This document shows positions 1-64,000 of a DNA stretch of 64,000 nucleotides, one piece after another. Source of the stretch: Modestobacter roseus (GTDB lineage: Bacteria > Actinomycetota > Actinomycetes > Mycobacteriales > Geodermatophilaceae); the NCBI RefSeq assembly GCF_007994135.1, contig NZ_VLKF01000001.1:3844001-3908000 (forward strand). Direction: 5' to 3'. The first letter of the stretch is position 1. Every line of letters starts with the position of its first letter. The notes beneath the pieces are model-generated. The model was not told where the DNA came from. It worked only from the letters and a program-made list of their open reading frames with translations, and ran no database searches. The position numbers were made by a program, and so were the translations under genes.

Positions 1-1
1 T

Positions 2-64
2 CACGTCGACATCACCCCCACCGACGAGGGGGTCCGGGTGCGGCTGACCACCGTGCTGCGGTGA
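2..64 (+). CDS. 3' end of an unidentified protein (partial)
   Basis: Only the last 20 codons are present, in the frame beginning at base 2. They read HVDITPTDEGVRVRLTTVLR and end in a TGA that overlaps the GTG start of the next gene by three bases. All codons use G or C at the third position, as the neighbours do, so this looks like a genuine coding end. The fragment is too short to assign a family. The overlap suggests translational coupling with the DUF309 gene. Confidence 0.55.
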   Translation, partial: HVDITPTDEGVRVRLTTVLR

Positions 65-543
65 GCGACCGGGACCGCGACCCGGAGGGCCGGGCGCGCA
101 ACGCCCGACCCCGGGACGCCCTGGGCCGGCCGCTTCCTCACGGCGCGGTCGGCGAGCCACGGGCACCCGAGGGCGTCGTGCGGGAACCCGCACGGTCGCT
201 GGCCGAGGCGCAGCAGCTGCTGGACGCCGGCCGGCCCTTCCACGCCCACGAGGTGCTGGAGGACGCCTGGAAGTCCTGCCCGGACGACGAGCGCGACCTC
301 TGGCGCGGACTGGCCCAGCTGGCGGTCGGGCTCACCCACGCGGCGCGCGGCAACGCCACCGGGGCGGCCACCCTGCTCGGCCGCGGGGTGCGCTCGCTGT
401 CGCCGGCCACGGACGCCGCGCACCGGCACGGGGTGGACGACGTCGGGCTGGCCGCCTGGGCGACCCGGCTCGCGGCCGCCGCCGAGGCGGGTCGGCCACT
501 CGACCTGACCCCGCCGCGGCTCACGCTGGGACCGGCCCGGTGA
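61..543 (+). CDS. DUF309 domain protein
   Basis: This 160-residue protein carries the DUF309 signature near residue 50-80: a phenylalanine followed by HAHEVLEDAWK, then a D-E-R-x-L-W-R-G-L-A-Q-L-A-V-G helix. DUF309 proteins are small all-helical proteins of unknown function. The first 45 residues are charged and look disordered. The GTG start overlaps the stop of the upstream gene, and the stop overlaps the GTG start of the following lyase gene, so three genes appear translationally coupled. No function can be inferred beyond the family. Confidence 0.85.
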   Translation: MSDRDRDPEGRARNARPRDALGRPLPHGAVGEPRAPEGVVREPARSLAEAQQLLDAGRPFHAHEVLEDAWKSCPDDERDLWRGLAQLAVGLTHAARGNATGAATLLGRGVRSLSPATDAAHRHGVDDVGLAAWATRLAAAAEAGRPLDLTPPRLTLGPAR

Positions 544-1736
544 GCGCGCCCGACACGGTCTCCTCCGATGGGGTCTCCTTCGATGCCGTCTCGTTCGATG
601 CGCTGAGCGAGGACTCGCTGCGCGCCGCCGGCAGCCTGAAGTGGACGAAGTACGGCACCGCGATCGGGGCGTTCGTCGCCGAGATGGACGTCGGCACGGC
701 GCCGGTCGTGACCCGGGCGCTGCACGAGGCCGTCGACGCCGCCGCGTTCGGGTACCTGCCGGCCGCCGTCCAGCAGGACCTGGCGGCGGCCTGTGCCCGG
801 TGGCAGGCCGAGCGCTACGGCTGGGCGGTGCCCGCCGCGCGGGTGGCGCCGCTGGCCGACGTCGTCGCCGGGCTGACCGCCGCGATCGACCACTTCACCC
901 CGCCCGGCGCGCCCGTGGTGCTGCCGACGCCGGCGTACATGCCGTTCCTGCGGGTGCCCGGGGAGCGGGGCCGCGAGGTCGTGCAGGTGCCGATGGTGCC
1001 CGGCGCCGACGGCCGGCCGACGTACGACCTGGCGGGGATCGACCGGGCGCTGGCCGGCGGCGGGCTGTTCGTGCACGTCAACCCGCACAACCCGCTCGGC
1101 CGGGTGTTCACCGAGGCCGAGCAGCTGGGCCTGGCCGAGGTGGTGGCGCGACGGGGCGCTCGGGTGTTCGCCGACGAGATCCACGCACCCCTGGTCTACC
1201 GGGGCCAGGCGCACCGGCCCTACGCCTCGCTGTCCCCGGTCACCGCCGGGCACACGGTCACCGCGACGTCGGCGTCCAAGGCGTGGAACCTGCCGGGACT
1301 CAAGTGCGCGCAGCTGCTGCTCAGCAACGACGCCGACGCCGCGCGCTGGGCCGAGGTGGGGGAGCGGCCCGAGCACGGGTGCTCGACCCTCGGCGCCATC
1401 GCGAACACCGTGGCGTTCACCGAGGGCGGTCCGTGGCTGGACGAGGTCCTGCACCACCTGGACGGCAGCCGCCGGATGCTCGCCGACCTGCTCGCCGAGC
1501 ACCTGCCCCGGGTGCGGTACACCCCGCCCGAGGGCACCTACCTGGCCTGGCTCGACTGCCGGGAGCTCGGCGTGGCCGAGCCGCTGGGGGAGTTCTTCCG
1601 CCGGGAGGCCGGGGTCGCGCTGATCGACGGCACCGAGTGCGGCGCCGCGGGGGCGGGGCACGTCCGGCTCACCCTGGCCACGCCGCGCCCGGTGCTGCGC
1701 GCCATCGTGCAGCGGATGGCCGCCGCGGTCGGCTGA
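540..1736 (+). CDS. MalY/PatB-type aminotransferase (putative C-S lyase)
   Basis: This is a 398-residue fold-type I PLP enzyme. The NPHNPLGRVF motif and the sequence TSASKAWNLPGLK are seen; the lysine (about K247) should form the Schiff base with PLP. These features match the MalY/PatB branch of class I/II aminotransferases, whose members cleave the C-S bond of cystathionine or cysteine conjugates, giving pyruvate and ammonia. The length fits the family. The start is a GTG overlapping the previous TGA. Transaminase activity on another substrate cannot be excluded. The protein should be cytoplasmic. Confidence 0.85.
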   Translation: MSAPDTVSSDGVSFDAVSFDALSEDSLRAAGSLKWTKYGTAIGAFVAEMDVGTAPVVTRALHEAVDAAAFGYLPAAVQQDLAAACARWQAERYGWAVPAARVAPLADVVAGLTAAIDHFTPPGAPVVLPTPAYMPFLRVPGERGREVVQVPMVPGADGRPTYDLAGIDRALAGGGLFVHVNPHNPLGRVFTEAEQLGLAEVVARRGARVFADEIHAPLVYRGQAHRPYASLSPVTAGHTVTATSASKAWNLPGLKCAQLLLSNDADAARWAEVGERPEHGCSTLGAIANTVAFTEGGPWLDEVLHHLDGSRRMLADLLAEHLPRVRYTPPEGTYLAWLDCRELGVAEPLGEFFRREAGVALIDGTECGAAGAGHVRLTLATPRPVLRAIVQRMAAAVG

Positions 1737-1793
1737 CCCCCGTCCGAGGGTTCGAGCTGGCCGTTCGCGCCTGCGAGCGGGGATCATGGGCGG

Positions 1794-2669
1794 GTGCCCG
1801 AGTTGCCCGAGGTGGAGGCGCTGGCGGCGTTCCTGCGGGAGCACGCCGTCGGCCGGACCGTGACGCGGCTGGACCTGGCGGCGGTCCAGGCGATCAAGAC
1901 CTTCGACCCGCCGCTGTCCTCGCTCGCCGGGCTGGAGGTCACCGGGGCCACCCGGCACGGCAAGTTCCTCGACCTCGACGTCTCCGGCCTGCACCTCGTC
2001 GTGCACCTGGCCCGGGCCGGCTGGCTGCACTGGCGGGAGGGGCTGCCCACCGCGCCGCCGAAGCCCGGCAAGGGGCCGCTCGCGCTGCGCGTCCACCTGG
2101 CGGGAGGGCCGGGTCGGGATGAGGAGGCGAACGGCTTCGACCTCACCGAGCAGGGCACCCGCAAGGGGCTGGCGGTGTACGTCGTCCGCAACCCCGCCGA
2201 GGTGCCGGGCATCGCCCGGCTCGGCCCGGACGCGCTGGAGCTGGACGTCGAGCAGCTCGGTGCGCTGCTCGCCGGCCGGCACACCCAGCTCAAGGGCACG
2301 CTCACCGACCAGACGGTGCTCGCCGGCGTCGGCAACGCCTACTCCGACGAGATCCTGCACGCCGCGCGCATCTCCCCGTTCAAGATGGCCGACAAGCTCA
2401 CCGACGACGAGCTGCTCCGGCTGCACGCGGCGCTGCGCGAGGTGCTCACCGGCGCCCTGGACCGCCAGCTCGGCCAGCGCGCGGCCACGATGAAGGGCGA
2501 GAAGCGGGCCGGTCTGCAGGTGCACGCCCGCACCGGTCTGCCCTGCCCGGTCTGCGGCGACACGGTCCGCGAGGTCTCCTTCGCCGACACCTCGCTGCAG
2601 TACTGCGCGACCTGCCAGACCGGCGGCAAGCCGCTGGCGGACCGGCGGATGTCCAAGCTGCTGCGCTGA
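1794..2669 (+). CDS. Fpg/Nei-family DNA glycosylase
   Basis: The protein begins with PELPEVEALAAFLRE, in which Pro after the initiator Met is the catalytic N-terminal residue of Fpg/Nei base-excision glycosylases. An H2TH region follows around residues 150-200 and a C-terminal zinc finger of the CPVC...CATC type lies near residues 250-280. The enzyme removes oxidised bases and nicks the abasic site. The C-terminus PLADRRMSKLLR resembles the actinobacterial Nei2/Fpg2-like branch rather than classical MutM. The start is GTG; a GATCAT hexamer ends six bases upstream with no Shine-Dalgarno sequence between, which suggests a leaderless message. Confidence 0.88.
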   Translation: MPELPEVEALAAFLREHAVGRTVTRLDLAAVQAIKTFDPPLSSLAGLEVTGATRHGKFLDLDVSGLHLVVHLARAGWLHWREGLPTAPPKPGKGPLALRVHLAGGPGRDEEANGFDLTEQGTRKGLAVYVVRNPAEVPGIARLGPDALELDVEQLGALLAGRHTQLKGTLTDQTVLAGVGNAYSDEILHAARISPFKMADKLTDDELLRLHAALREVLTGALDRQLGQRAATMKGEKRAGLQVHARTGLPCPVCGDTVREVSFADTSLQYCATCQTGGKPLADRRMSKLLR

Positions 2670-2676
2670 GCGCAGG

Positions 2677-3354
2677 ATGGGCCGCGTGGCCCTCGTGACG
2701 TTCGACCTCTTCAGCACGCTGATCGACTCCCGGTCGGGCGGGTCGGCGGCGTTCGGTGCGCTCGCCGCCGGACACGGCTGGGACGTCGACGGCGCCGACC
2801 TCTACGACGACTGGGACGCCCGCAACAAGGCCTCGCAGGCCGACACCGCCGAGTGGGTGCCGTTCGCCGAGCACTGCCGCCGGGCGCTGACCGCCGCCTA
2901 CGCCGCCCGCGGCCTGGCCGCCGACCCGACCGCGGACGTCCTCGCCCTGCTCGACTCGCTGCCGGACTGGCCGCTGTGGCCCGACGTCGCCCGGGCGCTG
3001 CCGCTGGTGGCCGACCGGCACACGGTCGGGGTGCTCTCCAACGTCGACGACGTGCTGTTCCGGCGCACCCGGGCCGCCGCGCTGGTCGCCGACGACGCCG
3101 TGCTCACCAGCGAGCGGCTCAGCGCCTACAAGCCGCACCCGGAGATCTACCGCCGGGCCGCCGGCGCCGGCGTGGAGGTGCACGTGCCGGCCTCGGCCCG
3201 GGACACCCGCGGGGCCCTGGAGGCGGGGCTGGTCGTGGTGCGGGTGGCCCGGCCGGGGCACCGGGTCGACCCGGCGGGCCCGCGGCCCGAGCACGAGGTC
3301 GAGGACCTGGCGGAGCTGCCCGCGGTCCTCGACCGGGTCATCGCCGGGGGCTGA
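2677..3354 (+). CDS. HAD-superfamily hydrolase (haloacid dehalogenase-like)
   Basis: The 225-residue protein starts VALVTFDLFSTLIDS. This is HAD motif I with the nucleophilic aspartate, although the usual second Asp of DxD is replaced (D-L-F). That substitution is typical of 2-haloacid dehalogenase-like members. Motif II is VGVLSNVDD and motif III includes the lysine of SERLSAYKPHPEIY. The motif IV region is weak: the usual GD...D pair is replaced by PASARDTRGALEAG. The substrate is unknown. The gene follows the glycosylase by seven bases, and its 3' end overlaps the convergent hydrolase gene by 17 bases. Confidence 0.8.
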   Translation: MGRVALVTFDLFSTLIDSRSGGSAAFGALAAGHGWDVDGADLYDDWDARNKASQADTAEWVPFAEHCRRALTAAYAARGLAADPTADVLALLDSLPDWPLWPDVARALPLVADRHTVGVLSNVDDVLFRRTRAAALVADDAVLTSERLSAYKPHPEIYRRAAGAGVEVHVPASARDTRGALEAGLVVVRVARPGHRVDPAGPRPEHEVEDLAELPAVLDRVIAGG

Positions 3355-4540
3355 CCCGGCGGAGCGACCCCGCCCGGCCCGGCGCGGCCGGCGCGCCCAC
3401 CTCGTCGTCCGCGGAGCCGACCGCGGTCCACCAGTCCCGCAGCGGCGGCGGGTCGAGGACGTCGACCCGCTCGCCCGGCTGCGGCACGACGAGCTGCACG
3501 TCGCGCTCACCGGCGGCGGCCAGCAGCCGCTGCACGGGCTCGGCCCAGCGGTGGAAGGCGAGGTTGAAGGTGGCCCAGTGGATCGGCAGCAGCACCCGGC
3601 CACCCAGGTCGCCGTGCGCCCGGACCGCCTCCTCGGGGTCCATGTGGATGGCGTGCCAGGCGTCGTTGTAGGCGCCGATCGGCTGCAGGGTGAGGTCGAA
3701 GGGCCCCAGCCGGGCGCCGATCGCGGCGAAGGCCGGCGTGTAGCCGGTGTCGCCGCCGAAGAAGACCCGCCGCCGCGGCCCGGTGACCACCCAGGAGGAC
3801 CACAGCGTGGTGTCCCGGGCGAAGAAGCGGCCGGAGAAGTGCCGGGCCTCGGTGCAGGTGAGGGTCAGCCCGGCGATCGTCGTCGCCTGGTCCCAGTCCA
3901 GCTCCACGACCCGGTCCTCGGGCACGCCCCAGCCGCGCAGGTGGGCGCCGATGCCCAGCGGGACGACGAACGGTGCGGACTGGGTGCGCACCAGTGCCCG
4001 CACGGAGGGCAGGTCCAGGTGGTCGTAGTGGTCGTGGCTGATCAGGATCGCGTCGACCGCCGGCAGGCTGGCGATCGGCGCCGGCACCGGGTGCAGCCGG
4101 GTCGGGCCGAACACCGGGGACGGCGAGACCCGCTCCCCCCACACCGGGTCGAGCAGCACGCGCCGGCCGTCGATCTCCAGCAGGGTGCTGGAGTGGCCGT
4201 ACCAGGTCACCGCCAGCTCCCCGGCCTCCGCGGGGACCTGCGGCGTGGCCAGCGGGATCGGGCCGCCGGGCAGCCCCTTGTGCCGGTCCTCGTGCCACTG
4301 GCGCAGCAGGCCGTTGCGGGCGTTGGCCGGCTCGAGGGCGGGGGTCGGCATGCTGTTGTGGAACTTCCCGTCGGCGAACTGCGGGGAGCCGGTGACGGTC
4401 GGGCGGAGCCGGCGCTGGCTGGCGCCGAGGGCCACGGGCAGGCCCCAGGCGGCCCGGGCCACCCAGGTGACCCCACCGACGAGGGCGGTAGCGGCGGTGA
4501 GCGCGGCGGCGCGGCGGAGTCTCGGCACGCCCTCCAGCAT
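3338..4540 (-). CDS. MBL-fold metallohydrolase with N-terminal membrane anchor
   Basis: The 400-residue protein has an N-terminal hydrophobic segment (about residues 8-35) and then a metallo-beta-lactamase fold. ISHDHYDHLDLPS is the HxHxDH zinc motif; HFSGR, FFGGDTGYTP and LLPIHWATFN supply the later ligands. Sequence and length resemble the NAPE-PLD/UlaG-like branch (phospholipase D-like or L-ascorbate-6-phosphate lactonase-like), so a phosphodiester or lactone substrate is likely but unproven. The start chosen is ATG before LEGVPRLRRA; the open frame continues further upstream, but that would run through the palindromic terminator of the preceding transporter gene. Confidence 0.85.
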   Translation of the reverse strand: MLEGVPRLRRAAALTAATALVGGVTWVARAAWGLPVALGASQRRLRPTVTGSPQFADGKFHNSMPTPALEPANARNGLLRQWHEDRHKGLPGGPIPLATPQVPAEAGELAVTWYGHSSTLLEIDGRRVLLDPVWGERVSPSPVFGPTRLHPVPAPIASLPAVDAILISHDHYDHLDLPSVRALVRTQSAPFVVPLGIGAHLRGWGVPEDRVVELDWDQATTIAGLTLTCTEARHFSGRFFARDTTLWSSWVVTGPRRRVFFGGDTGYTPAFAAIGARLGPFDLTLQPIGAYNDAWHAIHMDPEEAVRAHGDLGGRVLLPIHWATFNLAFHRWAEPVQRLLAAAGERDVQLVVPQPGERVDVLDPPPLRDWWTAVGSADDEVGAPAAPGRAGSLRRVSPRR

Positions 4541-4582
4541 CCCCGACCGGGCTGGGTGCTGCCCGGGAAGTGGTGGAGATGA

Positions 4583-4623
4583 TGCTGGTGCTCTGCTCAC
4601 CCCGGGTGAGCAGAGCACCAGCA
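4583..4623. terminator. Perfect 20-bp-arm palindrome, probable terminator
   Basis: Two 20-base arms are exact reverse complements around a single central C. It lies nine bases beyond the stop of the leftward ABC permease gene and upstream of the leftward MBL gene. There is no T-tract, as is common for hairpin terminators in high-GC actinobacteria. Its position supports termination of the exporter operon. Confidence 0.7.
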
Positions 4624-4631
4624 CCGCGGGT

Positions 4632-7109
4632 TCAGCCGGCGATCGCGGCCACCGGCGGGGTCTTCGCCGCCCGGCGGGCCGGCAGCACCGAGGCCAGCAG
4701 CCCGGCCACCGTGGCGACGACGACGATCGCCGCCACCTGCAGCCACGGCACGCTGACCACGACCTCGCCCACCTCGCCGAGCGCCGAGGCCGCACCGGCC
4801 GCGCCGTAGGCGCCCCCGACCAGCACGCCGATCACCGCGGCGACCCCGGCGACGAGCACCGCCTCCCACGCAAGGAGGGCCCGCAGCTGGCGCCGGGTGA
4901 GACCCAGGGCCCGCAGCAGCCCGCTCTCCTGCCGGCGCTCGACCACCGAGAGGGCCAGGGTGTTGCCGACGCCGATCAGCGCGATCAGCACGGCCACCCC
5001 CAGCAGCCCGGTGACGACGAGCAGCAGCACGTCGACCACCTCGTTGATCGCGGCCCGCTCGCTGGCCAGGCCGGTGACGAAGGCGGTGGGGACGGCGGCG
5101 CCGGCCAGGTCGGTCACGTCGTCGATCGCCGCGGTCTGGTCGATGTCGTCGGCCAGCCGCAACCAGACGGTGTCCTGGACCGCGTCCGGCACCAGCGCCT
5201 GCAGGTCGGCGACGTTGAGCAGCGGGTAGTCGCCGTCACCGGCCACCACGGTCAGCTCCCGCGACCGGTCGCCGGCGGTCAGGGTCACGGTGTCCCCGAC
5301 CGGGGCGTCCCAGCTCTCCCGGGTCCACGTCGACAGCGCGACCTCGCCCAGGGCGGGCAGCGTCGTGTCCGCGGCGGAGCGCAGCACGGGCATCGCCCCC
5401 GCGGGGTCGACGCCGAGGGCCCAGGTCTCCCAGTCGTCCGGGCCCGTCACGGTGCCCCCGGGCAGCGTGGTCGTGGCGACCACGCCGTCCACCCCCTCCA
5501 GCTGCCCGGGCAGCGACGCCGGCAGCGGCGTGCCGCCGCCCTGCACGATCACGTCGGTCGGGTAGGCCGCGGCCAGCCCCGCCTGGGCGGTCGCCCGGGT
5601 GGAGGAGGCGCCGACCACCATCGCGGTGGTCAGCGTGACCCCGATGATCAGCGCGGTGGCGGTGGCCGCCGTCCGGCGCGGGTTGCGGGAGGCGTTGCCG
5701 GCGGCCAGCCGGCCGGGCAGCCCGCCGGCGCGGCCGAGGAGCCGGCCGACCGCGGCGACCACCGGGGGCACCGCCCGCTGGGCCAGCAGCAGCCCGCCGA
5801 GTGAGCTGAGCACCCCGCCGGCCAGGGTGATCAGGATGTCGGCGACGCTGACGCCGAACGCCATCAGCGCCACGCCGGGGACGACCAGCAGCAGCCCGAC
5901 CACCAGGCGCACCACGCTGCTCCGGGAGCGCAGCGGCGCCGGGTCGGTGGGCCGCAGCGCGGCCAGCGGTGCGACCCGGGTGGCGGCCCGGGCGGGGGCG
6001 ATCGCGGCCAGGAGGGTGGTGACCGTGCCGACGGCGAGGCCGGCGAGCACCGCGTACAACGGCACGGACACCCCGGACAGCGGGATCGGTGAGTCGGTGG
6101 CCCCGACGATCGCCGACACCAGCGCGGCCAGCCCGACCCCGGCGAGCACGCCGAGCACCGAGGCGGCGAGTCCGGTGACCGCGGCTTCGCCGAGCACGCT
6201 GCGGCGGATCTGCCGGGCGGTGGCGCCGACGCAGCGCAGCAGCGCCAGGTCCCGCGTGCGCTGGGCCAGCAGCACCGCGAAGGTGTTGGCGATGACCAGC
6301 CCGGCGACGAGCACGGCCACGGTGCCGAAGACGAGCAGGACGGTGGTGAGGACGTCGGCGTCGCCGGTGAGGGCGGCGGCCGCGTGCTCGGCCTGCTCCG
6401 TGCCGGTGCGCACGGTCAGGCCGTCGTCGGTCAGCGTGCCGCGCACCGTGTCGGCCAGCGCGGCCGGGTCGGTGCCGGTGGTGCCGGCGATCCGCAGCTC
6501 GACGGGCTCCGTGGCGCCCCAGGCCCGGGTCTGCTCCGGGGTGGCCCAGAGCCGCCCGTAGAGGCCGGCCGACGGGTCCCCGCGCAGGTCGACCACGCCG
6601 GTGACCAGGGCGTCGGTGGTGATCGCGACGCCCTCGTCGTCGTAGACGGTGACCGGGACGACGTCGCCGACCTCGGCGCCCACCCGCTCGCTCACCGCGA
6701 TCTCGTCCGGGCGGACCGGGAGCGCGCCGTCGGTCAGCTGCTGCCAGCGCAGCGAGGGCTCGGCGGCGACCGACTGGACCTCCGCGTACTGGGATCCGCT
6801 GCGCCCCGGCGGGACGATCTGCAGGAAGGCCTCCCAGGTCGGGTCGACCGCCTGCACCCCGTCGAGGGCGGTGATCGGGCCGGTGGCGTCGGCCAGCCCC
6901 GCGTAGTTCTCGGAGGTGACCACGACGTCGGTGTCGACGTACTGCGCGCCGACCGCCTCCAGCACCGTCGAACGGCTGGTCTCGTTCAGGATGAGGGTGG
7001 CGACGACGAAGCCGACGGCGATGACGATCGCCAGCGTGGAGGCGACCAGCCGGCCCGCGTGGGCGCGGATGCTGGCCAGGGTGACGGTGGACATGGCCCC
7101 GGTGCGCAC
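4632..7109 (-). CDS. FtsX/MacB-type ABC transporter permease
   Basis: This 825-residue membrane protein has the plan of two-FtsX-domain permeases. There is an N-terminal transmembrane helix (about 17-40), a large extracytoplasmic region, a core of helices near 265-380 with further helices at about 400-450, a second extracytoplasmic region, and C-terminal helices from about 690 to 810. Such permeases act in lipoprotein or peptide export and in antibiotic sensing. The GTG start has a GGGGGA ribosome site six bases upstream; an ATG five codons further in is the alternative. It follows its ATPase gene with a two-base gap. Confidence 0.88.
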   Translation of the reverse strand: MRTGAMSTVTLASIRAHAGRLVASTLAIVIAVGFVVATLILNETSRSTVLEAVGAQYVDTDVVVTSENYAGLADATGPITALDGVQAVDPTWEAFLQIVPPGRSGSQYAEVQSVAAEPSLRWQQLTDGALPVRPDEIAVSERVGAEVGDVVPVTVYDDEGVAITTDALVTGVVDLRGDPSAGLYGRLWATPEQTRAWGATEPVELRIAGTTGTDPAALADTVRGTLTDDGLTVRTGTEQAEHAAAALTGDADVLTTVLLVFGTVAVLVAGLVIANTFAVLLAQRTRDLALLRCVGATARQIRRSVLGEAAVTGLAASVLGVLAGVGLAALVSAIVGATDSPIPLSGVSVPLYAVLAGLAVGTVTTLLAAIAPARAATRVAPLAALRPTDPAPLRSRSSVVRLVVGLLLVVPGVALMAFGVSVADILITLAGGVLSSLGGLLLAQRAVPPVVAAVGRLLGRAGGLPGRLAAGNASRNPRRTAATATALIIGVTLTTAMVVGASSTRATAQAGLAAAYPTDVIVQGGGTPLPASLPGQLEGVDGVVATTTLPGGTVTGPDDWETWALGVDPAGAMPVLRSAADTTLPALGEVALSTWTRESWDAPVGDTVTLTAGDRSRELTVVAGDGDYPLLNVADLQALVPDAVQDTVWLRLADDIDQTAAIDDVTDLAGAAVPTAFVTGLASERAAINEVVDVLLLVVTGLLGVAVLIALIGVGNTLALSVVERRQESGLLRALGLTRRQLRALLAWEAVLVAGVAAVIGVLVGGAYGAAGAASALGEVGEVVVSVPWLQVAAIVVVATVAGLLASVLPARRAAKTPPVAAIAG

Positions 7110-7111
7110 GG

Positions 7112-7885
7112 TCAGTCCCCCAGTCCGCGCAGCGCGCTGATGACCGAGTCGACGGTGGGCTGCTGCAGCTCGCCGGCCAGCCGGCCGTCGGCGAGCAGCA
7201 CGACCCGGTCGGCGTAGGAGGCGGCCACCGGGTCGTGGGTGACCATGACGACGGTCTGGCCGGTCTCCCGGACGCTGGAGCGCAGCAGGTCGAGCACCTC
7301 GGCGCCGGAGCGGGAGTCCAGGTTGCCGGTCGGCTCGTCGGCGAAGACGACGTCGGGCCGGGGGAGCAGCGCCCGGGCGACGGCGACCCGCTGCTGCTGG
7401 CCCCCGGAGAGCTCGTGCGGGCGGTGGTGCAGCCGGTCGCGGAGGCCGAGCCGGCCCACGACGTCGTCCATCCAGGCCTGGTCGGGTCGCTGCCCGGCCA
7501 GCTGCATCGGCAGCAGCATGTTCTCCTGCGCGTCGAGGACGGGGAGCAGGTTGAACGCCTGGAAGACGAAGCCGATCCGCTCGCGGCGCAGCTTGGTGAG
7601 CTGCTCGTCGCGGAGGCTGGTCAGCTCGGTGTCGCCCAGCCAGACCTGGCCCTCGCTGGCGGCGTCGAGCCCGGCGAGGCAGTGCATGAGCGTCGACTTG
7701 CCGGAGCCCGAGGGGCCCATGATCGCGGAGAAGGCACCGCGCTCGACGTCGACGTCGACGCCGGCCAGCGCGTGCACCGCGGTCTCGCCGGCGCCGTAGG
7801 TCTTGCGCAGCCCGCGGGCGCGGACGGCGGCGGAGTAGCCGGCAGCCGGCGGCTCACCGGGGACGGACAGGACGGGAGCGGACAC
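7112..7885 (-). CDS. MacB/LolD-type ABC transporter ATP-binding protein
   Basis: The 257-residue ATPase has Walker A (MGPSGSGKSTLM, about residue 55), Q-loop (VFQAFNLLP), signature LSGGQQQRVAVARAL and Walker B VVFADEPTGNLDS. The sequence belongs to the MacB/LolD/YvrO group that pairs with FtsX-like permeases, here encoded immediately downstream. The GTG start is preceded by GGAGG with a six-base spacer. It is transcribed away from a 187-base gap that holds an inverted repeat also found before the neighbouring kinase gene, which suggests control by that two-component system. Confidence 0.92.
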   Translation of the reverse strand: MSAPVLSVPGEPPAAGYSAAVRARGLRKTYGAGETAVHALAGVDVDVERGAFSAIMGPSGSGKSTLMHCLAGLDAASEGQVWLGDTELTSLRDEQLTKLRRERIGFVFQAFNLLPVLDAQENMLLPMQLAGQRPDQAWMDDVVGRLGLRDRLHHRPHELSGGQQQRVAVARALLPRPDVVFADEPTGNLDSRSGAEVLDLLRSSVRETGQTVVMVTHDPVAASYADRVVLLADGRLAGELQQPTVDSVISALRGLGD

Positions 7886-8072
7886 TTCGGGCCTCCGGAC
7901 GGACGTGGTCGTTGACGGCGACCACGTTCTCGTCCCGGGGCGTCGTCCCGCGTCGCCGCGGGGGCTGGTCTGCTGCCGTGCGTCGCTGCCCCCGGGGGCT
8001 GATCCGGCGTCATCCTGCGGGCTGATCGACGCCGTGGGCAGGGGCGTCGGGCGGGGGCGTCGGGCGGGGGCG
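7886..8072. promoter_or_regulatory. Promoter region of ABC exporter with candidate response-regulator site
   Basis: The gap contains TCATCC-TGCG-GGCTGA (8010-8025), an imperfect inverted repeat that matches TCGTCC-TGCG-GGGTGA before the kinase gene. The 12-mer GCGGGCTGATCG (8017-8028) also recurs there exactly at 10025-10036. A 13-bp unit, GCGTCGGGCGGGG, is repeated at 8044, 8057 and 8070, running into the 3' end of the response regulator gene. No T-rich terminator is seen. Confidence 0.5.
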
Positions 8073-8783
8073 TCAGGCGGGGGCGTCGCGGAGCAGGTCG
8101 GCGGGGGCGACCAGGCCGGTGCGGTAGGCCAGCACCACGGCCTGCACCCGGTCGCGGCTGCCGGTCTTGGCCAGCACCCGGCCCACGTGCGTCTTCACCG
8201 TGGCCTCGCTGACGAACAGCTGGGCGGCGACCTCGGTGTTGGTGGCGCCGTAGGCCATCAGCACCAGCACCTCCTTCTCCCGCGGGGTCAGCTCCGCCAG
8301 CGCCCGGTCGTCCTGCGCCGGGGCGGCGCCCGCCGCGCCGGCGCCCCGGAGCATCGGGGCGACGTGCTGCAGCAGCCGCCGGGTGGAGCTGGCCGCGATC
8401 ACCGAGTCGCCGGCGTGCACCGTGCGGACCGCGGTGAGCATCTCCTCCGGTGGGGCGTCCTTGAGCAGGAAGCCGCTGGCCCCGGCGCCGATCGCCGACA
8501 TGACGTACTCGTCGAGGTCGAAGGTGGTCAGCACGACCACCTTGGGCGGGTCCGGGAGCGCGGTGACCTGCTCGGTCGCGGTGATCCCGTCGGTGCCGGG
8601 CATGCGGATGTCCATCAGGACGACGTCGGCGGGCGTCGACCGCAGCAGCTCCACCGCCGCGGCGCCGTCACCGGCCTCGCCCACCACGGTGAGGTCGGGC
8701 TGGGAGTCGATCACCATGCGGAAGCCGGCGCGCACCAGCTGCTGGTCGTCGACGAGGGCGACGCGGATCTGGCTGTCTGTCAT
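8073..8783 (-). CDS. NarL/LuxR-family response regulator
   Basis: The 236-residue regulator has a receiver domain (RVALVDDQQLVRAGF, phospho-acceptor in VVLMDIRMPGTDG, lysine in SGFLLKDAPPEE) and a C-terminal LuxR helix-turn-helix (LTPREKEVLVLMAYG, then NTEVAAQLFVSEATVKTHV). It is coupled to the histidine kinase gene by an ATGA overlap. It probably controls the adjacent exporter and its own operon. Its last codons lie inside a 13-bp tandem repeat, and the stop codon exists only because one repeat copy carries an A in place of G. Confidence 0.92.
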   Translation of the reverse strand: MTDSQIRVALVDDQQLVRAGFRMVIDSQPDLTVVGEAGDGAAAVELLRSTPADVVLMDIRMPGTDGITATEQVTALPDPPKVVVLTTFDLDEYVMSAIGAGASGFLLKDAPPEEMLTAVRTVHAGDSVIAASSTRRLLQHVAPMLRGAGAAGAAPAQDDRALAELTPREKEVLVLMAYGATNTEVAAQLFVSEATVKTHVGRVLAKTGSRDRVQAVVLAYRTGLVAPADLLRDAPA

Positions 8784-9958
8784 CGGGACGAACGGTAGGG
8801 CAGGACGGCGTGCACGCCGAACCCGCCGCCGTGGCGCGGCCCGGCGGTCAGCCGGCCGCCGTGCAGCTCAGCCCTCTCGCGCATGCCCAGCAGGCCCTGC
8901 CCCTGACCGTCGGAGACGGCGATCGCCGCGGCCGCCCCCCGGCCGTCGTCGAGCACGGACAGCTCCAGGCTGTCCGGCCGCCAGTGCAGCCGCACCCACG
9001 CCTTGCCGGCCGGACCGGCGTGCTTGAGCACGTTGGTCAGCGACTCCTGCACGATCCGGTAGGCGGCCAGCTGCGCGCCGGTGGGCATCGGCTGCGGCGA
9101 GCCCTCCACCAGCAGGTCGACGTCCAGCCCGCTGGCGCCGACGTCGGCCACCAGGTGGTCGATCGCCGCGACGTCGGGTTGCGGGGCGAACTCCTGCCCG
9201 TCGCCCTCCCGCAGCACGCCGAGCAGCGTGCGCATGTCGGTGAGCGCCTGCCGGCCGGTCGCCGAGATCTGCTCCAGCGCCTCGGTGGCGGCCGCCGGGT
9301 CGGCCTGCCCCGCGTACCGCCCGCCGTCGGCCTGGGCGATCACCACCGACAGGGAGTGGGCGACGACGTCGTGCATCTCCCGGGCGATCCGCGCCCGCTC
9401 GGCCTGGGCGGCCAGCCGCATCTCCTGCTGGTGCTCCATCTCCAGCAGCCGGGCGCGCTCCTCCAGGCCGGCGATCCGCAGCACCCGCGCGCGGCGCAGG
9501 TCGCCCAGCGCCCAGGCGGCGACGACGGAGACGCCGATGGAGCCGGCGATGATCAGCAGCGATGCCGGGTCGTAGGGGCCCTGGTAGTAGGTGAGGGCGG
9601 CGAGGGCCGCACCGACCAGGCCGGCCACGAGCCCGGCCCTGGACGCCCAGCGCGGCGCGTAGGCGGCCAGGGAGTGGACCGTCACCAGCGCGGCTGCGTC
9701 GGCCGGGAGGAGGTCCGAGGTCAGCACCAGCTGGGCGAGGCAGAGCACCACCACGACGGCGGCCGCCGGCACCGGGGCCCGTCGGCGCCAGGCCAGCGGC
9801 ACGCTCAGCAGGAAGCTGAGGACGACCCCCACGTCGCTCGCGTAACCGGAGCCGAGCAGGGTGGTGACGGAGAAGAACAGCGCGGCCAGCACGCTGTCGA
9901 CGGCGAACGGGTGCCGGCGCAGCCAGGCTGCGAGGCGCTCGAGGGCCGTGGAGTCCAT
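8780..9958 (-). CDS. DesK/LiaS-type sensor histidine kinase
   Basis: The 392-residue protein has five or six N-terminal transmembrane helices (to about residue 155) with very short loops. A HisKA_3 dimerisation box follows: ERARIAREMHDVVAHSLSVV, phospho-acceptor His near residue 200. The ATPase domain contains QESLTNVLKHAG and DDGRGA. The absence of a large sensor domain is typical of intramembrane-sensing kinases that monitor the envelope and control neighbouring ABC exporters. It is first in the operon with the response regulator. Confidence 0.92.
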   Translation of the reverse strand: MDSTALERLAAWLRRHPFAVDSVLAALFFSVTTLLGSGYASDVGVVLSFLLSVPLAWRRRAPVPAAAVVVVLCLAQLVLTSDLLPADAAALVTVHSLAAYAPRWASRAGLVAGLVGAALAALTYYQGPYDPASLLIIAGSIGVSVVAAWALGDLRRARVLRIAGLEERARLLEMEHQQEMRLAAQAERARIAREMHDVVAHSLSVVIAQADGGRYAGQADPAAATEALEQISATGRQALTDMRTLLGVLREGDGQEFAPQPDVAAIDHLVADVGASGLDVDLLVEGSPQPMPTGAQLAAYRIVQESLTNVLKHAGPAGKAWVRLHWRPDSLELSVLDDGRGAAAAIAVSDGQGQGLLGMRERAELHGGRLTAGPRHGGGFGVHAVLPYRSSR

Positions 9959-10063
9959 GGTGGCGACAGTAGGCAGCCGACGGCGTGTCGTCGTCGTCCT
10001 GCGGGGTGAGCCGCGTGTCCACCCGCGGGCTGATCGGGGTGCGGCGGAGGGTGCGGCCTCAGG
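9959..10063. promoter_or_regulatory. Promoter region of the kinase-regulator operon
   Basis: It contains TCGTCC-TGCG-GGGTGA at 9994-10009 and the 12-mer GCGGGCTGATCG at 10025-10036. Both are shared with the promoter gap of the adjacent exporter. The arrangement suggests autoregulation by the NarL-type regulator. It also separates this operon from the last gene of the P450 operon, which ends just to the right. Confidence 0.5.
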
Positions 10064-11125
10064 TCACGACGGTGTGGCCGTGGCCAGCGCCTGCTCGATG
10101 TAGGCCAGCTCCATCACGTGCTCGGCGGTCTTCCAGTAGAGGTCCAGGACCCCGGGGTCCGGGGTGAGGAACGACGAGGGCGCCCACGCGCCGTCGGGCC
10201 GCTGCCGGCGGACGAACCACTCGCCCATCTTCACGACCGAGGGCAGCTGACCGCTGTCCGGCGCAGCGACGTGCATGGCGGCGACGCCCCAGCCGAACTT
10301 GCAGATCTGCACCGACTCCACGTCGTCGAACTGGGCGTCCGTGCCGGCCCGGTTGAGCTCGAGGTAGTCCTGGCCCAGCCGGAGCGCGGCGCCGTCCCCG
10401 GTCTGCTGGGCGTAGCCGGCGAGGAAGGCTCCGGCGATCCCGGAGTGGAAGTAGGCCTGACGCGGTGCGGAGTAGTCCACCAGGCGCAGGAACGCCTCGT
10501 CGGGGGTGGCGTCCAGCACCAGGCCGTCCCCCCGCCAGCTGGGGTGGAGCCGGCCCGGCAGGGCTGGCTGCGCCGCGTGGTTCCGGGCCAGCCAGCGGTA
10601 CACCCCGCGGGCCATGTCGGCCTCACCGGTGACCAGTGCCGAGATGCCCAGCTGCCCGGTCTTGAGCGTGTCCTGCAGCGGGTCGGCGTCGAAGTCGCGG
10701 AGGTCGTAGGCGCCCCCGGACTCGGGATCCTGGAAGGAGGCCAGCCGGTCGGTGACGGTCCGTGCCGTGTCGTACCGGGCCAGCAGCCAGGCCGCGATCG
10801 CCAGCGGCGAGAGGTGGTAGACCGGACTGCCCGGTGCGTCCCCGCCGTGGGGCCCGGGACGCAGGTCCCCGTCGTCGGTGAGGGCCTCGCGCTCGACCCA
10901 CCCCATCATCGCCGCGGCGACGTCGGGGGCGCCCCCGACGCACAGCGCCCACGGCGCCCGCCACCAGACGTTGGCGACCTCGGCACCCTCGGGGCGGCCG
11001 TCGTCGCCGACCCGGTCGGTCAGCCAGCGCACCCCCTCGGCCCGGGCTGCCCGGATCCGGTCCAGCCCGGCGGGCGTGGGGGTGCTCGGCCACGCGGTGG
11101 TCGGCGGCGTGTCGTTCGTGCTCAT
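10064..11125 (-). CDS. Alpha/alpha-toroid protein (terpene cyclase/prenyltransferase-like), last gene of P450 operon
   Basis: I do not recognise a characterised homologue. The 353-residue protein is rich in tryptophan and helices and carries repeats of the kind seen in alpha/alpha-toroid proteins. The segment RRQRPDGAWAPSSF (about 305-320) resembles the QW motif of squalene/prenyltransferase-type toroids, and FQDPESGGAYD is a similar turn. There is no signal peptide or DXDD motif. It begins with an ATGA overlap on the HtaA gene, so it belongs to the seven-gene operon. It could be a cyclase, isomerase or glycan-active enzyme; the function is unknown. Confidence 0.6.
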   Translation of the reverse strand: MSTNDTPPTTAWPSTPTPAGLDRIRAARAEGVRWLTDRVGDDGRPEGAEVANVWWRAPWALCVGGAPDVAAAMMGWVEREALTDDGDLRPGPHGGDAPGSPVYHLSPLAIAAWLLARYDTARTVTDRLASFQDPESGGAYDLRDFDADPLQDTLKTGQLGISALVTGEADMARGVYRWLARNHAAQPALPGRLHPSWRGDGLVLDATPDEAFLRLVDYSAPRQAYFHSGIAGAFLAGYAQQTGDGAALRLGQDYLELNRAGTDAQFDDVESVQICKFGWGVAAMHVAAPDSGQLPSVVKMGEWFVRRQRPDGAWAPSSFLTPDPGVLDLYWKTAEHVMELAYIEQALATATPS

Positions 11126-11697
11126 GGCGTCGGTCGTCCTCGTCGTGGTGGGTCGATGGCTGTCCGTAGTGCTGCGGGTGGGGGAGGGAAGGCCAGGTCG
11201 TCGAGGCTCTCGCCCTCCGGGTAGACCAGGTCGAACACCTCGGCTCCCGCGGAGGTGAGCCGAGCGCGGACACCGTGACCGCAGACGCCGGGGTCGTCCG
11301 GGTGCAGGGGCGGCGCGAGGTCGAACGTCAGCAGGGGGAGCCGACGGGGGGGACCGGCGTCGACCGGCGCGCCGCAGATGGAGAGCACGCCGCCGGGGCC
11401 GCGCACCTCGAGGACGGGGTCGGCGATGCGCACGAAGAGCAGGCCGTGGTGGCCGGAGAAGCGCACGTCCCCCCGGAACCGGTGCACGGCGGCGCCGACG
11501 CTGGGGTCGAGGTGCCACGTGCCGTCGGGGCTGAAGGAGAACGTGCGGTCCGCGGCGACGTCGGCGCCGTCGGTCACCGAGCACCGGCCATCGGGCATCC
11601 GGGCCAGGTAGCGCAGGAAGGACGCCTTGACCCCCCATCGCAGGGCGGGCAGTGCGACGGGTCCCGGACGGGCGGGGGAGAGCGGTGTCCCGCTCAT
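11122..11697 (-). CDS. HtaA-domain protein without secretion signal
   Basis: The 191-residue protein fits the HtaA domain: ALRWGVKASFLRYL, then a DGA segment, FRGDVRFSGHHGLLFVRI, DPVLEVRG, and a C-terminal YPEGESLDDLAF. Characterised HtaA domains in Corynebacterium bind haem at the cell surface. Here there is no signal peptide, membrane anchor or sortase signal, and the gene sits inside a P450 operon with ATGA overlaps on both sides. A cytoplasmic role, perhaps ligand or haem binding for the P450, is inference. The conserved haem-ligand tyrosine of CgHtaA was not confirmed here. Confidence 0.7.
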   Translation of the reverse strand: MSGTPLSPARPGPVALPALRWGVKASFLRYLARMPDGRCSVTDGADVAADRTFSFSPDGTWHLDPSVGAAVHRFRGDVRFSGHHGLLFVRIADPVLEVRGPGGVLSICGAPVDAGPPRRLPLLTFDLAPPLHPDDPGVCGHGVRARLTSAGAEVFDLVYPEGESLDDLAFPPPPAALRTAIDPPRRGRPTP

Positions 11698-13154
11698 CGC
11701 GCGATCAGGGTGTACTTGGTGGACAGGTACTCGTCGAGCCCCTCGGCACCGCCTTCGCGGCCGACGCCGGACTGCTTGACGCCTCCGAAGGGGGCGGCCG
11801 CATCGGACACCAGGCCGGTGTTGAGGCCCATCATCCCGGTGTCGAGCCGGTCGATCATCCGGTCCCCGCGGGCCAGGTCCCGGGTGAAGACGTAGCTGAC
11901 CAGCCCGTACTCGGTGTCGTTGGCCAACGCGACGGCCTCGTCCTCGGTGTCGAAGGGCACCACGGCGAGGACCGGCCCGAAGACCTCCTCGCGGAGCAGG
12001 CGGCTGCCCGGGGGCACGTCGGCCAGCACCGTCGGGGCGTAGAACGAGCCCGCGCGGTCGAGGCGTGCGCCGCCGGTGCGCACGGTGGCGCCGCGGTCCA
12101 CGGCGTCGCTGACCAGCTCGTCCACGCCGGCCACGGCCCGGTCGTCGATCAGCGGTCCGATGGTGACGTCCGGGTCCGTCCCGGCACCGACGACGAGGGC
12201 GGCCACCCGTTCGGCCATCCGGGCGGTGAACTCCTCGGCTACCGAACGGTGCACCAGGAACCGGTTGGCCGCGGTGCAGGCCTGGCCGGTGTTGCGGAAC
12301 TTCGCCGACACCGCGCCGTCGACGGCGGCGTCCAGGTCGGCGTCGTCGAACACCAGGAAAGGGGCGTTGCCACCCAGCTCCATCGAGGTCCGCAGCACGT
12401 TGGTCGAGGCCTGGGCCATCAGCCGCCGTCCGACCGGCGTGGATCCGGTGAAGCTGAGCTTGCGCAGCCGGGGGTCGGCGATGATCCGTTCGGACACCGC
12501 CGCGGGGGCCGCCGTGGTCACCACGTTGACGACCCCGGCCGGGACGCCGACGTCGGACAGCAGCTGGGCGAACAGGAGGCTGGTCAACGGGGTCAGCTCC
12601 GCCGGCTTGAGCACCACCGGGCACCCGGCGGCCAGCGCTGGTGCGATCTTGCGGGTGGCCATGGCCAGCGGGAAGTTCCACGGCGTGACCAGGTAGCACG
12701 GCCCCACCGGCCGGCGGCTCACCACGATCCGCCCGGTCCCCGACGGGTTGTCACCGAACCGACCCGAGACCCGCGGGGCCTCCTCGCCGAACCAGCGCAG
12801 GAACTCGCCGCCGTAGGCGATCTCCCCGAGCGCCTCGCGGTGGGGCTTGCCCATCTCCGCGGTCATCACCGCGGCGAAGTGCTCGCGGCGTTCCTGCAGC
12901 AGGTCGAAGGCGGCCCGCAGCAGCTCGCCACGCACCCGGGGCGGCGTGGCAGCCCAGTCCTCGGCTGCGGCGACCGCGGCGTCCAGGGCCGCCACGCCGT
13001 CGACCACCCCGGCGTCGGCGATGCTGGCCAGCACGTCGCCGGTGGCCGGGTCGTGCACGTCCAGCTGGGCGCCCGTCGCGGCCGGTCGCCAGGACCCGCC
13101 GATGAACAGCTGATCCGGGACGCCCAGCTTCGTGGAGGCCTCGGTGGCGGTCAT
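11694..13154 (-). CDS. NAD(P)-dependent aldehyde dehydrogenase
   Basis: The 486-residue enzyme has the family motifs VTPWNFPLAM, the catalytic glutamate in ELGGNAPFLVFDDAD and the catalytic cysteine in NTGQACTAANRF. Close resemblance to GabD-type succinate-semialdehyde dehydrogenases is seen, but the operon context (P450, ferredoxin) suggests oxidation of an aldehyde formed from the pathway substrate. The ATG chosen precedes TATEASTKLG and overlaps the reductase stop by four bases; the frame is open further upstream, but that sequence is antisense-like. Confidence 0.9.
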   Translation of the reverse strand: MTATEASTKLGVPDQLFIGGSWRPAATGAQLDVHDPATGDVLASIADAGVVDGVAALDAAVAAAEDWAATPPRVRGELLRAAFDLLQERREHFAAVMTAEMGKPHREALGEIAYGGEFLRWFGEEAPRVSGRFGDNPSGTGRIVVSRRPVGPCYLVTPWNFPLAMATRKIAPALAAGCPVVLKPAELTPLTSLLFAQLLSDVGVPAGVVNVVTTAAPAAVSERIIADPRLRKLSFTGSTPVGRRLMAQASTNVLRTSMELGGNAPFLVFDDADLDAAVDGAVSAKFRNTGQACTAANRFLVHRSVAEEFTARMAERVAALVVGAGTDPDVTIGPLIDDRAVAGVDELVSDAVDRGATVRTGGARLDRAGSFYAPTVLADVPPGSRLLREEVFGPVLAVVPFDTEDEAVALANDTEYGLVSYVFTRDLARGDRMIDRLDTGMMGLNTGLVSDAAAPFGGVKQSGVGREGGAEGLDEYLSTKYTLIAR

Positions 13155-14455
13155 GCGAGCACGTCCTGACCGTGCGTCCGGGGGGCCGGGGCGCCGGTCG
13201 AGGAGGGGCGGGTCGACGTCCGCAACGGGGTGCCCGGGTCCGCGGCGAGCGCTGCCGGGACGGTGCTGCCCGCGGCGAGGGCGGCGCGGACCGCCATGAA
13301 GTCCAGCGGGCTGTTCACGCACTCGGCTGCGGCCAGCGTGTCCCCGCGGTAGTAGAGGACGCTGAAGCGCTCGGTGCCCGGGTCGCCCCGCACGACCTGC
13401 TGGTCACAGCCCTGGCTGAGGCCCGCGACCTGGAGCTTGAGGTCGAACTGGTCGGACCAGAACCACGGTGGGGTGCGATAGGGAAGCCGCTTCCCGGCCA
13501 GGGTCGCGGCGGCGACCTTGGCCTGCTCGACGGCGGTGTTCACCGACTCGAAGCGCATCCGGGGGGAGGCGCCGGCGACGGGGGTGGGGCAGTTGACGCA
13601 GTCCCCGGCGGCCACCGTCGTGCCATCGCTGGTCAGGCCGTGCTCGTCCACGACGATGCCGTTGTCCACCCGCAACCCCAGGTGCTCGGCCAGTTCGGTC
13701 CGTGGGACGGCGCCGATGCCGACGACGACCAGGTCGGCTGGCACGTGGGTGCCGTCGGTGAGGTCCAGGCCGGTCGCGCGCCCGTTGCCGTCGTCGGTGA
13801 CGGCAGCGACGCCGACGGAGAAGTGCAGCGTGCACCCACGACGCTCGTGCGCGCGCCGGAAGAACTCGCTGATGGGTTCGCCCACGGCTCGGCCCATCAG
13901 CCGGTCGTCGGCCAGGACGACGGTCACGTCCTTGCCCAGTCGGCGCACGCTGGCGGCCACCTCCAGCCCGATGAAGCCGCCACCGACGATGACGACGCGG
14001 TCGGCGCGGGTCAGGTCCTCCCGCAGGGCGAGGGCGTCGTCGGTGTCGCGCAGGTAGCGGACGCCGGCCAGGTCCGCGCCGGGGACGTCGAGCCGACGCG
14101 GGCGAGCGCCCACGGTGAGGGCGAGACGGGTGAAGGGGAACCGGCGGCCGGAGCTGGACACCGCCACACCGGAGCCGTCCGGCCGTCGCTCCACCGACGT
14201 GATCCGCTGGTCCAGCACGAGGTCGATGCGCTGCTCCGCGTAGAACTGGGGGGACCGGAACACCAGGGACCCGGTGGGCAGGTCACCCTGCAGCAGGGCC
14301 TTGGACAGCGGGGGGCGCTGGTAGGGGGGGTGTGCCTCCGCGCCCACGACGGTGATCGGGTCGTCGAGGCCCTGCTCGCGGAGGGAGCTGGCCAGCTGCA
14401 CGCCGGCCTGGCTGGCCCCGATCACCAGGACCCCGCGCTCGTTCGTGGGGCGCAC
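13151..14455 (-). CDS. FAD-dependent ferredoxin reductase
   Basis: The 434-residue flavoprotein has an N-terminal dinucleotide fold (VLVIGASQAGVQLASSLRE), a second NAD-binding fold (VVIVGGGFIGLEVAAS) and the FAD motif TVAAGDCVN. It fits the putidaredoxin/rhodocoxin-reductase family, which passes electrons from NADH to a [2Fe-2S] ferredoxin. The ferredoxin gene ends two bases upstream and the P450 lies just beyond, so the whole class I electron-transfer chain is encoded here. The GTG start is supported by the immediate upstream stop and the fold beginning at residue 8. Confidence 0.92.
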   Translation of the reverse strand: MRPTNERGVLVIGASQAGVQLASSLREQGLDDPITVVGAEAHPPYQRPPLSKALLQGDLPTGSLVFRSPQFYAEQRIDLVLDQRITSVERRPDGSGVAVSSSGRRFPFTRLALTVGARPRRLDVPGADLAGVRYLRDTDDALALREDLTRADRVVIVGGGFIGLEVAASVRRLGKDVTVVLADDRLMGRAVGEPISEFFRRAHERRGCTLHFSVGVAAVTDDGNGRATGLDLTDGTHVPADLVVVGIGAVPRTELAEHLGLRVDNGIVVDEHGLTSDGTTVAAGDCVNCPTPVAGASPRMRFESVNTAVEQAKVAAATLAGKRLPYRTPPWFWSDQFDLKLQVAGLSQGCDQQVVRGDPGTERFSVLYYRGDTLAAAECVNSPLDFMAVRAALAAGSTVPAALAADPGTPLRTSTRPSSTGAPAPRTHGQDVLA

Positions 14456-14457
14456 GG

Positions 14458-14781
14458 CTACTCCTGGGCCTCGGGCAGCGTGACGTGCAGGTCGCCGAGC
14501 TCGTCGCTGACGACCAGCTGGCAGGACAGCCGAGAGGTGGGACGGCGGTCGTCGGCGGTGCCGTCGAGCATCTCGTCCTCCAGCTCGCCCACGGGAGGCA
14601 GCCGATCGGCGTCCCCTGCGTCGACGAAGACGTGGCAGGTCGCGCAGGACAGCACGCCGCCGCACTCGCCCACGATCCCGGCGACCCCGTTGCGTACAGC
14701 GGTCTGCATCACCGAGTCGCCGGTGGTTGCCGAGATCTCGCGGACGTCACCGTCGGCGGAGGTGTAACGGATGGTGGGCAT
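14458..14781 (-). CDS. [2Fe-2S] ferredoxin, adrenodoxin/putidaredoxin type
   Basis: The 107-residue protein has the vertebrate-type ferredoxin spacing C-x5-C-x2-C (ECGGVLSCATCHVF) and the distal cysteine in SRLSCQLVV. It should carry electrons from the FAD reductase encoded two bases downstream to the P450 encoded upstream. The acidic surface segment PPVGELEDEML matches the reductase-docking helix of putidaredoxin-like proteins. An alternative upstream ATG would add 13 residues without homology. Confidence 0.93.
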   Translation of the reverse strand: MPTIRYTSADGDVREISATTGDSVMQTAVRNGVAGIVGECGGVLSCATCHVFVDAGDADRLPPVGELEDEMLDGTADDRRPTSRLSCQLVVSDELGDLHVTLPEAQE

Positions 14782-14888
14782 GACGGAGCTCGCCTCTCTG
14801 AGGGGTGGTCGGTGGGACATCGGCGCGACCTCGCCCGCCGGGCGACGGCGGGCGAGGCGGCGCGCGGCTCTCGTGCGCTGGGCAGGGT

Positions 14889-16133
14889 CTACGCGACGTC
14901 GTCGACCGGGAGGGGGCTGCGCGGGGTGAACGTCACCGGCAGCCGGGTGAACCCGGCGGCGAGGCCGATGGAGGGGAAGACCCGGACCCCCGACCGGTCG
15001 ATGGTGAGGTCGGGGATGGCCGTCGTCAGCGTGGTGAGGACGTCGTAGATCTCCAGCTTGGCCAGCGGCGAGCCGAGACAGCGGTGGCCACCGCTGCTGA
15101 AGCTCACGTGGTCGCGGGCGTTCTCGCGCTCGAGGTCCACGGCGTCCGGCTCGGGGAACTTCGCCGGGTCCCGGTTGGCGCCGGCGAGCCACATGAGGAT
15201 CCGCTCCCCCCGCCGGATGGGCTGTCCGAGCAGCTCGGTGTCGCGCACGGCGGTGCGGGCGATGTGGTGAGCGGGCGGGTGGACCCGGAGGAACTCCTCG
15301 ACGGCGTTGACGCGGAAGGGCTCGTCCTCGCGGATGCGCGCAGCCTCGACGGGGTGGTCGTCCAGCCACAGCAGCGCGTTGGCCATCAGCGACACCGACG
15401 TGTCGAACCCACCGAAGACCAGCGCGTTCATCATGCTCTCGCCCTCGTCGAGGCTGAGCTGTCGACCCTCCACCTGCCCGTTGGCCAGGGCGGAGATGAT
15501 GTCGTCCGCCGGCGCCTCGCGGCGGGCCAGCAGCATGCGGCGGAAGTCCTCCCGCATGCGCGCCTGCTCCTCGTGCGGGTAGTCCGGGTCGGTGGTGGGC
15601 AGCGAGGCACCACGGTGCGCGGCCGCGGCCGCGTCCTCCCACTTGTCCGCGTCGTAGCCGAGCACGTACAGCGTCGTCCGGGCCGTCGTCGGGATCAGGA
15701 TGTCGTCGATCAGATCGGCCGATCCCTGCTCGATCACGGTGTTGATGGCCTCCCGCAGGTGCCGGTGGGCCACCGGCCGCAGGCGGCGCAGGCCCTTCGG
15801 GGCGAAGAAGGGGGCCTCCAGCCGGCGTCGGCCGGTGTGCAGCGGCGGGTCGGACTCCCCGAGGAACAGCCGGTAGGGCATCTGCGGGACGATCTGCCCC
15901 TTGCCCCCGTTCTCCGTCCCGTCGAGGTCGTTGACGGACGTGAAGGTCTCCCAGTCCGTGGCGACGCGCTGGACGGCGTCCCAGTCCGCGAGCACCCAGG
16001 ACCCGCCGTGGTGCTCGGTCCAGGCCAGGGGTCTGCCGGTGGCGTGGAGATCGGCGGCCAGCCGCTGCCAGTTGTCGCGGTACTCGGCCGAGTGGTGGTC
16101 GAAGTCGATGGTGGGTCGTTCGATGGCGGTCAT
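14889..16133 (-). CDS. Cytochrome P450 (operon P450)
   Basis: The 414-residue protein has the I-helix motif GGFDTS, the ExxR helix (EEFLR) and the haem loop FSSGGHRCLGSPLAKLE with the thiolate at about C352. It is soluble, with no N-terminal anchor, as expected for a class I bacterial P450 served by the ferredoxin and reductase encoded downstream. The I-helix Asp in place of Glu and the ASLPTT region are unusual but not diagnostic. The subfamily and substrate are not recognised. A GAGAGG ribosome site lies about ten bases before the ATG. Confidence 0.93.
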   Translation of the reverse strand: MTAIERPTIDFDHHSAEYRDNWQRLAADLHATGRPLAWTEHHGGSWVLADWDAVQRVATDWETFTSVNDLDGTENGGKGQIVPQMPYRLFLGESDPPLHTGRRRLEAPFFAPKGLRRLRPVAHRHLREAINTVIEQGSADLIDDILIPTTARTTLYVLGYDADKWEDAAAAAHRGASLPTTDPDYPHEEQARMREDFRRMLLARREAPADDIISALANGQVEGRQLSLDEGESMMNALVFGGFDTSVSLMANALLWLDDHPVEAARIREDEPFRVNAVEEFLRVHPPAHHIARTAVRDTELLGQPIRRGERILMWLAGANRDPAKFPEPDAVDLERENARDHVSFSSGGHRCLGSPLAKLEIYDVLTTLTTAIPDLTIDRSGVRVFPSIGLAAGFTRLPVTFTPRSPLPVDDVA

Positions 16134-16184
16134 GCCGGGGTGACCTCTCGGGCTGCGGGTGGGGGTGGTCGCTGTGCCGGCCGG

Positions 16185-17492
16185 TCAGGCCTGCGCTGAT
16201 GGGGAGTCGGCCGGCGCGTGCCCCGCTCTGGCGATGACCTCGTCGAGCACGGGCAGGATGGCCTCGTTGAACCCGACCGGGTCGTCGCACGGGGCGAAGT
16301 GGCCCAGGTCGGGGAGCTTCACCGACACCGCGCCGGGGATGTTCTTCTCCACGGCCGGGCCCCCGTTGACGTCGTCGTCGGCGGCCGGGTCGTACTCACC
16401 GGTGACCACGTACACCGGCTTGCTGCCGGCATCGATCTTGTGGCCGTTCCTGTTCAGGTCGTGCTCGAACATGAAGTAGTCGTTGTCCCCGGCGTAGATG
16501 CCCGGGAAGTTGGACCGGTAGATCCAGTACGTCTCGTGCGCGTTGGGCTCGGGTGCGTTCGGCGCCGTGGCGCCGAAGTTGAGCGAGGGCGCGTAGTCGT
16601 CGCTGATCCCCGGCGTGCGGAACAGGTCGTTGCTGAAGCCCTCGGGCAGGCGGGGGTTGCCGTACCAGCCGTTCAACGCGACGAAGGCGCCGAACCGCTC
16701 ACCGCGCTCGGCCGCCAGGTCCAGGGCGAGCTGCCCGCCGACGGAGCAACCCATGAAGAAGGGCTGGTCCAGCTGGAGGTGGTCGGCGATGGCGACGACC
16801 CAGTTCATCAGCCATTCCTGGCCGGGCAGGTAGGGCTGCTCCCACCACCGCACGCCGACCGGGGGGAGGGACTTGCCGTGGTAGGGCAGGTCGTAGGCGT
16901 ACATGGTGAACCGCTGCTGCATCTCGGGGTCGGCGAGCAGGTGGCGGTACTGGCGGCCATCGGTGCCGGCGGTCGGGTGCAGCAGCAGCGGGATGGGACC
17001 GGTGCCCGCCTGCTCGTAGTACACGCGCGCCTCCTCGCCGGCGGCGGTGATGTAGGCGTACCGACCCACTGCCGAGTCCGTGTCGCGGTAGGGATCGCGG
17101 ACGGGCTTGCGCACCGCCTCACCTGCGACGGTCTCCCGCACCACCTTGAACAGCCGGTCGATGCCCGCGAACCAGGGCGCCACGACCCGGGCGAGGTCGG
17201 CGTCCACGAACACGCCGTGCGACATGCCGCCGGTCAAGCTCTCGTACCCGGGTGCCGGTGTGGCCCTGGAGAAGGTCCCGGTCCAGAACTCCTCGGGCCC
17301 CCGGACCACGGCATCAGCCGGTCCTTCGGCCGGGCGCACCCCCGTCACGGTCCCCCCGGCGACCACGACGTCGAACTCCTGGCCGGGGACGGACATCCGG
17401 ATCGTCCCCGAGAAGCCCCGCAGCTTGTAGGCCAGCTCCACGTCGGCCTGCGCGCGGGCGAGGACCTGCTGGTGGTCGATCTGGTGAGTCAT
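16185..17492 (-). CDS. SCP2-like domain fused to alpha/beta hydrolase, first gene of P450 operon
   Basis: The N-terminal 130 residues (VELAYKLRGFSGTIRMSV, DVVVAGGTVTGVRPAEGPAD, FWTGTFSR) look like an SCP2/sterol-carrier or similar small-molecule-binding fold. Residues 150-420 are an alpha/beta hydrolase: oxyanion region LLLHPTAGTDG, nucleophile in MGCSVGGQ (about S250), Asp near GEYDPAADD and His in LGHFAPC. The fusion suggests hydrolysis of a hydrophobic or carrier-bound substrate. It starts at an ATG with AGAGGCGG upstream, directly facing the operator region, and leads the seven-gene operon. Confidence 0.8.
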   Translation of the reverse strand: MTHQIDHQQVLARAQADVELAYKLRGFSGTIRMSVPGQEFDVVVAGGTVTGVRPAEGPADAVVRGPEEFWTGTFSRATPAPGYESLTGGMSHGVFVDADLARVVAPWFAGIDRLFKVVRETVAGEAVRKPVRDPYRDTDSAVGRYAYITAAGEEARVYYEQAGTGPIPLLLHPTAGTDGRQYRHLLADPEMQQRFTMYAYDLPYHGKSLPPVGVRWWEQPYLPGQEWLMNWVVAIADHLQLDQPFFMGCSVGGQLALDLAAERGERFGAFVALNGWYGNPRLPEGFSNDLFRTPGISDDYAPSLNFGATAPNAPEPNAHETYWIYRSNFPGIYAGDNDYFMFEHDLNRNGHKIDAGSKPVYVVTGEYDPAADDDVNGGPAVEKNIPGAVSVKLPDLGHFAPCDDPVGFNEAILPVLDEVIARAGHAPADSPSAQA

Positions 17493-17544
17493 GAACCCGC
17501 CTCTGAGTCGCGGGTCGGCGCTGCGCCGACCTCGTCGTCGGAAA

Positions 17545-17627
17545 TGTCAGCCAGTGACACGGAGCACTGTATGGCTCGTGTCACACGCTGACAAGGGGTG
17601 GCGGAGCGCAATTGTCAGCCAGTGACA
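17545..17627. promoter_or_regulatory. Triple operator TGTCA-N5-TGACA between TetR gene and P450 operon
   Basis: Three 15-bp sites lie at 17545-17559 and 17613-17627 (both TGTCAGCCAGTGACA) and 17579-17593 (TGTCACACGCTGACA). Their centres are exactly 34 bp apart, slightly over three helical turns. The two outer copies extend identically for 19 bp. They sit in the 194-bp gap between the divergent TetR gene and the hydrolase gene, the expected place for the TetR operators. Confidence 0.8.
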
Positions 17628-17686
17628 CGGACCGTCTGGCGAGTGGTGCGCCCCGTGTCGTTCCGCGCCGCTGGTTCACTTGACCC

Positions 17687-18334
17687 ATGACCGGGCCGCG
17701 CGACGAGCAGGACTGGGCAGCGGCGACCGCCGCACTCAACGTCGCCGAGCTCGTCAGTGAGCGCCGCGCAGCGAAGGTGCGGCCCACCCGGGTGGTGGCC
17801 GAGCGACTGGTGAGCGCCGCGATGACCCTGTTCGCGGAGCGGGGCTTCGAGGCGGTCACGGTCCAGGAGATCGCCGAGCGCGCGGGCGTCACCAGCCGGA
17901 CGTTCTTCCGGTACTACCCGACCAAGGAGACCGTGGTCGTCGACCTCTTCGACCGCTCCAACACCCGCTTGGTCGAGCTCATCAGGACGACGCCGGCCGA
18001 CAACGGGGTGCAGGACATGCTGCGCGATGCGGTCGGCCGCTGGTTCCAGGAGTACGAGGACTTCTACCGCGCCACCACGGCCATCACCGAGGCCTCGCCG
18101 AGTCTGCAGTCCGCCGTGCTCCTGCGCAGCACCACCTGGGAGGAGCACCTCGCCGACGTGCTCCGCGAGAGGTTCCCGGAGCTCGACGACGACGTCCGGT
18201 GGGCCTTGGCCCTGCTGACCTTCGGCGTCCTGCGGGTTGCCCACCAGAAGGCCACCGCACGCAACATCTCCTACGAGAAGGCGGCCTTCGACGTGTTCGA
18301 GGCGCTGGCGGCCGTGTCGCGCGACCCTCGCTGA
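17687..18334 (+). CDS. TetR-family regulator of the P450 operon
   Basis: The 215-residue protein has a TetR helix-turn-helix at about residues 40-85 (RLVSAAMTLFAERGF, VQEIAERAGVTSRTFFRYYPTKE) after an unusually long 35-residue N-terminal extension, and a helical ligand domain after it. It is divergent from the seven-gene operon and faces the three TGTCA-N5-TGACA sites, so it is very likely the local repressor. TTCACT ends six bases before the ATG with no ribosome site, which could indicate a leaderless message. Its 3' end overlaps the convergent HAD gene by 64 bases. Confidence 0.9.
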   Translation: MTGPRDEQDWAAATAALNVAELVSERRAAKVRPTRVVAERLVSAAMTLFAERGFEAVTVQEIAERAGVTSRTFFRYYPTKETVVVDLFDRSNTRLVELIRTTPADNGVQDMLRDAVGRWFQEYEDFYRATTAITEASPSLQSAVLLRSTTWEEHLADVLRERFPELDDDVRWALALLTFGVLRVAHQKATARNISYEKAAFDVFEALAAVSRDPR

Positions 18335-19035
18335 ACCGTCTGCACCCGGCCGGTGACGGTGATCCCGTCGGGGGTCACCGCGAACCGCAGGTGTGACAGG
18401 TCCGGCGCGTGCGCGTCGGCGTCCAGCTCGTGGTGCGGGTGGGTGTCGCCGACGGCGAGGGTGGTGCACCCGGCGGCGCCGGCCGAGGCCAGCCCGGCGG
18501 GTGCGTCCTCGACGGCGAGGCAGCGGGCCGGGTCGAACCCGAGCCGGCGGGCGCCGAGCAGGAACGGGTCGGGGGCCGGCTTGCCGTGCTCGACGTCGTC
18601 GAAGGTCACGATCTCCCGCGGCCGGGGCAGCCCCGAGCCCGCCAGCCGCGCGGCGAGCAGCGTGCGGGTGCACGAGGTGACGATCGCCACCCGCTCGGGC
18701 GGCAGGGCGGCCAGTGCGTCGGCGGTGCCCGGCAGCACGGCGATGCCCGTCGCGGCCGCGTCGATCTCCAGCTGCTCGATCCGGGCGACGGCGTCGGCGA
18801 CCCGGTCGGCGGCGAGCAGCTGCCCGATCACCTGCACCGCGGGGCGGCCGCCCATGCCCAGCTCGGTGAGCACGGCCGGGTCGACGCCGTGCTCGTGTGC
18901 CCAGGTGTCCCAGGCGGCGAGGGCACCGCTCATGGAGTCGATCAGCGTGCCGTCCATGTCGAACAGGACGGCGTCGAACGTCCGCCCGGTCAGCGCGGCG
19001 AGGTCGAGCGAGGGGGCGGCGGTGGGCTCGGGCAC
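18271..19035 (-). CDS. HAD-family phosphatase (beta-phosphoglucomutase-like)
   Basis: The 254-residue protein has motif I AVLFDMDGTLIDS, motif II IVTSCTR, lysine in VEHGKPAPDPFLLGARRLG and motif IV CLAVEDAPAGLASA. This is the sugar-phosphatase/phosphoglycolate-phosphatase branch with a helical cap. The GTG start has GAGGA seven bases upstream. The last 25 or so residues read antisense through the 3' end of the TetR gene and look unlike a normal HAD C-terminus. Its original stop may have been lost when the P450 cluster was joined here. Confidence 0.88.
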   Translation of the reverse strand: MPEPTAAPSLDLAALTGRTFDAVLFDMDGTLIDSMSGALAAWDTWAHEHGVDPAVLTELGMGGRPAVQVIGQLLAADRVADAVARIEQLEIDAAATGIAVLPGTADALAALPPERVAIVTSCTRTLLAARLAGSGLPRPREIVTFDDVEHGKPAPDPFLLGARRLGFDPARCLAVEDAPAGLASAGAAGCTTLAVGDTHPHHELDADAHAPDLSHLRFAVTPDGITVTGRVQTVQRGSRDTAASASNTSKAAFS

Positions 19036-19058
19036 CCGGCGATCCTCGCAGCCCCGCG

Positions 19059-19514
19059 TCAGGGGACGACGGTCACCGGCCAGCGCCCCAGGCGCACGAG
19101 CCGCACGGCGACCGAGCCGACCACCCGGTGCCCGGCCTGCTCGGAGGCCCCGATGACGACGGCGTCGGCCAGCACCTGGTCGGCGATCCGGGTCAGCTCG
19201 GCGACCGGGTCGCCGCTGGCGGTGCGGTACTCGGCGTCCACCCCGAGCTGCTCGGCCGCCCGGGCCAGTTCCGCGCGGAGCTCGGCGTCGACCTCGGCCG
19301 CGGCGTCCCGGACCAGTGCCTGCGCACTCGGCACCCAGCCCGCCATCGCCGGCGCCGCCTCGGTCACGAAGACCGCGACCAGCCGGGACCGCTGCCGCCG
19401 GGCGAGGCCGGCGGCGTACGACGCGGCCCGCAGCGACGTCGGTGACCCGTCGACGCCGACCAGGATCACCCGCGGCCCGTCGGTCCCCCGTTCGAACGGC
19501 CCCACCTCGGTCAC
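19059..19514 (-). CDS. Universal stress protein (UspA family)
   Basis: The protein is about 151 residues and has one Usp domain: RVILVGVDGSPTSLRAASYA at the start and the nucleotide-binding end VVIGASEQAGHRVVGS...VTVV. Single-domain Usp proteins bind ATP or AMP and respond to stress. The start chosen is the GTG before TEVGPFERG, with GGATGG five bases upstream. A GTG six codons earlier is possible. The gene lies between the HAD and Rieske genes on the same strand. Confidence 0.85.
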   Translation of the reverse strand: MTEVGPFERGTDGPRVILVGVDGSPTSLRAASYAAGLARRQRSRLVAVFVTEAAPAMAGWVPSAQALVRDAAAEVDAELRAELARAAEQLGVDAEYRTASGDPVAELTRIADQVLADAVVIGASEQAGHRVVGSVAVRLVRLGRWPVTVVP

Positions 19515-19550
19515 GTCGCCATCCAAGCGCACCGGCCGGGACGTCGGCGG

Positions 19551-20894
19551 TCATGCGCTGGCGCGGTGCTCCAGGTCGGTGGCCCGGTCCAGGGCGGCGC
19601 ACTCGGCGGCGAAGTCGGCCAGTGCCCGGCGCAGCGCCACCCCGAGCCGGTCGGAGCGCACGTGCAGCTCGTCGCGGAGCAGCAGCGGCAGGCCGGTGGA
19701 CGCGGTGCCGGCCACCAGGCGCAGGTCCTCGGCCAGTGCGGCCTGCTCGGCGGCCACCTCGGCGGCCAGCACCGCCGCCGGCACCGGCTGCCCGTCGACG
19801 CCGCGGAGGAAGAGGCAGGTGTAGACCCGGGTCGAGTCGGCGTCCTCCGGTTGCAGCACCGTGACCACGGTGGTCCCCGCGCCGTCGGGCGGGGTCAGCC
19901 GCAGCAGCAGCTGGAACGGTGCCCGGTGCACGTAGGTCACCTGCAGCACCCCGTCCGCGACCGCCCGTTCCTGCCGGCTGCAGAACCCACCCGGTTCGCG
20001 GGTGACGGGCTGGTCGGGCACCTCGCCGTCCTGACCGGCGGCCGAGGCGTGCACGAACGGCACGTGCGCGACGTCGACGAGGGCGTCGACCAGTGGACCG
20101 GCCGGCGCGGCGGTCCGGGCCGGGGGCAGCCAGGCGGCGGTGCACCGGGGGTCGTCCGCCTCGGGCACCGGCAGTGGCCGGTCGCGCGGCTCGTCGGGCG
20201 CCAGCCAGATCAGCCCGAGCCGCTCCGTCACGCCCCAGGCCGGCGGATCGGCGTCCAGCGCCCCGCCGCGCCGGTGCACGGTCCAGTTCCGGCCGAGCAG
20301 CCGCACCTGGACGTACCCGCCGTCGCGCAGCTCAGCGGCGAGCGCCACCGGGTGCCAGGCGTGCTCCAGCGCCGGGTCGAGGTTGCCCAGCACCGGGCCG
20401 GCCGGCTCCGGCAGCTCGGGCACCTGCTCCGGGTCGGGCGCCGGGTGGGAGCCGCCGGCCCGCGGCGGCCGGGCGACCGTCGTGCGCTCGGGGGCCAGCC
20501 AGACCCAGCCGTCGCGCTCCTCGACCGCCCACGGCACCGCGAGGTCGGCGCGCGGCGGGGGAGCGCCGTCCGGGCCGAGCGCGGGGATGAGCGTGCAGCG
20601 GCCCTCGGCGTTGAACTGCCAGCCGTGGTAGCCGCACTGCAGCCGGCCGTCGACGACGGTCGCGGTGGTCAGCGGCACCAGCCGGTGCGGGCAGCGGGCG
20701 CCGACGGCGGTCACCTCGGCCCCGGGCGCCAGCCGGACGACGACGAACGGCTGACCGCCGGCGCCCACCGGGAGCGGCGACGTCCCGACGTCCGACGAGC
20801 GGGCCACCGGGTACCAGCCGGTGCCGTCACCGGCCCCTCCATGAGTCGTCCGCGTGCCCGTGCCCCGCGTGCCGCCAGCCCAGGAGAACGCCAT
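19551..20894 (-). CDS. Rieske non-haem iron oxygenase with second degenerate Rieske-like segment
   Basis: The 447-residue protein has an N-terminal Rieske domain with ligands C68-P-H70 and C87-x2-H90 (CPHRL, CGYHGW). Residues 180-236 (WHPVALAAEL, VQVRLLGR, WGVTERLGLIWLAPDE) parallel residues 27-135 of the first domain (WYPVARSSDV, WAVEERDGWVWLAPE) but lack the cluster loops. The catalytic domain shows DALVDVAHVPFVH, in which D274, H277 and H282 can form the iron facial triad. It is probably a terminal oxygenase needing a separate reductase; none is adjacent. The substrate is unknown. Confidence 0.82.
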   Translation of the reverse strand: MAFSWAGGTRGTGTRTTHGGAGDGTGWYPVARSSDVGTSPLPVGAGGQPFVVVRLAPGAEVTAVGARCPHRLVPLTTATVVDGRLQCGYHGWQFNAEGRCTLIPALGPDGAPPPRADLAVPWAVEERDGWVWLAPERTTVARPPRAGGSHPAPDPEQVPELPEPAGPVLGNLDPALEHAWHPVALAAELRDGGYVQVRLLGRNWTVHRRGGALDADPPAWGVTERLGLIWLAPDEPRDRPLPVPEADDPRCTAAWLPPARTAAPAGPLVDALVDVAHVPFVHASAAGQDGEVPDQPVTREPGGFCSRQERAVADGVLQVTYVHRAPFQLLLRLTPPDGAGTTVVTVLQPEDADSTRVYTCLFLRGVDGQPVPAAVLAAEVAAEQAALAEDLRLVAGTASTGLPLLLRDELHVRSDRLGVALRRALADFAAECAALDRATDLEHRASA

Positions 20895-20969
20895 GTGCCC
20901 ATGTCAGCAGGGGTGGGTTACCCGCGCGTTGCACCCGGGTGGAGTTCTCCGGCCGATTCGGACGTTCTC

Positions 20970-21044
20970 GCAACTTTTCTGCAACGTGTTGCCACGTGAT
21001 CTTCCCCATGTGTGCGTCGCGCCGCCTATGGTGACCGCGATCAC
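20970..21044. promoter_or_regulatory. Regulatory region of acetate-transport operon: GCAAC repeats and CRP-type site
   Basis: GCAAC occurs at 20970 and 20981, and the second copy forms GCAAC-GT-GTTGC at 20981-20992. GTGACCGCGATCAC at 21031-21044 is an exact GTGA-N6-TCAC, the core of CRP/GlxR sites. A TATGGT hexamer at 21027-21032 may be the -10 box and overlaps it. The gap divides the leftward Rieske gene from the rightward DUF485/actP genes. Confidence 0.6.
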
Positions 21045-21073
21045 GACTCAGGCGACGCACAGAGAGGTGTGCC

Positions 21074-21448
21074 GTGACCACACCGAACGACCGCAGGTTG
21101 TTGACCGCGGAGGAGTACCGCCAGGCCCAGGACTCACCGGAGTTCACCGAGCTCCGGCGCCGCTTCCGCAGCTTCGCCGTCCCCATGACCGTGGCCTTCC
21201 TGGCCTGGTACCTGCTCTTCGTCCTGCTCTCCACCTACGCATCCGACTTCATGTCGACCGAGGTGTTCGGCAACGTCAACCTCGGGATCCTGCTGGGGCT
21301 GGGCCAGTTCGTGAGCACGTTCCTCATCACCCAGCTCTACGTGCGGCACGCCAGCAAGAACACCGACCCCATCTCCGACGAGATGCGCAGCCGTCTCGAG
21401 GCGCACGAGTTCGCCACCCCGCGCAGTGAGGAGTTCCCCCGTGGCTGA
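21074..21448 (+). CDS. DUF485 membrane protein (acetate symporter partner)
   Basis: The 124-residue protein has two transmembrane helices (FAVPMTVAFLAWYLLFVLLSTY and a second at about 75-100) and the DUF485 pattern SPEFTELRRRFRSFAVP. DUF485 proteins (YjcH family) are regularly encoded directly before ActP-type symporters, as here, where the two genes overlap by eight bases. Its molecular role is not established. The GTG start has GAGAGG six bases upstream. Confidence 0.93.
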   Translation: MTTPNDRRLLTAEEYRQAQDSPEFTELRRRFRSFAVPMTVAFLAWYLLFVLLSTYASDFMSTEVFGNVNLGILLGLGQFVSTFLITQLYVRHASKNTDPISDEMRSRLEAHEFATPRSEEFPRG

Positions 21449-23054
21449 CGTGTTCGCCGCCGACGGCGCCACGATCGGCGAGCCGGCGATCAACATCTCG
21501 ATCTTCGGCGCGTTCGTGCTGGTGACGCTCTTCATCACCTTCCGCGCCAGCCGCACCAACAAGAGCGCTGCGGACTACTACGCCGCCGGCCGCAACATCA
21601 CCGGCACGCAGAACGGCCTCGCGATCGCCGGTGACTACCTGTCGGCGGCCTCGTTCCTCGGCATCGCCGGCGCGATCGCCATCTACGGCTACGACGGCTT
21701 CCTCTACTCGATCGGCTTCCTCGTCGCCTGGCTGGTGGCGCTGCTGCTGGTGGCGGAGCTGATGCGCAACACGGCCCGGTTCACCATGGCCGACGTCCTG
21801 GCCTTCCGGATGCGGCAGGGGCCGGTCCGCACCGCGGCCGCCATCTCCACCCTGTTCGTCTCGCTCTTCTACCTGCTCGCCCAGATGGCCGGCGCCGGTG
21901 GCCTGGTCGCCCTGCTGCTGGGCGTCAGCGGCGCGGCGGCCGAAGCCCTCGTCGTCGTGGTCGTCGGCGGGCTGATGATCTTCTACGTGCTGGTCGGCGG
22001 CATGCGCGGCACGACCTACGTCCAGATGATCAAGGCGACGCTGCTCATCGCCGGAGCGCTGGTGATGACGATCTGGGTGCTGGCCGAGTACGGCTTCAAC
22101 CTCTCCTCGCTGCTCGGCGGGGCGGTCTCGTCCGAGGGCCAGCAGGTGCTGTCGCCCGGCGCCCAGTACGGCGTCTCGGGCACGACCCGGCTGGACTTCA
22201 TCAGCCTGGCGCTCGCCCTGGTGCTCGGCACCGCCGGGCTGCCGCACGTGCTGATGCGCTTCTACACCGTGCCCACCGCCAAGGACGCCCGGAAGTCGGT
22301 CGTCTGGGCCATCTGGCTGATCGGGGCCTTCTACCTGTTCAGCCTGGTCATCGGCTACGGCGCCGGGGCCCTGGTCGGCTCGGAGGCGATCCTCGCCGCA
22401 CCCGGTGGGGTCAACGCGGCGGCCCCGCTGCTGGCGTTCGAGCTCGGCGGCACGGTGCTGCTGGGCATCATCGCCGGCGTCGCCTTCGCCACGATCCTCG
22501 CGGTCGTCGCCGGGCTGACCATCACCGCGTCGGCGTCCTTCGCCCACGACGTCTACGCCTCGGTGCTGAAGAAGGGCCAGGTGGAGGCGAACGCGGAGGT
22601 CCGGGTCGCCCGGATCACCGCCGTCGTCATCGGCGCGGTCTCGATCGGCCTGGGCATCCTGGCGCTGCAGGCGGGCATCAACATCGCCTTCCTGGTGGCC
22701 CTGGCCTTCGCGGTGGCGGCCTCGGCGAACCTGCCGACGATCCTCTACACGCTGTTCTGGAAGGACTTCACCACCCAGGGCGCGCTGTGGTCGATCTACG
22801 GCGGCCTGATCGTCTGCATCGGCCTGATCATCTTCTCGCCGGTGGTCTCGGGGTCGGAGACGGCGATGTTCTCCAACTTCGACATCGCGTGGTTCCCGCT
22901 GCGCAACCCCGGCCTGGTGTCCATCCCGCTGTCGTTCTTCCTCGGCTGGCTGGGCACGAAGATCTCCAAGGAGAAGCCGGACGTCGACAAGTACGCCGAG
23001 CTCGAGGTCCGGTCGCTGACCGGCATCGGCGCGGAGAAGGCGGTCGCGCACTGA
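21441..23054 (+). CDS. ActP/MctC-type sodium-solute symporter (acetate/short monocarboxylates)
   Basis: The 537-residue protein has the SSS-family plan with about 13 transmembrane helices. Family segments include DYYAAGRNITGTQNGLAIAG, the conserved GDYLSAASFLG and PHVLMRFYTVP. It should import acetate or related short monocarboxylates with sodium or protons. The GTG start overlaps the DUF485 stop and is served by a GGAG inside that gene. The operon ends at a strong hairpin. A CRP-type site upstream suggests carbon-status control. Confidence 0.92.
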   Translation: MADVFAADGATIGEPAINISIFGAFVLVTLFITFRASRTNKSAADYYAAGRNITGTQNGLAIAGDYLSAASFLGIAGAIAIYGYDGFLYSIGFLVAWLVALLLVAELMRNTARFTMADVLAFRMRQGPVRTAAAISTLFVSLFYLLAQMAGAGGLVALLLGVSGAAAEALVVVVVGGLMIFYVLVGGMRGTTYVQMIKATLLIAGALVMTIWVLAEYGFNLSSLLGGAVSSEGQQVLSPGAQYGVSGTTRLDFISLALALVLGTAGLPHVLMRFYTVPTAKDARKSVVWAIWLIGAFYLFSLVIGYGAGALVGSEAILAAPGGVNAAAPLLAFELGGTVLLGIIAGVAFATILAVVAGLTITASASFAHDVYASVLKKGQVEANAEVRVARITAVVIGAVSIGLGILALQAGINIAFLVALAFAVAASANLPTILYTLFWKDFTTQGALWSIYGGLIVCIGLIIFSPVVSGSETAMFSNFDIAWFPLRNPGLVSIPLSFFLGWLGTKISKEKPDVDKYAELEVRSLTGIGAEKAVAH

Positions 23055-23078
23055 CGGCCGGCCGTTCCGGCAGCTAGG

Positions 23079-23112
23079 ACGAGGCCCGTCCCCCTCGGGG
23101 GGCGGGCCTCGT
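23079..23112 (+). terminator. Hairpin terminator after the acetate symporter gene
   Basis: Two 16-base arms pair with one G-U wobble around a two-base loop. The hairpin starts 25 bases past the stop codon. There is no clear T-run. Confidence 0.8.
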
Positions 23113-23169
23113 GCCGTCCCGGGCGTCGTGGTGCGGACGGCGGCCCGGTGGTGTTCCGGCGGTGGTGGC

Positions 23170-23613
23170 TCAGGCGGTGGCGCGGGCGGGCTCCTCGACC
23201 AGCGGGGAGTCGACCAGCGGGGAGTCGACCAGCGGGGACGCCGGCAGCACGGTGTCGGCGGCCAGCACGGTGTCGACGGCGTCCCGGGCGGCCGGGACGG
23301 CGGCGGCGACGGAGCGGCGCCGGCGGACCGCCCAGCGGCTGACCAGCCCGGCCAGCACGAGGCAGCCGGCGAGGGCCTGCTCGGCCGGTGCGGTGACCGC
23401 GACGGCCAGGGCGGCGAGGTGGACCACCGTCAGCAGCGCCGAGGCGGCGCCCACCCGGGTCGGGAGGCGCAGCGTGGGCAGGTGGACGGTCGGCAGGTGT
23501 GCGTTGTGCAGGTGTGGGGTGGGCGCGGACAGGTGCACGAGGACCTCCAGCAGGTCGGGTGCCCGCCGCGCCGGCGTCCCGGTCCGCCCGGAGGCGGGAC
23601 GGGGCGCCGGCAC
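23170..23613 (-). CDS. Small predicted membrane protein of unknown function
   Basis: The 147-residue frame has strong G/C bias at codon position three and is therefore probably real. One long or two short hydrophobic helices lie at about 55-90. Before them is a repetitive histidine/leucine segment (HLPTVHLPTLRLPTRVG) and at the C-terminus a tandem SPLVD repeat encoded by three copies of a 15-bp unit. No family is recognised. It lies 22 bases downstream of the manganese catalase gene on the same strand and may be co-transcribed with it. The start is uncertain. Confidence 0.55.
   Translation of the reverse strand: MPAPRPASGRTGTPARRAPDLLEVLVHLSAPTPHLHNAHLPTVHLPTLRLPTRVGAASALLTVVHLAALAVAVTAPAEQALAGCLVLAGLVSRWAVRRRRSVAAAVPAARDAVDTVLAADTVLPASPLVDSPLVDSPLVEEPARATA
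23195..23239. repeat. 15-bp tandem repeat, three copies
   Basis: TCGACCAGCGGGGAG occurs three times head to tail (last base varies in copy three). It lies in frame at the 3' end of the small membrane-protein gene and encodes the SPLVD repeat. Confidence 0.9.
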
Positions 23614-23635
23614 GGCGGCGGCACGGCGGGACGCC

Positions 23636-24499
23636 TTACTTGAGCGCGTCCTTCGCCTTCTGCAGGAGGCCCTGCATGGGCACCGGCGGGGTGCCGTAGA
23701 GGCGCGGGTCGCCCGGCGGCAGGACCGGCGCGTCGGCGTGCGCGGCGATCGGCGCGGCGCTGAGCGTGTTGTCCGTGCCGTCCAGCGCGGGGCCGTTCGC
23801 CCAGCGGCCGTTCGCGGCCTCGGCGCCGTCGGAGGCGTCGAGGAAGGTGTAGGCGAACTCCGGCGGCTCCTCGTCCATCGGGAAGGCAGCCGGCACCGGG
23901 ATGCCGTCCAGCCCGTCGGACGTGAGCTCCTCGATCGCGGCGAGCCACTGCATCTGGTGGTAGTGGTCCCGCGCGATGAGGAAGCGGAGGGTGTCCTTGA
24001 CGCCCTTGTCGTCGGTCATGTTGTAGAGCCGGCTCACCTGCAGGCGGCCCTGCATCTCGGCCGTCGCGTTGTAGTGGAAGTCGGCCATCAGGTTCCCGCT
24101 GGCGGTCACGTACCCGCCGCTCCAGGGCAGGCCCATGCTGTCCCGGAGGTAGGCGCCGCCGCCGTTGACGATGGCGTGCTGCGGGTTGCTCTGCCCGTAC
24201 GCGGCAGCGCTCTCCTTGGAGTGGTCGGCCGAGTCCGGCTTCAGCGGCTGGTGGTCCAGCAGCCGGTCGATCAGGGTCACCAGGATCTCGACGTGGGCGA
24301 GCTCCTCGGTGCCGATCGCCAGCAGCATGTCCTTGTACTTGCCGGGCAGCCGGCAGTTCCAGCCCTGCAGCAGGTACTGGGTGGCCACGGTCATCTCGCC
24401 CCACTGGCCGCCGAGCACCTCCTGGAGCCGGCGTGCGTAGTTGGCGTCGGGGCCGTCGGGCTTGGCCTCGTACTGCAGGGCGTGGGTGTGGGTGAACAC
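23636..24499 (-). CDS. Manganese catalase
   Basis: The 287-residue protein has the ferritin-like four-helix bundle of dimanganese catalases. Ligand segments seen are GGQWGEMTVATQYL, TEELAHVEIL (ExxH), FHYNATAEMQGR and ARDHYHQMQW. The enzyme disproportionates hydrogen peroxide in the cytoplasm. The C-terminal third (PEFAYTFLD, GPALDGTD) is the usual lasso region. The GTG start before FTHTHALQYE has AGGAGA six bases upstream. It ends 22 bases before the small membrane-protein gene. A large inverted repeat lies in the gap upstream. Confidence 0.92.
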   Translation of the reverse strand: MFTHTHALQYEAKPDGPDANYARRLQEVLGGQWGEMTVATQYLLQGWNCRLPGKYKDMLLAIGTEELAHVEILVTLIDRLLDHQPLKPDSADHSKESAAAYGQSNPQHAIVNGGGAYLRDSMGLPWSGGYVTASGNLMADFHYNATAEMQGRLQVSRLYNMTDDKGVKDTLRFLIARDHYHQMQWLAAIEELTSDGLDGIPVPAAFPMDEEPPEFAYTFLDASDGAEAANGRWANGPALDGTDNTLSAAPIAAHADAPVLPPGDPRLYGTPPVPMQGLLQKAKDALK

Positions 24500-24644
24500 G
24501 GGCGTTCTCCTCTGGTCGAGCCGTTCGCCGTGCCGTCCCGTGCGGGGCGACACACTCCAGATGCCCCCGCGCCGTGACACCCCCGTGCCGTCCGGTGGCC
24601 CGTCGGGGCCGACCTCGGGAGGTGCTGGCGTCCCCGGCCGGTGC

Positions 24645-24701
24645 CGAGATCTGCGATCTCGTGGCGTCCAGGCCCTGGATGCCACGAGATCGCAGATCTC
24701 G
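24645..24701. repeat. Near-perfect 28-bp inverted repeat
   Basis: The arms 24645-24672 and 24674-24701 are reverse complements with one G/A mismatch that still allows a G-U pair in RNA. The outer part CGAGATCTGCGATCTCG is itself palindromic apart from its central base, so the structure is nested. It lies 17 bases past the stop of the leftward histidine kinase gene, so it may terminate that gene. It is also 146 bases upstream of the catalase start. Confidence 0.85.
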
Positions 24702-24717
24702 TAGGGGGCGCTCGCCG

Positions 24718-25434
24718 TCAGCGGTCGGGCAGGCGGACGACCAGGGTGAAGGCGCCGTCCTCGGCGCGGCACCAGGCCAGCCGGCCACCCAGCTCACGGG
24801 TCTGCCGCTGCACCGACCACAGCCCCAGCCCGGTCAGGTCGACCGGTGGCGTCGGCTGGCTCAGGTGCCCGAGCACCTGCTCGGCGGGGACCCCGTGCTG
24901 GGTCAGGGCGAGCTCGACCCAGCTGCCCCGGCGGCGGACCACCAGCCGGACCTCCGCACCCCGGCCGTGCCGGTGGGCGTTCTCCAGCAGGTTGGTGAGG
25001 ATCCGCTGGACCCGGGCGTCGGCGACCGCGACGTCACCGGCCTCCGGCGCCAGCTCCAGCCGCAGCTGGTGCGGGGGCAGGCCCGAGGCGCCGACGGAGG
25101 CGCGCAGCACCTCGGCGAGGCGGCGCACCCCCCGCCGTTCCGGGGCGCCGCCGGTGGCGTTCGCGGTGCGCAGCATGGACGACAAGTGGCGCGCCTGGTC
25201 GCGAGCCAGCTGCAGCAGCTCCGGCGGCCCGGCGGCGTCACCGTCGAGCCGGTCGAGGACGGACTCCAGCGCGGCCAGCGGGCTGCGCATGTCGTGGCAC
25301 AGGGCGCGCACGAGCGCATCCCCGGTGCTCACCGCCTCCTGCCCGGTCGTGGGCAGGAGGCCGCGCACGGTCCGGACCAGCTCGGTGACCAGGGCGGGCA
25401 GTGACGCGGGTCGTGTGTCGGCGGCGAGGGTCAC
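24718..25434 (-). CDS. Soluble sensor histidine kinase
   Basis: The 238-residue kinase has no membrane segment and no recognised sensor domain. The H-box is ALCHDMRSPLAALES (His near residue 50). The ATPase domain has ILTNLLENAHRHGRG (N-box) and a G-box reduced to DLTGLGLWSVQRQTRELGG. The usual D-x-G-x-G (G1) box is not obvious between them. It faces a response regulator gene across 62 bases. The GTG chosen has GGAGG five bases upstream; a second GTG two codons earlier is poorly spaced. It may sense through a partner protein. Confidence 0.82.
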   Translation of the reverse strand: MTLAADTRPASLPALVTELVRTVRGLLPTTGQEAVSTGDALVRALCHDMRSPLAALESVLDRLDGDAAGPPELLQLARDQARHLSSMLRTANATGGAPERRGVRRLAEVLRASVGASGLPPHQLRLELAPEAGDVAVADARVQRILTNLLENAHRHGRGAEVRLVVRRRGSWVELALTQHGVPAEQVLGHLSQPTPPVDLTGLGLWSVQRQTRELGGRLAWCRAEDGAFTLVVRLPDR

Positions 25435-25496
25435 GGGCACCTCCGGGATGGCGGTCGGTCAGCCACGCCGGGCGCAGCGGAACGAACGGGAGTGAC

Positions 25497-26183
25497 GTGG
25501 AGGGATCCGGAGCCGGTGCTGGGCGCCGTCCCCCCGTGGACGTGGTCGTCGTCGACGACCACCCCTTGTTCAGCCGGGGCCTGGAGCTGCTGCTCCCCCC
25601 GGAGAGCGATGGCCGGGTACGCGTGGTGGCCACCACGGACGACGCGTCGGCCGGCGCCGCGCTCGTGCTGCGGCACCACGCGGACGTCGCCGTCGTCGAC
25701 CTGCACATGCCGCCCCCCGGCGGCACCCGGGCGATCGCGGCGATCCGCCGGGCCGACCCGATGGTGCGCATCGTGGCGCTGTCCGGGCTGGCCGAGGCCG
25801 ACGCCGCGCTGGAGGCGCTGCGCGCCGGCGCGAGCGGCTTCCTCCCCAAGACCGCCAGCCCGGAGGCGCTGGTGCGGCCGCTGCTCGCCGTGCTGGACGG
25901 CTGGTCGGTGATCCCGGAGTCGCTGTTGCGGCAACTGCTCGACGACGCCGCGCCCACCGCCGACCAGGGCATCGCCGCCCGGCTGACGGCCGACGACCGC
26001 CGGCTGTGGCGGCTGGTCGCGGCCGGGACGAGCACCGTCGACATCGCCACGACGCTGCACGTCTCGGAGCGCACGGTGAAGCGGCTGGTGGCCAACCTGC
26101 TGCGCCAGCTGAAGGTGGCCACCCGGGTGGAGGCCGCGGCGCTGGCCGGCCGGGTCGGGCTCGGGGAGGACGGCGCGGGCTGA
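25497..26183 (+). CDS. NarL-like response regulator
   Basis: The protein is about 228 residues. The receiver has VVVVDDHPLFSRGLEL, phospho-acceptor in VAVVDLHMPP and SGFLPKTASPEA. The C-terminal LuxR-type helix-turn-helix includes TVDIATTLHVSERTVKRLV, in which the usual LTxRE start is changed to LTADDRRLW. It is divergent from a soluble histidine kinase gene and probably pairs with it. The GTG has GGGAG four bases upstream; a GTG 13 codons later is an alternative start. Confidence 0.85.
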   Translation: MEGSGAGAGRRPPVDVVVVDDHPLFSRGLELLLPPESDGRVRVVATTDDASAGAALVLRHHADVAVVDLHMPPPGGTRAIAAIRRADPMVRIVALSGLAEADAALEALRAGASGFLPKTASPEALVRPLLAVLDGWSVIPESLLRQLLDDAAPTADQGIAARLTADDRRLWRLVAAGTSTVDIATTLHVSERTVKRLVANLLRQLKVATRVEAAALAGRVGLGEDGAG

Positions 26184-26314
26184 CACCACGGTGGGCCCGC
26201 CGCTGGTGTCCATCGCCCGCGCCCTACCCGGCGCACCCGCGCTCACGCGCGGACCGGACAGTTCCGTCACGTAAGGCGCTGACCGTCCGCCGTCCGGTCG
26301 CCTACCGTTCCCCC

Positions 26315-27421
26315 ATGACTCCCCGGATCGTCCTGTTCGGCGCCACCGGCCACACCGGTGGGCGGGTCGCGGCGGCGCTGGTAGCCCGCGGTGCGCACCC
26401 GGTGCTCGCCGGCCGCGACCCCGGCCGGCTGGGCGAGCTGGCCGATCGGCTCGGTGCCGACGGCGGCCCGCTGGAGACGGCGCGGGCCGACGTCACCGAC
26501 GCCGGCTCGGTCCGCGCCCTGCTGTCGGCCGGGGACGTGCTGGTCAGCACCGTCGGCCCGTTCCTCCGCCTCGGCGAGCCGGCGGTCACCGCCGCGGTCG
26601 ACGCCGGCGCGGTGTACCTGGACTCGACCGGCGAGCCGCCCTTCCTGCGCCGGGTGTTCGAGGAGTTCGGCCCCCGCGCCGAGCGCTCCGGCGCCGCCCT
26701 CCTCACCGCCTTCGGGCACGACTACGTGCCCGGCAACCTCGCCGCCGCGCTGGCCCTGGCCGATGCCGGGTCCCGCGCGCACCGGGTCGACGTCGGCTAC
26801 GCCCTGGACGGGGTGCGCGGCCAGGCCTTCTCCCGCGGCACGTTCACCTCGCTGCTGGGCGTCGCGCTGGAGGAGGGGCACGCCTTCCGGGACGGCCGGC
26901 TGGTCGAGGAGCCGGCCGGCACCCGCACCTGGGTCTTCGACGCGGCCGGGCGCCGGCGCGAGGGGCTGTCGGTCGGCGGGTCGGAGCACCTCGCGCTGCC
27001 CGGGCTCGCGCCCACGCTGCGGGAGGTCGGTGTCTGCCTGGACTGGTTCGGCCCGGCCACCCCGGTCGCGCACCGGCTCGCGCCGCTGGCGCCCCGGCTG
27101 CGGCGGGTCCCCGGGGCGCAGGCCGGCCTGACCCGGCTCACCGACCTGGTCGCCGGCCGGTTCGCCGAGGCGCCGTCGGCGGGCGGGGAGGTGCGCACCA
27201 CCGTCGTCGCCGAGGTCCGCGACGTCCGGGGCACCCGGGTGGCCCGGGCCGAGCTGACCGGCCCCGACCCCTACGCGATGACCGCCGACCTGCTCGCCTG
27301 GGGCGCGGTGCGCGCCGCCGCCGGCGGCGTGACCGGGGTCGGGGCCCTCGGACCGGTGCAGGCCTTCGGCCTGGCGGAGCTCACCGCCGGCGCCGCCACG
27401 GCGGGGCTGCTGCGGCGGTGA
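26315..27421 (+). CDS. Saccharopine-dehydrogenase-like NAD(P)-binding oxidoreductase
   Basis: The 368-residue protein starts RIVLFGATGHTGGRVAAALV, a Rossmann fold of the saccharopine dehydrogenase/trans-acting enoyl reductase family. VSTVGPFLRLGEPAV and YLDSTGEPPFL are conserved in that family. Members act on lipids or polyketides, or are uncharacterised. TACCGT ends six bases before the ATG and there is no ribosome site, which suggests a leaderless message. The TGA overlaps the GTG of the MutL gene. Confidence 0.82.
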   Translation: MTPRIVLFGATGHTGGRVAAALVARGAHPVLAGRDPGRLGELADRLGADGGPLETARADVTDAGSVRALLSAGDVLVSTVGPFLRLGEPAVTAAVDAGAVYLDSTGEPPFLRRVFEEFGPRAERSGAALLTAFGHDYVPGNLAAALALADAGSRAHRVDVGYALDGVRGQAFSRGTFTSLLGVALEEGHAFRDGRLVEEPAGTRTWVFDAAGRRREGLSVGGSEHLALPGLAPTLREVGVCLDWFGPATPVAHRLAPLAPRLRRVPGAQAGLTRLTDLVAGRFAEAPSAGGEVRTTVVAEVRDVRGTRVARAELTGPDPYAMTADLLAWGAVRAAAGGVTGVGALGPVQAFGLAELTAGAATAGLLRR

Positions 27422-28665
27422 CCATCCGGCTGGCCTGCGTCGACATCGGCTCGACCTGGACCAAGGCGGCGCTGGTCGAGCTGCCCGGCGGGCGGCTGCT
27501 GGACACCCGCCAGGCGCCCACCACCCCCGACGACGTCGTCGCCGGCGTGCTCGCCGCCACCGCCGGGTGGGACGCCGAGGTGCGCGCCTGCTCCAGCGCC
27601 GGGGGCGGGCTGCGGCTGGCGGTCGTCGGCTACGAGGAGCTGATCAGCGCCGAGGCCGGGCACCGGGCCGCGCTCTCCGCCGGCGCCAGGGTGGTGCACG
27701 TGGCCGCCGGTCGGCTCGACGGCGGTGCGCTGGCCGCGCTCGCGGACGCCAGCCCGGACGTCGTCCTGCTGGTCGGGGGCACCGACGGCGGCGACGCCAC
27801 GGTGCTGCGGCACAACGCGGCGGCGCTGGCCGGGGTGGCGGCGCCCGCGCCGGTGGTGCTGGCCGGCAACGCCGCGGTCCGCGACGAGGTGGCCGCGGTG
27901 CTGACCGCCGCCGGCGCGCCCGTCACGGCGGTCGGCAACGTGCTGCCCGACATCGGGCTGCTCGCCCCGGAGCCGGCCCGCGCGGCGATCCGCGAGGTGT
28001 TCCTGACCCACGTCATCGGCGGGGACCGCTTGTCGGCCGACGCGCGGCTGCGCCGGTGGGTGCGCGCGGTCACCCCGGACGCGGTGCTCGACGGCGTCGC
28101 GGCGCTCGCCGCGCTGCGTGTGGACGCGGAGTGCCCGGGCGTGCTGGTGCTCGACGTCGGCGGGGCCACCACCGACGTGCACTGCGTGCCCGCGGTCGAT
28201 GCCGAGCAAGCCGGGCTGCAGCGCGCGGCGGTCGGCGTGCCGGCCCGGCGGCGCACCGTGGAGGGCGACCTCGGGGTGCACAGCAGCGCCGGTGCCCTGC
28301 GCACCGCCGCCCGGGCCGAGGGGCTGGCCGACCCGGGCGAGGAGCCGCTGGCGCTGGGCGAGGCCGCGGCCGTCGTCGCGCTGCGCCGGCACCTGCGGGC
28401 GGAGGCCGGCTACGGGCCGGGCGGGGCCAGCGCGCGCGGGGTCGGGCTGGTCGTGCTCTCCGGCGGGGTCTTCCGGCACGCGGCACCGAACGACGTCGCC
28501 GCGGTCGTGGACCGGGTGGCCGCCGACCGGGGTGGTGCGGGCGGGGTGCTGGGGCGCGCCGACGTCGTCGTCGACACGCGGTACGTGCTGGCCGCCGCGG
28601 GGCTGCTGGCCGGCGACGAACCGGCGGCCGCCGCCGGACTGCTCGGCGCGCTGCTGCCGGGCTGA
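27418..28665 (+). CDS. MutL/GlmL-family ASKHA ATPase (glutamate mutase accessory-like)
   Basis: The 415-residue protein begins LACVDIGSTWTKAALVEL, the phosphate-binding loop of the actin/Hsp70/hexokinase ATPase fold. LLVGGTDGGDA, VLVLDVGGATTDVHCVP and VVLSGGVFRHA are the other loops. The family (MutL, GlmL) is thought to repair or load the cobalamin-dependent glutamate mutase. No glmE or glmS-type mutase gene is present in this window. The coupling to a Rossmann-fold reductase gene by a GTGA overlap is therefore notable. Confidence 0.85.
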   Translation: MTIRLACVDIGSTWTKAALVELPGGRLLDTRQAPTTPDDVVAGVLAATAGWDAEVRACSSAGGGLRLAVVGYEELISAEAGHRAALSAGARVVHVAAGRLDGGALAALADASPDVVLLVGGTDGGDATVLRHNAAALAGVAAPAPVVLAGNAAVRDEVAAVLTAAGAPVTAVGNVLPDIGLLAPEPARAAIREVFLTHVIGGDRLSADARLRRWVRAVTPDAVLDGVAALAALRVDAECPGVLVLDVGGATTDVHCVPAVDAEQAGLQRAAVGVPARRRTVEGDLGVHSSAGALRTAARAEGLADPGEEPLALGEAAAVVALRRHLRAEAGYGPGGASARGVGLVVLSGGVFRHAAPNDVAAVVDRVAADRGGAGGVLGRADVVVDTRYVLAAAGLLAGDEPAAAAGLLGALLPG

Positions 28666-28672
28666 GTGCGGC

Positions 28673-30157
28673 TCAGCGGGCGAGAGTGCCTGCCCACGGA
28701 CCCGAGGCGACGACGGCGAAGCCCGCGGCCTCGTCCGCGGCCATGTCGACCGCCGCGTAGCCGCCGCTGCCCGCGCCGACGCAGGCCTGCACGGTGGCCA
28801 GCCCGGCCCGCCGCTGGAAGAAGGTCTGCCGCACCTCCCAGCCGACCACCGCCCGCCGCTGCAGCACCACGTGCTCGCGCACCAGCCAGCCCGACCGCAC
28901 CGCGAGCGTCGACCCGCCCGCCGCGTGCCCGAGCGAGGCGTACCGCGCCCGCGCGACCGGGTACGCCAGCACGGTCAGCACCCCGCCGACGGCCAGCAGC
29001 GGCCACCAGCCCGACCGTGCGGTGAGCACTGCCCCGGCCAGCAGGACGACGAGGGCGGGCACCAGCGCGCGCAGCACCAGGCGGCGCAGCGCGGCGCGCG
29101 GGTGCGGGCGCAGCGGCCCCGGGCTCGGCGCCAGGGCGTCGCTCAGCAGCCAGGCCTGGGCGCGGGGTCCCAGCGGCAGCAGCTGACCGCGGCGGGCGGC
29201 GTCGCCCAGGCCGGTGACCAGGGCGGTGGCCCGGGCGGCGCCGACCAGGCGCATGCCCAGCCCGTCGCTCACCGCGCAGCCGCGGATCCGGTCGACCTCC
29301 AGGTCGGTGTGCCGGCGGGTGAGCAGCCCGCGCTCGGCGACCAGCGACCCGCCGCGGCGGACCAGCCGGAACCGCCAGTTGACCACCGCGGCCCCCAGCA
29401 CCGACGCGACCGCCAGCAGCACCAGTGCCCCGGCCACCACCGCGGCGATGAACCAGCCGTCGACGAGGTCCAGCTGCTCGACCCCGGGGGTCAGTTCGGG
29501 GACGAAGTCGTCGGGCAGCTCGTCGACCAGCCGGAACAGCGCGCCGACCGCGGCCAGCGGCACCACCAGGTAGGTGCCGATCAGCGGCGCGTACAGCAGC
29601 CAGCCGGGCCGCAGCCGCACCAGCTCCTCCTCGGCCGGCTCCGGCGCGGAGTGCCGGCCGGTGGCCACCGCGGGGGCCGCGTGCCGGTGGGAGAGCAGGT
29701 GCTCCCGCAACCGGTCGCCCTCGGCGCGGGGCACGCCGTCCACGACGAGCTCCTCGTCGTTCCCGGCGGCGCCGGCAGCGGCGTCGATCCGCACCCGGAC
29801 CAGCCCGAACAGCCGGTGCAGCAGCGGGGTCTCGACCTCCACGCCCCGGATCCGGTCGATCGGCACGGTCCGGGTGGAGCGGGACACCAGCCCGCGGGTG
29901 ACGACCACCGAGGTCTCCCCGGCGGCGTAGCTGAACCGCCACCAGGTCAGCGCGGCCCAGGCCAGCGACAGCACCGTCACCCCGACGACGAGCGCCGCGG
30001 CCGCCCAGGGCCCGCCGTCCAGCCCCCGGCCGGCGGCGACCGCCAGCGCGACCGGCACCAGCGAGCGGGCCTGCTTGAAGGTGACCGTGTGCACCAGCAG
30101 CACCCGCGGGGACGTGCGCCGGCCGACCGGGGCCGCCGGCTGGGGCGGCGCCGTCAC
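28673..30157 (-). CDS. PH-domain (bPH2/DUF304) membrane protein, YdbT-like
   Basis: The 494-residue protein has three PH-like repeats, each preceded by a pair of transmembrane helices: RGLVSRSTRTVPIDRIRGVEVE, then RGLLTRRHTDLEVDRIRGCAVSD and RSGWLVREHVVLQRRAVVGW. This is the YdbT plan. Function is unknown; YdbS/YdbT have been linked to envelope stress. It overlaps the upstream small PH-domain gene by four bases and converges on mutL with a seven-base gap. Confidence 0.9.
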   Translation of the reverse strand: MTAPPQPAAPVGRRTSPRVLLVHTVTFKQARSLVPVALAVAAGRGLDGGPWAAAALVVGVTVLSLAWAALTWWRFSYAAGETSVVVTRGLVSRSTRTVPIDRIRGVEVETPLLHRLFGLVRVRIDAAAGAAGNDEELVVDGVPRAEGDRLREHLLSHRHAAPAVATGRHSAPEPAEEELVRLRPGWLLYAPLIGTYLVVPLAAVGALFRLVDELPDDFVPELTPGVEQLDLVDGWFIAAVVAGALVLLAVASVLGAAVVNWRFRLVRRGGSLVAERGLLTRRHTDLEVDRIRGCAVSDGLGMRLVGAARATALVTGLGDAARRGQLLPLGPRAQAWLLSDALAPSPGPLRPHPRAALRRLVLRALVPALVVLLAGAVLTARSGWWPLLAVGGVLTVLAYPVARARYASLGHAAGGSTLAVRSGWLVREHVVLQRRAVVGWEVRQTFFQRRAGLATVQACVGAGSGGYAAVDMAADEAAGFAVVASGPWAGTLAR

Positions 30158-30663
30158 GTGGCGACGTCCCGCACCTGCTCCGCGCGGCGGGCGAGGTCCT
30201 CGGCGACCTGCCGGGCGACGTCGACCTCCAGGTGCCAGATCCGCACCGTGCCCTGCGACGACGCGGTGAGCACCGAGACGGTGGCCAGGCCGAACATCGT
30301 CTGCAGCAGGCCGCGGTTGACGTCGACGGTCTGGATCCGCGAGATCGGCACCAGCGTCCAGGTGCGGTTCAGCCAGCCGGTGAGCGTGTAGACCGCCTCG
30401 CCGGTGACCTCCCACCGGTGCACCCGCCAGCGCAGCCGCGGCTGCACGCCGACGGCGAGGACCAGGTCGACGACGAGCAGGGCGACCGCGGCCCAGCGCA
30501 GCAGGCGCACCCAGCCGCCGGCGTCCAGCGGCACGAACAGCCAGAACGCGGCCACGGCGGCCGCCCAGAACAGCACGCCCAGCGCGCCCTGCACCGTCCA
30601 CAGGCCGATGGCCGACCGGGACAGCGGCCAGGCGGGGTCCCGGGCCGGCAGGGGAGCGGACAT
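30154..30663 (-). CDS. PH-domain (bPH2/DUF304) membrane protein, YdbS-like
   Basis: The 169-residue protein has two transmembrane helices (about 25-45 and 55-75) followed by one bacterial PH domain (WEVTGEAVYTLTGWLNRTW, RIQTVDVNRGLLQTMFGL, IWHLEV). It is the single-domain partner of the larger PH protein encoded downstream with a GTGA overlap, the ydbS-ydbT arrangement. The two proteins probably form a membrane complex. Confidence 0.9.
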   Translation of the reverse strand: MSAPLPARDPAWPLSRSAIGLWTVQGALGVLFWAAAVAAFWLFVPLDAGGWVRLLRWAAVALLVVDLVLAVGVQPRLRWRVHRWEVTGEAVYTLTGWLNRTWTLVPISRIQTVDVNRGLLQTMFGLATVSVLTASSQGTVRIWHLEVDVARQVAEDLARRAEQVRDVAT

Positions 30664-30747
30664 CGCCGCCCATCCTCGCAGCACGGGGTGCCCGGCCCGC
30701 GTTCCGGCGCTCGGGGACGGGCGGCGCACGCATGCCACGATGGGGGG

Positions 30748-31080
30748 ATGATGCCTCAGCAGATCCCGACCGTGCCGGCTGCCGAGGTCCCCGAGGACGC
30801 CGTCGTGCTGGACGTCCGCGAGGACGACGAGTGGGCCGCCGGGCACATCGAGGGCGCCACCCACATCCGGATGGGCGACGTGCCGGCGCGGCTGGACGAG
30901 GTGCCCGAGGGCGACCCGGTCTACGTCACCTGCCGCAGCGGCGGCCGCTCCGCCCGGGTGGCCGCGTGGCTGAACCAGAACGGCTACGACGCGGTGAACG
31001 TCGGCGGCGGCATGGGCGAGTGGGACGCCGCCGGCCGGCCGATGGTCAGCGAGACCGGCCGCCCGGCCTACGTCGTGTGA
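30748..31080 (+). CDS. Rhodanese-domain protein
   Basis: The 110-residue single rhodanese domain has the active-site loop VTCRSGGRSARVA with catalytic Cys at about residue 62, DVREDDEWAAGHIEGA and the end VNVGGGMGEW. Such proteins transfer sulfane sulfur from thiosulfate or persulfides. There are two adjacent ATG codons preceded by a G-run; CACGAT ends six bases before the first, so the message may be leaderless. A perfect palindrome follows the stop. Confidence 0.9.
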   Translation: MMPQQIPTVPAAEVPEDAVVLDVREDDEWAAGHIEGATHIRMGDVPARLDEVPEGDPVYVTCRSGGRSARVAAWLNQNGYDAVNVGGGMGEWDAAGRPMVSETGRPAYVV

Positions 31081-31082
31081 CC

Positions 31083-31116
31083 CCTGAGGGCGAAAATGGC
31101 CATTTTCGCCCTCAGG
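31083..31116. terminator. Perfect 34-bp palindrome, bidirectional terminator
   Basis: The arms of 17 bases are exact reverse complements with no spacer. It lies between the convergent rhodanese and acyl-CoA ligase genes and contains the ligase stop codon. A/T-rich runs (AAAA and TTTT) inside the stem could help release in both directions. Confidence 0.8.
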
Positions 31117-32728
31117 AGGTGGCGGGGAACTCGGCGAAGCGGGCGCGCAGGTCCTTCTTGGAGAACTTGCCGACGCTGGTCTTCGGCACCTCGTCGATGA
31201 ACTCGACCGCGTCGGGCAGCCACCAACTGGCCACCTGCGGCCGCACGTGGTCCAGGATCTCCTGCTCGGTGGCGGTCTCCCCGGCCTTCAGCACGACGCA
31301 GGCCAGCGGCCGCTCGCCCCACTTCGGGCTGGGGACCGCCACGACCGCGGCCTCGGCGACCGCCGGGTGGCTCATGATCGCGTTCTCCAGGTCGACCGAG
31401 GAGATCCACTCGCCGCCGGACTTGATCAGGTCCTTGGTGCGGTCGGCGATCCGGATGCTGCCGAAGGCGTCCATCGCCGCGACGTCGCCGGTCTTCATCC
31501 ACCCGTCGGGCGTGGTCAGCTCGGTGCCGGCGTCGGCCTCGTAGTACTCCTGCGCGCACCACGGCCCGCGCACCTGCAGCTCGCCGGTGGCGACGTCGTC
31601 CCAGGGCAGCGGGTCGGTGGTGCCGGCCTCGACGATGCGCGCCTCCACCCCGAACAGCGGGATGCCCTGCCGCGCCCGCTGGGCGGTGATCGTCTCGGCG
31701 TCGGCGTCGTCGTACCGCCGGGCGAGCGTGCCGCCGGAGGCGACCGGGTGGGTCTCGGTCATGCCCCAGGCCTGGTAGATCGGCAGCCCGACCTGCTCCT
31801 CGTAGGCCCGGGACAGCGCGGGCGGCACCGCGGAGCCGCCGCAGCCGATCTTGCGCAGCCGGTGGGGGCGGCCGGCCAGGTGCGGCAGCATCCCCTGCCA
31901 GATGGTGGGCACCCCGGCGGTGAAGGTGACGCTCTCGGTGACGATCAGGTCGGCCAGCGCCTGCGGCTGCATCATCGGCCCGGGGAACACCATCGCCGCC
32001 CCGGCCGCCGGCGCCGCCTGCGCGATGCCCCAGGCGTTGGCGTGGAACATCGGGACGACGGGCATCGCGACGTCGTCGATCCCGATGCCGAAGCCGTTCG
32101 GCGCGACCACCGCCATCGTGTGCAGCACCGTCGAGCGGTGCGAGTAGACGACGCCCTTCGGGTTGCCGGTGGTGCCGCTCGTGTAGCACATCGCCGCGGC
32201 CGACCGCTCGTCCCGGACGTCGAACTCGACCGGCTCGGCGGCGGCGACGAGCTCCTCGTAGTCGTGCACCCGCGGGTCGTCGGGCACCTCGGCGTCCCCG
32301 CCGTCGTCCATCACCACCACGTGCCGGACGGTCGGCATCGTGTCGATCAGCGGCCAGAGCAGCGGGAGCACCGTGCGGTCGACGAAGACGACCTCGTCCT
32401 CGGCGTGGTTGGCGATGTAGGTCAGCTGCTCGGGGAAGAGCCGCACGTTGAGCGTGTGCAGCACCCGCCCGGTGCACGGGACGGCGAAGTAGAGCTCCAG
32501 GTGGCGGGCGGAGTTCCAGGCGAAGGTGCCCACCCGGCCGTCGGCGCTGACCCCCAGGGTGTCCAGGACGCCGCCCAGCCGCCGGGTGCGCCGTGCCCAC
32601 TCGGCGTAGGTCGTGCGGGTCGGGCCGGTGGGGGAGTTGGTGACGATCGGGACGTCGCCGTGGTGGGCCTCGGCGTGCCGGAAGATCGTGTCGATCGTGA
32701 GAGGGACGTCCTGCATCAGCCCGCGCAT
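31112..32728 (-). CDS. Medium/long-chain fatty acid-CoA ligase
   Basis: The 538-residue enzyme belongs to the ANL superfamily. It has the AMP-binding motif CYTSGTTGNPKGVVYSH, then YQAWGMTETHPVAS, GWMKTGDVAAMD and the C-terminal lysine region KTSVGKFSKKDLR. It activates a carboxylic acid to its adenylate and CoA thioester. Similarity is closest to the long-chain/medium-chain branch. The start is placed at MRGLMQDV; MQDVPLTID four codons later is also possible. Its stop lies in the terminator palindrome. Confidence 0.9.
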   Translation of the reverse strand: MRGLMQDVPLTIDTIFRHAEAHHGDVPIVTNSPTGPTRTTYAEWARRTRRLGGVLDTLGVSADGRVGTFAWNSARHLELYFAVPCTGRVLHTLNVRLFPEQLTYIANHAEDEVVFVDRTVLPLLWPLIDTMPTVRHVVVMDDGGDAEVPDDPRVHDYEELVAAAEPVEFDVRDERSAAAMCYTSGTTGNPKGVVYSHRSTVLHTMAVVAPNGFGIGIDDVAMPVVPMFHANAWGIAQAAPAAGAAMVFPGPMMQPQALADLIVTESVTFTAGVPTIWQGMLPHLAGRPHRLRKIGCGGSAVPPALSRAYEEQVGLPIYQAWGMTETHPVASGGTLARRYDDADAETITAQRARQGIPLFGVEARIVEAGTTDPLPWDDVATGELQVRGPWCAQEYYEADAGTELTTPDGWMKTGDVAAMDAFGSIRIADRTKDLIKSGGEWISSVDLENAIMSHPAVAEAAVVAVPSPKWGERPLACVVLKAGETATEQEILDHVRPQVASWWLPDAVEFIDEVPKTSVGKFSKKDLRARFAEFPATS

Positions 32729-32781
32729 GGCCGCATGGTGCCAGTGACGCCGCTCACGATCCACTGGGGCAGGATCGATCC

Positions 32782-34170
32782 GTGACGAATGCGCGGGGGC
32801 AGGTCATCCAGGTCGACGGCGACCGGCTCGTCGGATCCGACGGCGGCACCGTGGTGCTCCGCGGCACGAGCCTCGGCGGCTGGCTGAACATGGAGAACTT
32901 CATCACCGGCTTCCCGGGGACGGAGTCCCAGCAGCGGCGCGCGCTGCGGGCCGCGCTGGGCGAGGAGGGGTACGACCGGTTCTCCGGCCGCTTCCTCGAC
33001 GACTTCTTCACCGACGCCGACGCGCAGTACCTGGCCTCGCTCGGGCTGAACTGCGTGCGCATCCCGTTCAGCTACCGGCACTTCGAGGACGACATGCGCC
33101 CGGGGGAGCTGAAGGCCGAGGGGTTCCGCCGGCTGGACCAGGCCGTCGACGCCTGCGCCCGCGCCGGGATCCACAGCATCCTCGACCTGCACGCCGTCCC
33201 CGGCGCGCAGAACCAGCACTGGCACAGCGACAACCCGACCCACTGGGCGCACTTCTGGACCCACCGGCACTTCCAGGACCGCGTCGTCGGCCTGTGGGAG
33301 GCGCTCGCCGAGCACTACCGCGGCAACCCGTGGGTGGCCGGCTACAACCCGGTCAACGAGCCCGGCGACGCCGTCGGCGAGGCGATCGGCCCGTTCTACC
33401 GGCGGCTGGAGGCCGCGATCCGCGCCGTCGACCCCGACCACGTGCTGTTCCTCGACGGCAACCGCTACTCCACCCAGTTCGACCAGCTCGGCGACCCGCT
33501 GCCCAACACCGTCTACACCGCGCACGACTACGCCCTGCCGGGCTTCGTCGACGGCGGCCCGTACCCGGGGCTGAGCCGCGGCAGGTTCGTCGACCGGGGC
33601 GTCGTCGAGCAGACGTTCCTGGAGCGGACGGCGTACATGCGCGAGACCGGGACGCCGATCTGGGTCGGTGAGTTCGGGCCGGTCTACACCGGCGACCCCG
33701 CCCGGGACGCCCAGCGGTACCAGCTGCTCCGCGACCAGCTCGAGCTCTACCGCGAGCACGGCGCGAGCTGGGCGCTGTGGACCTACAAGGACATCGGCCT
33801 GCAGGGCCTGGTCACCGTCCCGCCCACCTCGCCCTACCTGGAACGGATCGCCCCGGTGCTGGCGAAGAAGGCCCGGCTGGGCGTCGACTCCTGGGGCTCG
33901 ACCGACGCCGGCGTCCGCGACGTGCTGGCGCCGATCGAGGAGCTCGTCGCCCGGGAGTTCCCCGACTTCCAGCCCTACCCCTGGGGTCAGCAGCGGTGGG
34001 TCCACGGCATCGTCCGGCACGTGCTGCTCGCCGAGGCGATGGTCGGTGACTTCGGGGCCGCGTTCACCGGGGTGCCGCCGGCGGAGGCCGAGGAGCTGGC
34101 CGGGGCGTTCGCCTTCGACCGCTGCGTCGTCCGGGAGCCGCTGGCGCAGCTGCTGCGCGACTCCGCGTGA
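32782..34170 (+). CDS. Glycoside hydrolase family 5 protein, no signal peptide
   Basis: The 462-residue protein has the GH5 core: RGTSLGGWLNMENFITG, NCVRIPFSYRHFEDD, ILDLHAVPGAQN, acid/base Glu in YNPVNEPGD (E193) and nucleophile in WVGEFGPVY (E297). No export signal is visible, so the enzyme should act on sugars already imported. The substrate is unknown; beta-glucan, exoglucanase-like and glycosylceramide-like members share these motifs. It lies just before the arabinose regulon but has its own short upstream region. Confidence 0.88.
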   Translation: MTNARGQVIQVDGDRLVGSDGGTVVLRGTSLGGWLNMENFITGFPGTESQQRRALRAALGEEGYDRFSGRFLDDFFTDADAQYLASLGLNCVRIPFSYRHFEDDMRPGELKAEGFRRLDQAVDACARAGIHSILDLHAVPGAQNQHWHSDNPTHWAHFWTHRHFQDRVVGLWEALAEHYRGNPWVAGYNPVNEPGDAVGEAIGPFYRRLEAAIRAVDPDHVLFLDGNRYSTQFDQLGDPLPNTVYTAHDYALPGFVDGGPYPGLSRGRFVDRGVVEQTFLERTAYMRETGTPIWVGEFGPVYTGDPARDAQRYQLLRDQLELYREHGASWALWTYKDIGLQGLVTVPPTSPYLERIAPVLAKKARLGVDSWGSTDAGVRDVLAPIEELVAREFPDFQPYPWGQQRWVHGIVRHVLLAEAMVGDFGAAFTGVPPAEAEELAGAFAFDRCVVREPLAQLLRDSA

Positions 34171-34261
34171 TCCGGCGGGCGCCTCCGCAGGCGGGCCGGT
34201 GGGTGCGGCGGCCGGGTGAACGACTCGTGACACGACTGTGACAACGATCGGGTCACTGAGC

Positions 34262-34291
34262 TTGACGAACCACGGTTGTTAGCGCTCACAC
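34262..34291 (+). promoter_or_regulatory. Promoter with LacI-type operator before the sugar-binding protein gene
   Basis: A TTGACG -35-like hexamer at 34262 is followed by TTGTTAGCGCTCACAC at 34276-34291. That matches 14 of 16 bases of the perfect palindrome TTGTTAGCGCTAACAA found before araB. The site would cover the -10 region, so binding should repress. The remaining gap (34171-34353) shows nothing else. Confidence 0.75.
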
Positions 34292-34353
34292 TGTCTCAGC
34301 TCGCACCGAGGCGGGCCTGCGCCATCGGGCGGCAGATGTCTCGAAGGAGAGAT

Positions 34354-35511
34354 GTGGCAGTGAACAAGAAGCTGGGCCTCACCGCCCTGGGCGCCACGCT
34401 GGCGCTCACCCTCGCCGCATGTGGCGGCGAGGGCGCCGGCAGCACCAACGACACCGCGGACTCGGCTCCCGAGGACCTCACCATCGGCGTCTCGATGCCG
34501 ACCGAGACCTCCGAGCGCTGGATCGCCGACGGCGCCAACGTCGAGTCCCAGCTCGAGGACGCCGGGTACCAGGTCGAGCTGCTCTACGCGGGTGACGACA
34601 TCCCCACCCAGTCCCAGCAGATCGACCAGATGATCGCCCAGGGCGCCGACGCGCTGATCGTCGCCGCGATCGACGGCACCGCGCTCAGCGCGCAGCTGCA
34701 GAACGCCGCCGACCAGGGCATCCCGGTGATCAGCTACGACCGGCTGATCCGGGAGACCGAGAACGTCGACTTCTACGTCAGCTTCGACAACTTCAAGGTC
34801 GGCGTCGCGCAGGGCACCGCCCTGCTGACCGGCCTGGGTGTCACCGACGAGGAGGGCAACGACGCCGGGGCCACCGGCCCGTTCAACATCGAGCTGTTCG
34901 CCGGCTCGCTGGACGACAACAACGCCGGGTTCTTCTTCGACGGCGCGATGTCGGTGCTGCAGCCCTACATCGACAGCGGTGTGCTGGTCGTCAAGTCCGG
35001 CCAGACCGGCATCGAGCAGGCCGCCACGCTGCGCTGGTCGCAGGAGACCGCGCAGCGGCGCATGGAGGACCTGCTGACCTCCAGCTACAACGACGGCTCG
35101 GTCGTCAACGGCGTGCTGTCGCCCTACGACGGCATCTCCCGCGGCATCATCACCGCCCTGCAGAACGCCGGATACGGCCCGACGCAGGACGCGCAGCCCC
35201 GGCCGATGCCGGTGATCACCGGGCAGGACGCCGAGATCGCCTCGGTCAAGCTGATCGCCGACGGCGTGCAGGACTCGACGATCTTCAAGGACACCCGGCT
35301 GCTGGCCGAGCAGGCCGTCGCCGCCGCGACCGCCTACCTCGAGGGCGAGGAGCCGGAGGCCAACGACACCGACACGTACGACAACGGTGTCAAGGTCGTC
35401 CCGTCCTACCTGCTGCCGATCGAGACGGTCTACCAGGACGACATCCAGTCGGTCCTGATCGACTCCGGCTACTACACGGCCGAAGAGGTTGCCGCCGGTC
35501 AGACCAACTGA
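34354..35511 (+). CDS. chvE: ChvE-type sugar-binding lipoprotein
   Basis: The 385-residue protein has a lipoprotein signal peptide ending LTLAACGG, so it is anchored outside the membrane. It has a periplasmic-binding-protein type 1 fold (LTIGVSMPTETSERWIADG, GADALIVAAIDGTAL, ISYDRLIRETENVDFYVSF). It resembles ChvE/XylF-like proteins that bind arabinose, xylose, galactose or glucose. Context with araBAD-type genes favours L-arabinose. The GTG start follows AAGGAG. A strong hairpin after the gene probably lets the binding protein outnumber the transporter. Confidence 0.9.
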   Translation: MAVNKKLGLTALGATLALTLAACGGEGAGSTNDTADSAPEDLTIGVSMPTETSERWIADGANVESQLEDAGYQVELLYAGDDIPTQSQQIDQMIAQGADALIVAAIDGTALSAQLQNAADQGIPVISYDRLIRETENVDFYVSFDNFKVGVAQGTALLTGLGVTDEEGNDAGATGPFNIELFAGSLDDNNAGFFFDGAMSVLQPYIDSGVLVVKSGQTGIEQAATLRWSQETAQRRMEDLLTSSYNDGSVVNGVLSPYDGISRGIITALQNAGYGPTQDAQPRPMPVITGQDAEIASVKLIADGVQDSTIFKDTRLLAEQAVAAATAYLEGEEPEANDTDTYDNGVKVVPSYLLPIETVYQDDIQSVLIDSGYYTAEEVAAGQTN

Positions 35512-35529
35512 CCTCAGCACCCCGGTCCC

Positions 35530-35563
35530 GGCCGGGTCCGGCAGCACGCTGCCGGACCCGGCC
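35530..35563 (+). terminator. Perfect 16-bp hairpin between binding-protein and ATPase genes
   Basis: Two exact 16-base arms flank a two-base spacer, beginning 18 bases past the stop. The downstream ATPase gene has no separate obvious promoter, so this hairpin may act as a partial terminator or mRNA stabiliser. Confidence 0.75.
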
Positions 35564-35656
35564 GTTCCCACCCCGCCACCTGCCCGCAGGTAGCCATCCG
35601 AGTCACCCGCACTCGGTCCACCCATCCCGTGTGAACGACAAGGACGACGGAGTCCC

Positions 35657-37191
<1,535 letters not shown>

Positions 37192-37195
<4 letters not shown>

Positions 37196-38445
37196 CCAGG
37201 ACCGTTTCCCCGCAGGCGGGCGAGACCCCGCCGAACGCGGAATTCACGCCCGCCCCCGAGGGGCAGAGCGGTTCGGGTGACCTGCGGGAGTTCCTCCGCA
37301 GCAACCTGCGCCAGAGCGGCATCTACGTCGCGTTCGTCGCGATCGTCGCCCTCTTCGCGATCCTGACCGACGGCACCCTGCTCGCCGCCGGCAACCTGAC
37401 CAACCTGGTCCTGCAGTACTCCTACATCCTGGTGCTGGCGATCGGCATGGTCATCGTGATCATCGCCGGTCACATCGACCTGTCCGTGGGGTCGGTGGTC
37501 GCGCTCACGGGTGCCGTCTCCGCCGTGCTGGTCATCCAGCAGGGCTGGCCCTGGTGGGCCGGGGCGCTGGCCGCGATCGCCGTCGGCCTGGCCGTCGGCG
37601 CGTGGCACGGCTTCTGGGTCGCCTACGTCGGCATCCCGGCGTTCATCGTGACCCTCGCCGGCATGCTGCTGTTCCGCGGGCTCACCCTGCAGGTGCTGGA
37701 CAACGTCTCGCTCTCGCCGTTCCCGGCCGAGTACCGGGAGATCGCCAGCGGGTTCCTCAACGGCCTGCTCGGCGGCTACGGCTACGACACCTTCACGCTG
37801 CTGATCGGTGCCATCGCGGTCGCCGGCTACGCGGTGAGCGGCTGGCGCTCCCGTGCCGCGCGGGTCCGGTACGGGCAGCCGGTCGAGTCGCTGGCGCTGT
37901 TCATCCTGAAGGTCGTCGCCGTCGGCGCGGTCGTGATGGCCTTCGCCTGGCAGCTGGCGAACGCCCGCGGCCTGCCCATCGTGCTGATCATCCTGGGCGT
38001 GCTCGCCATGGCCTACGGCCTGATCACCAAGAAGACCGTGTTCGGCCGCCAGGTCTACGCCATCGGCGGCAACCTCTCCGCCGCCACGCTGTCCGGCGTC
38101 AAGGTGCGGGCGGTCAACTTCTGGATCTTCGTCAACATGGGCTTCCTGGCCGCGATCGCCGGGATCATCTACTCCTCGCGCTCCAACGGTGCCCAGCCCG
38201 CGGCGGGGGAGATGTTCGAGCTCGACGCGATCGCCGCGGCGTTCATCGGTGGCGCGGCCGTCACCGGCGGTGTCGGCACGGTGGTCGGGGCGATGGTCGG
38301 TGGTCTGATCATGGCCGTCATGAGCAACGGCATGTCGCTGCTGGGCGTCGACCAGTCGCTCCAGTCGGTCGTCAAGGGGCTCGTGCTCCTGCTCGCCGTC
38401 GCGTTCGACGTCTACAACAAGCGCCGGGCGGGCTCCGGACGCTGA
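37192..38445 (+). CDS. Sugar ABC transporter permease (XylH/GguB/MmsB type)
   Basis: The 417-residue protein is a BPD_transp_2-type permease with about ten transmembrane helices and a cytoplasmic N-terminal tail of 45 residues. [19 protein letters not shown] and [20 protein letters not shown] are the conserved loops. It forms the channel for the ChvE-type system. A 10-bp hairpin follows and separates it from the repressor gene. Confidence 0.93.
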
Positions 38446-38455
38446 CGCGGTTCTG

Positions 38456-38481
38456 CCCCGCCGTCGACGTGGACGGCGGGG
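38456..38481 (+). terminator. Hairpin after the sugar permease gene
   Basis: Ten-base arms (CCCCGCCGTC and its complement) enclose a six-base loop 11 bases past the stop. No T-tract is seen. Confidence 0.6.
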
Positions 38482-38530
38482 TCGCCGGACCGGGGGTGGC
38501 ATCGGCGCCGTCCCCACGGGAGGGAGCACG

Positions 38531-39559
38531 GTGCTCACGCAGGAACCGGCCCGCGCGCGGGCGATGTCGGACGTGGCCGCGCACGCCGGCGTCTCCCACC
38601 AGACCGTGTCCCGGGTGGTCAACGGGCACCCCAACGTCGCACCGGCCACCAGGGCGCGGGTGCTCCAGGCCATCGCGGAGCTGGGCTACCGGCCCAACAC
38701 CGCGGCCCGCGCCCTGGTGACCGGGTCCACCCGCACCCTGGGCCTGGTCATCTCGCACATCAACCAGTACGGCCCGGCGCAGACGCTGCTCGGCCTGGAG
38801 AAGGCCGCGCGGGCCGCGGGCTACTCGCTGGGCGTCGCCGTCCTCGACGAGGACAGCGAGGCGGCGATGCGCGAGGCCGTCGACCGCTTCGTGGCGCAGT
38901 CGGTCGACGCGGTCGTCGCGCTGTCCACCTACGGCCAGGCGGTCGACGCGCTCCGCCGGTTCGAGTCGCCGGTGCCGCTGATCGCGGTGCAGGTCGGGCG
39001 GGACGAGAGCCGGCCCACCGTCTGGGTCGACCAGCAGGTGGGCGCAGGCCTGGCCACCCGGCACCTGCTCTCGCTCGGGCACCGCACCGTGCACCACGTG
39101 ACCGGCCCGCCGGACTCCCTGGAGGCCCGCGGGCGCGTGATCGGCTGGCAGACCGAGCTCGAGGCGGTCGGGGCGCCGGTGCCCGCGCTGCTGCACGGCA
39201 CCTGGCTGGCGTCCTCCGGGCACGCCGCCGGGCTCGAGCTGGCCCGCCGGGCGCGGTCGGGCGAGGACGTCACCGCCGTCTTCGTGGCCAACGACCAGAT
39301 GGCGCTCGGCCTGCTGAACGCGCTGCACCGGTCGGGGCTGTCGGTCCCGGGGGACGTGAGCGTCGTCGGCTTCGACGACATCCCCGAGGCGGCCTACTTC
39401 ACCCCGCCGCTGACCACCGTCCGGCAGGACTTCGCCGAGCTGGGCCGCCGGGGCGTGCAGCTGGTGCTCTCCCGGCTGCGCGGCGAGCAGGGGGAGTCCC
39501 AGCCGGTGCTGCCCGCGCTCGTCGTCCGGGAGACGACGGGCCCGGCGCCCGCCCGGTGA
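38531..39559 (+). CDS. LacI-family repressor of arabinose genes
   Basis: The 342-residue protein has the LacI helix-turn-helix (MSDVAAHAGVSHQTVSRVVN) followed by the hinge helix ARALVTGSTRTLGLV and a periplasmic-binding-like ligand domain (VVALSTYGQ, VFVANDQMALGLLNAL, VVGFDDIPEAAYF). It lies between the transporter and araB. Both of these are preceded by copies of TTGTTAGCGCTAACAA, the expected half-site style for this family, so it is the likely arabinose-responsive repressor. No copy lies before its own gene. Confidence 0.92.
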   Translation: MLTQEPARARAMSDVAAHAGVSHQTVSRVVNGHPNVAPATRARVLQAIAELGYRPNTAARALVTGSTRTLGLVISHINQYGPAQTLLGLEKAARAAGYSLGVAVLDEDSEAAMREAVDRFVAQSVDAVVALSTYGQAVDALRRFESPVPLIAVQVGRDESRPTVWVDQQVGAGLATRHLLSLGHRTVHHVTGPPDSLEARGRVIGWQTELEAVGAPVPALLHGTWLASSGHAAGLELARRARSGEDVTAVFVANDQMALGLLNALHRSGLSVPGDVSVVGFDDIPEAAYFTPPLTTVRQDFAELGRRGVQLVLSRLRGEQGESQPVLPALVVRETTGPAPAR

Positions 39560-39588
39560 CCGCCCCCACCCCCGCTTCCCCGGGTGGC

Positions 39589-39617
39589 TTGACCTGCATG
39601 CTTGTTAGCGCTAACAA
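39589..39617 (+). promoter_or_regulatory. araB promoter overlapped by a perfect LacI operator
   Basis: TTGACC (39589-39594) and TAACAA (39612-39617) are separated by 17 bases, a good sigma-70-type promoter. The perfect 16-bp palindrome TTGTTAGCGCTAACAA (39602-39617) covers the spacer and the whole -10 box. Repression by the adjacent LacI protein would block polymerase directly. Confidence 0.85.
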
Positions 39618-39698
39618 TCGCTCTCCGCGCCGCATCCCACAGGCGCCTGCACCGCTGGCACCAGGGCGGTCGGCAGTGGGCGGAAGGGACTCCTGGAC

Positions 39699-41339
39699 AT
39701 GACCACGGCTGCTGCCGCAGCGATCACCTCGGACCGTACGGCCCTGGGGATCGAGCTCGGATCGACCCGGATCAAGGCGGTGCTGATCGGCCCGGACCAC
39801 GCCCCGCTGGCGGTGGGGAGCTCCGACTGGGAGAACCAGCTCGTCGACCGGCTGTGGACCTACTCGCTGGAGGCCGTCTGGGCCGGGGTGCAGCAGAGCG
39901 TCGCCGCCCTCGCCGGGGACGTGCGGGAACGCCACGGCGTCGAGCTGTCCGGCGTCGGCGCGCTCGGGGTGTCGGCGATGATGCACGGCTACCTGGCCTT
40001 CGACGCCGACGGCGAGCTGCTCACGCCGTTCCGCACCTGGCGCAACACCAACACCGGCCGGTCGGCGGAGCGGCTCAGCGCGGAGTTCGGGGTCAACATC
40101 CCGCACCGCTGGAGCGTGGCCCACCTCTACCAGGCCGTTCTCGACCGCGAGGAGCACGTCGGCCGGATCGACCACCTGACGACGCTGGCCGGCTACGTGC
40201 ACTGGCGGCTCACCGGGGAGAAGGTGCTCGGGGTCGGCGACGCCAGCGGCATGTTCCCGATCGACGCCGCCACCGGTGCGTACGACGCCACGATGCTGGC
40301 CCGCTTCGACCAGCTGGCCGCCGAGGCCGGGGTGGAGCTGGACCTCGCCGGGCTGCTGCCCGGGATCGCCCGTGCCGGCCAGCCGGCCGGTCAGCTCACC
40401 GAGGCCGGGGCCGCCCTGCTCGACCCGGCCGGACGGCTGCGGGCCGGCGTGCCGCTGTGCCCCCCGGAGGGGGACGCCGGCACGGGCATGGTCGCCACCA
40501 ACTCGGTCGCGCCGCGCACCGGCAACGTCTCCGCCGGTACGTCGGTCTTCGCGATGGTCGTGCTGGAGGGCGAGCTGGGCCAGGTGCACCGCGAGCTGGA
40601 CCTGGTCACCACGCCGGCCGGCGACCCGGTGGCGATGGTGCACTGCAACAACGGGGCCAGCGAGCTCGACGCCTGGGCCGGGTTGTTCACCCAGTTCGCC
40701 CGGGCGCTGGGCGCCGAGGCCGACTCCGAGCAGGTGTTCCGCACCCTCTTCACCGCCGCGCTGGACGGGGCGGCCGACTGCGGCGGCATGCTCGCCTACA
40801 ACTACCTCTCCGGTGAGCCCATCACCGACCTCGAGGAGGGGCGCCCGCTCTTCCTGCGGTCCCCGGACAGCCCGCTCGACCTGGGCACCTTCATGCGGAC
40901 CCACCTCTTCTCGTCCCTGGCGACGCTGCGGATCGGCATGGACGTGCTGCAGAAGGCCGAGGGCGTGCGGCTGGACCGGATGTTCGCCCACGGCGGGCTG
41001 TTCAAGACCGAGGGCGTGGGGCAGCGTTTCCTCGCCGCCGCGATCGACACCCCGGTGTCGGTCGGGGACGTCGCGGCCGAGGGCGGGGCCTGGGGGATCG
41101 CCGTGCTGGCGGCCTTCGCCACCGGGCGCGCCCCGGAGCAGAGCCTCACCGACTACCTGGACACCACGGTCTTCGCCGGCACCAGCCTGCAGACCCTCGA
41201 GCCCGACCCGGCCGACGTCGCCGGCTTCGACGCCTTCATGCACCGCTACGTCGCCGGCCTCCCGGTCGAGCGGGCCGCCGTCGAGCACGTGGCCGTCGGG
41301 ACCCCGACCACCCCCGAGAACCAGGAGCAGCCGGCATGA
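39699..41339 (+). CDS. araB: FGGY-family kinase, probable L-ribulokinase
   Basis: The 546-residue kinase has the phosphate-1 motif LGIELGSTRIKAVLI, SVFAMVVLEG near the middle and the adenosine motif AAEGGAWGIAVLAAF. It resembles xylulokinase-like FGGY proteins more than E. coli AraB. Position immediately before araD and araA indicates that it phosphorylates L-ribulose. Its start is an ATG with AAGGGA about ten bases upstream; its stop overlaps araD by four bases. Confidence 0.85.
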   Translation: MTTAAAAAITSDRTALGIELGSTRIKAVLIGPDHAPLAVGSSDWENQLVDRLWTYSLEAVWAGVQQSVAALAGDVRERHGVELSGVGALGVSAMMHGYLAFDADGELLTPFRTWRNTNTGRSAERLSAEFGVNIPHRWSVAHLYQAVLDREEHVGRIDHLTTLAGYVHWRLTGEKVLGVGDASGMFPIDAATGAYDATMLARFDQLAAEAGVELDLAGLLPGIARAGQPAGQLTEAGAALLDPAGRLRAGVPLCPPEGDAGTGMVATNSVAPRTGNVSAGTSVFAMVVLEGELGQVHRELDLVTTPAGDPVAMVHCNNGASELDAWAGLFTQFARALGAEADSEQVFRTLFTAALDGAADCGGMLAYNYLSGEPITDLEEGRPLFLRSPDSPLDLGTFMRTHLFSSLATLRIGMDVLQKAEGVRLDRMFAHGGLFKTEGVGQRFLAAAIDTPVSVGDVAAEGGAWGIAVLAAFATGRAPEQSLTDYLDTTVFAGTSLQTLEPDPADVAGFDAFMHRYVAGLPVERAAVEHVAVGTPTTPENQEQPA

Positions 41340-42010
41340 CCGCCCCCACCGAGCACGGGACGCATCAGACGCAGCGCGCGCACGTCGCCCACCTGCACTC
41401 GTACCTGACCCGCTACGAGCTGGTCACATGGACCTCGGGCAACGTGTCCGAGCGGGTGCCCGGCGAGGACCTGTTCGTCATCAAGGGCAGCGGTGTCGAG
41501 TACGACCAGCTGACCTGGGAGGGCATCACCGTCTGCGACCTGGACGGCAACGCCGTCGACGGCGTCCGGGCCCCGTCGTCCGACACGGCGGCGCACGCGT
41601 ACGTGTACCGGAACATGCCCGAGGTCAACGGCCAGGTGCACACGCACAGCACCTACGCCGCGGCCTGGGCGGCCCGGCACGAGGAGATCCCGTGCGTGCT
41701 CACCGCGATGGCCGACGAGTTCGGCGGGCCGATCCCGGTCGGGCCGTTCGCGCTGATCGGTGACGACTCCATCGGCCAGGGCATCGTCGCGACGCTGCAG
41801 GGGCACCGATCCCCGGCGGTGCTGATGAAGAACCACGGCGTGTTCACCATCGGCCCCTCGGCCAAGGCCGCGGTCAAGGCCGCCGTCATGACCGAGGACG
41901 TCGCCCGCACCGTGCACCTGTCCCGCCAGCTCGGCGAGCCGGTGCCGATCGCGCAGGCCGACATCGACTCGCTCTACGCCCGCTACCAGAACGTCTACGG
42001 CCAGCGCTGA
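41336..42010 (+). CDS. araD: L-ribulose-5-phosphate 4-epimerase
   Basis: The 224-residue class II aldolase-fold enzyme has [20 protein letters not shown] for phosphate binding, the metal ligands in [13 protein letters not shown] and the later [10 protein letters not shown]. It converts L-ribulose 5-phosphate to D-xylulose 5-phosphate, the last step before the pentose phosphate pathway. It is coupled to the kinase gene by an ATGA overlap and lies 28 bases before araA. Confidence 0.93.
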
Positions 42011-42038
42011 CGCGCGGGCCACGAGGAAGGACCAGCAC

Positions 42039-43541
42039 GTGAGCTTCGAGGACAACGAGGTCTGGTTCCTCACCGGCAGCCAGGGGCTGTACGGCGAGGA
42101 GACCCTGCAGCAGGTGGCCGAGCAGTCCCAGCGGGTGGCGGCCACCCTCGACGGGTCGAGCGACGTCCCCGTCCGGGTGGTGTGGAAGCCGGTGCTCACC
42201 GACGCGGGCGCCATCCGCCGCGTCATGGGCGAGGCCAACGAGGACCCGGCCTGCATCGGCGTCATCACCTGGATGCACACCTTCTCCCCGGCGAAGATGT
42301 GGATCTCCGGGCTGGACGCGCTGCGCAAGCCGCTGCTGCACCTGCACACCCAGGCCGACGCCGCCCTCCCGTGGGCGACGATCGACATGGACTTCATGAA
42401 CCTCAACCAGGCCGCCCACGGCGACCGGGAGTACGGGTTCATGCTCACCCGGTTGCGCACCCCGCGGACCACGGTCGCCGGGCACGTCAGCAACCCGCGG
42501 GTGGCGCGGCGGGTCGGCTCGTGGGCGCGCGCGGCCGCCGGTGCCGCCGCCGCCCGCGGCCTCAAGCTGGCCCGCTTCGGCGACAACATGCGGAACGTGG
42601 CGGTGACCGAGGGGGACAAGGTCGAGGCGGAGATCCGCTTCGGCATGTCGGTCAACACCTGGGGCGTGAACGACCTGGTCGCCGCCGTCGAGCGCGTGGC
42701 CGAGCCCGCCATCGACGCCGTCATCGCGGAGTACGCCGACCTCTACGAGATGGACGCCGACCTGCGTCCCGGCGGCGACCGGCACCACAGCGTCCGGTAC
42801 CAGGCCCGGATCGAGGTGGCGCTGCGGCAGTTCCTGACCGAGGGCGGCTTCGGGGCGTTCACCACCAACTTCGAGGACCTCGGCGGGCTGCGGCAGCTGC
42901 CGGGCCTCGCCGTCCAGCGGCTGATGGCCGACGGGTACGGCTTCGGCGGGGAGGGTGACTGGAAGACCTCCGCCCTGCTGCGGGTGCTCAAGGTCGCCGG
43001 CGCCGGGCTGCCCGGCGGCACCTCCTTCATGGAGGACTACACCTACGACCTGGCGGTCGACCGGCCCACCATCCTCGGTGCGCACATGCTCGAGGTGTGC
43101 CCGACGATCGCCGGGGCCCGGCCGCGCCTGGAGGTGCACCCGCTCGGCATCGGCGGCCGCGAGGACCCGGCCCGCCTGGTGTTCACCGCCGCCCCCGCCG
43201 CCGGCGTCACCATCGGCTGGTCCGACCTGGGTGACCGGTTCCGCTGGGTGGCCAACGAGGTCGACGTCGTCGAGCCCGCCGAGGCGCTGCCGAACCTGCC
43301 CGTCGCGCGGGCCGTGTGGGCGCCCCGGCCGGACTTCGAGACGGCGACCGAGGGCTGGCTCACCGCCGGCGGCCCGCACCACACGGTGCTGACCACCCAG
43401 CTGGGCGCCGACGAGCTGACCGACCTGGCGGAGGTGTTCGGCACCGAGCTGGTGCTCATCGACGCCGACACCACCCGGCGCAGCCTGGCCAAGGAGCTGC
43501 GCTGGAGCGCGGCCTACCACCGGCTGGCGCAGCGCCTCTGA
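42039..43541 (+). CDS. araA: L-arabinose isomerase
   Basis: The 500-residue protein matches AraA in length and in segments [57 protein letters not shown] and [10 protein letters not shown]. It isomerises L-arabinose to L-ribulose using Mn2+. Gene order araB-araD-araA with one upstream operator makes this the catabolic operon. The GTG start has GAGGAAGGA seven bases upstream. A strong terminator follows. Confidence 0.97.
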
Positions 43542-43600
43542 GACCCCCGGCCGCCCGTCGCCGTTCCCCCGTGCGGCGGCGGGTGGCCGGGCTCCACGAC

Positions 43601-43637
43601 CGACGCCCCCACCCGGCCCGACCGGGTGGGGGCGTCG
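43601..43637 (+). terminator. Terminator of the arabinose operon
   Basis: Perfect 16-base arms enclose a five-base loop, starting 60 bases past the araA stop. The rest of the 207-base gap to the next gene holds nothing I can identify. Confidence 0.85.
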
Positions 43638-43748
43638 TCGCGTCAAGGTGCCGACCTCCAACGCATGACGGCAGAAGTAGCGCGGACCGTCGCACACGGC
43701 CTGCGAGCACCCGGGTGACGACCATCGCGAAAACCTCTCGCCGGTCGG

Positions 43749-44921
43749 TCAGTTCTGTGGCTGGCGCTGGATGAAGTCCGCCATGCCTGGCACCGTGAAC
43801 GCCACAACGCCGTGCTCGGGGGCGTAGATCAAGCCCTTGGCGATCAGACTGGCCCGGGCCGGTCCGAGGCTGCTGGCTCGCTTGCCCAGTCGGACTGCCA
43901 CCTCGCCTGATGAGCTACCGCTGTCGCCGTCCAGGGCCATGGCTCGCAGATATGCCTGCTCTGCGCGCGTCGCTCGGTCCCAGCGGGCTCGGAAGAAGCC
44001 GACATCCAGCGTCGTGCGCCCACGGGCCGCGCCTACCTTCGCATCAGAGATGGTGATGGTGGGGCCAGCGGCTTCGTTCCAGGTGTCCTGGCCGAACTGC
44101 TGGATGAAGTACGGGTAGCCGGAAGTCTCTTGGACGATGAAGCGGACGGCATTGTCGTCCCAGAGAACTCCCTCGTCCTCTGCAGGCTTGGTGATGGCTT
44201 CCCAGGCCAGGGAGTCGTCCAGGTGCTCAATCTGGGTGAAGTGGAACAAGCGCTCGGAGTACGACTTCGCTTCGGCGAGAACGCGCGGCAGGCTCGGCAG
44301 CCCTGTCAGAGCGAACAGGAGTGGCCAGCCGAGCTGGCCAGCTTGATGCGCGGCGGAGCAGACGGCCGTGAGCTCTTCCCGACTGAGGTCTTGTGCTTCA
44401 TCAATCAGGATCGCGAGACCGACGCCCTCTTCCGACGCAGCAGCCGCCAGGTCTTTCAGTAGCTTGCCGAAGTCGGTTTCCAGCAGGCCGGTGTCGGCGC
44501 CCCCTCCGGCTGTGCCCGTGAGGTCTAGGCCGAAGTTCCACGTACCGGTGGCGTCGTACGAGGCCTTGAAACTCAGCATCGTCTTGAGCGCCTTGAGGAG
44601 CTTCGCTCCCGCGTTGGGCCGAGCCAGGTCAGCCACGGGGTCATGAAGTGCTTCGCCCAGCAACTGGCGGAGCGACTTGTCGGTGCCTGCTTCGACCCTT
44701 GCCGCGATCCAGTCGCGCTCGTGGGCCAACTTGTAGAACTCGGTCAGCAGGACGGTCTTACCGACCCCGCGGAGCCCGTACATGGTGAGCGACTGGGAGG
44801 ACCGGCCGCCTTCGAGTCGGTCTAAAGCGACACGCCACGTGGCGAGCTGCGAGTCGCGCCCGACGAGGGCTGCCGGCGGTCGGCCAGCCCCGGGTGCATA
44901 GGGGTTGTTCACGGGGTTCAT
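43749..44921 (-). CDS. AAA+ ATPase of Orc1/Cdc6-like type, lower-GC accessory gene
   Basis: The 390-residue protein has Walker A MYGLRGVGKTVLL, Walker B LAILIDEAQDLS, an arginine-rich sensor region and a C-terminal winged-helix-like part (ALDGDSGSSSGEVAVRLGKRASSLGPARASLIAKGLI). It is an ATP-binding protein of the AAA_16/Orc-like group found in actinobacterial accessory regions. Its base composition and codon choice are clearly less GC-rich than all neighbours, a sign of recent transfer. The ATG has AGGAG five bases upstream. Its role is unknown; a standalone defence, transposition or replication role is only speculation. Confidence 0.75.
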   Translation of the reverse strand: MNPVNNPYAPGAGRPPAALVGRDSQLATWRVALDRLEGGRSSQSLTMYGLRGVGKTVLLTEFYKLAHERDWIAARVEAGTDKSLRQLLGEALHDPVADLARPNAGAKLLKALKTMLSFKASYDATGTWNFGLDLTGTAGGGADTGLLETDFGKLLKDLAAAASEEGVGLAILIDEAQDLSREELTAVCSAAHQAGQLGWPLLFALTGLPSLPRVLAEAKSYSERLFHFTQIEHLDDSLAWEAITKPAEDEGVLWDDNAVRFIVQETSGYPYFIQQFGQDTWNEAAGPTITISDAKVGAARGRTTLDVGFFRARWDRATRAEQAYLRAMALDGDSGSSSGEVAVRLGKRASSLGPARASLIAKGLIYAPEHGVVAFTVPGMADFIQRQPQN

Positions 44922-44929
44922 CCGAGCTC

Positions 44930-44984
44930 CTAGTAAAGTCTTGCCGAGTATAGCGAATCGCAATACCAGGAAAGACTTTGCTAG
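44930..44984. promoter_or_regulatory. Nested co-centred palindrome before the ATPase gene
   Basis: Outer arms CTAGTAAAGTCTT (44930-44942) and AAGACTTTGCTAG (44972-44984) match with one mismatch. Inner arms GTATAGCGA (44948-44956) and TCGCAATAC (44958-44966) match 8 of 9. Both pairs share the centre 44957. It is A/T-rich, begins nine bases upstream of the ATPase ATG and ends one base before the neighbouring P450 stop codon. It could be an operator, promoter or recombination site. Confidence 0.75.
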
Positions 44985-44985
44985 C

Positions 44986-46194
44986 TCAGGCGGTGAGGAC
45001 GACGGGCAGGTCGGCGAGCCCGCGCATCACGAACTCCGGACGGCGCTGCGGCCGCGCGCCGAGCTCCAGCGACGAGGTGCGGGACAGCAGTGCGCCGAAG
45101 GAGGCCTGCAGCTCGACCCGGGCCAGCGGCGCGCCGATGCAGAAGTGCACCCCGGCGCCGAAGGAGATGTGCGGGTTGTCGGTGCGCCCGACGTCGAGGG
45201 TGTCCGGGTCGGTGAAGACGCGCGGGTCGCGGTTCGCGCTGCCCAGCAGGGCGGCGATCTTCTGCCCCTGCGCCACGGTGACCCCGCCGATCTCCACGTC
45301 GGCGGTCGCGGTGCGCTCGAACAGCTGCAGCGGCGAGTCGAAGCGCATCAGCTCCTCGATCGCGGTGGGCAGCAGGGCGGGGTCGTCCCGGAGGCGCTGG
45401 AGCTCCGCAGGGTGCTCCAGCAGGGCCAGCAGGCCGTTGCCGCTGACGTTCACCGTCGCCTCGTGGCCGGCGTTGAGCAGCAGGATGCAGGTGGTGACCA
45501 GCTCGTCCTCGGTCAGCCGGTCGCCCTCGGAGTCGCGCACGGTGACCAGGTGGGTGAGCAGGTCCTCGCCCGGGGTGCGGCGGCGTTCGGCGGCGAGTTC
45601 CCGCAGGTAGGCGACGAACTCGGCGGCGGCCCGCTCGGCGTCGTCCTCGACGGCGGTCGTCCGGCCGTACTCGTACATCTTCACGATCGCGTTGGACCAC
45701 GGGCGCAGCAGCGGCCGGTCGGCGGACGGGACGCCGAGCAGCTCGGCGATGACGGCCACCGGCAGCTCCTCGCTCATGCCGGACAGGACGTCGACCGGGG
45801 TGCTGCCGCCGGAGCGCGCCACCAGCTGGTCGACCAGGCCGTCGGCCAGTTCCTGCACCCAGGGCCGCAGCCGCTCGACGTGGCCGCGGGCGAACGCCGT
45901 GCTGATCAGCCGGCGCAGCCGGGTGTGCTCCGGCGGCTCCATCTCCAGGATCGCGTTGCGGTGGATCAGGTTGAACTGGCCGAACCGCTCCGCGGGCGCC
46001 TTGTCCCGCCAGATCCGGCCCAGGCGGCGGTCGCGCAGCACGGCGTTGGCCTCGGCGTGGGTGAACGCCAGCCACATGCCCAGGCCCGCGTCCCACTGCA
46101 CCGGCGCCTGCGCCCGGGCGCGCGCGAACGTGGGGTAGGGATCGGCGACCACGGCCGGGTCGGCCAGGTCCAGGGGGGTGGCAGCCAGCGTCAC
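44986..46194 (-). CDS. Cytochrome P450 (stand-alone)
   Basis: The 402-residue P450 has I-helix NAGHEATV, the ExxR region in AIEELMRFDSPLQLFERTA and haem loop FGAGVHFCIGAPLARVEL with the thiolate at about C352. It resembles CYP107-like soluble actinobacterial P450s. No ferredoxin or reductase is adjacent, so it must borrow redox partners, possibly those of the 13-16 kb operon. The GTG start lies inside a 21-bp palindrome. Confidence 0.93.
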   Translation of the reverse strand: MTLAATPLDLADPAVVADPYPTFARARAQAPVQWDAGLGMWLAFTHAEANAVLRDRRLGRIWRDKAPAERFGQFNLIHRNAILEMEPPEHTRLRRLISTAFARGHVERLRPWVQELADGLVDQLVARSGGSTPVDVLSGMSEELPVAVIAELLGVPSADRPLLRPWSNAIVKMYEYGRTTAVEDDAERAAAEFVAYLRELAAERRRTPGEDLLTHLVTVRDSEGDRLTEDELVTTCILLLNAGHEATVNVSGNGLLALLEHPAELQRLRDDPALLPTAIEELMRFDSPLQLFERTATADVEIGGVTVAQGQKIAALLGSANRDPRVFTDPDTLDVGRTDNPHISFGAGVHFCIGAPLARVELQASFGALLSRTSSLELGARPQRRPEFVMRGLADLPVVLTA

Positions 46195-46211
46195 TGGAGT
46201 GACTCTAGTGA
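46191..46211. promoter_or_regulatory. 21-bp palindrome over the P450 start codon
   Basis: Arms TCACTGGAGT and ACTCTAGTGA match 9 of 10 around the central G at 46201. The P450 GTG start codon lies inside the left arm. A protein bound here would block transcription or initiation of the P450 gene; no regulator gene is adjacent. Confidence 0.55.
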
Positions 46212-46245
46212 GGGTCGGTGGCCGGCGTTCCCTACCCTCGCAGGC

Positions 46246-47184
46246 ATGGCCCGTTCCGCATCCCGCAGCCGTCCCGCCGCCGCCCCGGCCGCCGACGGCG
46301 AGATCAACCCGAAGGCGCCGTGCCCCTGCGGCTCCGGCCGCCGCTACAAGCACTGCCACGGCTCCGGCTACGCCGCGCCGGTGCGGCGCCCGTTCGAGGG
46401 GCTCGCGGGCGAGGCCGACTGGGTCGCGCTGCGCGAGCTGGTGCCGGCCGCCACCGGGAAGCTGCGCACCACCGACGGCCGGGACGTGACGCTGGCCAGC
46501 GTGCTGCCCGGTGGCACGCCCGCGCTGGTGCGCGCCAACGAGGAGATCCTGCTCGGCGTCCAGCTGCCCACCTCCTCCGACGACGTCAGCCGCGACCTGG
46601 GGACGGCGCTGGCCGCCGCGCTGCAGGCCCCGGCCGGTGCCCCGGTCGACCCGGGTCCGATCGGCGCCGCCGGGTCCGCGGGTCCGCGACTGCAGGAGCT
46701 GCTGGACACCAGCGCGCCGCTGCAGGTCACCGTGCACGACGACTTCGGCTTCTGGCTGGAGGGTGCCGAGCCCAACCCGGCCGCCCAGGCCGGGCTGCGG
46801 CAGGCCAACGAGATGATCATGCCCACCGTCCGGCTCGAGGGGCTGGAGGCGGCCTACTGGTGCCGTCCCGCGGTCGACCGGGCGCACGTGCGCTGGGTGC
46901 GGCCGGAGGCCGAGGAGCCGCTGCTGGACGCCCTCGCCCGGCTGGCGGCCGCCGGCGAACTGGGGCTGGGGGAGGGCACCAAGTACGCCGGTGCCTTCCG
47001 GGCCCTGGGTCTCGTCGTCCCGGTGTGGGACGTCCCCGCCGACGTGCCCGGTGCCGACTGGGCCGGCCCCGCGGCCGAGCTGCAGACCCGGCTGGAGGCG
47101 GCGCTCGCCGTCGGCACCCCGCTGACCGCCGACGAGCGGCGCGCCCGCGCCGGGCTCCTCTCCCGCCAGGTCACCCTGCGCTGA
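46246..47184 (+). CDS. DUF5926 protein with SEC-C motif
   Basis: The 312-residue protein has an N-terminal SEC-C zinc motif (PCPCGSGRRYKHCHGSG, about residues 27-43) and then the DUF5926 domain typical of actinobacteria (RRPFEGLAGEADWVALRELV). SEC-C motifs bind zinc and are found in SecA and many proteins of unknown role. TACCCT ends seven bases before the ATG and no ribosome site is visible, so the message is probably leaderless. A strong terminator follows. Confidence 0.9.
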   Translation: MARSASRSRPAAAPAADGEINPKAPCPCGSGRRYKHCHGSGYAAPVRRPFEGLAGEADWVALRELVPAATGKLRTTDGRDVTLASVLPGGTPALVRANEEILLGVQLPTSSDDVSRDLGTALAAALQAPAGAPVDPGPIGAAGSAGPRLQELLDTSAPLQVTVHDDFGFWLEGAEPNPAAQAGLRQANEMIMPTVRLEGLEAAYWCRPAVDRAHVRWVRPEAEEPLLDALARLAAAGELGLGEGTKYAGAFRALGLVVPVWDVPADVPGADWAGPAAELQTRLEAALAVGTPLTADERRARAGLLSRQVTLR

Positions 47185-47189
47185 CGCAC

Positions 47190-47222
47190 GGTGCCGCCGC
47201 GGTCCCGGACCGCGGCGGCACC
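47190..47222 (+). terminator. Terminator after the DUF5926 gene
   Basis: Perfect 15-base arms enclose a three-base loop, starting six bases past the stop. Confidence 0.85.
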
Positions 47223-47270
47223 GGTGGGCATACCGTGGTGGCCGCACGGCACGGCTGAGGAGGAACGGAC

Positions 47271-48251
47271 ATGCACGACCACGGTGGCATGGGCATGCAC
47301 CTGCCGGAACTGCCGCCGACGACCGGACGGGTGCTGGCCCTCGACCTGGGCGCGGCCTCGCCGGTGGCCTGGCTGGCCGTCCTGCTCGCCGTCGCGTACG
47401 GCGTCGGCCTGTGGCGGCTGCACGCCCGTGGCGTCCGCTGGTCGCCGTTGCGCACCGCCTCCTGGCTGGCCGGCTGCGCCGTCACGTTCTACGTGACCGC
47501 CAGCGGGCTGCAGACCTACGGCATGGGGATGTTCAGCCTGCACATGGTCCAGCACATGGTGCTGAGCATGATCAGTCCGCTGTTCCTGCTGCTGGGCGCG
47601 CCGGTGACCCTCGCCCTGCGGGCACTGCCGGCGTCCCCCGGAGCGTCGGGGATGCCGCGGCGGCTGCTGCTGTCAGCCCTGCACAGCCGGCTCGGGCAGG
47701 CGGTCGCCTCGCCGCTGTTCACCGTGCCGCTGTTCATCGTCAGCCTCTACGGCCTGTACTTCACGCCGATCTTCGACGACCTGATGGCGACGACGGCCGG
47801 GCACACCTTCATGCTGCTGCACTTCCTGGTCACCGGGCTGCTGTTCTTCGGTCCGATCCTGGCCATCGACCCGTGGCCGCGCCGCTCCGGGCACGGCGCC
47901 CGGATGCTCGAGCTGCTGCTGCCCGCGCCGTTCCACGCGTTCTTCGGTGTGACCGTGATGATGAGCAGCGGGATCCTGCTGACCAGCTACGCGAACCCGC
48001 CGGAGTCCTGGGGGATCGACCCGCTCTACGACCAGGCCGCGGCCGGGGGCATCGCCTGGTCGTTCGGGGAGTTCCCGACCGTGCTGGTGCTCGCGGTGGT
48101 GTTCTTCTCGTGGACCAGGTCGGAGGAGCGGGCCAACCGCGCCGCCGACCGGGCCCGTGAGCGGGCCATCGCCCGCGGGGAGAGCGGCGACGACCCGGCG
48201 CTGGTGGCCTACAACGAGCGGCTGCGCCGCCTCGCCGCCCAGCAGCCCTGA
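47271..48251 (+). CDS. CtaG/Caa3-type cytochrome oxidase assembly membrane protein
   Basis: The 326-residue protein has about seven transmembrane helices and the CtaG (caa3_CtaG) signatures GMFSLHMVQHMVLSMISP and AGHTFMLLHFLVTGLLFFG. The N-terminus MHDHGGMGMHLPEL is rich in His and Met and could bind copper. The family is linked to copper insertion into haem-copper oxidase. GGAGG stands seven bases before the ATG. The gene lies close to a SigC-like sigma factor gene, which may be relevant to copper control. Confidence 0.9.
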   Translation: MHDHGGMGMHLPELPPTTGRVLALDLGAASPVAWLAVLLAVAYGVGLWRLHARGVRWSPLRTASWLAGCAVTFYVTASGLQTYGMGMFSLHMVQHMVLSMISPLFLLLGAPVTLALRALPASPGASGMPRRLLLSALHSRLGQAVASPLFTVPLFIVSLYGLYFTPIFDDLMATTAGHTFMLLHFLVTGLLFFGPILAIDPWPRRSGHGARMLELLLPAPFHAFFGVTVMMSSGILLTSYANPPESWGIDPLYDQAAAGGIAWSFGEFPTVLVLAVVFFSWTRSEERANRAADRARERAIARGESGDDPALVAYNERLRRLAAQQP

Positions 48252-48287
48252 CCTCGTGCTGGCACTCGTGCACCCTAAGGTGCGCGG

Positions 48288-49069
48288 GTGCCGTTCACCC
48301 TGGCCCACCCTGCTGCGGTGCTGCCGTTGCTGCGCACCCCGCTGGCGCCCTCCGCACTGGTCGCCGGGTCGGTGGCGCCGGACCTGCCGTACTACGCCTC
48401 CCTGCAGTGGCTCGGTGGCGACTACAACCTGACCCTGACGCACGAGTGGTCCTCCGTGCTGTGGCTCGACCCGCTGATCGGGTTGGTGCTGCTCGCCGCG
48501 TTCCAGGTGCTGTTCAAGCGGCCACTGCTCGCGCTGCTGCCACCTGCCGCCGCCGGGCGGGCGGTCCCGGCCGCCCGGGGTTCCGCTGGCGCAGCGCGGC
48601 GGCGTCGGCCTCGATCGCCGGGTCGCTGGTGGTCGGGGCGGCGACCCACGTGCTGTGGGACGACCTGACCCGCGCGCCGGGGCCGCCCTGGTCGCTGCGC
48701 CTGGAGGTCGCCTTCACCGTGCTGGGCGGTGCCGCGCTGCTGTGGTGGCTGGTCCGCTGGTGGCGGGCCACCCCGCCGCGCCCGGTGCCGGACGGCGTCC
48801 TGGCGCCCCGGCGGGTGCGCACCGCCGTCCCCGCGCTGCTCGCGGTGGTGGCGGTGCTGGCCGGGGTGGTCTCGGGAGTCCGGAGGCTGCCGGAGTTCCG
48901 GGAGGCCTACCGGCTCGACGCGACCGTGGACTGGGCCGGGGTGGCCGAGGCGGAGCTGCGGACGTTCCTGGTCGACGGCGGGACGGCGCTCCTGGTGGCG
49001 CTGGTGGTTTACGCCGTGGGCTGGCATCTCGTCCGGCTGCGTGCCGCGCCCGTCACCCTGGGGTCCTGA
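48288..49069 (+). pseudogene. DUF4184 membrane protein, frameshifted
   Basis: The first frame gives MPFTLAHPAAVLPLL, PSALVAGSVAPDLPYY and two hydrophobic segments, the start of a DUF4184 protein. Near 48580 the similarity moves to another frame (FRWRSAAASASIAG, GAATHVLWDDLTRAPG, then four hydrophobic helices) and ends at 49069. Adding one G to the GGGG run at 48577-48580 would restore a single frame of about 260 residues. Either the gene is broken, or the run length is a sequencing error. TAAGGT six bases before the GTG suggests a leaderless message. Confidence 0.75.
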
Positions 49070-49073
49070 GCGG

Positions 49074-49628
49074 TCAGGAGGGGCGGCGGGTGCGGGGGTG
49101 GTCGGCGGCGACCAGCGCCTCGACCAGATCGGCGCGGGCCCGCGCGACCCGGGAGCGGATGGTGCCCACCGGGCACCCGACCACCTCGGCCGCCTCGGCG
49201 TAGGGCAGCCCGATCAGCTGGGTGAGCACGAACGCCTCGCGGCGTTCGGGGTCGAGCCGGTCGAGCACGTCCTGCGCGGCGACCGTGCCGCCCACCACGT
49301 CGGCGGGGGCGTCGCGGACCAGGTCGCCGAGGTCGGTGTCGTCCTCGACCAGCACCAGCCGGCGGCGCTTCTTCGAGCGCAGGTGGTCGGCGCACACCCG
49401 GCGGGCGATCGACAGCAGCCAGGTGCGCACGCTCGAGCGGCCCTCGAACCGGACCAGCGCAGGCAGTGCCCGCAGGTAGGTCTCCTGGGTGAGGTCCTCG
49501 GCGACCTGCCGGTCGGCCAGGTGGGCGCACAGCCGCCACACCTCGGCCTGCGTCTCGCGCACGAACGCCGCCTGCGCGGCGCCGTCGCCCGCCGCCGCCC
49601 GGGCCGCGAGCCGCTCCAGCTGCTCCAC
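49074..49628 (-). CDS. sigC: ECF RNA polymerase sigma factor, SigC-like
   Basis: The 184-residue protein has sigma region 2 (EDLTQETYLRALPALVRF, RTWLLSIARRVCADHLRSK) and region 4 (LTQLIGLPYAEAAEVVG, CPVGTIRSRVARARADL). The region 4 sequence closely resembles mycobacterial SigC as I remember it. There is no additional C-terminal domain. The GTG chosen has GGAGG six bases upstream; an earlier GTG touches the ribosome site and is unlikely. It is divergent from a zinc-finger membrane protein that is probably its anti-sigma factor. Confidence 0.88.
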   Translation of the reverse strand: MEQLERLAARAAAGDGAAQAAFVRETQAEVWRLCAHLADRQVAEDLTQETYLRALPALVRFEGRSSVRTWLLSIARRVCADHLRSKKRRRLVLVEDDTDLGDLVRDAPADVVGGTVAAQDVLDRLDPERREAFVLTQLIGLPYAEAAEVVGCPVGTIRSRVARARADLVEALVAADHPRTRRPS

Positions 49629-49667
49629 GACCACCCTCCGGGAACCGCACGACTGTCGGCGACGACT

Positions 49668-50402
49668 ATGCCAGTCGTGCGGTGTGCTCCCTTTCGTGAG
49701 GCGATCTCGGCGGGTCTGGACGGCGAGGACCCCGGCATGCCCCAGCGCTGGGTCGACGAGCACCTGGCCGGCTGCGCGGCGTGCCGCGGCTGGGCGGAGG
49801 CGGCCGCGGAGGTGACCCGGCGGGCGCGACTCGTGCCCGCCCCCGCGGTGCCCGACGTGACGGCGGCGGTGCTCGGCCGGCTGCCCGCGGCCCGGGCGCG
49901 GCGGAGCTGGGTGGACGCCGGGCTGCGGGTGGCGCTGCTCGCCGTCGGCGCCGCGCAGCTCGCGGTGAGCCTGCCGGCGTTCCTCGGGGCGGGCAGCGGG
50001 GCCGCCCCGGTGCACCTGGCGCACGAGACCGGCGCCTGGAACCTCGGGCTGGCCGCCTGCTTCCTGGTGGTGGCCGCCCGCCCCCGGCTGGCCGCCGGCG
50101 CGCTGCCGTTCCTGCTCTCCTTCACCGCGGTGCTGGCCTGGGTGACCCTCGCCGACCTCGGTGCCGGGCACGTGCACGCCGCCCGGGCCGGAGCGCACCT
50201 GCTGCTGGTCGGCGGCGCCGTCCTGGTCAGCGCCCTGGCGCTGCGCGCCCGGACCCCCGGCCCCGGGCCGCTGGGCGCCGTCCGCGAGTGGACCGGCCGG
50301 GTCACCTCCCGGGCCGGTCGCGACGGGGTCGGGACGACGGTGCGCCGGGTTCCCGCGCGTACCCTGCCCGCCGACCCCGTCGCCGAGCAGCGGGCCGCCT
50401 GA
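49668..50402 (+). CDS. Zinc-finger (zf-HC2) membrane protein, probable anti-sigma factor
   Basis: The 244-residue protein has an N-terminal zinc-binding anti-sigma motif (EHLAGCAACRGW: H-x3-C-x2-C, with an upstream Cys at residue 6) and then four transmembrane helices between about 85 and 205. Such membrane zinc-finger proteins hold ECF sigma factors inactive. The ATG lies 39 bases from the divergent sigC start, the normal position for a sigma/anti-sigma pair. The signal sensed is unknown. Confidence 0.82.
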   Translation: MPVVRCAPFREAISAGLDGEDPGMPQRWVDEHLAGCAACRGWAEAAAEVTRRARLVPAPAVPDVTAAVLGRLPAARARRSWVDAGLRVALLAVGAAQLAVSLPAFLGAGSGAAPVHLAHETGAWNLGLAACFLVVAARPRLAAGALPFLLSFTAVLAWVTLADLGAGHVHAARAGAHLLLVGGAVLVSALALRARTPGPGPLGAVREWTGRVTSRAGRDGVGTTVRRVPARTLPADPVAEQRAA

Positions 50403-50488
50403 CCTCGTCGGCGGCCGTGATCACCTCGCACCGAGCGGGGCCACCCGGGCGGGATGACCCCGCCGGCGCCGAGGTGGTCAGCGCCGGC

Positions 50489-51250
50489 TCAGAGCCGCTG
50501 CCCGCCGGAGACCTCGATCCGCTGGCCGGTGATCCAGCCGGTGCTCCCGGTCAGCAGCGCCGCCACGGCCCCGCCGACGTCGTCGGGCAGCCCGGCCCGG
50601 CCCATCGCGGTCATCCCCGCGACGGCGGCGTTGACCTCGGGGACGTCGCGGACGGCGCCGCCGCTGAAGTCGGTCGCGATGGCCCCGGGCGCGATGGTGT
50701 TCACCGCGATCCCCCGCGGGCCGAGCTCCAGGGCGAAGTAGCGGGCCAGCACCTCCACGGCGCCCTTCACCGCGGCGTAGGCGCCGTAGCCCCCGGCCAG
50801 GGTGAACCGGGCCAGCCCGGTCGAGGTGAACAGCACCTTCCCGCCGTCGGCGAGGAGCGGGAGCAGCGCCTGGGTCAGGAACAGCGGGCCGGTGAGGTGC
50901 ACGGCCACCAGCGCGTCCAGCTCCGGTTCGGTGGTCTCGGCGAGGGGGCGGTGCAGGCCGTGGCCGGCGTTGTTCACCAGGTGGTCGATCGTCTCCCGGT
51001 CGAAGTGGTCGGCCAGGGTGCGCCGCAGCTCGGTGACGAAGGCCGGGAAGCCCGCGGTCGTGCCGGTGTCCAGCTGGAGGGCGGCGGCCCGCCGTCCGGT
51101 CGCCTCGATCTCGGCGACGACGGCGGCGGCCTCCTCGGCGCTGGACCGGTAGGTGAGCACGACGTCGACGCCGGCCCGGGCCAGGTGCAGGGCGCTGTTC
51201 CGGCCGAGGCCGCGGCTGCCGCCGGTGATGAGGGCGAGAGGGGTGGTCAT
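50489..51250 (-). CDS. Short-chain dehydrogenase/reductase
   Basis: The 253-residue SDR has the classical cofactor motif ALITGGSRGLGRNSALHLA, NNAG at about 93-96, the catalytic Ser near 143 and the Y158-x3-K162 pair in YGAYAAVKGA. Arg at position 34-35 favours NADPH. The substrate is unknown. GGAG stands five bases before the ATG. It is divergent from a TetR regulator across a gap with repeated TTAGCG-type sites and is therefore likely induced by the ligand of that regulator. Confidence 0.92.
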   Translation of the reverse strand: MTTPLALITGGSRGLGRNSALHLARAGVDVVLTYRSSAEEAAAVVAEIEATGRRAAALQLDTGTTAGFPAFVTELRRTLADHFDRETIDHLVNNAGHGLHRPLAETTEPELDALVAVHLTGPLFLTQALLPLLADGGKVLFTSTGLARFTLAGGYGAYAAVKGAVEVLARYFALELGPRGIAVNTIAPGAIATDFSGGAVRDVPEVNAAVAGMTAMGRAGLPDDVGGAVAALLTGSTGWITGQRIEVSGGQRL

Positions 51251-51277
51251 GGGGGCTCCGATCTGTTAGCGGTTTGA

Positions 51278-51356
51278 TTAGCGGTGCTATTCCGTTGTAG
51301 CACGCGACCGTTAACGGCGCTACCCGCAATGTGCAGGCGGCGTGTTAGCGTTGCTA
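51278..51356. promoter_or_regulatory. Three TTAGCG-GTGCTA-type operators between SDR and TetR genes
   Basis: Twelve-base sites TTAGCGGTGCTA (51278-51289), TTAACGGCGCTA (51311-51322) and TTAGCGTTGCTA (51345-51356) are spaced 33 and 34 bp apart. A partial copy (TTAGCGGTTTGA) starts at 51266. The last full site covers TAGCGT, a likely -10 box six bases before the TetR ATG. They are the probable TetR operators. Confidence 0.7.
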
Positions 51357-51357
51357 C

Positions 51358-52053
51358 ATGAGCAGCCCGACGACGCGCGAGCGGATCGTGGACGCGGCCC
51401 TCCGGCTGCTCGACGAGGGCGGCGTCGACGCGATGTCCACCCGCGCGGTCGGCGCCGCCGCCGGGGTGCAGGCGCCGACCATCTACCGCCTCTTCGAGGA
51501 CAAGCAGGGGCTGCTCGACGCGGTGACGGAGCGGCGGTTCGCGGAGTACGTCGAGCAGAAGACGACGCGCGAGCACGCCGAGGACCCGGTCGAGGACCTC
51601 CGGCGGGGCTGGGACCTGCACGTCGGGTTCGGCCTGGCCAACCCGGCGGCCTACGTCGCGATCTACGGCACCCCACGGCCCGGCGGCCCCTCGCCGGCGG
51701 TCCAGCGGTCGACGGAGATCCTGCTCGGCATGCTGCGGCGGATCGCGGCGGCCGGCCGGCTGCGGGTCGACGAGCACACGGCCGCGCAGCTGGTGCACGC
51801 CGCCGGCCTCGGGGTGACGCTGGTGCTGATCAGCACCCCGGCGGCCGAGCGCGACCCGCGGTTCGCCGACGTCGCCCGGGAGGCGGCCATCGCCGCCGTG
51901 ACCACCGACCCGCCGGCCGACGTCCCCGGGGCGCCGCTGCCCGCTGCGGCGCGGACGCTGCGCGCTGCGCTCCCTGCCGTCGACGTCCTCAGTCCGGGGG
52001 AGAAGGTGCTGATGGGGGAGTGGCTCGACCGCATCGGGCCCCCGGGCGACTGA
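51358..52053 (+). CDS. TetR-family regulator
   Basis: The 231-residue protein has the TetR DNA-binding domain at residues 5-55 (TRERIVDAALRLLDEGGVDAMSTRAVGAAAGVQAPTIYRLFEDK pattern read in pieces) and a helical C-terminal ligand domain. It is divergent from the SDR gene and very probably represses it and itself. There is no ribosome site, and TAGCGT lies six bases before the ATG, so the message is likely leaderless with the operator over the -10 box. Confidence 0.92.
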   Translation: MSSPTTRERIVDAALRLLDEGGVDAMSTRAVGAAAGVQAPTIYRLFEDKQGLLDAVTERRFAEYVEQKTTREHAEDPVEDLRRGWDLHVGFGLANPAAYVAIYGTPRPGGPSPAVQRSTEILLGMLRRIAAAGRLRVDEHTAAQLVHAAGLGVTLVLISTPAAERDPRFADVAREAAIAAVTTDPPADVPGAPLPAAARTLRAALPAVDVLSPGEKVLMGEWLDRIGPPGD

Positions 52054-52103
52054 CCGCGGCGGGACACCCGGCGTTCACCCGGCGTCCCTACGATCCCCGG
52101 ACC

Positions 52104-52136
52104 ATGCCGACCCCCCGACGCAGGTCCGGCCGGTGA
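52104..52136 (+). CDS. Ten-codon upstream frame coupled to the permease gene
   Basis: ATG opens a frame reading MPTPRRRSGR whose TGA overlaps the permease GTG (GTGA). TACGAT at 52089-52094 could be the -10 box nine bases upstream. It may serve only to bring ribosomes to the permease start, which has no ribosome site of its own. A chance frame cannot be excluded. Confidence 0.35.
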   Translation: MPTPRRRSGR

Positions 52137-53401
52137 CGGGCGCGCTCGCCCGCCGGCTGGGCACCGGCGACGCCGTCGTCATCGGCCTGGGCTCGATGAT
52201 CGGTGCCGGGGTCTTCGCCGCCTTCGCCCCCGCTGCACGGGCCGCCGGCGCCGGGCTGCTGATCGGGCTGCTGCTCGCCGCCGTCGTCGCCTACGCCAAT
52301 GCGACCGCCTCGGCCCAGCTCGCCGCGCAGTACCCCCGTTCCGGTGGCACCTACCTCTACGGCCGGGAGCGGCTCGGCCCGTGGTGGGGCTTCCTCGCCG
52401 GCTGGGGCTTCGTGATCGGCAAGACGGCGAGCTGCGCGGCGATGGCGCTGACCTTCGCCGCCTACGCCGCCCCCGAGGGCTGGCAGCGCCCGGTCGCGGT
52501 GGGCGCCGTCGCCGCGCTGGCCGCGGTCAACTACCGCGGCATCACCCGCACCGCCCGGCTCACCCGGGTGATCGTCACCGTGGTGCTCACCGCGCTGACC
52601 GTGGTGGTGCTGGCCAGCCTGGTGGGCGGGTCACCGACGTGGTCACGGGTCAGCCCCTGGGACGGCGCCAGCGGCGGCTGGTACGGCGTCCTCCAGTCGG
52701 CCGGGCTGCTGTTCTTCGCCTTCGCCGGCTACGCCCGGATCGCCACGATGGGCGAGGAGGTGCGTGACCCCGCGCGCACCATCCCTCGGGCGATCCAGCT
52801 GGCCCTGGGGCTGGCGGTCGTCGTCTACGCGGTCGTCGCGGTCACCCTGCTGGCGGTGCTCGGCCCGGACGGGACGGCGGCGACGGCGGCGCCGCTGGCG
52901 GCCGCGGTCGACGCCGGCAGCTGGTCGTGGGCGGCGCCGGTGGTCCGCATCGGCGGCGCGGCCGCGGCGCTGGGCGCCCTGCTCGCGCTGATCGCCGGCA
53001 TCGGCCGCACCAGCCTGGCGATGGCCCGGGAGCGGGACCTGCCCGGGTGGCTGGCCGCCGCGCACCCGCGGTACGCGGTGCCGCACCGCGCCGAGGTGGC
53101 GCTCGCCGTCGTCGTCTGCGTGCTGGTGCTCACCGTCGACCTGCGCGGCGCGATCGGGTTCTCCTCCTTCGGCGTGCTGCTCTACTACCTGGTCGCCAAC
53201 CTGTCGGCGTTCACCCAGGCGCCCCCGCACCGGCGGTTCCCGCGGGCGCTGCAGGTGGTCGGGGCGGTCGGCTGCGTCGTCCTGGTGGTCACGCTGCCGC
53301 CGAGCGCGGTCGCCGTCGGCGTCGGCGTGCTCGCGGTCGGCGTCCTGGGCCGGCTGGCGCGCCTGTCGCGGGGCGGCCGGACCGGCGACCTGGTTGAGTG
53401 A
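52133..53401 (+). CDS. APC-family amino acid permease
   Basis: The 422-residue protein has 11-12 transmembrane helices. It begins GTGDAVVIGLGSMIGAGVFA, the helix-1 GSxxGxGxF-like signature of amino acid/polyamine transporters, and has FFAFAGYARIATMGEE on helix 6. It probably imports an amino acid or amine by proton symport. The GTG start overlaps the stop of a ten-codon upstream frame. Its TGA overlaps the first codons of the next gene. Confidence 0.88.
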   Translation: MTGALARRLGTGDAVVIGLGSMIGAGVFAAFAPAARAAGAGLLIGLLLAAVVAYANATASAQLAAQYPRSGGTYLYGRERLGPWWGFLAGWGFVIGKTASCAAMALTFAAYAAPEGWQRPVAVGAVAALAAVNYRGITRTARLTRVIVTVVLTALTVVVLASLVGGSPTWSRVSPWDGASGGWYGVLQSAGLLFFAFAGYARIATMGEEVRDPARTIPRAIQLALGLAVVVYAVVAVTLLAVLGPDGTAATAAPLAAAVDAGSWSWAAPVVRIGGAAAALGALLALIAGIGRTSLAMARERDLPGWLAAAHPRYAVPHRAEVALAVVVCVLVLTVDLRGAIGFSSFGVLLYYLVANLSAFTQAPPHRRFPRALQVVGAVGCVVLVVTLPPSAVAVGVGVLAVGVLGRLARLSRGGRTGDLVE

Positions 53402-53405
53402 TCAT

Positions 53406-55337
53406 GTGACGAGACGTCTGGCGGCCGTGCCGCTCGCCCTCCTCCTCCTGGCCGCCGGCTGCACCAGCTCCGGGGAGGACGACGACGCCGCGGCCTCGTC
53501 GAGCGCCCCGGCCCGGGAGGTCTCCTGGGGCGCCTGCGACGTCGACGTGCCGGCCGGTGTCGACCTGGAGTGCGGCACCCTCGAGGTGCCCGCCGACCGC
53601 ACGGACCCGGACTCGCCGACGATCGAGCTGGCCTTCGGCGTCGTCGCCGCGGCGGACGACGACGCGGCCGCGGACCCGCTCGTCTACCTCTCCGGCGGCC
53701 CCGGGCAGGGGACGCTGGACCTGGTTCCGGTGGCGTTCGGGCAGCTGTACGAGCCGCTCGCCCAGGACCGGGACCTGATCCTCCTCGACCAGCGCGGCAC
53801 CGGGCTGAGCGAGCCGTCGCTGGCCTGCGACGAATACAGCTCGTGGGTGCGGGAGTCGCTGGGGTCGGCCGAGCCGGTGGAGGAGCTGGCGGCCCAGGCC
53901 GCTGCCTCGCTGGAGGAGTGCCGGCAGCGGCTGGTCGACGAGGGGGTGGACGTCGCCGACTACGACAGCGCCGCGTCCGCCGCCGACCTGGACGACCTGC
54001 GCCGCGCGCTGGGCCACGAGGAGTGGAACCTCTACGGGATCTCCTACGGCACCCGGCTGGCGCAGACCGCCATGCGCGACACCCCTGACGGCATCCGCTC
54101 GGTGGTGCTCGACGCCTCCTACCCGATCGACGCCGACCTGTACGAGGAGACGCCGGGGAACGCGGTCCGGGCCCTGGAGGCGCTGTTCGCCTCCTGCGCC
54201 GCCGACGCCGGGTGCGCCGAGCGGTACCCGGACCTGGAGCAGACCGTCACCGACCTCGCCGCGGAGCTGGACGCCGCCCCCGTACCGGTGATCGTCGTCG
54301 ACCCGACCACCGGGGAGCGGGTGGAGAGCCCGCTGGACGGCGCCGGCCTGATCGGCTTCCTGTTCCAGAGCATGTACTCCACCGAGCTGATCCCGTTCCT
54401 GCCCGAGGTGGTCGACGCCGCGGCGAACCAGGGGGAGTTCGGCACGATCGGCCTGCTGCTCGGCGCCTCCGCGCAGCAGCTGGACCTGGTCAGCATCGGT
54501 CAGCAGCTTGCCGTGCAGTGCCAGGAGGAGGTCAGCTTCAGCGACCCGGACGCCGTGGCGGACGCCGTCGCCGACAACCCGCTGGTGGCGAGCTTCTTCG
54601 ACAGCACGCCCACCATGGGGCCGGGCATCTTCGACGTCTGTGCCAGCTGGGGCGCGGGCGAGCCGGGAGACGGCGAGAACGAGGCGCTGGACAGCGACCT
54701 GCCCACCCTGGTGCTGGCCGGTGAGCTCGACCCGATCACCCCGCCGCGGTGGGGCGAGCAGCTCGCCGAGGAGCTGGGGAACAGCGTCTACGTCGAGTTC
54801 CCCGGCACCGGGCACGGATCCGTGGGCACGCACGAGTGCGCGGCGCAGCTGACCCGGGAGTTCCTGGCCGACCCGGGCAGCGAGCCCGACACCGCGTGCG
54901 TCGACGACGTCGAGGCGCCCGCGTTCACCGCCGAGGGCGTGCAGGTGGAGATGACGGACTGGGAGAGCGAGGAGCTGAGCGTCTCCGGCGTCCGGCCGGA
55001 CGGGTGGGCCGAGGTGGTCCCCGGCGCGTTCCAGCAGTCGCCGCTGGTCACCCTGGTGCAGCAGGTGGCCCCCGGGGCCACGGCCGACCAGGTGCTCCAG
55101 CAGCTGGCCGCACAGCTGGGTGGCGCGCCGCTGGAACCGGTGGACCGGCTGGAGACGGAGTCGGCCACCTGGGACCTGTACCGGGTCGACGACCTCGGCC
55201 AGCGGGTGGACCTCGCCCTGGCGGAGTCCGACGCCGGGCTGGCCGTGGTGCAGCTGACGTCGAGCCCGGCGCGCAGCGACGTCTACCGGGAGCAGGTCTT
55301 CCTCCCCGCCGTCGAGGCCTTCGCCCCGGGAGCCTGA
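53406..55337 (+). CDS. Secreted lipoprotein alpha/beta hydrolase (SlpD/tripeptidyl-aminopeptidase-like)
   Basis: The protein is about 643 residues with a lipoprotein signal (RRLAAVPLALLLLAAGC) and an alpha/beta hydrolase core: DPLVYLSGGPGQGTLD for the oxyanion hole, DLILLDQRGTGLSEP, nucleophile in YGISYGTRLAQTAM, Asp in LVLAGELDPITPP and His in FPGTGHGSVGTHEC. It belongs to the proline iminopeptidase/Slp family with a C-terminal TAP-like domain, plus an extra C-terminal region of about 130 residues. It acts outside the membrane on peptides. A TTG four codons upstream is another possible start. Confidence 0.88.
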   Translation: MTRRLAAVPLALLLLAAGCTSSGEDDDAAASSSAPAREVSWGACDVDVPAGVDLECGTLEVPADRTDPDSPTIELAFGVVAAADDDAAADPLVYLSGGPGQGTLDLVPVAFGQLYEPLAQDRDLILLDQRGTGLSEPSLACDEYSSWVRESLGSAEPVEELAAQAAASLEECRQRLVDEGVDVADYDSAASAADLDDLRRALGHEEWNLYGISYGTRLAQTAMRDTPDGIRSVVLDASYPIDADLYEETPGNAVRALEALFASCAADAGCAERYPDLEQTVTDLAAELDAAPVPVIVVDPTTGERVESPLDGAGLIGFLFQSMYSTELIPFLPEVVDAAANQGEFGTIGLLLGASAQQLDLVSIGQQLAVQCQEEVSFSDPDAVADAVADNPLVASFFDSTPTMGPGIFDVCASWGAGEPGDGENEALDSDLPTLVLAGELDPITPPRWGEQLAEELGNSVYVEFPGTGHGSVGTHECAAQLTREFLADPGSEPDTACVDDVEAPAFTAEGVQVEMTDWESEELSVSGVRPDGWAEVVPGAFQQSPLVTLVQQVAPGATADQVLQQLAAQLGGAPLEPVDRLETESATWDLYRVDDLGQRVDLALAESDAGLAVVQLTSSPARSDVYREQVFLPAVEAFAPGA

Positions 55338-55341
55338 CCCC

Positions 55342-55491
55342 TTGTCCTCGGCGCGTGCTGCTGTGGTTGCCGTAGCGCCGGGTGGCCGGGTCGTCCCGGA
55401 CGACCCGGGCTGGATCGGTGTGGTCCTCACCGTCCTCGCGTTCGGTGCCATGGCCGTGATCGCTGTCGTCCTGTGGCGCAATCGGCGATGA
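55342..55491 (+). CDS. Micro-protein with one transmembrane helix
   Basis: A 49-codon frame from TTG (or 42 from GTG at 55363) reads WIGVVLTVLAFGAMAVIAVV, a single hydrophobic helix, followed by LWRNRR. Third-position G/C use is good. The gene starts four bases past the peptidase stop and may be co-translated. No family is recognised; a membrane anchor or regulator for the secreted peptidase is only a guess. Confidence 0.5.
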   Translation: MSSARAAVVAVAPGGRVVPDDPGWIGVVLTVLAFGAMAVIAVVLWRNRR

Positions 55492-55532
55492 GCCCACGAG
55501 TGGCCGCGCCCGCGGAGCGGCGGATGCGTCAG

Positions 55533-55568
55533 GCGCCACCCGCGCCACCCGCGCCACCCGCGCCACCC
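55533..55568. repeat. Four tandem copies of GCGCCACCC
   Basis: The 9-bp unit occurs four times without interruption in the gap before the HTH gene. It is non-coding in any supported gene and may be a slippage-prone spacer. Confidence 0.9.
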
Positions 55569-55592
55569 GGTCGAGGTATGCGCGTTCGCGAG

Positions 55593-55623
55593 TTGGACCT
55601 GGAACAGTTGTGCTGGCGATAGT
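55593..55623 (+). promoter_or_regulatory. Candidate promoter of the HTH/nucleotidyltransferase pair
   Basis: TTGGAC (55593-55598) and GATAGT (55618-55623) are separated by 19 bases and lie 31 bases before the GTG at 55655. Spacing is slightly long, so this is tentative. Confidence 0.4.
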
Positions 55624-55654
55624 GTTTCGTGGACAGCTGGTCGAGGGAGGGCGC

Positions 55655-56377
55655 GTGGAGAGGTCGGTCGCGGACGCCGCCGCTGCCCTCGGCGTCGCCG
55701 AGTCGCGCGTCAGACAGCTGCTCCAGTCCGGGCGGCTCCGTGGTCGGAAGCTCGGCTCCATCTGGCTGATCGACAGCGGCGAGATCGAGCGCGCGAAGCG
55801 GGAGAACGGCGTCCCTGGCAGGCCGCTGGCCCCGCGTATCGCCGCCGGCGTCCTGGACCTCCTCGACGGGGGCGCCGCGCCGTGGCTGAACCGGGCTGAT
55901 CGGAGCCGGGCTCGAGTGCACGCCAGGCAGCTGGCCGGCGCCGATGCCCGACGCTGGCGGGCCGCCCTGCGAAAGCGCCACGAGCGCATCCTGTGCCTCG
56001 CGCACCCGGCAGCGCTGCCCCGTCTGGCCGCTGCAGCACAGGTCGTCCGGGCAGGTCCGGTGGCGGCGGCAGCCGCCGGGGCCGACGTGGTGGCCGTCGG
56101 GGCCGCGCTGGAGGTCTACGTCCCGGAGGCGATCTGGTCAGACCTGGCCCGACGCCTGGCGATCCGGCAGGACGTCGGCTTCCAGGCTGCCAACCTGGTC
56201 GTGCGGGTGCCCGTCGACGTGTGGCCGTTCGCCGACGAGGCCGAGGCGCGTCCGGGACTCGCGATGCTCGCCGCCGACCTGCTCGACTCCGGTGAGCCGC
56301 GTGCGCTGAGTGCCGGCGCCCAGGCGCTCAACGGGCTCGCGGGCCGGCTACCCGCCAGTCGACGGGTACGGGCATGA
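55655..56377 (+). CDS. HTH protein, probable antitoxin of a nucleotidyltransferase pair
   Basis: The 240-residue protein has an N-terminal excisionase/MerR-like helix-turn-helix (VADAAAALGVAESRVRQLLQ, RKLGSIWLIDSGEIERAKR). The C-terminal half contains NLVVRVPVDVWPF and a final MLAADLLDSGEPRALSAGAQAL pattern, like that of AbiEi-type antitoxins. It is coupled by an ATGA overlap to a nucleotidyltransferase-like protein. I propose it as the DNA-binding antitoxin. The GTG start has GGGAGG four bases upstream; a GTG 15 codons earlier is possible. Confidence 0.65.
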   Translation: MERSVADAAAALGVAESRVRQLLQSGRLRGRKLGSIWLIDSGEIERAKRENGVPGRPLAPRIAAGVLDLLDGGAAPWLNRADRSRARVHARQLAGADARRWRAALRKRHERILCLAHPAALPRLAAAAQVVRAGPVAAAAAGADVVAVGAALEVYVPEAIWSDLARRLAIRQDVGFQAANLVVRVPVDVWPFADEAEARPGLAMLAADLLDSGEPRALSAGAQALNGLAGRLPASRRVRA

Positions 56378-57129
56378 CCGCGTCGCCCCAGCGAGTCGTG
56401 CACCTGCCCACCCTCGGCGCTCCGGTCGACCTGCTCTGGCACGTTCTCCTGGACCTGGCCGACGCGCTGCCCGACCAGTGGACGCTCGTCGGCGGCCAGA
56501 TGGTCCTCGTCCATGCACTGGAGCAGCGGACCATGCCCTCGGTGGTCAGCCAGGACGGCGACGTCGTCGCCGACGTCCGGGCAGCCCCAGAGGTCCTTCC
56601 CCGCATCGCTGCTGCGCTGGCGATGGCGGACTTCGTCCCGGACATCAGCGCCGAGGGCGTCGCCCACCGCTTCGTCCACCCCGCCGAGCCTCGCCCGGTC
56701 GTCGTCGACGTCCTCGCACCCGAAGGGCTCCGGCCGGACACACCGCTGTACACCGTCCGTCCTGGTCGGACGATCCAGTCACCTGGTGGGACGCAGGCGC
56801 TCATCCGTACCGAGCCGGTCGAGATCCACCATGAGGGTCGCGTCGGCACGATCCCCTGCCCCTCGCTGCTCGGCGCGATCGTGATCAAGGCAGCGGCGTG
56901 CGGGCTCGGCGGCGACGTCAGCCGGCATCATCGCGACCTGGCCCTCTTGCTGTCCCTCGTCGCGGACCCCTTTGCGATGGCGGATCAGATGACGTCGAAG
57001 GACCGGCGCCGCCTGCATCGCGTGGCTGCCTTGCGGGACGACACCCATGCCGCGTGGACTCTCCTGCAGCAGGGGCAGGCCGCAGCCGGACGGTCGGCCC
57101 TCGACGTCCTCATCGCCACCGACGCCTGA
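56374..57129 (+). CDS. Nucleotidyltransferase-fold protein, probable toxin
   Basis: The 251-residue protein has the nucleotidyltransferase plan: TLVGGQMVLVHAL with the G40-G41 loop, acidic pair D61-x-D63 in SQDGDVVADV and a third aspartate in RPVVVDVLAP (D112). This matches AbiEii/DUF1814-like enzymes, some of which inactivate tRNA or other targets by nucleotide addition. Overlap with the HTH gene suggests a type IV-like toxin-antitoxin pair. Spacing between the GG and DxD motifs (19 residues) is longer than usual, so family assignment is moderate. Confidence 0.62.
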   Translation: MTASPQRVVHLPTLGAPVDLLWHVLLDLADALPDQWTLVGGQMVLVHALEQRTMPSVVSQDGDVVADVRAAPEVLPRIAAALAMADFVPDISAEGVAHRFVHPAEPRPVVVDVLAPEGLRPDTPLYTVRPGRTIQSPGGTQALIRTEPVEIHHEGRVGTIPCPSLLGAIVIKAAACGLGGDVSRHHRDLALLLSLVADPFAMADQMTSKDRRRLHRVAALRDDTHAAWTLLQQGQAAAGRSALDVLIATDA

Positions 57130-57141
57130 TCGACCGGCTGG

Positions 57142-58359
57142 TCAGACCAGCGGCTCGCGCAGCACCGGGCAGGACATGCACCGGGGGCCACCGCGGCCGC
57201 TGCCGAGCTCCGACCCGGCGATCGCCAGCACCTCGATGCCGGCCTTCTCCAGCGCCGCGTTGGTGACGGTGTTCCGCTCGTAGGCCACCGCCAGCCGGGG
57301 CGCGAGCGCCAGGGTGTTGTTGCCGTCGTCCCACTGCTCGCGCTCGGCGGTCACCGGGTCCAGGCCGGTGTCGATCACCCGCAGCCGGTCGATGCCCATC
57401 GCCTCGGCGGCGGCGTCCAGGAACGGCCGGGGCCCGCGCACGGTCAGCTCCACCGTGTCGGCGTCGTCGGGCAGCTCGTCGCTGGTGACGGTCCACGCGC
57501 GCAGCGAGTCGGCGACCGCCGGGTACATGACCATCGCGTCGACGTCGACCATCGTGCAGATCGTGTCCAGGTGCATGGTCGCCCGCTCCTGGGCGATCGG
57601 GACGACGAGCACGGTGTGCGCCAGCCCGCGGGCGAAGACGCGCCGGGCCAGCCGCTCCGCCCCGCCGGGCGTCGTCCGCTCGCCGACGCCGACGGCGACC
57701 ACCCCGGGCGCGAGGAGCAGCACGTCGCCGCCCTCCAGGTGCTCCAGGTGCGCGCCGTAGAGCTGCTCGGCCCCGGCGAACCGCGGGTGGTGGGTGTAGA
57801 CCGCCGTGGTCAGCGCGCTCTCCCGGGCCCGGGCCGGCATCGCCAGCGAGGTCACGGCCACCTGCCCGCCGACCCACACCGAGGAGTCGCGGGTGAACAT
57901 CAGGTTGGGCAGCGGGGGGACGACGAAGTCCCCGCGGTCCATCAGCTGGTAGGTCAGGCCCCGGCCGCCGCGCAGCTCGTCGTGCGCCACCCCGGCGATC
58001 AGTGCCTGCGCCAGGTCGTCCGGCGCCAGCCCGCCCAGGTGGGCGGTGGTCGCGTGCTGCAGCGTGGCGCCCAGCCGCGGGTCGTCGACCGCCTCGGCGA
58101 TCACCTCGTCGCGCGCGGCGGGCACCGCCATCACCTCGGTGAGCAGCCGGTGCAGGTGCAGCACCTCCACCCCGCGCTCGGTGAGCGCGGCGGCGAACGC
58201 GTCGTGCTCCTCCTGCGCGCGGGCCACCCACGGCACGCCGTCGAAGAGCAGCTCGTCGTTGTTGCGCGGGGTGAGCCGGCGCAGCTCCGCGCCCGGCCGG
58301 TGCAGCAGCACGGTGCGCAGCCGGCCGACCTCGCTGGTCACCGAGCAGGGGGCGGTCAT
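57142..58359 (-). CDS. arcA: Arginine deiminase
   Basis: The 405-residue enzyme matches Arc[55 protein letters not shown] with the catalytic His/Asp, and the C-terminal GGPRCMSCP with catalytic Cys (about C394). It converts arginine to citrulline and ammonia. The usual partners arcB (ornithine carbamoyltransferase), arcC and arcD are not next to it. It converges on the toxin-like gene. Confidence 0.96.
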
Positions 58360-58437
58360 GCGGTCGAGCCTCGCCGATCACGGCGTCCGCGGCCAGCCCG
58401 GAACGGGTGACCCTGCTGGTCGTGGTCCACTACCGGC

Positions 58438-58692
58438 GTGACGCCGGTCGACCCGCCCCCTCCGCCGCCCACGCCCGGCGGCCAGCCGCGCTGGCTGGTC
58501 GTGCTGCTCGCCGCGGGGCTCTCGTTCCTCGTCGCCGCGGTGCTGCTGCTGGTCCTCCAGCTGGCCGGCGTCGACCGGATCGGGTTCCTCGGGCTGCTGC
58601 TGGTGCTCATCGCGGCCGCCGTCGCCGGGGGGTACGCCACCCGGGCGGTGGCGGGGCGGCTGCCCCCGGTGGGCCGGCGCCCGCGCGGCTGA
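58438..58692 (+). CDS. Small two-helix membrane protein
   Basis: The 84-residue protein has a proline-rich N-terminus (PPPPPPTPGG) and two transmembrane helices (about 20-42 and 48-68). Strong codon bias supports coding. No family is recognised. It converges on the SARP regulator gene with five bases between stops. Confidence 0.65.
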   Translation: MTPVDPPPPPPTPGGQPRWLVVLLAAGLSFLVAAVLLLVLQLAGVDRIGFLGLLLVLIAAAVAGGYATRAVAGRLPPVGRRPRG

Positions 58693-58697
58693 CCGGT

Positions 58698-61600
58698 TCA
58701 GACCGCGGCCGGCCCGGACCGGGCCCCGACGCGCGCGAGGTGGCGCTCCGCGGTGGACACCTGCCAGGGCGAGCCGACGGCGCGCCCCTGGCGTGCCGCG
58801 GCGCGCCACGACTCGACCGCGGCCGGCAGGTCGCCGCACCGCTCGACGAGCCGGCCCATCAGCTCGTCGTAGGAGCCGAGGCTGAACGCCGGGGTGCCGA
58901 GGACGGCCTGGCGGCCGCGGAAGGGCGCCAGCGCGGTGAGGGCGGCCTCCCAGGCCCGCGGGTCGTCCAGCAGCAGCGCGGACTCACCCTCCAGCAGCAC
59001 CACCACGTCCGACGCCCAGTCGCGCACCGCCGAGCGGCCCCAGCGGCGGCGCAGCCGACGGGCCTCGTCCGGTGCGCCGGACTCCGCCGCGGCGATCACC
59101 GCCATCTCCCGCAGCAGCGGGCTGCCCTCGTCGCCGGTCTCGACCAGCAGGTCCAGCACCGTGTCCAGGCGTCCCTCGGGGCGGCGCAGGGTGAACTGGT
59201 GCGCGGCCCAGGCGTGCCGGGCGTGCGGGGTGACCACCCGGAAGAGCTCGTAGGCCTCCCGCGTCAGCTCGTCCGCGGCGGGTGTGTCACCACGCAGCCA
59301 GGCCGCGCCGGCCGCCTGCCACAGCACCTGGGGGCGGACCTCGGGCCCGGAGAGGGACAGCGCCAGCCGCCGGCCCGCGCCCTGGTCGGCCTCGAAGCCG
59401 GCCCGGTCGCCCAGGTGCAGCCGGATCGCCGCCCGGTGCAGCCGGGCGAAGAACTCGGTGCGGCGCGGGAGCCCGCGACCGGCCAGCGCGAGCGCCTCGT
59501 CGGCCGCCGCCAGCCGCAGCTCCGCGGCGCCCGGGCGCCCCCAGACGGCCAGCCCGTAGTTGTTCAGCGTCCGGCCGAGCAGCTCCGGGTCATCCAGGCG
59601 GCGAGCGAGCGCGACCGCATGCCCGGCCGACCGGGGGCCGCGCTCGAGGTCCTCGCTGAAGGCCAGCTCCACTCCGAGGGTGCCGAGCAGCCGGGCCCGG
59701 CGCCGGTCGTCGTCCAGGGTGGACCGTTCCGCCGAGGGCTCGTCGGCGAGCAGCTCCTCCAGGACGGCGACCATCTCGGCGTCGACCACGCCGTGGGGGC
59801 GCCAGTTCCACAGGGTGACCCCGCCCCACACCGCGGCCGCCTCGCCGAGCCGCCGCCGGTCACCGAGCTCCCGGGCGCAGGAGATCGCCTCGGCGACCAC
59901 CGACTGGGCGTCCAGCAGGTGCCCGCTGCGCAGCAGGTCGTCACCGAGGGTGATCAGCAGGTCCAGCCGCCTCCCCGGGGTCTCCGGACGGTCCGTGACC
60001 AGGAGGTCCAGCGCACGGCGGGTGTGCCCCGCCGCCTCGTCGTGCGCCAGCCGCGCACGGGCGGCGTCGGCGGCGGCCACCGACGCGCGGATCGCCGGGT
60101 CGGGCCCGGTGACCGGCACCGCCTCGACGTGGTGCCGGGCCAGCCGCTCGGCGAGTGCGGCGGCGGCCGGACCGGTGACCCCGGCGCGCTGGCGTTCCAG
60201 CGCCGCCGCCACCCGGGCGTGCAGCCAGGCGCGCAGCACCGGGGTGAGGTCGCCGACCACGACCTCCTGCACGAGCGCGTGCGTGAACCGCCAGCTCCAC
60301 GGCGCGTCGCCGGGCACGACCAGCCCCATCGCGACCGCCGTGTCCATCGCCGTCAGCACCTGGTCGGTGGCGGGGCCGGCCGCCTCCAGCAGGTCGAGCG
60401 GGGCCTCGCGGCCGATCACGGCCGCGAACTGGAGGACCTCCTCGGTGCTGTCCGGCAGTCGGGCCAGCCGGGTCCGGAGCACGTCGCGCACCGAGGGCGG
60501 CACGGGCACGCGGTCCAGACGGCGGCCGTGCCCGCCCATCCACCGGGACAGCTCCACGACGAAGTAGGGGTTCCCCCCGGTGCGGTCGTGCACGGCCGTG
60601 GCGAGCTCGCGGTCGCTCGCGGTGCCCAGCTGGGCGGTGAGCAGGGCGCCGACGTCGTCGGTGCCCAGCCCGCCGAGCACCAGCCGGGTGAGCGCCGGCT
60701 CGCGGCCCAGCCGGGACAGCAGCTGCTCGACGGCGGCCGGCAGCAGCTCGCCCGTGGTGCGGACGGTGAGCACCAGCAGCAGCGGCGACCGGGGGAGGTG
60801 CCGGACGAGCAGGCCCAGCAGCACGAGGGTCGTGGTGTCGGCGGCCTGCACGTCGTCCAGGACGACGACGACCGGCGTGGACCGCGGTGCGCCCGTGGCC
60901 GCCACCAGGCGGGTGCGCAGTTCCTGGAACAGGCGGAACCGGGCGGCGTCGGCATCGGCCTCCTCGGCGCCGGCCGGGCTGAGCTCGGGCTGGTCGAGCT
61001 GGTCCAGCGCCTGGGTCCACGGCCACAGGGCGGGGGCCCCGGGCTCGTCGGCGCAGCGGCTCCAGGCGACCGGCCAGCCCCGCCGTCGCGCCCGGTCGGC
61101 CACGGCCTCGGCGAGCCGGGTCTTCCCGATCCCCGCCTCGCCCTCGACGAGCGCCACGGCCGGGCGTCCCGCGGCGACCTGACCGAGCAGCGTCTCCAGC
61201 CGGGACAGCTCGGCGGCGCGGCCGACCAGCGTCTCCTCCTCCGGCGGGGGGTGCGCCACGTGCGGAGCCGGCAGCTCCGGCCGGGGAACCCGGGACTGCA
61301 GGGCGGGGTCGTGCCGGAGCACCGCCCGCTCGAGGTCGCGCAGCTCCGGGCCCGGGTCGATGCCCAGCTCGGCACGCAGCAGCCCGGCGCAGCGCCGCAC
61401 CGCGGCCAGCGCGTCGGCCTGCCGGTCGGCGAGGTACAGGGCCGCGACCAGCCGGGCCCACAAGCGCTCCCGCAGCGGGTGGTCGGCCACCAGCTGCTGG
61501 AGGTCGGCCACCGCTGCCTCCGGCCGGCCGACGGCGACCAGGGCGTCGCACCGGCGTTCGCGTGCCCGCACCCGCAGCTCGGTCAGCCGCTGCCGCTCGG

Positions 61601-62072
61601 TGACCGACGACGGGGAGTCGGTCAGCTCGGCCAGGGGCGCACCGCGCCAGAGCGCGAGGGCCCGGTCCAGCAGCTGCACGCCACCGCCGGGGTCACCCGC
61701 GGCCACCGCCCGGTCGCCGCGGTCGACCAGGTCGGTGAAGCAGGTGAGGTCGACGTCCGCGGGAGCGGCGTCCAGCAGGTAGCCCGGCGGGCGGGTGAGC
61801 AGCACCCGCGGTGGTTCGCGCGGCGCCCGGCCGGGCTCGAGGAGGCGGCGCAGCTGGGCGACGTAGGTCTGCAGCGTGGCCGTCGCGGTCGCCGGGGGCT
61901 CGTCGCCCCACAGCGCCGCCACGATCCGGTCGACGGGGACCACCCGCCCGGGCTCGGCGAGCAGCAGGGTCAGCAGGGCGCGGGGTTTCGCGGCGCCCAC
62001 GTCGACGAGGTGGCCGTCGTCGTCGGCCACCTCCAGCGGTCCCAGCACCCGGAAGCGCACGGCGGGCAGCAT
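58698..62072 (-). CDS. SARP/BTAD transcriptional regulator with AAA/LuxR-like ATPase and TPR region
   Basis: The 1124-residue protein starts with an OmpR-type winged helix (VRFRVLGPLEVADDDGHLVD, PVDRIVAALWGDEPP), then a BTAD helical domain (to about 250). An AAA_16 ATPase follows: Walker A VEGEAGIGKTRLAEAV near 300 and Walker B VVVLDDVQAAD. A long alpha-helical TPR-like C-terminus (to 1124) contains sequences like LEELLADEPSAERSTLDD. This is the large AfsR/SARP-like architecture that activates secondary metabolism or specific operons. The ATG chosen has no ribosome site. It diverges from a flavin oxidoreductase across direct repeats. Confidence 0.9.
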   Translation of the reverse strand: MLPAVRFRVLGPLEVADDDGHLVDVGAAKPRALLTLLLAEPGRVVPVDRIVAALWGDEPPATATATLQTYVAQLRRLLEPGRAPREPPRVLLTRPPGYLLDAAPADVDLTCFTDLVDRGDRAVAAGDPGGGVQLLDRALALWRGAPLAELTDSPSSVTERQRLTELRVRARERRCDALVAVGRPEAAVADLQQLVADHPLRERLWARLVAALYLADRQADALAAVRRCAGLLRAELGIDPGPELRDLERAVLRHDPALQSRVPRPELPAPHVAHPPPEEETLVGRAAELSRLETLLGQVAAGRPAVALVEGEAGIGKTRLAEAVADRARRRGWPVAWSRCADEPGAPALWPWTQALDQLDQPELSPAGAEEADADAARFRLFQELRTRLVAATGAPRSTPVVVVLDDVQAADTTTLVLLGLLVRHLPRSPLLLVLTVRTTGELLPAAVEQLLSRLGREPALTRLVLGGLGTDDVGALLTAQLGTASDRELATAVHDRTGGNPYFVVELSRWMGGHGRRLDRVPVPPSVRDVLRTRLARLPDSTEEVLQFAAVIGREAPLDLLEAAGPATDQVLTAMDTAVAMGLVVPGDAPWSWRFTHALVQEVVVGDLTPVLRAWLHARVAAALERQRAGVTGPAAAALAERLARHHVEAVPVTGPDPAIRASVAAADAARARLAHDEAAGHTRRALDLLVTDRPETPGRRLDLLITLGDDLLRSGHLLDAQSVVAEAISCARELGDRRRLGEAAAVWGGVTLWNWRPHGVVDAEMVAVLEELLADEPSAERSTLDDDRRRARLLGTLGVELAFSEDLERGPRSAGHAVALARRLDDPELLGRTLNNYGLAVWGRPGAAELRLAAADEALALAGRGLPRRTEFFARLHRAAIRLHLGDRAGFEADQGAGRRLALSLSGPEVRPQVLWQAAGAAWLRGDTPAADELTREAYELFRVVTPHARHAWAAHQFTLRRPEGRLDTVLDLLVETGDEGSPLLREMAVIAAAESGAPDEARRLRRRWGRSAVRDWASDVVVLLEGESALLLDDPRAWEAALTALAPFRGRQAVLGTPAFSLGSYDELMGRLVERCGDLPAAVESWRAAARQGRAVGSPWQVSTAERHLARVGARSGPAAV

Positions 62073-62111
62073 GGCAGCGGGAGGCCGCGCTGCACAGGGG
62101 CCTGGGACGTG

Positions 62112-62153
62112 ACTGGAGCGGGCGGTACAGCGGGGCTCCAGTTCGGCTCCAGT
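62112..62153. promoter_or_regulatory. SARP-type 11-bp-spaced direct repeats
   Basis: GGCTCCAGT occurs at 62134-62142 and 62145-62153 in direct orientation, 11 bp apart (one helical turn). The inverted form ACTGGAGC lies at 62112-62119. SARP proteins typically bind such 11-bp direct repeats, so this is a likely target of the adjacent regulator. The remainder of the 150-base gap shows nothing else. Confidence 0.65.
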
Positions 62154-62222
62154 GCGGGGCGGGACGGTGTGCGCCGTCCGAACCACCGCCGCGGTGACCC
62201 GCGGCCACCTGCGAGGAACCCG

Positions 62223-63656
62223 ATGAGCATCGCCGAACACCCCCAGTCCGACTCCGCAGCCGTGCGGCTGACCGTCCCGCCCGACGCCGCGGCCCTCGAC
62301 GCCCTGCGCGCCCGCGTGCACGGGCCGGTGTACCGGTCCGGTGACGAGGGGGCTGCCGCGGAGGCGGCCTGCTGGAACGTCGCCGTCACCCACCGGCCGG
62401 CCGTCGTCGTGGGCGCGACCTGCGCCGCCGACGTGGCCGCCGCGGTCGCCTGGGCCGTCGAGCACGACCTCCCGGTCGCGGCCCACGCCACCGGGCACGG
62501 TCCGGTGCACGCCGCGGTCGGCGGGCTGCTGATCTCCACCCGCCGGATGCAGGGGGTGGCCGTCGACCCCGTGCGCCGGGTCGCCCGGGTCCAGGCCGGG
62601 TCGAAGTGGGCCGCGGTGCTGGCCGCCACCGAGGAGCACCGGCTGGTGCCGCTCGTCGGCTCCTCGTCCGACGTCGGGGTGGTCGGGTACACCCTCGGCG
62701 GTGGGGTGGGGCCCTTCGCCCGCCGGTACGGGTTCGCGGCCGACTCCGTGGTCGCCGTCGACCTGGTCACCGCCGACGGCGAACTGCGCCGGCTGACCGC
62801 CGACGAGGAGCCCGAGCTGTTCTGGGCGGTGCGCGGCAGCCGGTCCAACCTGGGTGTGGTGACCGCGCTGGAGATCCAGCTGTTCCCCGCGGACGAGATC
62901 CACGCCGGTTGCGTCTTCTTCGCCGGGGCCGACGCCGCCACCGTGTTGCACACCTACCGGCAGTGGGCGCCGGCGCTGCCCGAGGAGGTCACCACCTCGG
63001 CGTCGGTGCTGCGCCTGCCGCCGCTGGAGACGTTGCCCGAGCCGCTGCGCGGCCAGCTGGTCGTGCAGGTGACCTTCGCCGCCACCGGTCTCGCCCCGGA
63101 GCGGTGCGCGGAGCTGCTGGCCCCGATGCAGGCCGCCGGGCGCATCCTGCTCGGGCACGTCGGGCGGATGCTGCCCACCGAGCTGGACGCGGTGCACATG
63201 GACCCGGTCGACCCGATGCCCACCTGGGAGCGGGGTGTGCTGCTGCGCGAGCTGACGGCGGGGACGGTGGACGCGCTGCTGGCCGCCGCCGGCCCCGGCG
63301 TCGACGTGCCGCTGGTCTCCGTGCAGCTGCGCCAGCTGGGCGGCGCCCTCGCCCGGCAGCCGCGCGTGCCCAGTGCGGTCGCCGGCCGGGACGGCGCCTG
63401 GGGGCTGATGGTCATCGCCCCGGGTGTCCCCGAGCTGGCCGACGTGGTGCCGGTCGTGGTGCGCGGGGTGCTCGGCGCCGCGGAGCCGTGGCGGGCGCCG
63501 GGCGGGTTGCTGAACTTCCTCGGCGCGGTCGACGGCCCCGACGACGTCGTCGCCGCCTTCCCCGCCGAGGTGGCCCAGCGGCTGGTGGCGGTCAAGCGCC
63601 GGGTCGACCCGCGCGGGGTCTTCACGGCCGGGCACGCGCTCACCGCGCGGAGCTGA
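62223..63656 (+). CDS. FAD-linked oxidoreductase (PCMH/BBE-like)
   Basis: The 477-residue flavoenzyme has the PCMH FAD fold: VAAHATGHGPVHAAVGGLLI with the His that can form a covalent FAD bond, GSSSDVGVVGYTLGGGVGP and FWAVRGSRSNLGVVTALE. It resembles 6-hydroxynicotine oxidase/berberine-bridge-like enzymes that oxidise alcohols, sugars or amines. The substrate is unknown. GAGGAA stands four bases before the ATG. The position opposite a SARP regulator suggests it is the main regulated gene. Confidence 0.9.
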   Translation: MSIAEHPQSDSAAVRLTVPPDAAALDALRARVHGPVYRSGDEGAAAEAACWNVAVTHRPAVVVGATCAADVAAAVAWAVEHDLPVAAHATGHGPVHAAVGGLLISTRRMQGVAVDPVRRVARVQAGSKWAAVLAATEEHRLVPLVGSSSDVGVVGYTLGGGVGPFARRYGFAADSVVAVDLVTADGELRRLTADEEPELFWAVRGSRSNLGVVTALEIQLFPADEIHAGCVFFAGADAATVLHTYRQWAPALPEEVTTSASVLRLPPLETLPEPLRGQLVVQVTFAATGLAPERCAELLAPMQAAGRILLGHVGRMLPTELDAVHMDPVDPMPTWERGVLLRELTAGTVDALLAAAGPGVDVPLVSVQLRQLGGALARQPRVPSAVAGRDGAWGLMVIAPGVPELADVVPVVVRGVLGAAEPWRAPGGLLNFLGAVDGPDDVVAAFPAEVAQRLVAVKRRVDPRGVFTAGHALTARS

Positions 63657-63664
63657 CCCGAGCG

Positions 63665-63707
63665 GCCGGTCGGGTGCGGGGCCTGCCCCCTCCCGCACCC
63701 GACCGGC
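63665..63707 (+). terminator. Terminator after the flavin oxidoreductase gene
   Basis: Perfect 16-base arms enclose an 11-base loop, starting nine bases past the stop. Confidence 0.85.
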
Positions 63708-63767
63708 AGCGGTCAGGGCAGCCTCTCCTGGCTGGCGGGTCCCCGGCGGTGCTGTCAGCCTGGTCAC

Positions 63768-64000
63768 ATGACCCAGATGCTGGACATGCCCCAGGTGCAG
63801 GACTGCTCGGTCGACAGCTGTTCGTACAACGCCGAGCACACCTGCCACGCCGGCGCCATCACCGTCGGCGGCGACCACGCCCACTGCGGGACCTTCGTGG
63901 AGATCTCGTTCCGCGCCGGGCTCGACCGCACCGGCGTCGTCGGCGCCTGCCACCGCTCGGACTGCGTGCACAACGAGGCACTCGAGTGCCGCGCGTCCGC
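63768..64000 (+). CDS. DUF1540-containing cysteine-rich protein (3' end outside window)
   Basis: The visible 77 residues contain two DUF1540-like cysteine modules: DCSVDSCSYNAEHTCHAG...HCGTF and then ACHRSDCVHNEALEC. DUF1540 modules probably bind a metal ion. No signal peptide is seen. The window ends in the second module. No ribosome site is visible before the ATG. Confidence 0.85.
   Translation, partial: MTQMLDMPQVQDCSVDSCSYNAEHTCHAGAITVGGDHAHCGTFVEISFRAGLDRTGVVGACHRSDCVHNEALECRAS

Follow-up and report, generated by a model that had tools for sequence, protein, structure and literature searches.

Genes and features of the locus

The locus lies within a window of 64,000 nucleotides from Modestobacter roseus, the whole stretch of DNA that was analysed. 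The unit consists of a seven-gene operon and a divergently oriented TetR gene. An earlier note on this DNA had proposed seven same-strand genes, and all are present, on the minus strand between positions 10064 and 17492; what it missed were the divergent TetR gene, its operator-like sites and the limits of the block.

10034..18354 (about 8.3 kb), no strand: whole module, operon plus TetR gene, from homology borders against three relatives
10064..11125, minus: AprG-like (alpha/alpha) toroid protein, 353 aa, by AprG homology; K276 and E335 invariant
11122..11697, minus: HtaA protein, single domain, 191 aa, predicted cytosolic, by Pfam; Y30, H83 and Y159 kept
11694..13154, minus: aldehyde dehydrogenase, by Pfam (Aldedh)
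13151..14455, minus: FAD-dependent ferredoxin reductase, GTG start, by Pfam
14458..14781, minus: [2Fe-2S] ferredoxin, by Pfam (Fer2)
14889..16133, minus: cytochrome P450, by Pfam; heme motif FSSGGHRCLG by eye
16185..17492, minus: fusion of an SCP2-like domain (weak match) and an alpha/beta hydrolase, elbow GCSVGG by eye
17545..17627, no strand: three operator-like sites TGTCA-N5-TGACA, by pattern scan
17687..18334, plus: TetR-family regulator, divergent, by TetR_N; relatives adjoin the operon in other hosts

ATGA overlaps, previously placed at most junctions, occur at only three of six (reductase/aldehyde dehydrogenase, aldehyde dehydrogenase/HtaA, and HtaA/toroid). The gene identities given in the earlier note hold by Pfam for the P450 (3e-21), ferredoxin (Fer2, 1.1e-8), reductase (Pyr_redox_2 and Reductase_C), aldehyde dehydrogenase (Aldedh, 6e-163), HtaA protein (PF04213, 1.1e-23; 85 bits, cut-off 24), and the alpha/beta hydrolase part of the fusion (5.6e-12). 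A P450 with a heme Cys motif, a [2Fe-2S] ferredoxin and an FAD reductase make the redox chain one of class I. By eye, the ferredoxin Cys residues were found, as were the P450 motifs FSSGGHRCLG (the heme motif), GGFDTS, and EEFLR. Comparison with solved P450s gave no clear subfamily or substrate (best matches, E about 1e-41), and the terpenoid or steroid-like substrate suggested earlier neither gained nor lost support.

The SCP2 identity stood less well. The N terminus of the hydrolase scored 12.9 bits against SCP2 (PF02036) in the window protein, 15.9 in the Streptomyces homologue, and 20.6 in the Nocardia homologue (cut-off, 21.3), and three of the eight hydrolase N-domains submitted matched SCP2, five giving no match. 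Because the structure model of the fusion was poor (pLDDT 66.7, 7 sequences) and its best 50 Foldseek rows were hydrolases, the SCP2 assignment rests on these weak Pfam matches. At two loci (L086 and L088) the stretch matching the fusion covers two open reading frames, and at L084 a small one lies ahead of the hydrolase match.

The regulator carries a TetR_N domain (1.3e-16), and the palindrome TGTCA-N5-TGACA occurs at 17545, 17579, and 17613, with 34-bp spacing, between its gene and the operon. Three sites in the window compare with 0.04 expected, and these are the only three in the whole 4.5-Mb genome; sites of the same kind are present at three relatives' loci (L049, L053, and L056). The domain and the palindromes at its own promoter place the protein in the TetR family, with the palindromes as candidate operators.

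Recurrence and borders of the block

Homology to the corresponding sites of three same-genus relatives (G085, G088, and G098) stops at 10033 and restarts at 18351 to 18355; the 8.3-kb block (about 10034 to 18354) is missing from this place in all three. In 13 of 16 close relatives, no clean empty site was visible next to the histidine kinase, and neither the repeats in the block nor tRNA genes gave traces of a vector. The cassette was probably acquired horizontally.

A gene-order search in relatives detected synteny in other actinobacteria; in the organism's own family, one of 112 genomes has a convincing toroid gene. The complete set also occurs in Paractinoplanes, the Streptomyces copies lack the aldehyde dehydrogenase, and the set is rearranged in Nocardia, Rhodococcus, and one further genome (G257). 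Linkage is thus retained despite shuffled order across the window and these five; a set that recurs linked, yet differently ordered, in other genera is not a chance assembly. Copy numbers from the profile scan of genome contigs are lower bounds; absences are soft both in the class-level searches, which scored the best 4 to 8 candidates per genome, and in two further searches, which scored at most the best 18 and the best 14. Viral contigs gave no toroid match to a single-protein query, which reaches close relatives only, and no common neighbourhood was seen by eye around 12 distant-toroid loci. The earlier note had not recognised the gene combination, and a literature search found no characterised copy of the operon.

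The toroid and HtaA proteins

The toroid protein matches no Pfam or NCBIfam family. Its AlphaFold model has high confidence (pLDDT 92.7) and consists mostly of helices, which bears out the (alpha/alpha) toroid fold proposed earlier, and the protein can now be placed: AprG, the apramycin transaldolase, fills the top 14 Foldseek rows (E = 3.6e-15; best TM, 0.79/0.83) and is matched by the single sequence (phmmer E = 1e-11) and by the toroid profile (E = 2.3e-58, positions 10 to 334 of 337). On this sequence and model evidence, the toroid is an AprG homologue, at an identity of only about 23%. K276, E335, and Q186 are invariant in 28 of 28 aligned toroids and align with the same residues in AprG; P58, W76, and W279 are likewise invariant and differ in AprG. 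That alignment comprised the window protein and 27 of 33 loci from the contig scan (at least 33), leaving out L050, L064, L066, L072 (stop in frame), L075, and L081, as well as L014 to L017; the lysine is also invariant in another alignment that includes L014 to L017. We infer that K276, E335, and Q186 may be catalytic; the literature found gives no role for the AprG lysine. A terpene cyclase identity was considered for the toroid and dropped, AprG being far the better match.

The window HtaA protein keeps the hemin-contact residues Y30, H83, and Y159, as well as S26. In CR-domain hemophores, PMC12494546 describes an axial Tyr, a helper His, and a propionate-binding Tyr and Ser. The Tyr, His, and Tyr are present in all 21 HtaA sequences compared (17 stand-alone and 4 from index operons), nine of which share 26 to 48% identity with the window protein. 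Ser occupies the propionate position in 15 of the 21; the Streptomyces HtaA has Pro in its place. A hydropathy scan found no evident signal or membrane segment in the window frame (top 19-residue mean, 0.95), as would mark a secreted or surface hemophore, and no strongly hydrophobic N-terminal stretch in the HtaA sequences scanned. HtaA is probably intracellular. With the hemin contacts kept and no signal or membrane segment evident, heme is a likelier ligand than the pathway substrate. These two features leave the earlier suggestion that HtaA imports or binds the substrate without support, and substrate import was dropped on the hydropathy result. The HtaA/ChtA hemophores of corynebacteria (PF04213; PMC12494546) share with it the CR domain, axial Tyr, helper His, and propionate Tyr; the window HtaA differs in being single-domain and without an evident signal, of a stand-alone kind found near P450 genes.

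Outside the operon, a P450 gene lies in the fetched stretch at 12 of the 17 stand-alone HtaA loci, where P450 density predicts 1.12 (P about 1e-11), and at none of the 44 loci whose HtaA frames are longer. With one locus per genome and without L144, the count is 9 of 14 (0.92 expected; P = 2e-8). The P450 profile used for this count excluded the P450s of the tested loci, and its seeds were checked; the HtaA search profiles were seeded with the HtaA proteins of this operon. The class-level search gave 65 places in 50 genomes, and the cut in frame length was chosen by eye from the lists, ahead of the P450 count. All ten non-own places with frames under 260 aa were taken, and eight places were added: seven with frames under 280 aa (G586, G596, G654, G564, G189:C8, G762, and G886) and G646, whose open frame of 845 aa scores like the stand-alone kind. 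G762 is an index operon and was left out of the 17, among which G309 and G189 contribute two loci each; L144 has a low score and a stop within the match, and its 133-aa frame still matches HtaA. The longer-frame set covered 39 of the 40 other non-own genomes (G186 left out) plus five added comparison loci (L174 to L178), four of them with frames of 298 to 360 aa beside longer HtaA frames; the remaining longer-frame places of two later searches and G777 (302 aa) lie outside the comparison. Stretch lengths were 6.3 to 19.0 kb (mean, 16.7) for the 17 loci and 9.1 to 18.0 kb (mean, 16.9) for the 44.

The five stand-alone loci with no P450 in the fetched stretch (L119, L123, L124, L125, and L168) imply either that HtaA is not solely a P450 partner or that the partner lies elsewhere. 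Several HtaA-P450 pairs are 2 to 7 kb apart, and at such distances the link could reflect shared catabolic islands. Within the operon, HtaA is present in copies whose P450 is of the window type (62 to 66%) and missing at L054, L056, and L015, where the P450 is a 35 to 37% relative; these three versions indicate that HtaA is not essential to the pathway. A literature search found no report of an HtaA-P450 link.

A proposed inducible oxidation pathway

In the most probable reading, the locus is an inducible P450 operon for catabolism or detoxification, with an aldol-type step and a partner protein that handles heme; the earlier idea of an oxidation operon holds. An inducer would free the TetR protein and turn the operon on. 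The SCP2-like/hydrolase protein may bind a hydrophobic substrate and open an ester, lactone, or similar bond; the P450, receiving electrons through the ferredoxin and reductase, would hydroxylate it. Further oxidation of the product would fall to the aldehyde dehydrogenase here and to alcohol dehydrogenases in other hosts. The AprG-like toroid would make or break a C-C bond next to a carbonyl, possibly via its invariant lysine, and intracellular HtaA would bind heme and supply or buffer it for the co-expressed P450. We give roughly even chances to the joint reading in which all parts hold, that is, an acquired TetR-controlled catabolic or detoxification cassette with heme supply by HtaA and a C-C step by the toroid.

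It is improbable that the operon makes a compound, as a small biosynthetic tailoring set. P450s are found in biosynthetic and catabolic pathways alike, and PMC11033246 describes AprG as a biosynthetic enzyme, but the module has no synthase, the Streptomyces copy adjoins alcohol dehydrogenases, a beta-lactamase-fold hydrolase, and an aldo/keto reductase, and the Rhodococcus copy lies near CoA-transferase, acyl-CoA dehydrogenase, and ring-hydroxylase genes. Somewhat less doubtful is that the toroid is another (alpha/alpha)-barrel enzyme, such as an epimerase, a glycoside hydrolase, or a terpene-cyclase-like protein, rather than an aldolase. Squalene-hopene cyclases, GH76 mannanases, and a glucose-2-epimerase are among its weaker structural matches, and the toroid profile has a short match to squalene-hopene cyclase (6e-6); against this, AprG is its only full-length sequence match, leads the other folds by more than 8 orders of magnitude in Foldseek E-value, and shares with it the Lys and a TAE motif.

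The role of HtaA admits two further readings, both of which we regard as unlikely. It might have been repurposed as an intracellular carrier of a hydrophobic substrate or intermediate rather than of heme, as the SCP2-like domain in the operon and the dehydrogenase and CoA-pathway-like genes seen by eye around several stand-alone HtaA genes would suggest; the intact Tyr, His, and Tyr in all 21 sequences argue otherwise. Alternatively, it might sense heme or act as a sink for it, shielding the cell or matching the P450 to the heme available, rather than serve as a delivery chaperone. The kept hemin-contact residues fit this too, as do the 5 of 17 stand-alone stretches with no P450, but Pfam detects the CR domain and nothing further in the window HtaA, and a general heme sink would have no reason to follow P450 genes.

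Returning to the catabolic P450 operon, class I bacterial systems of this kind include the camphor, terpineol, and cineole types. The present operon resembles them in its P450, [2Fe-2S] ferredoxin, FAD reductase, dehydrogenase, and single regulator, and adds the AprG-like toroid, the single-domain HtaA, and the SCP2-like/hydrolase fusion. An alpha/beta hydrolase of Rhizobium etli p42d (WP_008534369.1) is 31% identical to residues 7 to 405 of the fusion; a Zn alcohol dehydrogenase and a metallo-hydrolase are nearby, and the 25 kb around it give no P450, HtaA, or toroid match. AprG of Streptoalloteichus tenebrarius (PDB 9c95, 9lfi, and others) resembles the toroid in full-length homology, fold, Lys, and TAE, and differs in belonging to an aminoglycoside cluster rather than a P450 operon. 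To our knowledge, the AprG-type enzyme family is known from one antibiotic pathway only; with the toroid it also reaches clusters of several phyla that look catabolic.

We know of no settled account of heme delivery to bacterial P450s, and among the matches listed in a literature search on heme chaperones and heme insertion, the phrase "bacterial cytochrome P450" was absent. A heme-binding candidate beside a P450, apparently inside the cell, hints that such enzymes may have a heme helper of their own. More tentatively, and with considerable doubt, stand-alone HtaA proteins may make up a family, so far unrecognised, of cytosolic chaperones that deliver heme to particular P450s; the P450 of this operon would in addition be coupled to an AprG-type aldolase, taking hydroxylation on to cleavage of a carbon bond. 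A predicted heme-binding gene that tracks actinobacterial P450 genes is a concrete and easily tested heme-helper candidate, of practical use in getting P450s to work in other hosts. As a chaperone, HtaA would represent a secreted hemophore fold turned inward and placed in P450 operons.

Gene content and copies of the operon

Seven minus-strand genes (10064-17492), which the earlier note had read as an uncharacterised oxidative operon, were all present as described, with a divergent TetR-family gene alongside:

16185-17492, minus, SCP2-like/hydrolase fusion (Pfam support)
14889-16133, minus, P450 (Pfam support)
14458-14781, minus, ferredoxin (Pfam support)
13151-14455, minus, ferredoxin reductase (Pfam support)
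11694-13154, minus, aldehyde dehydrogenase (Pfam support)
11122-11697, minus, HtaA (Pfam support)
10064-11125, minus, AprG-like toroid protein (no match to any family in Pfam or NCBIfam)
17687-18334, divergent from the operon, TetR-family gene

ATGA overlaps, previously said to join most of the genes, were counted at three of the six junctions. The operon is likely an inducible P450 system for catabolism or detoxification, in which it is plausible that the toroid carries out an aldol-type step and that HtaA has a heme-handling role; a heme chaperone would be the boldest form of the latter reading. HtaA has been described within a heme-transport cluster (PMC10060970), and the open-licence papers that literature searches on HtaA and P450 listed gave, in title or abstract, no description of operons combining the two, which is weak evidence of absence.

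A toroid-alignment scan of genome contigs yielded at least 33 loci, which were searched, together with four others, with all eight window proteins. Four Streptomyces loci (L049, L050, L052, and L055) follow the window's order (TetR, SCP2-hydrolase, P450, ferredoxin, reductase, HtaA, toroid), without aldehyde dehydrogenase between reductase and HtaA; L052 has a partial aldehyde dehydrogenase match (41%) 4.4 kb downstream. Because these copies are close to each other (genes downstream are 95.8-99.6% identical to those of L049), they count as one lineage. A further copy, L179 (genome G762), is nearly the same as the Streptomyces copy. Paractinoplanes L053 carries all eight genes in the order of the window, and Nocardia L054 has the hydrolase on the TetR side and aldehyde dehydrogenase, without HtaA. 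In Rhodococcus ruber L056 and in genome G257 (L015), TetR, reductase, ferredoxin, and hydrolase lie on one side and toroid and P450 on the other. Both L049 and L053 encode, downstream of the toroid, a beta-lactamase-fold hydrolase (by Pfam in L053) and an aldo/keto reductase (the L053 one about 56% identical); L049 has in addition two zinc alcohol dehydrogenases there. Around the Rhodococcus toroid, acyl-CoA dehydrogenase, ring-hydroxylase, and CoA-transferase genes occur within roughly 10 kb. These neighbors point to catabolism.

The copy in Streptomyces sp. DSM 15324 (L051) is damaged: the toroid frame is open, the P450 match is partial, the reductase match is split, and no hydrolase was found at the locus. 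At L086 and L088 (perhaps also L084), the counterparts of the N-terminal part and the hydrolase of the window fusion appear to be separate adjacent open reading frames. At 1e-20, 113 plasmid records matched the fusion, 48 of them Rhizobium. On Rhizobium etli p42d (L048), an alpha/beta hydrolase shares 31% identity with the fusion and lies near genes for a Zn alcohol dehydrogenase, a metallo-hydrolase, and an annotated acyl-homoserine lactonase.

HtaA and its P450 neighborhood

Stand-alone HtaA genes outside the index operon were gathered from several HtaA searches, and their surrounding stretches were fetched (n = 17). Using a P450 profile seeded from outside the tested loci, we detected P450 at 12 of the 17 (L120, L121, L122, L126, L127, L144, L169, L170, L171, L172, L173, and L180; none in the stretches of L119, L123, L124, L125, and L168), whereas the same profile found none near longer-frame HtaA (0/44 loci; Fisher's test, 4e-9). 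P450 counts of the same genomes predict 1.12 of 17 (1.44 with upper-bound counts), and the chance of at least 12 is about 1e-11 (2e-10 with upper-bound counts); when each genome contributed one locus and the doubtful L144 was dropped, 9 of 14 were observed versus 0.92 expected (P = 2e-8). These probabilities assume independence and take no account of shared ancestry or of the sets having been cut by eye. Some pairs are tight. L173 reads P450, reductase, HtaA, with an ATGA overlap joining the last two; at L126, HtaA follows P450 after a gap of 26 bp when its first ATG/GTG start is taken, or overlaps it by 4 bp when a TTG start is assumed. L127 reads P450, aldehyde dehydrogenase, P450, reductase, alcohol dehydrogenase, HtaA, and L172 reads HtaA, P450, aldehyde dehydrogenase, P450, reductase, alcohol dehydrogenase; the remaining pairs are 1-7 kb apart. 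Among copies of the index operon, HtaA occurs where the P450 is of the window type and is missing from the three copies with a 35-37% P450, a pattern of only three lineages per side. The Nocardia copy lacking HtaA retains ferredoxin (72%), aldehyde dehydrogenase (71%), and toroid (60%).

The window HtaA is a single CR domain of 191 aa, and a hydropathy scan found no strongly hydrophobic stretch in it. CR domains are described as contacting hemin through an axial Tyr, a helper His (Tyr in ChtA), and Ser and Tyr at the propionate (PMC12494546); by alignment, these are Y30, H83, S26, and Y159. Across 21 sequences (the 17 stand-alone proteins plus the window, L049, L053, and L179), both Tyr and the His are kept in all, and the Ser in 15 (Thr in three, Pro in two, Gly in one). 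The window's own genome has further HtaA-domain matches at about 1.632 Mb on its contig, in two open frames that measure 423 and 807 aa.

Relation of the toroid to AprG

The window toroid sequence alone retrieved AprG from the PDB (1e-11), as did a profile of 28 sequences including it (2.3e-58). Its AlphaFold model (pLDDT 92.7, pTM 0.92) matched AprG best (top 14 rows, TM up to 0.79/0.83), followed by squalene-hopene cyclase (E = 1.2e-6). PDB titles name AprG a transaldolase and include structures with GlcNAc, GalNAc, or an octose-product epimer bound; it has also been termed an aldolase (PMC11033246). K276, E335, and Q186 are invariant in all 28 sequences and align to the same residues in AprG, whereas P58, W76, and W279, likewise invariant, differ in AprG. 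We infer a lysine-dependent aldol-type reaction for the toroid. By record title, relatives among the matches listed include metagenome-assembled genomes of Chloroflexota, Acidobacteria, SAR202, Latescibacterota, and Gemmatimonadetes. Rhodococcus rhodochrous plasmid pGD02.2.1 (L014) also encodes an AprG-like toroid (40%); SDR and alpha/beta hydrolase genes come next, then an IclR gene and, beyond it, CoA-ester catabolic genes.

Promoter sites and block borders

The 194-bp divergent promoter holds three TGTCA-N5-TGACA sites, starting at 17545, 17579, and 17613, at an exact 34-bp spacing. In shuffled versions of the window the mean number of sites was 0.04, and the whole 4.5-Mb genome contains only these three. 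One site stands in the matching promoter of L049, L050, L052, L055, L179, and Paractinoplanes L053 and in the divergent promoter of Rhodococcus L056; searches of the L054, L015, and L051 copies found none. The TetR protein would be expected to bind these sites.

The histidine-kinase gene on the left flank of the operon and regulator adjoins the HAD-hydrolase gene of the right flank in three same-genus genomes (G085, G088, and G098; L183, L184, and L197), 3 of 16 loci of close relatives. Homology to these sites stops at 10033 and restarts at 18351-18355, with 13-21 bp between the flanking homologies there; therefore, the window carries an 8.3-kb block, comprising operon and regulator, that these three relatives lack at this place. 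Because the block is rare, it was probably gained by the window genome rather than lost by the relatives. Toroid matches occur in 2 of 112 family genomes, namely the window's own and one weak partial (1.2e-4, residues 13-99). The site beside the kinase (8780-9958 in the window) varies within the genus, since the neighbor in 10 of the 16 relatives is a second kinase-like match (L185-L194); in the other three, neither gene was seen within the 1.5-kb flank viewed. No transposase or integrase was recognised in the block, and a search for a border repeat found none. Past the right-border HAD gene lies a Rieske oxygenase-like gene (19551-20894, minus; Pfam Rieske 1.6e-21, VanA_C 5.3e-15), and the window holds a second P450 gene (44992-46173, minus; 240 bits with the P450 profile, Pfam p450 1.1e-32).
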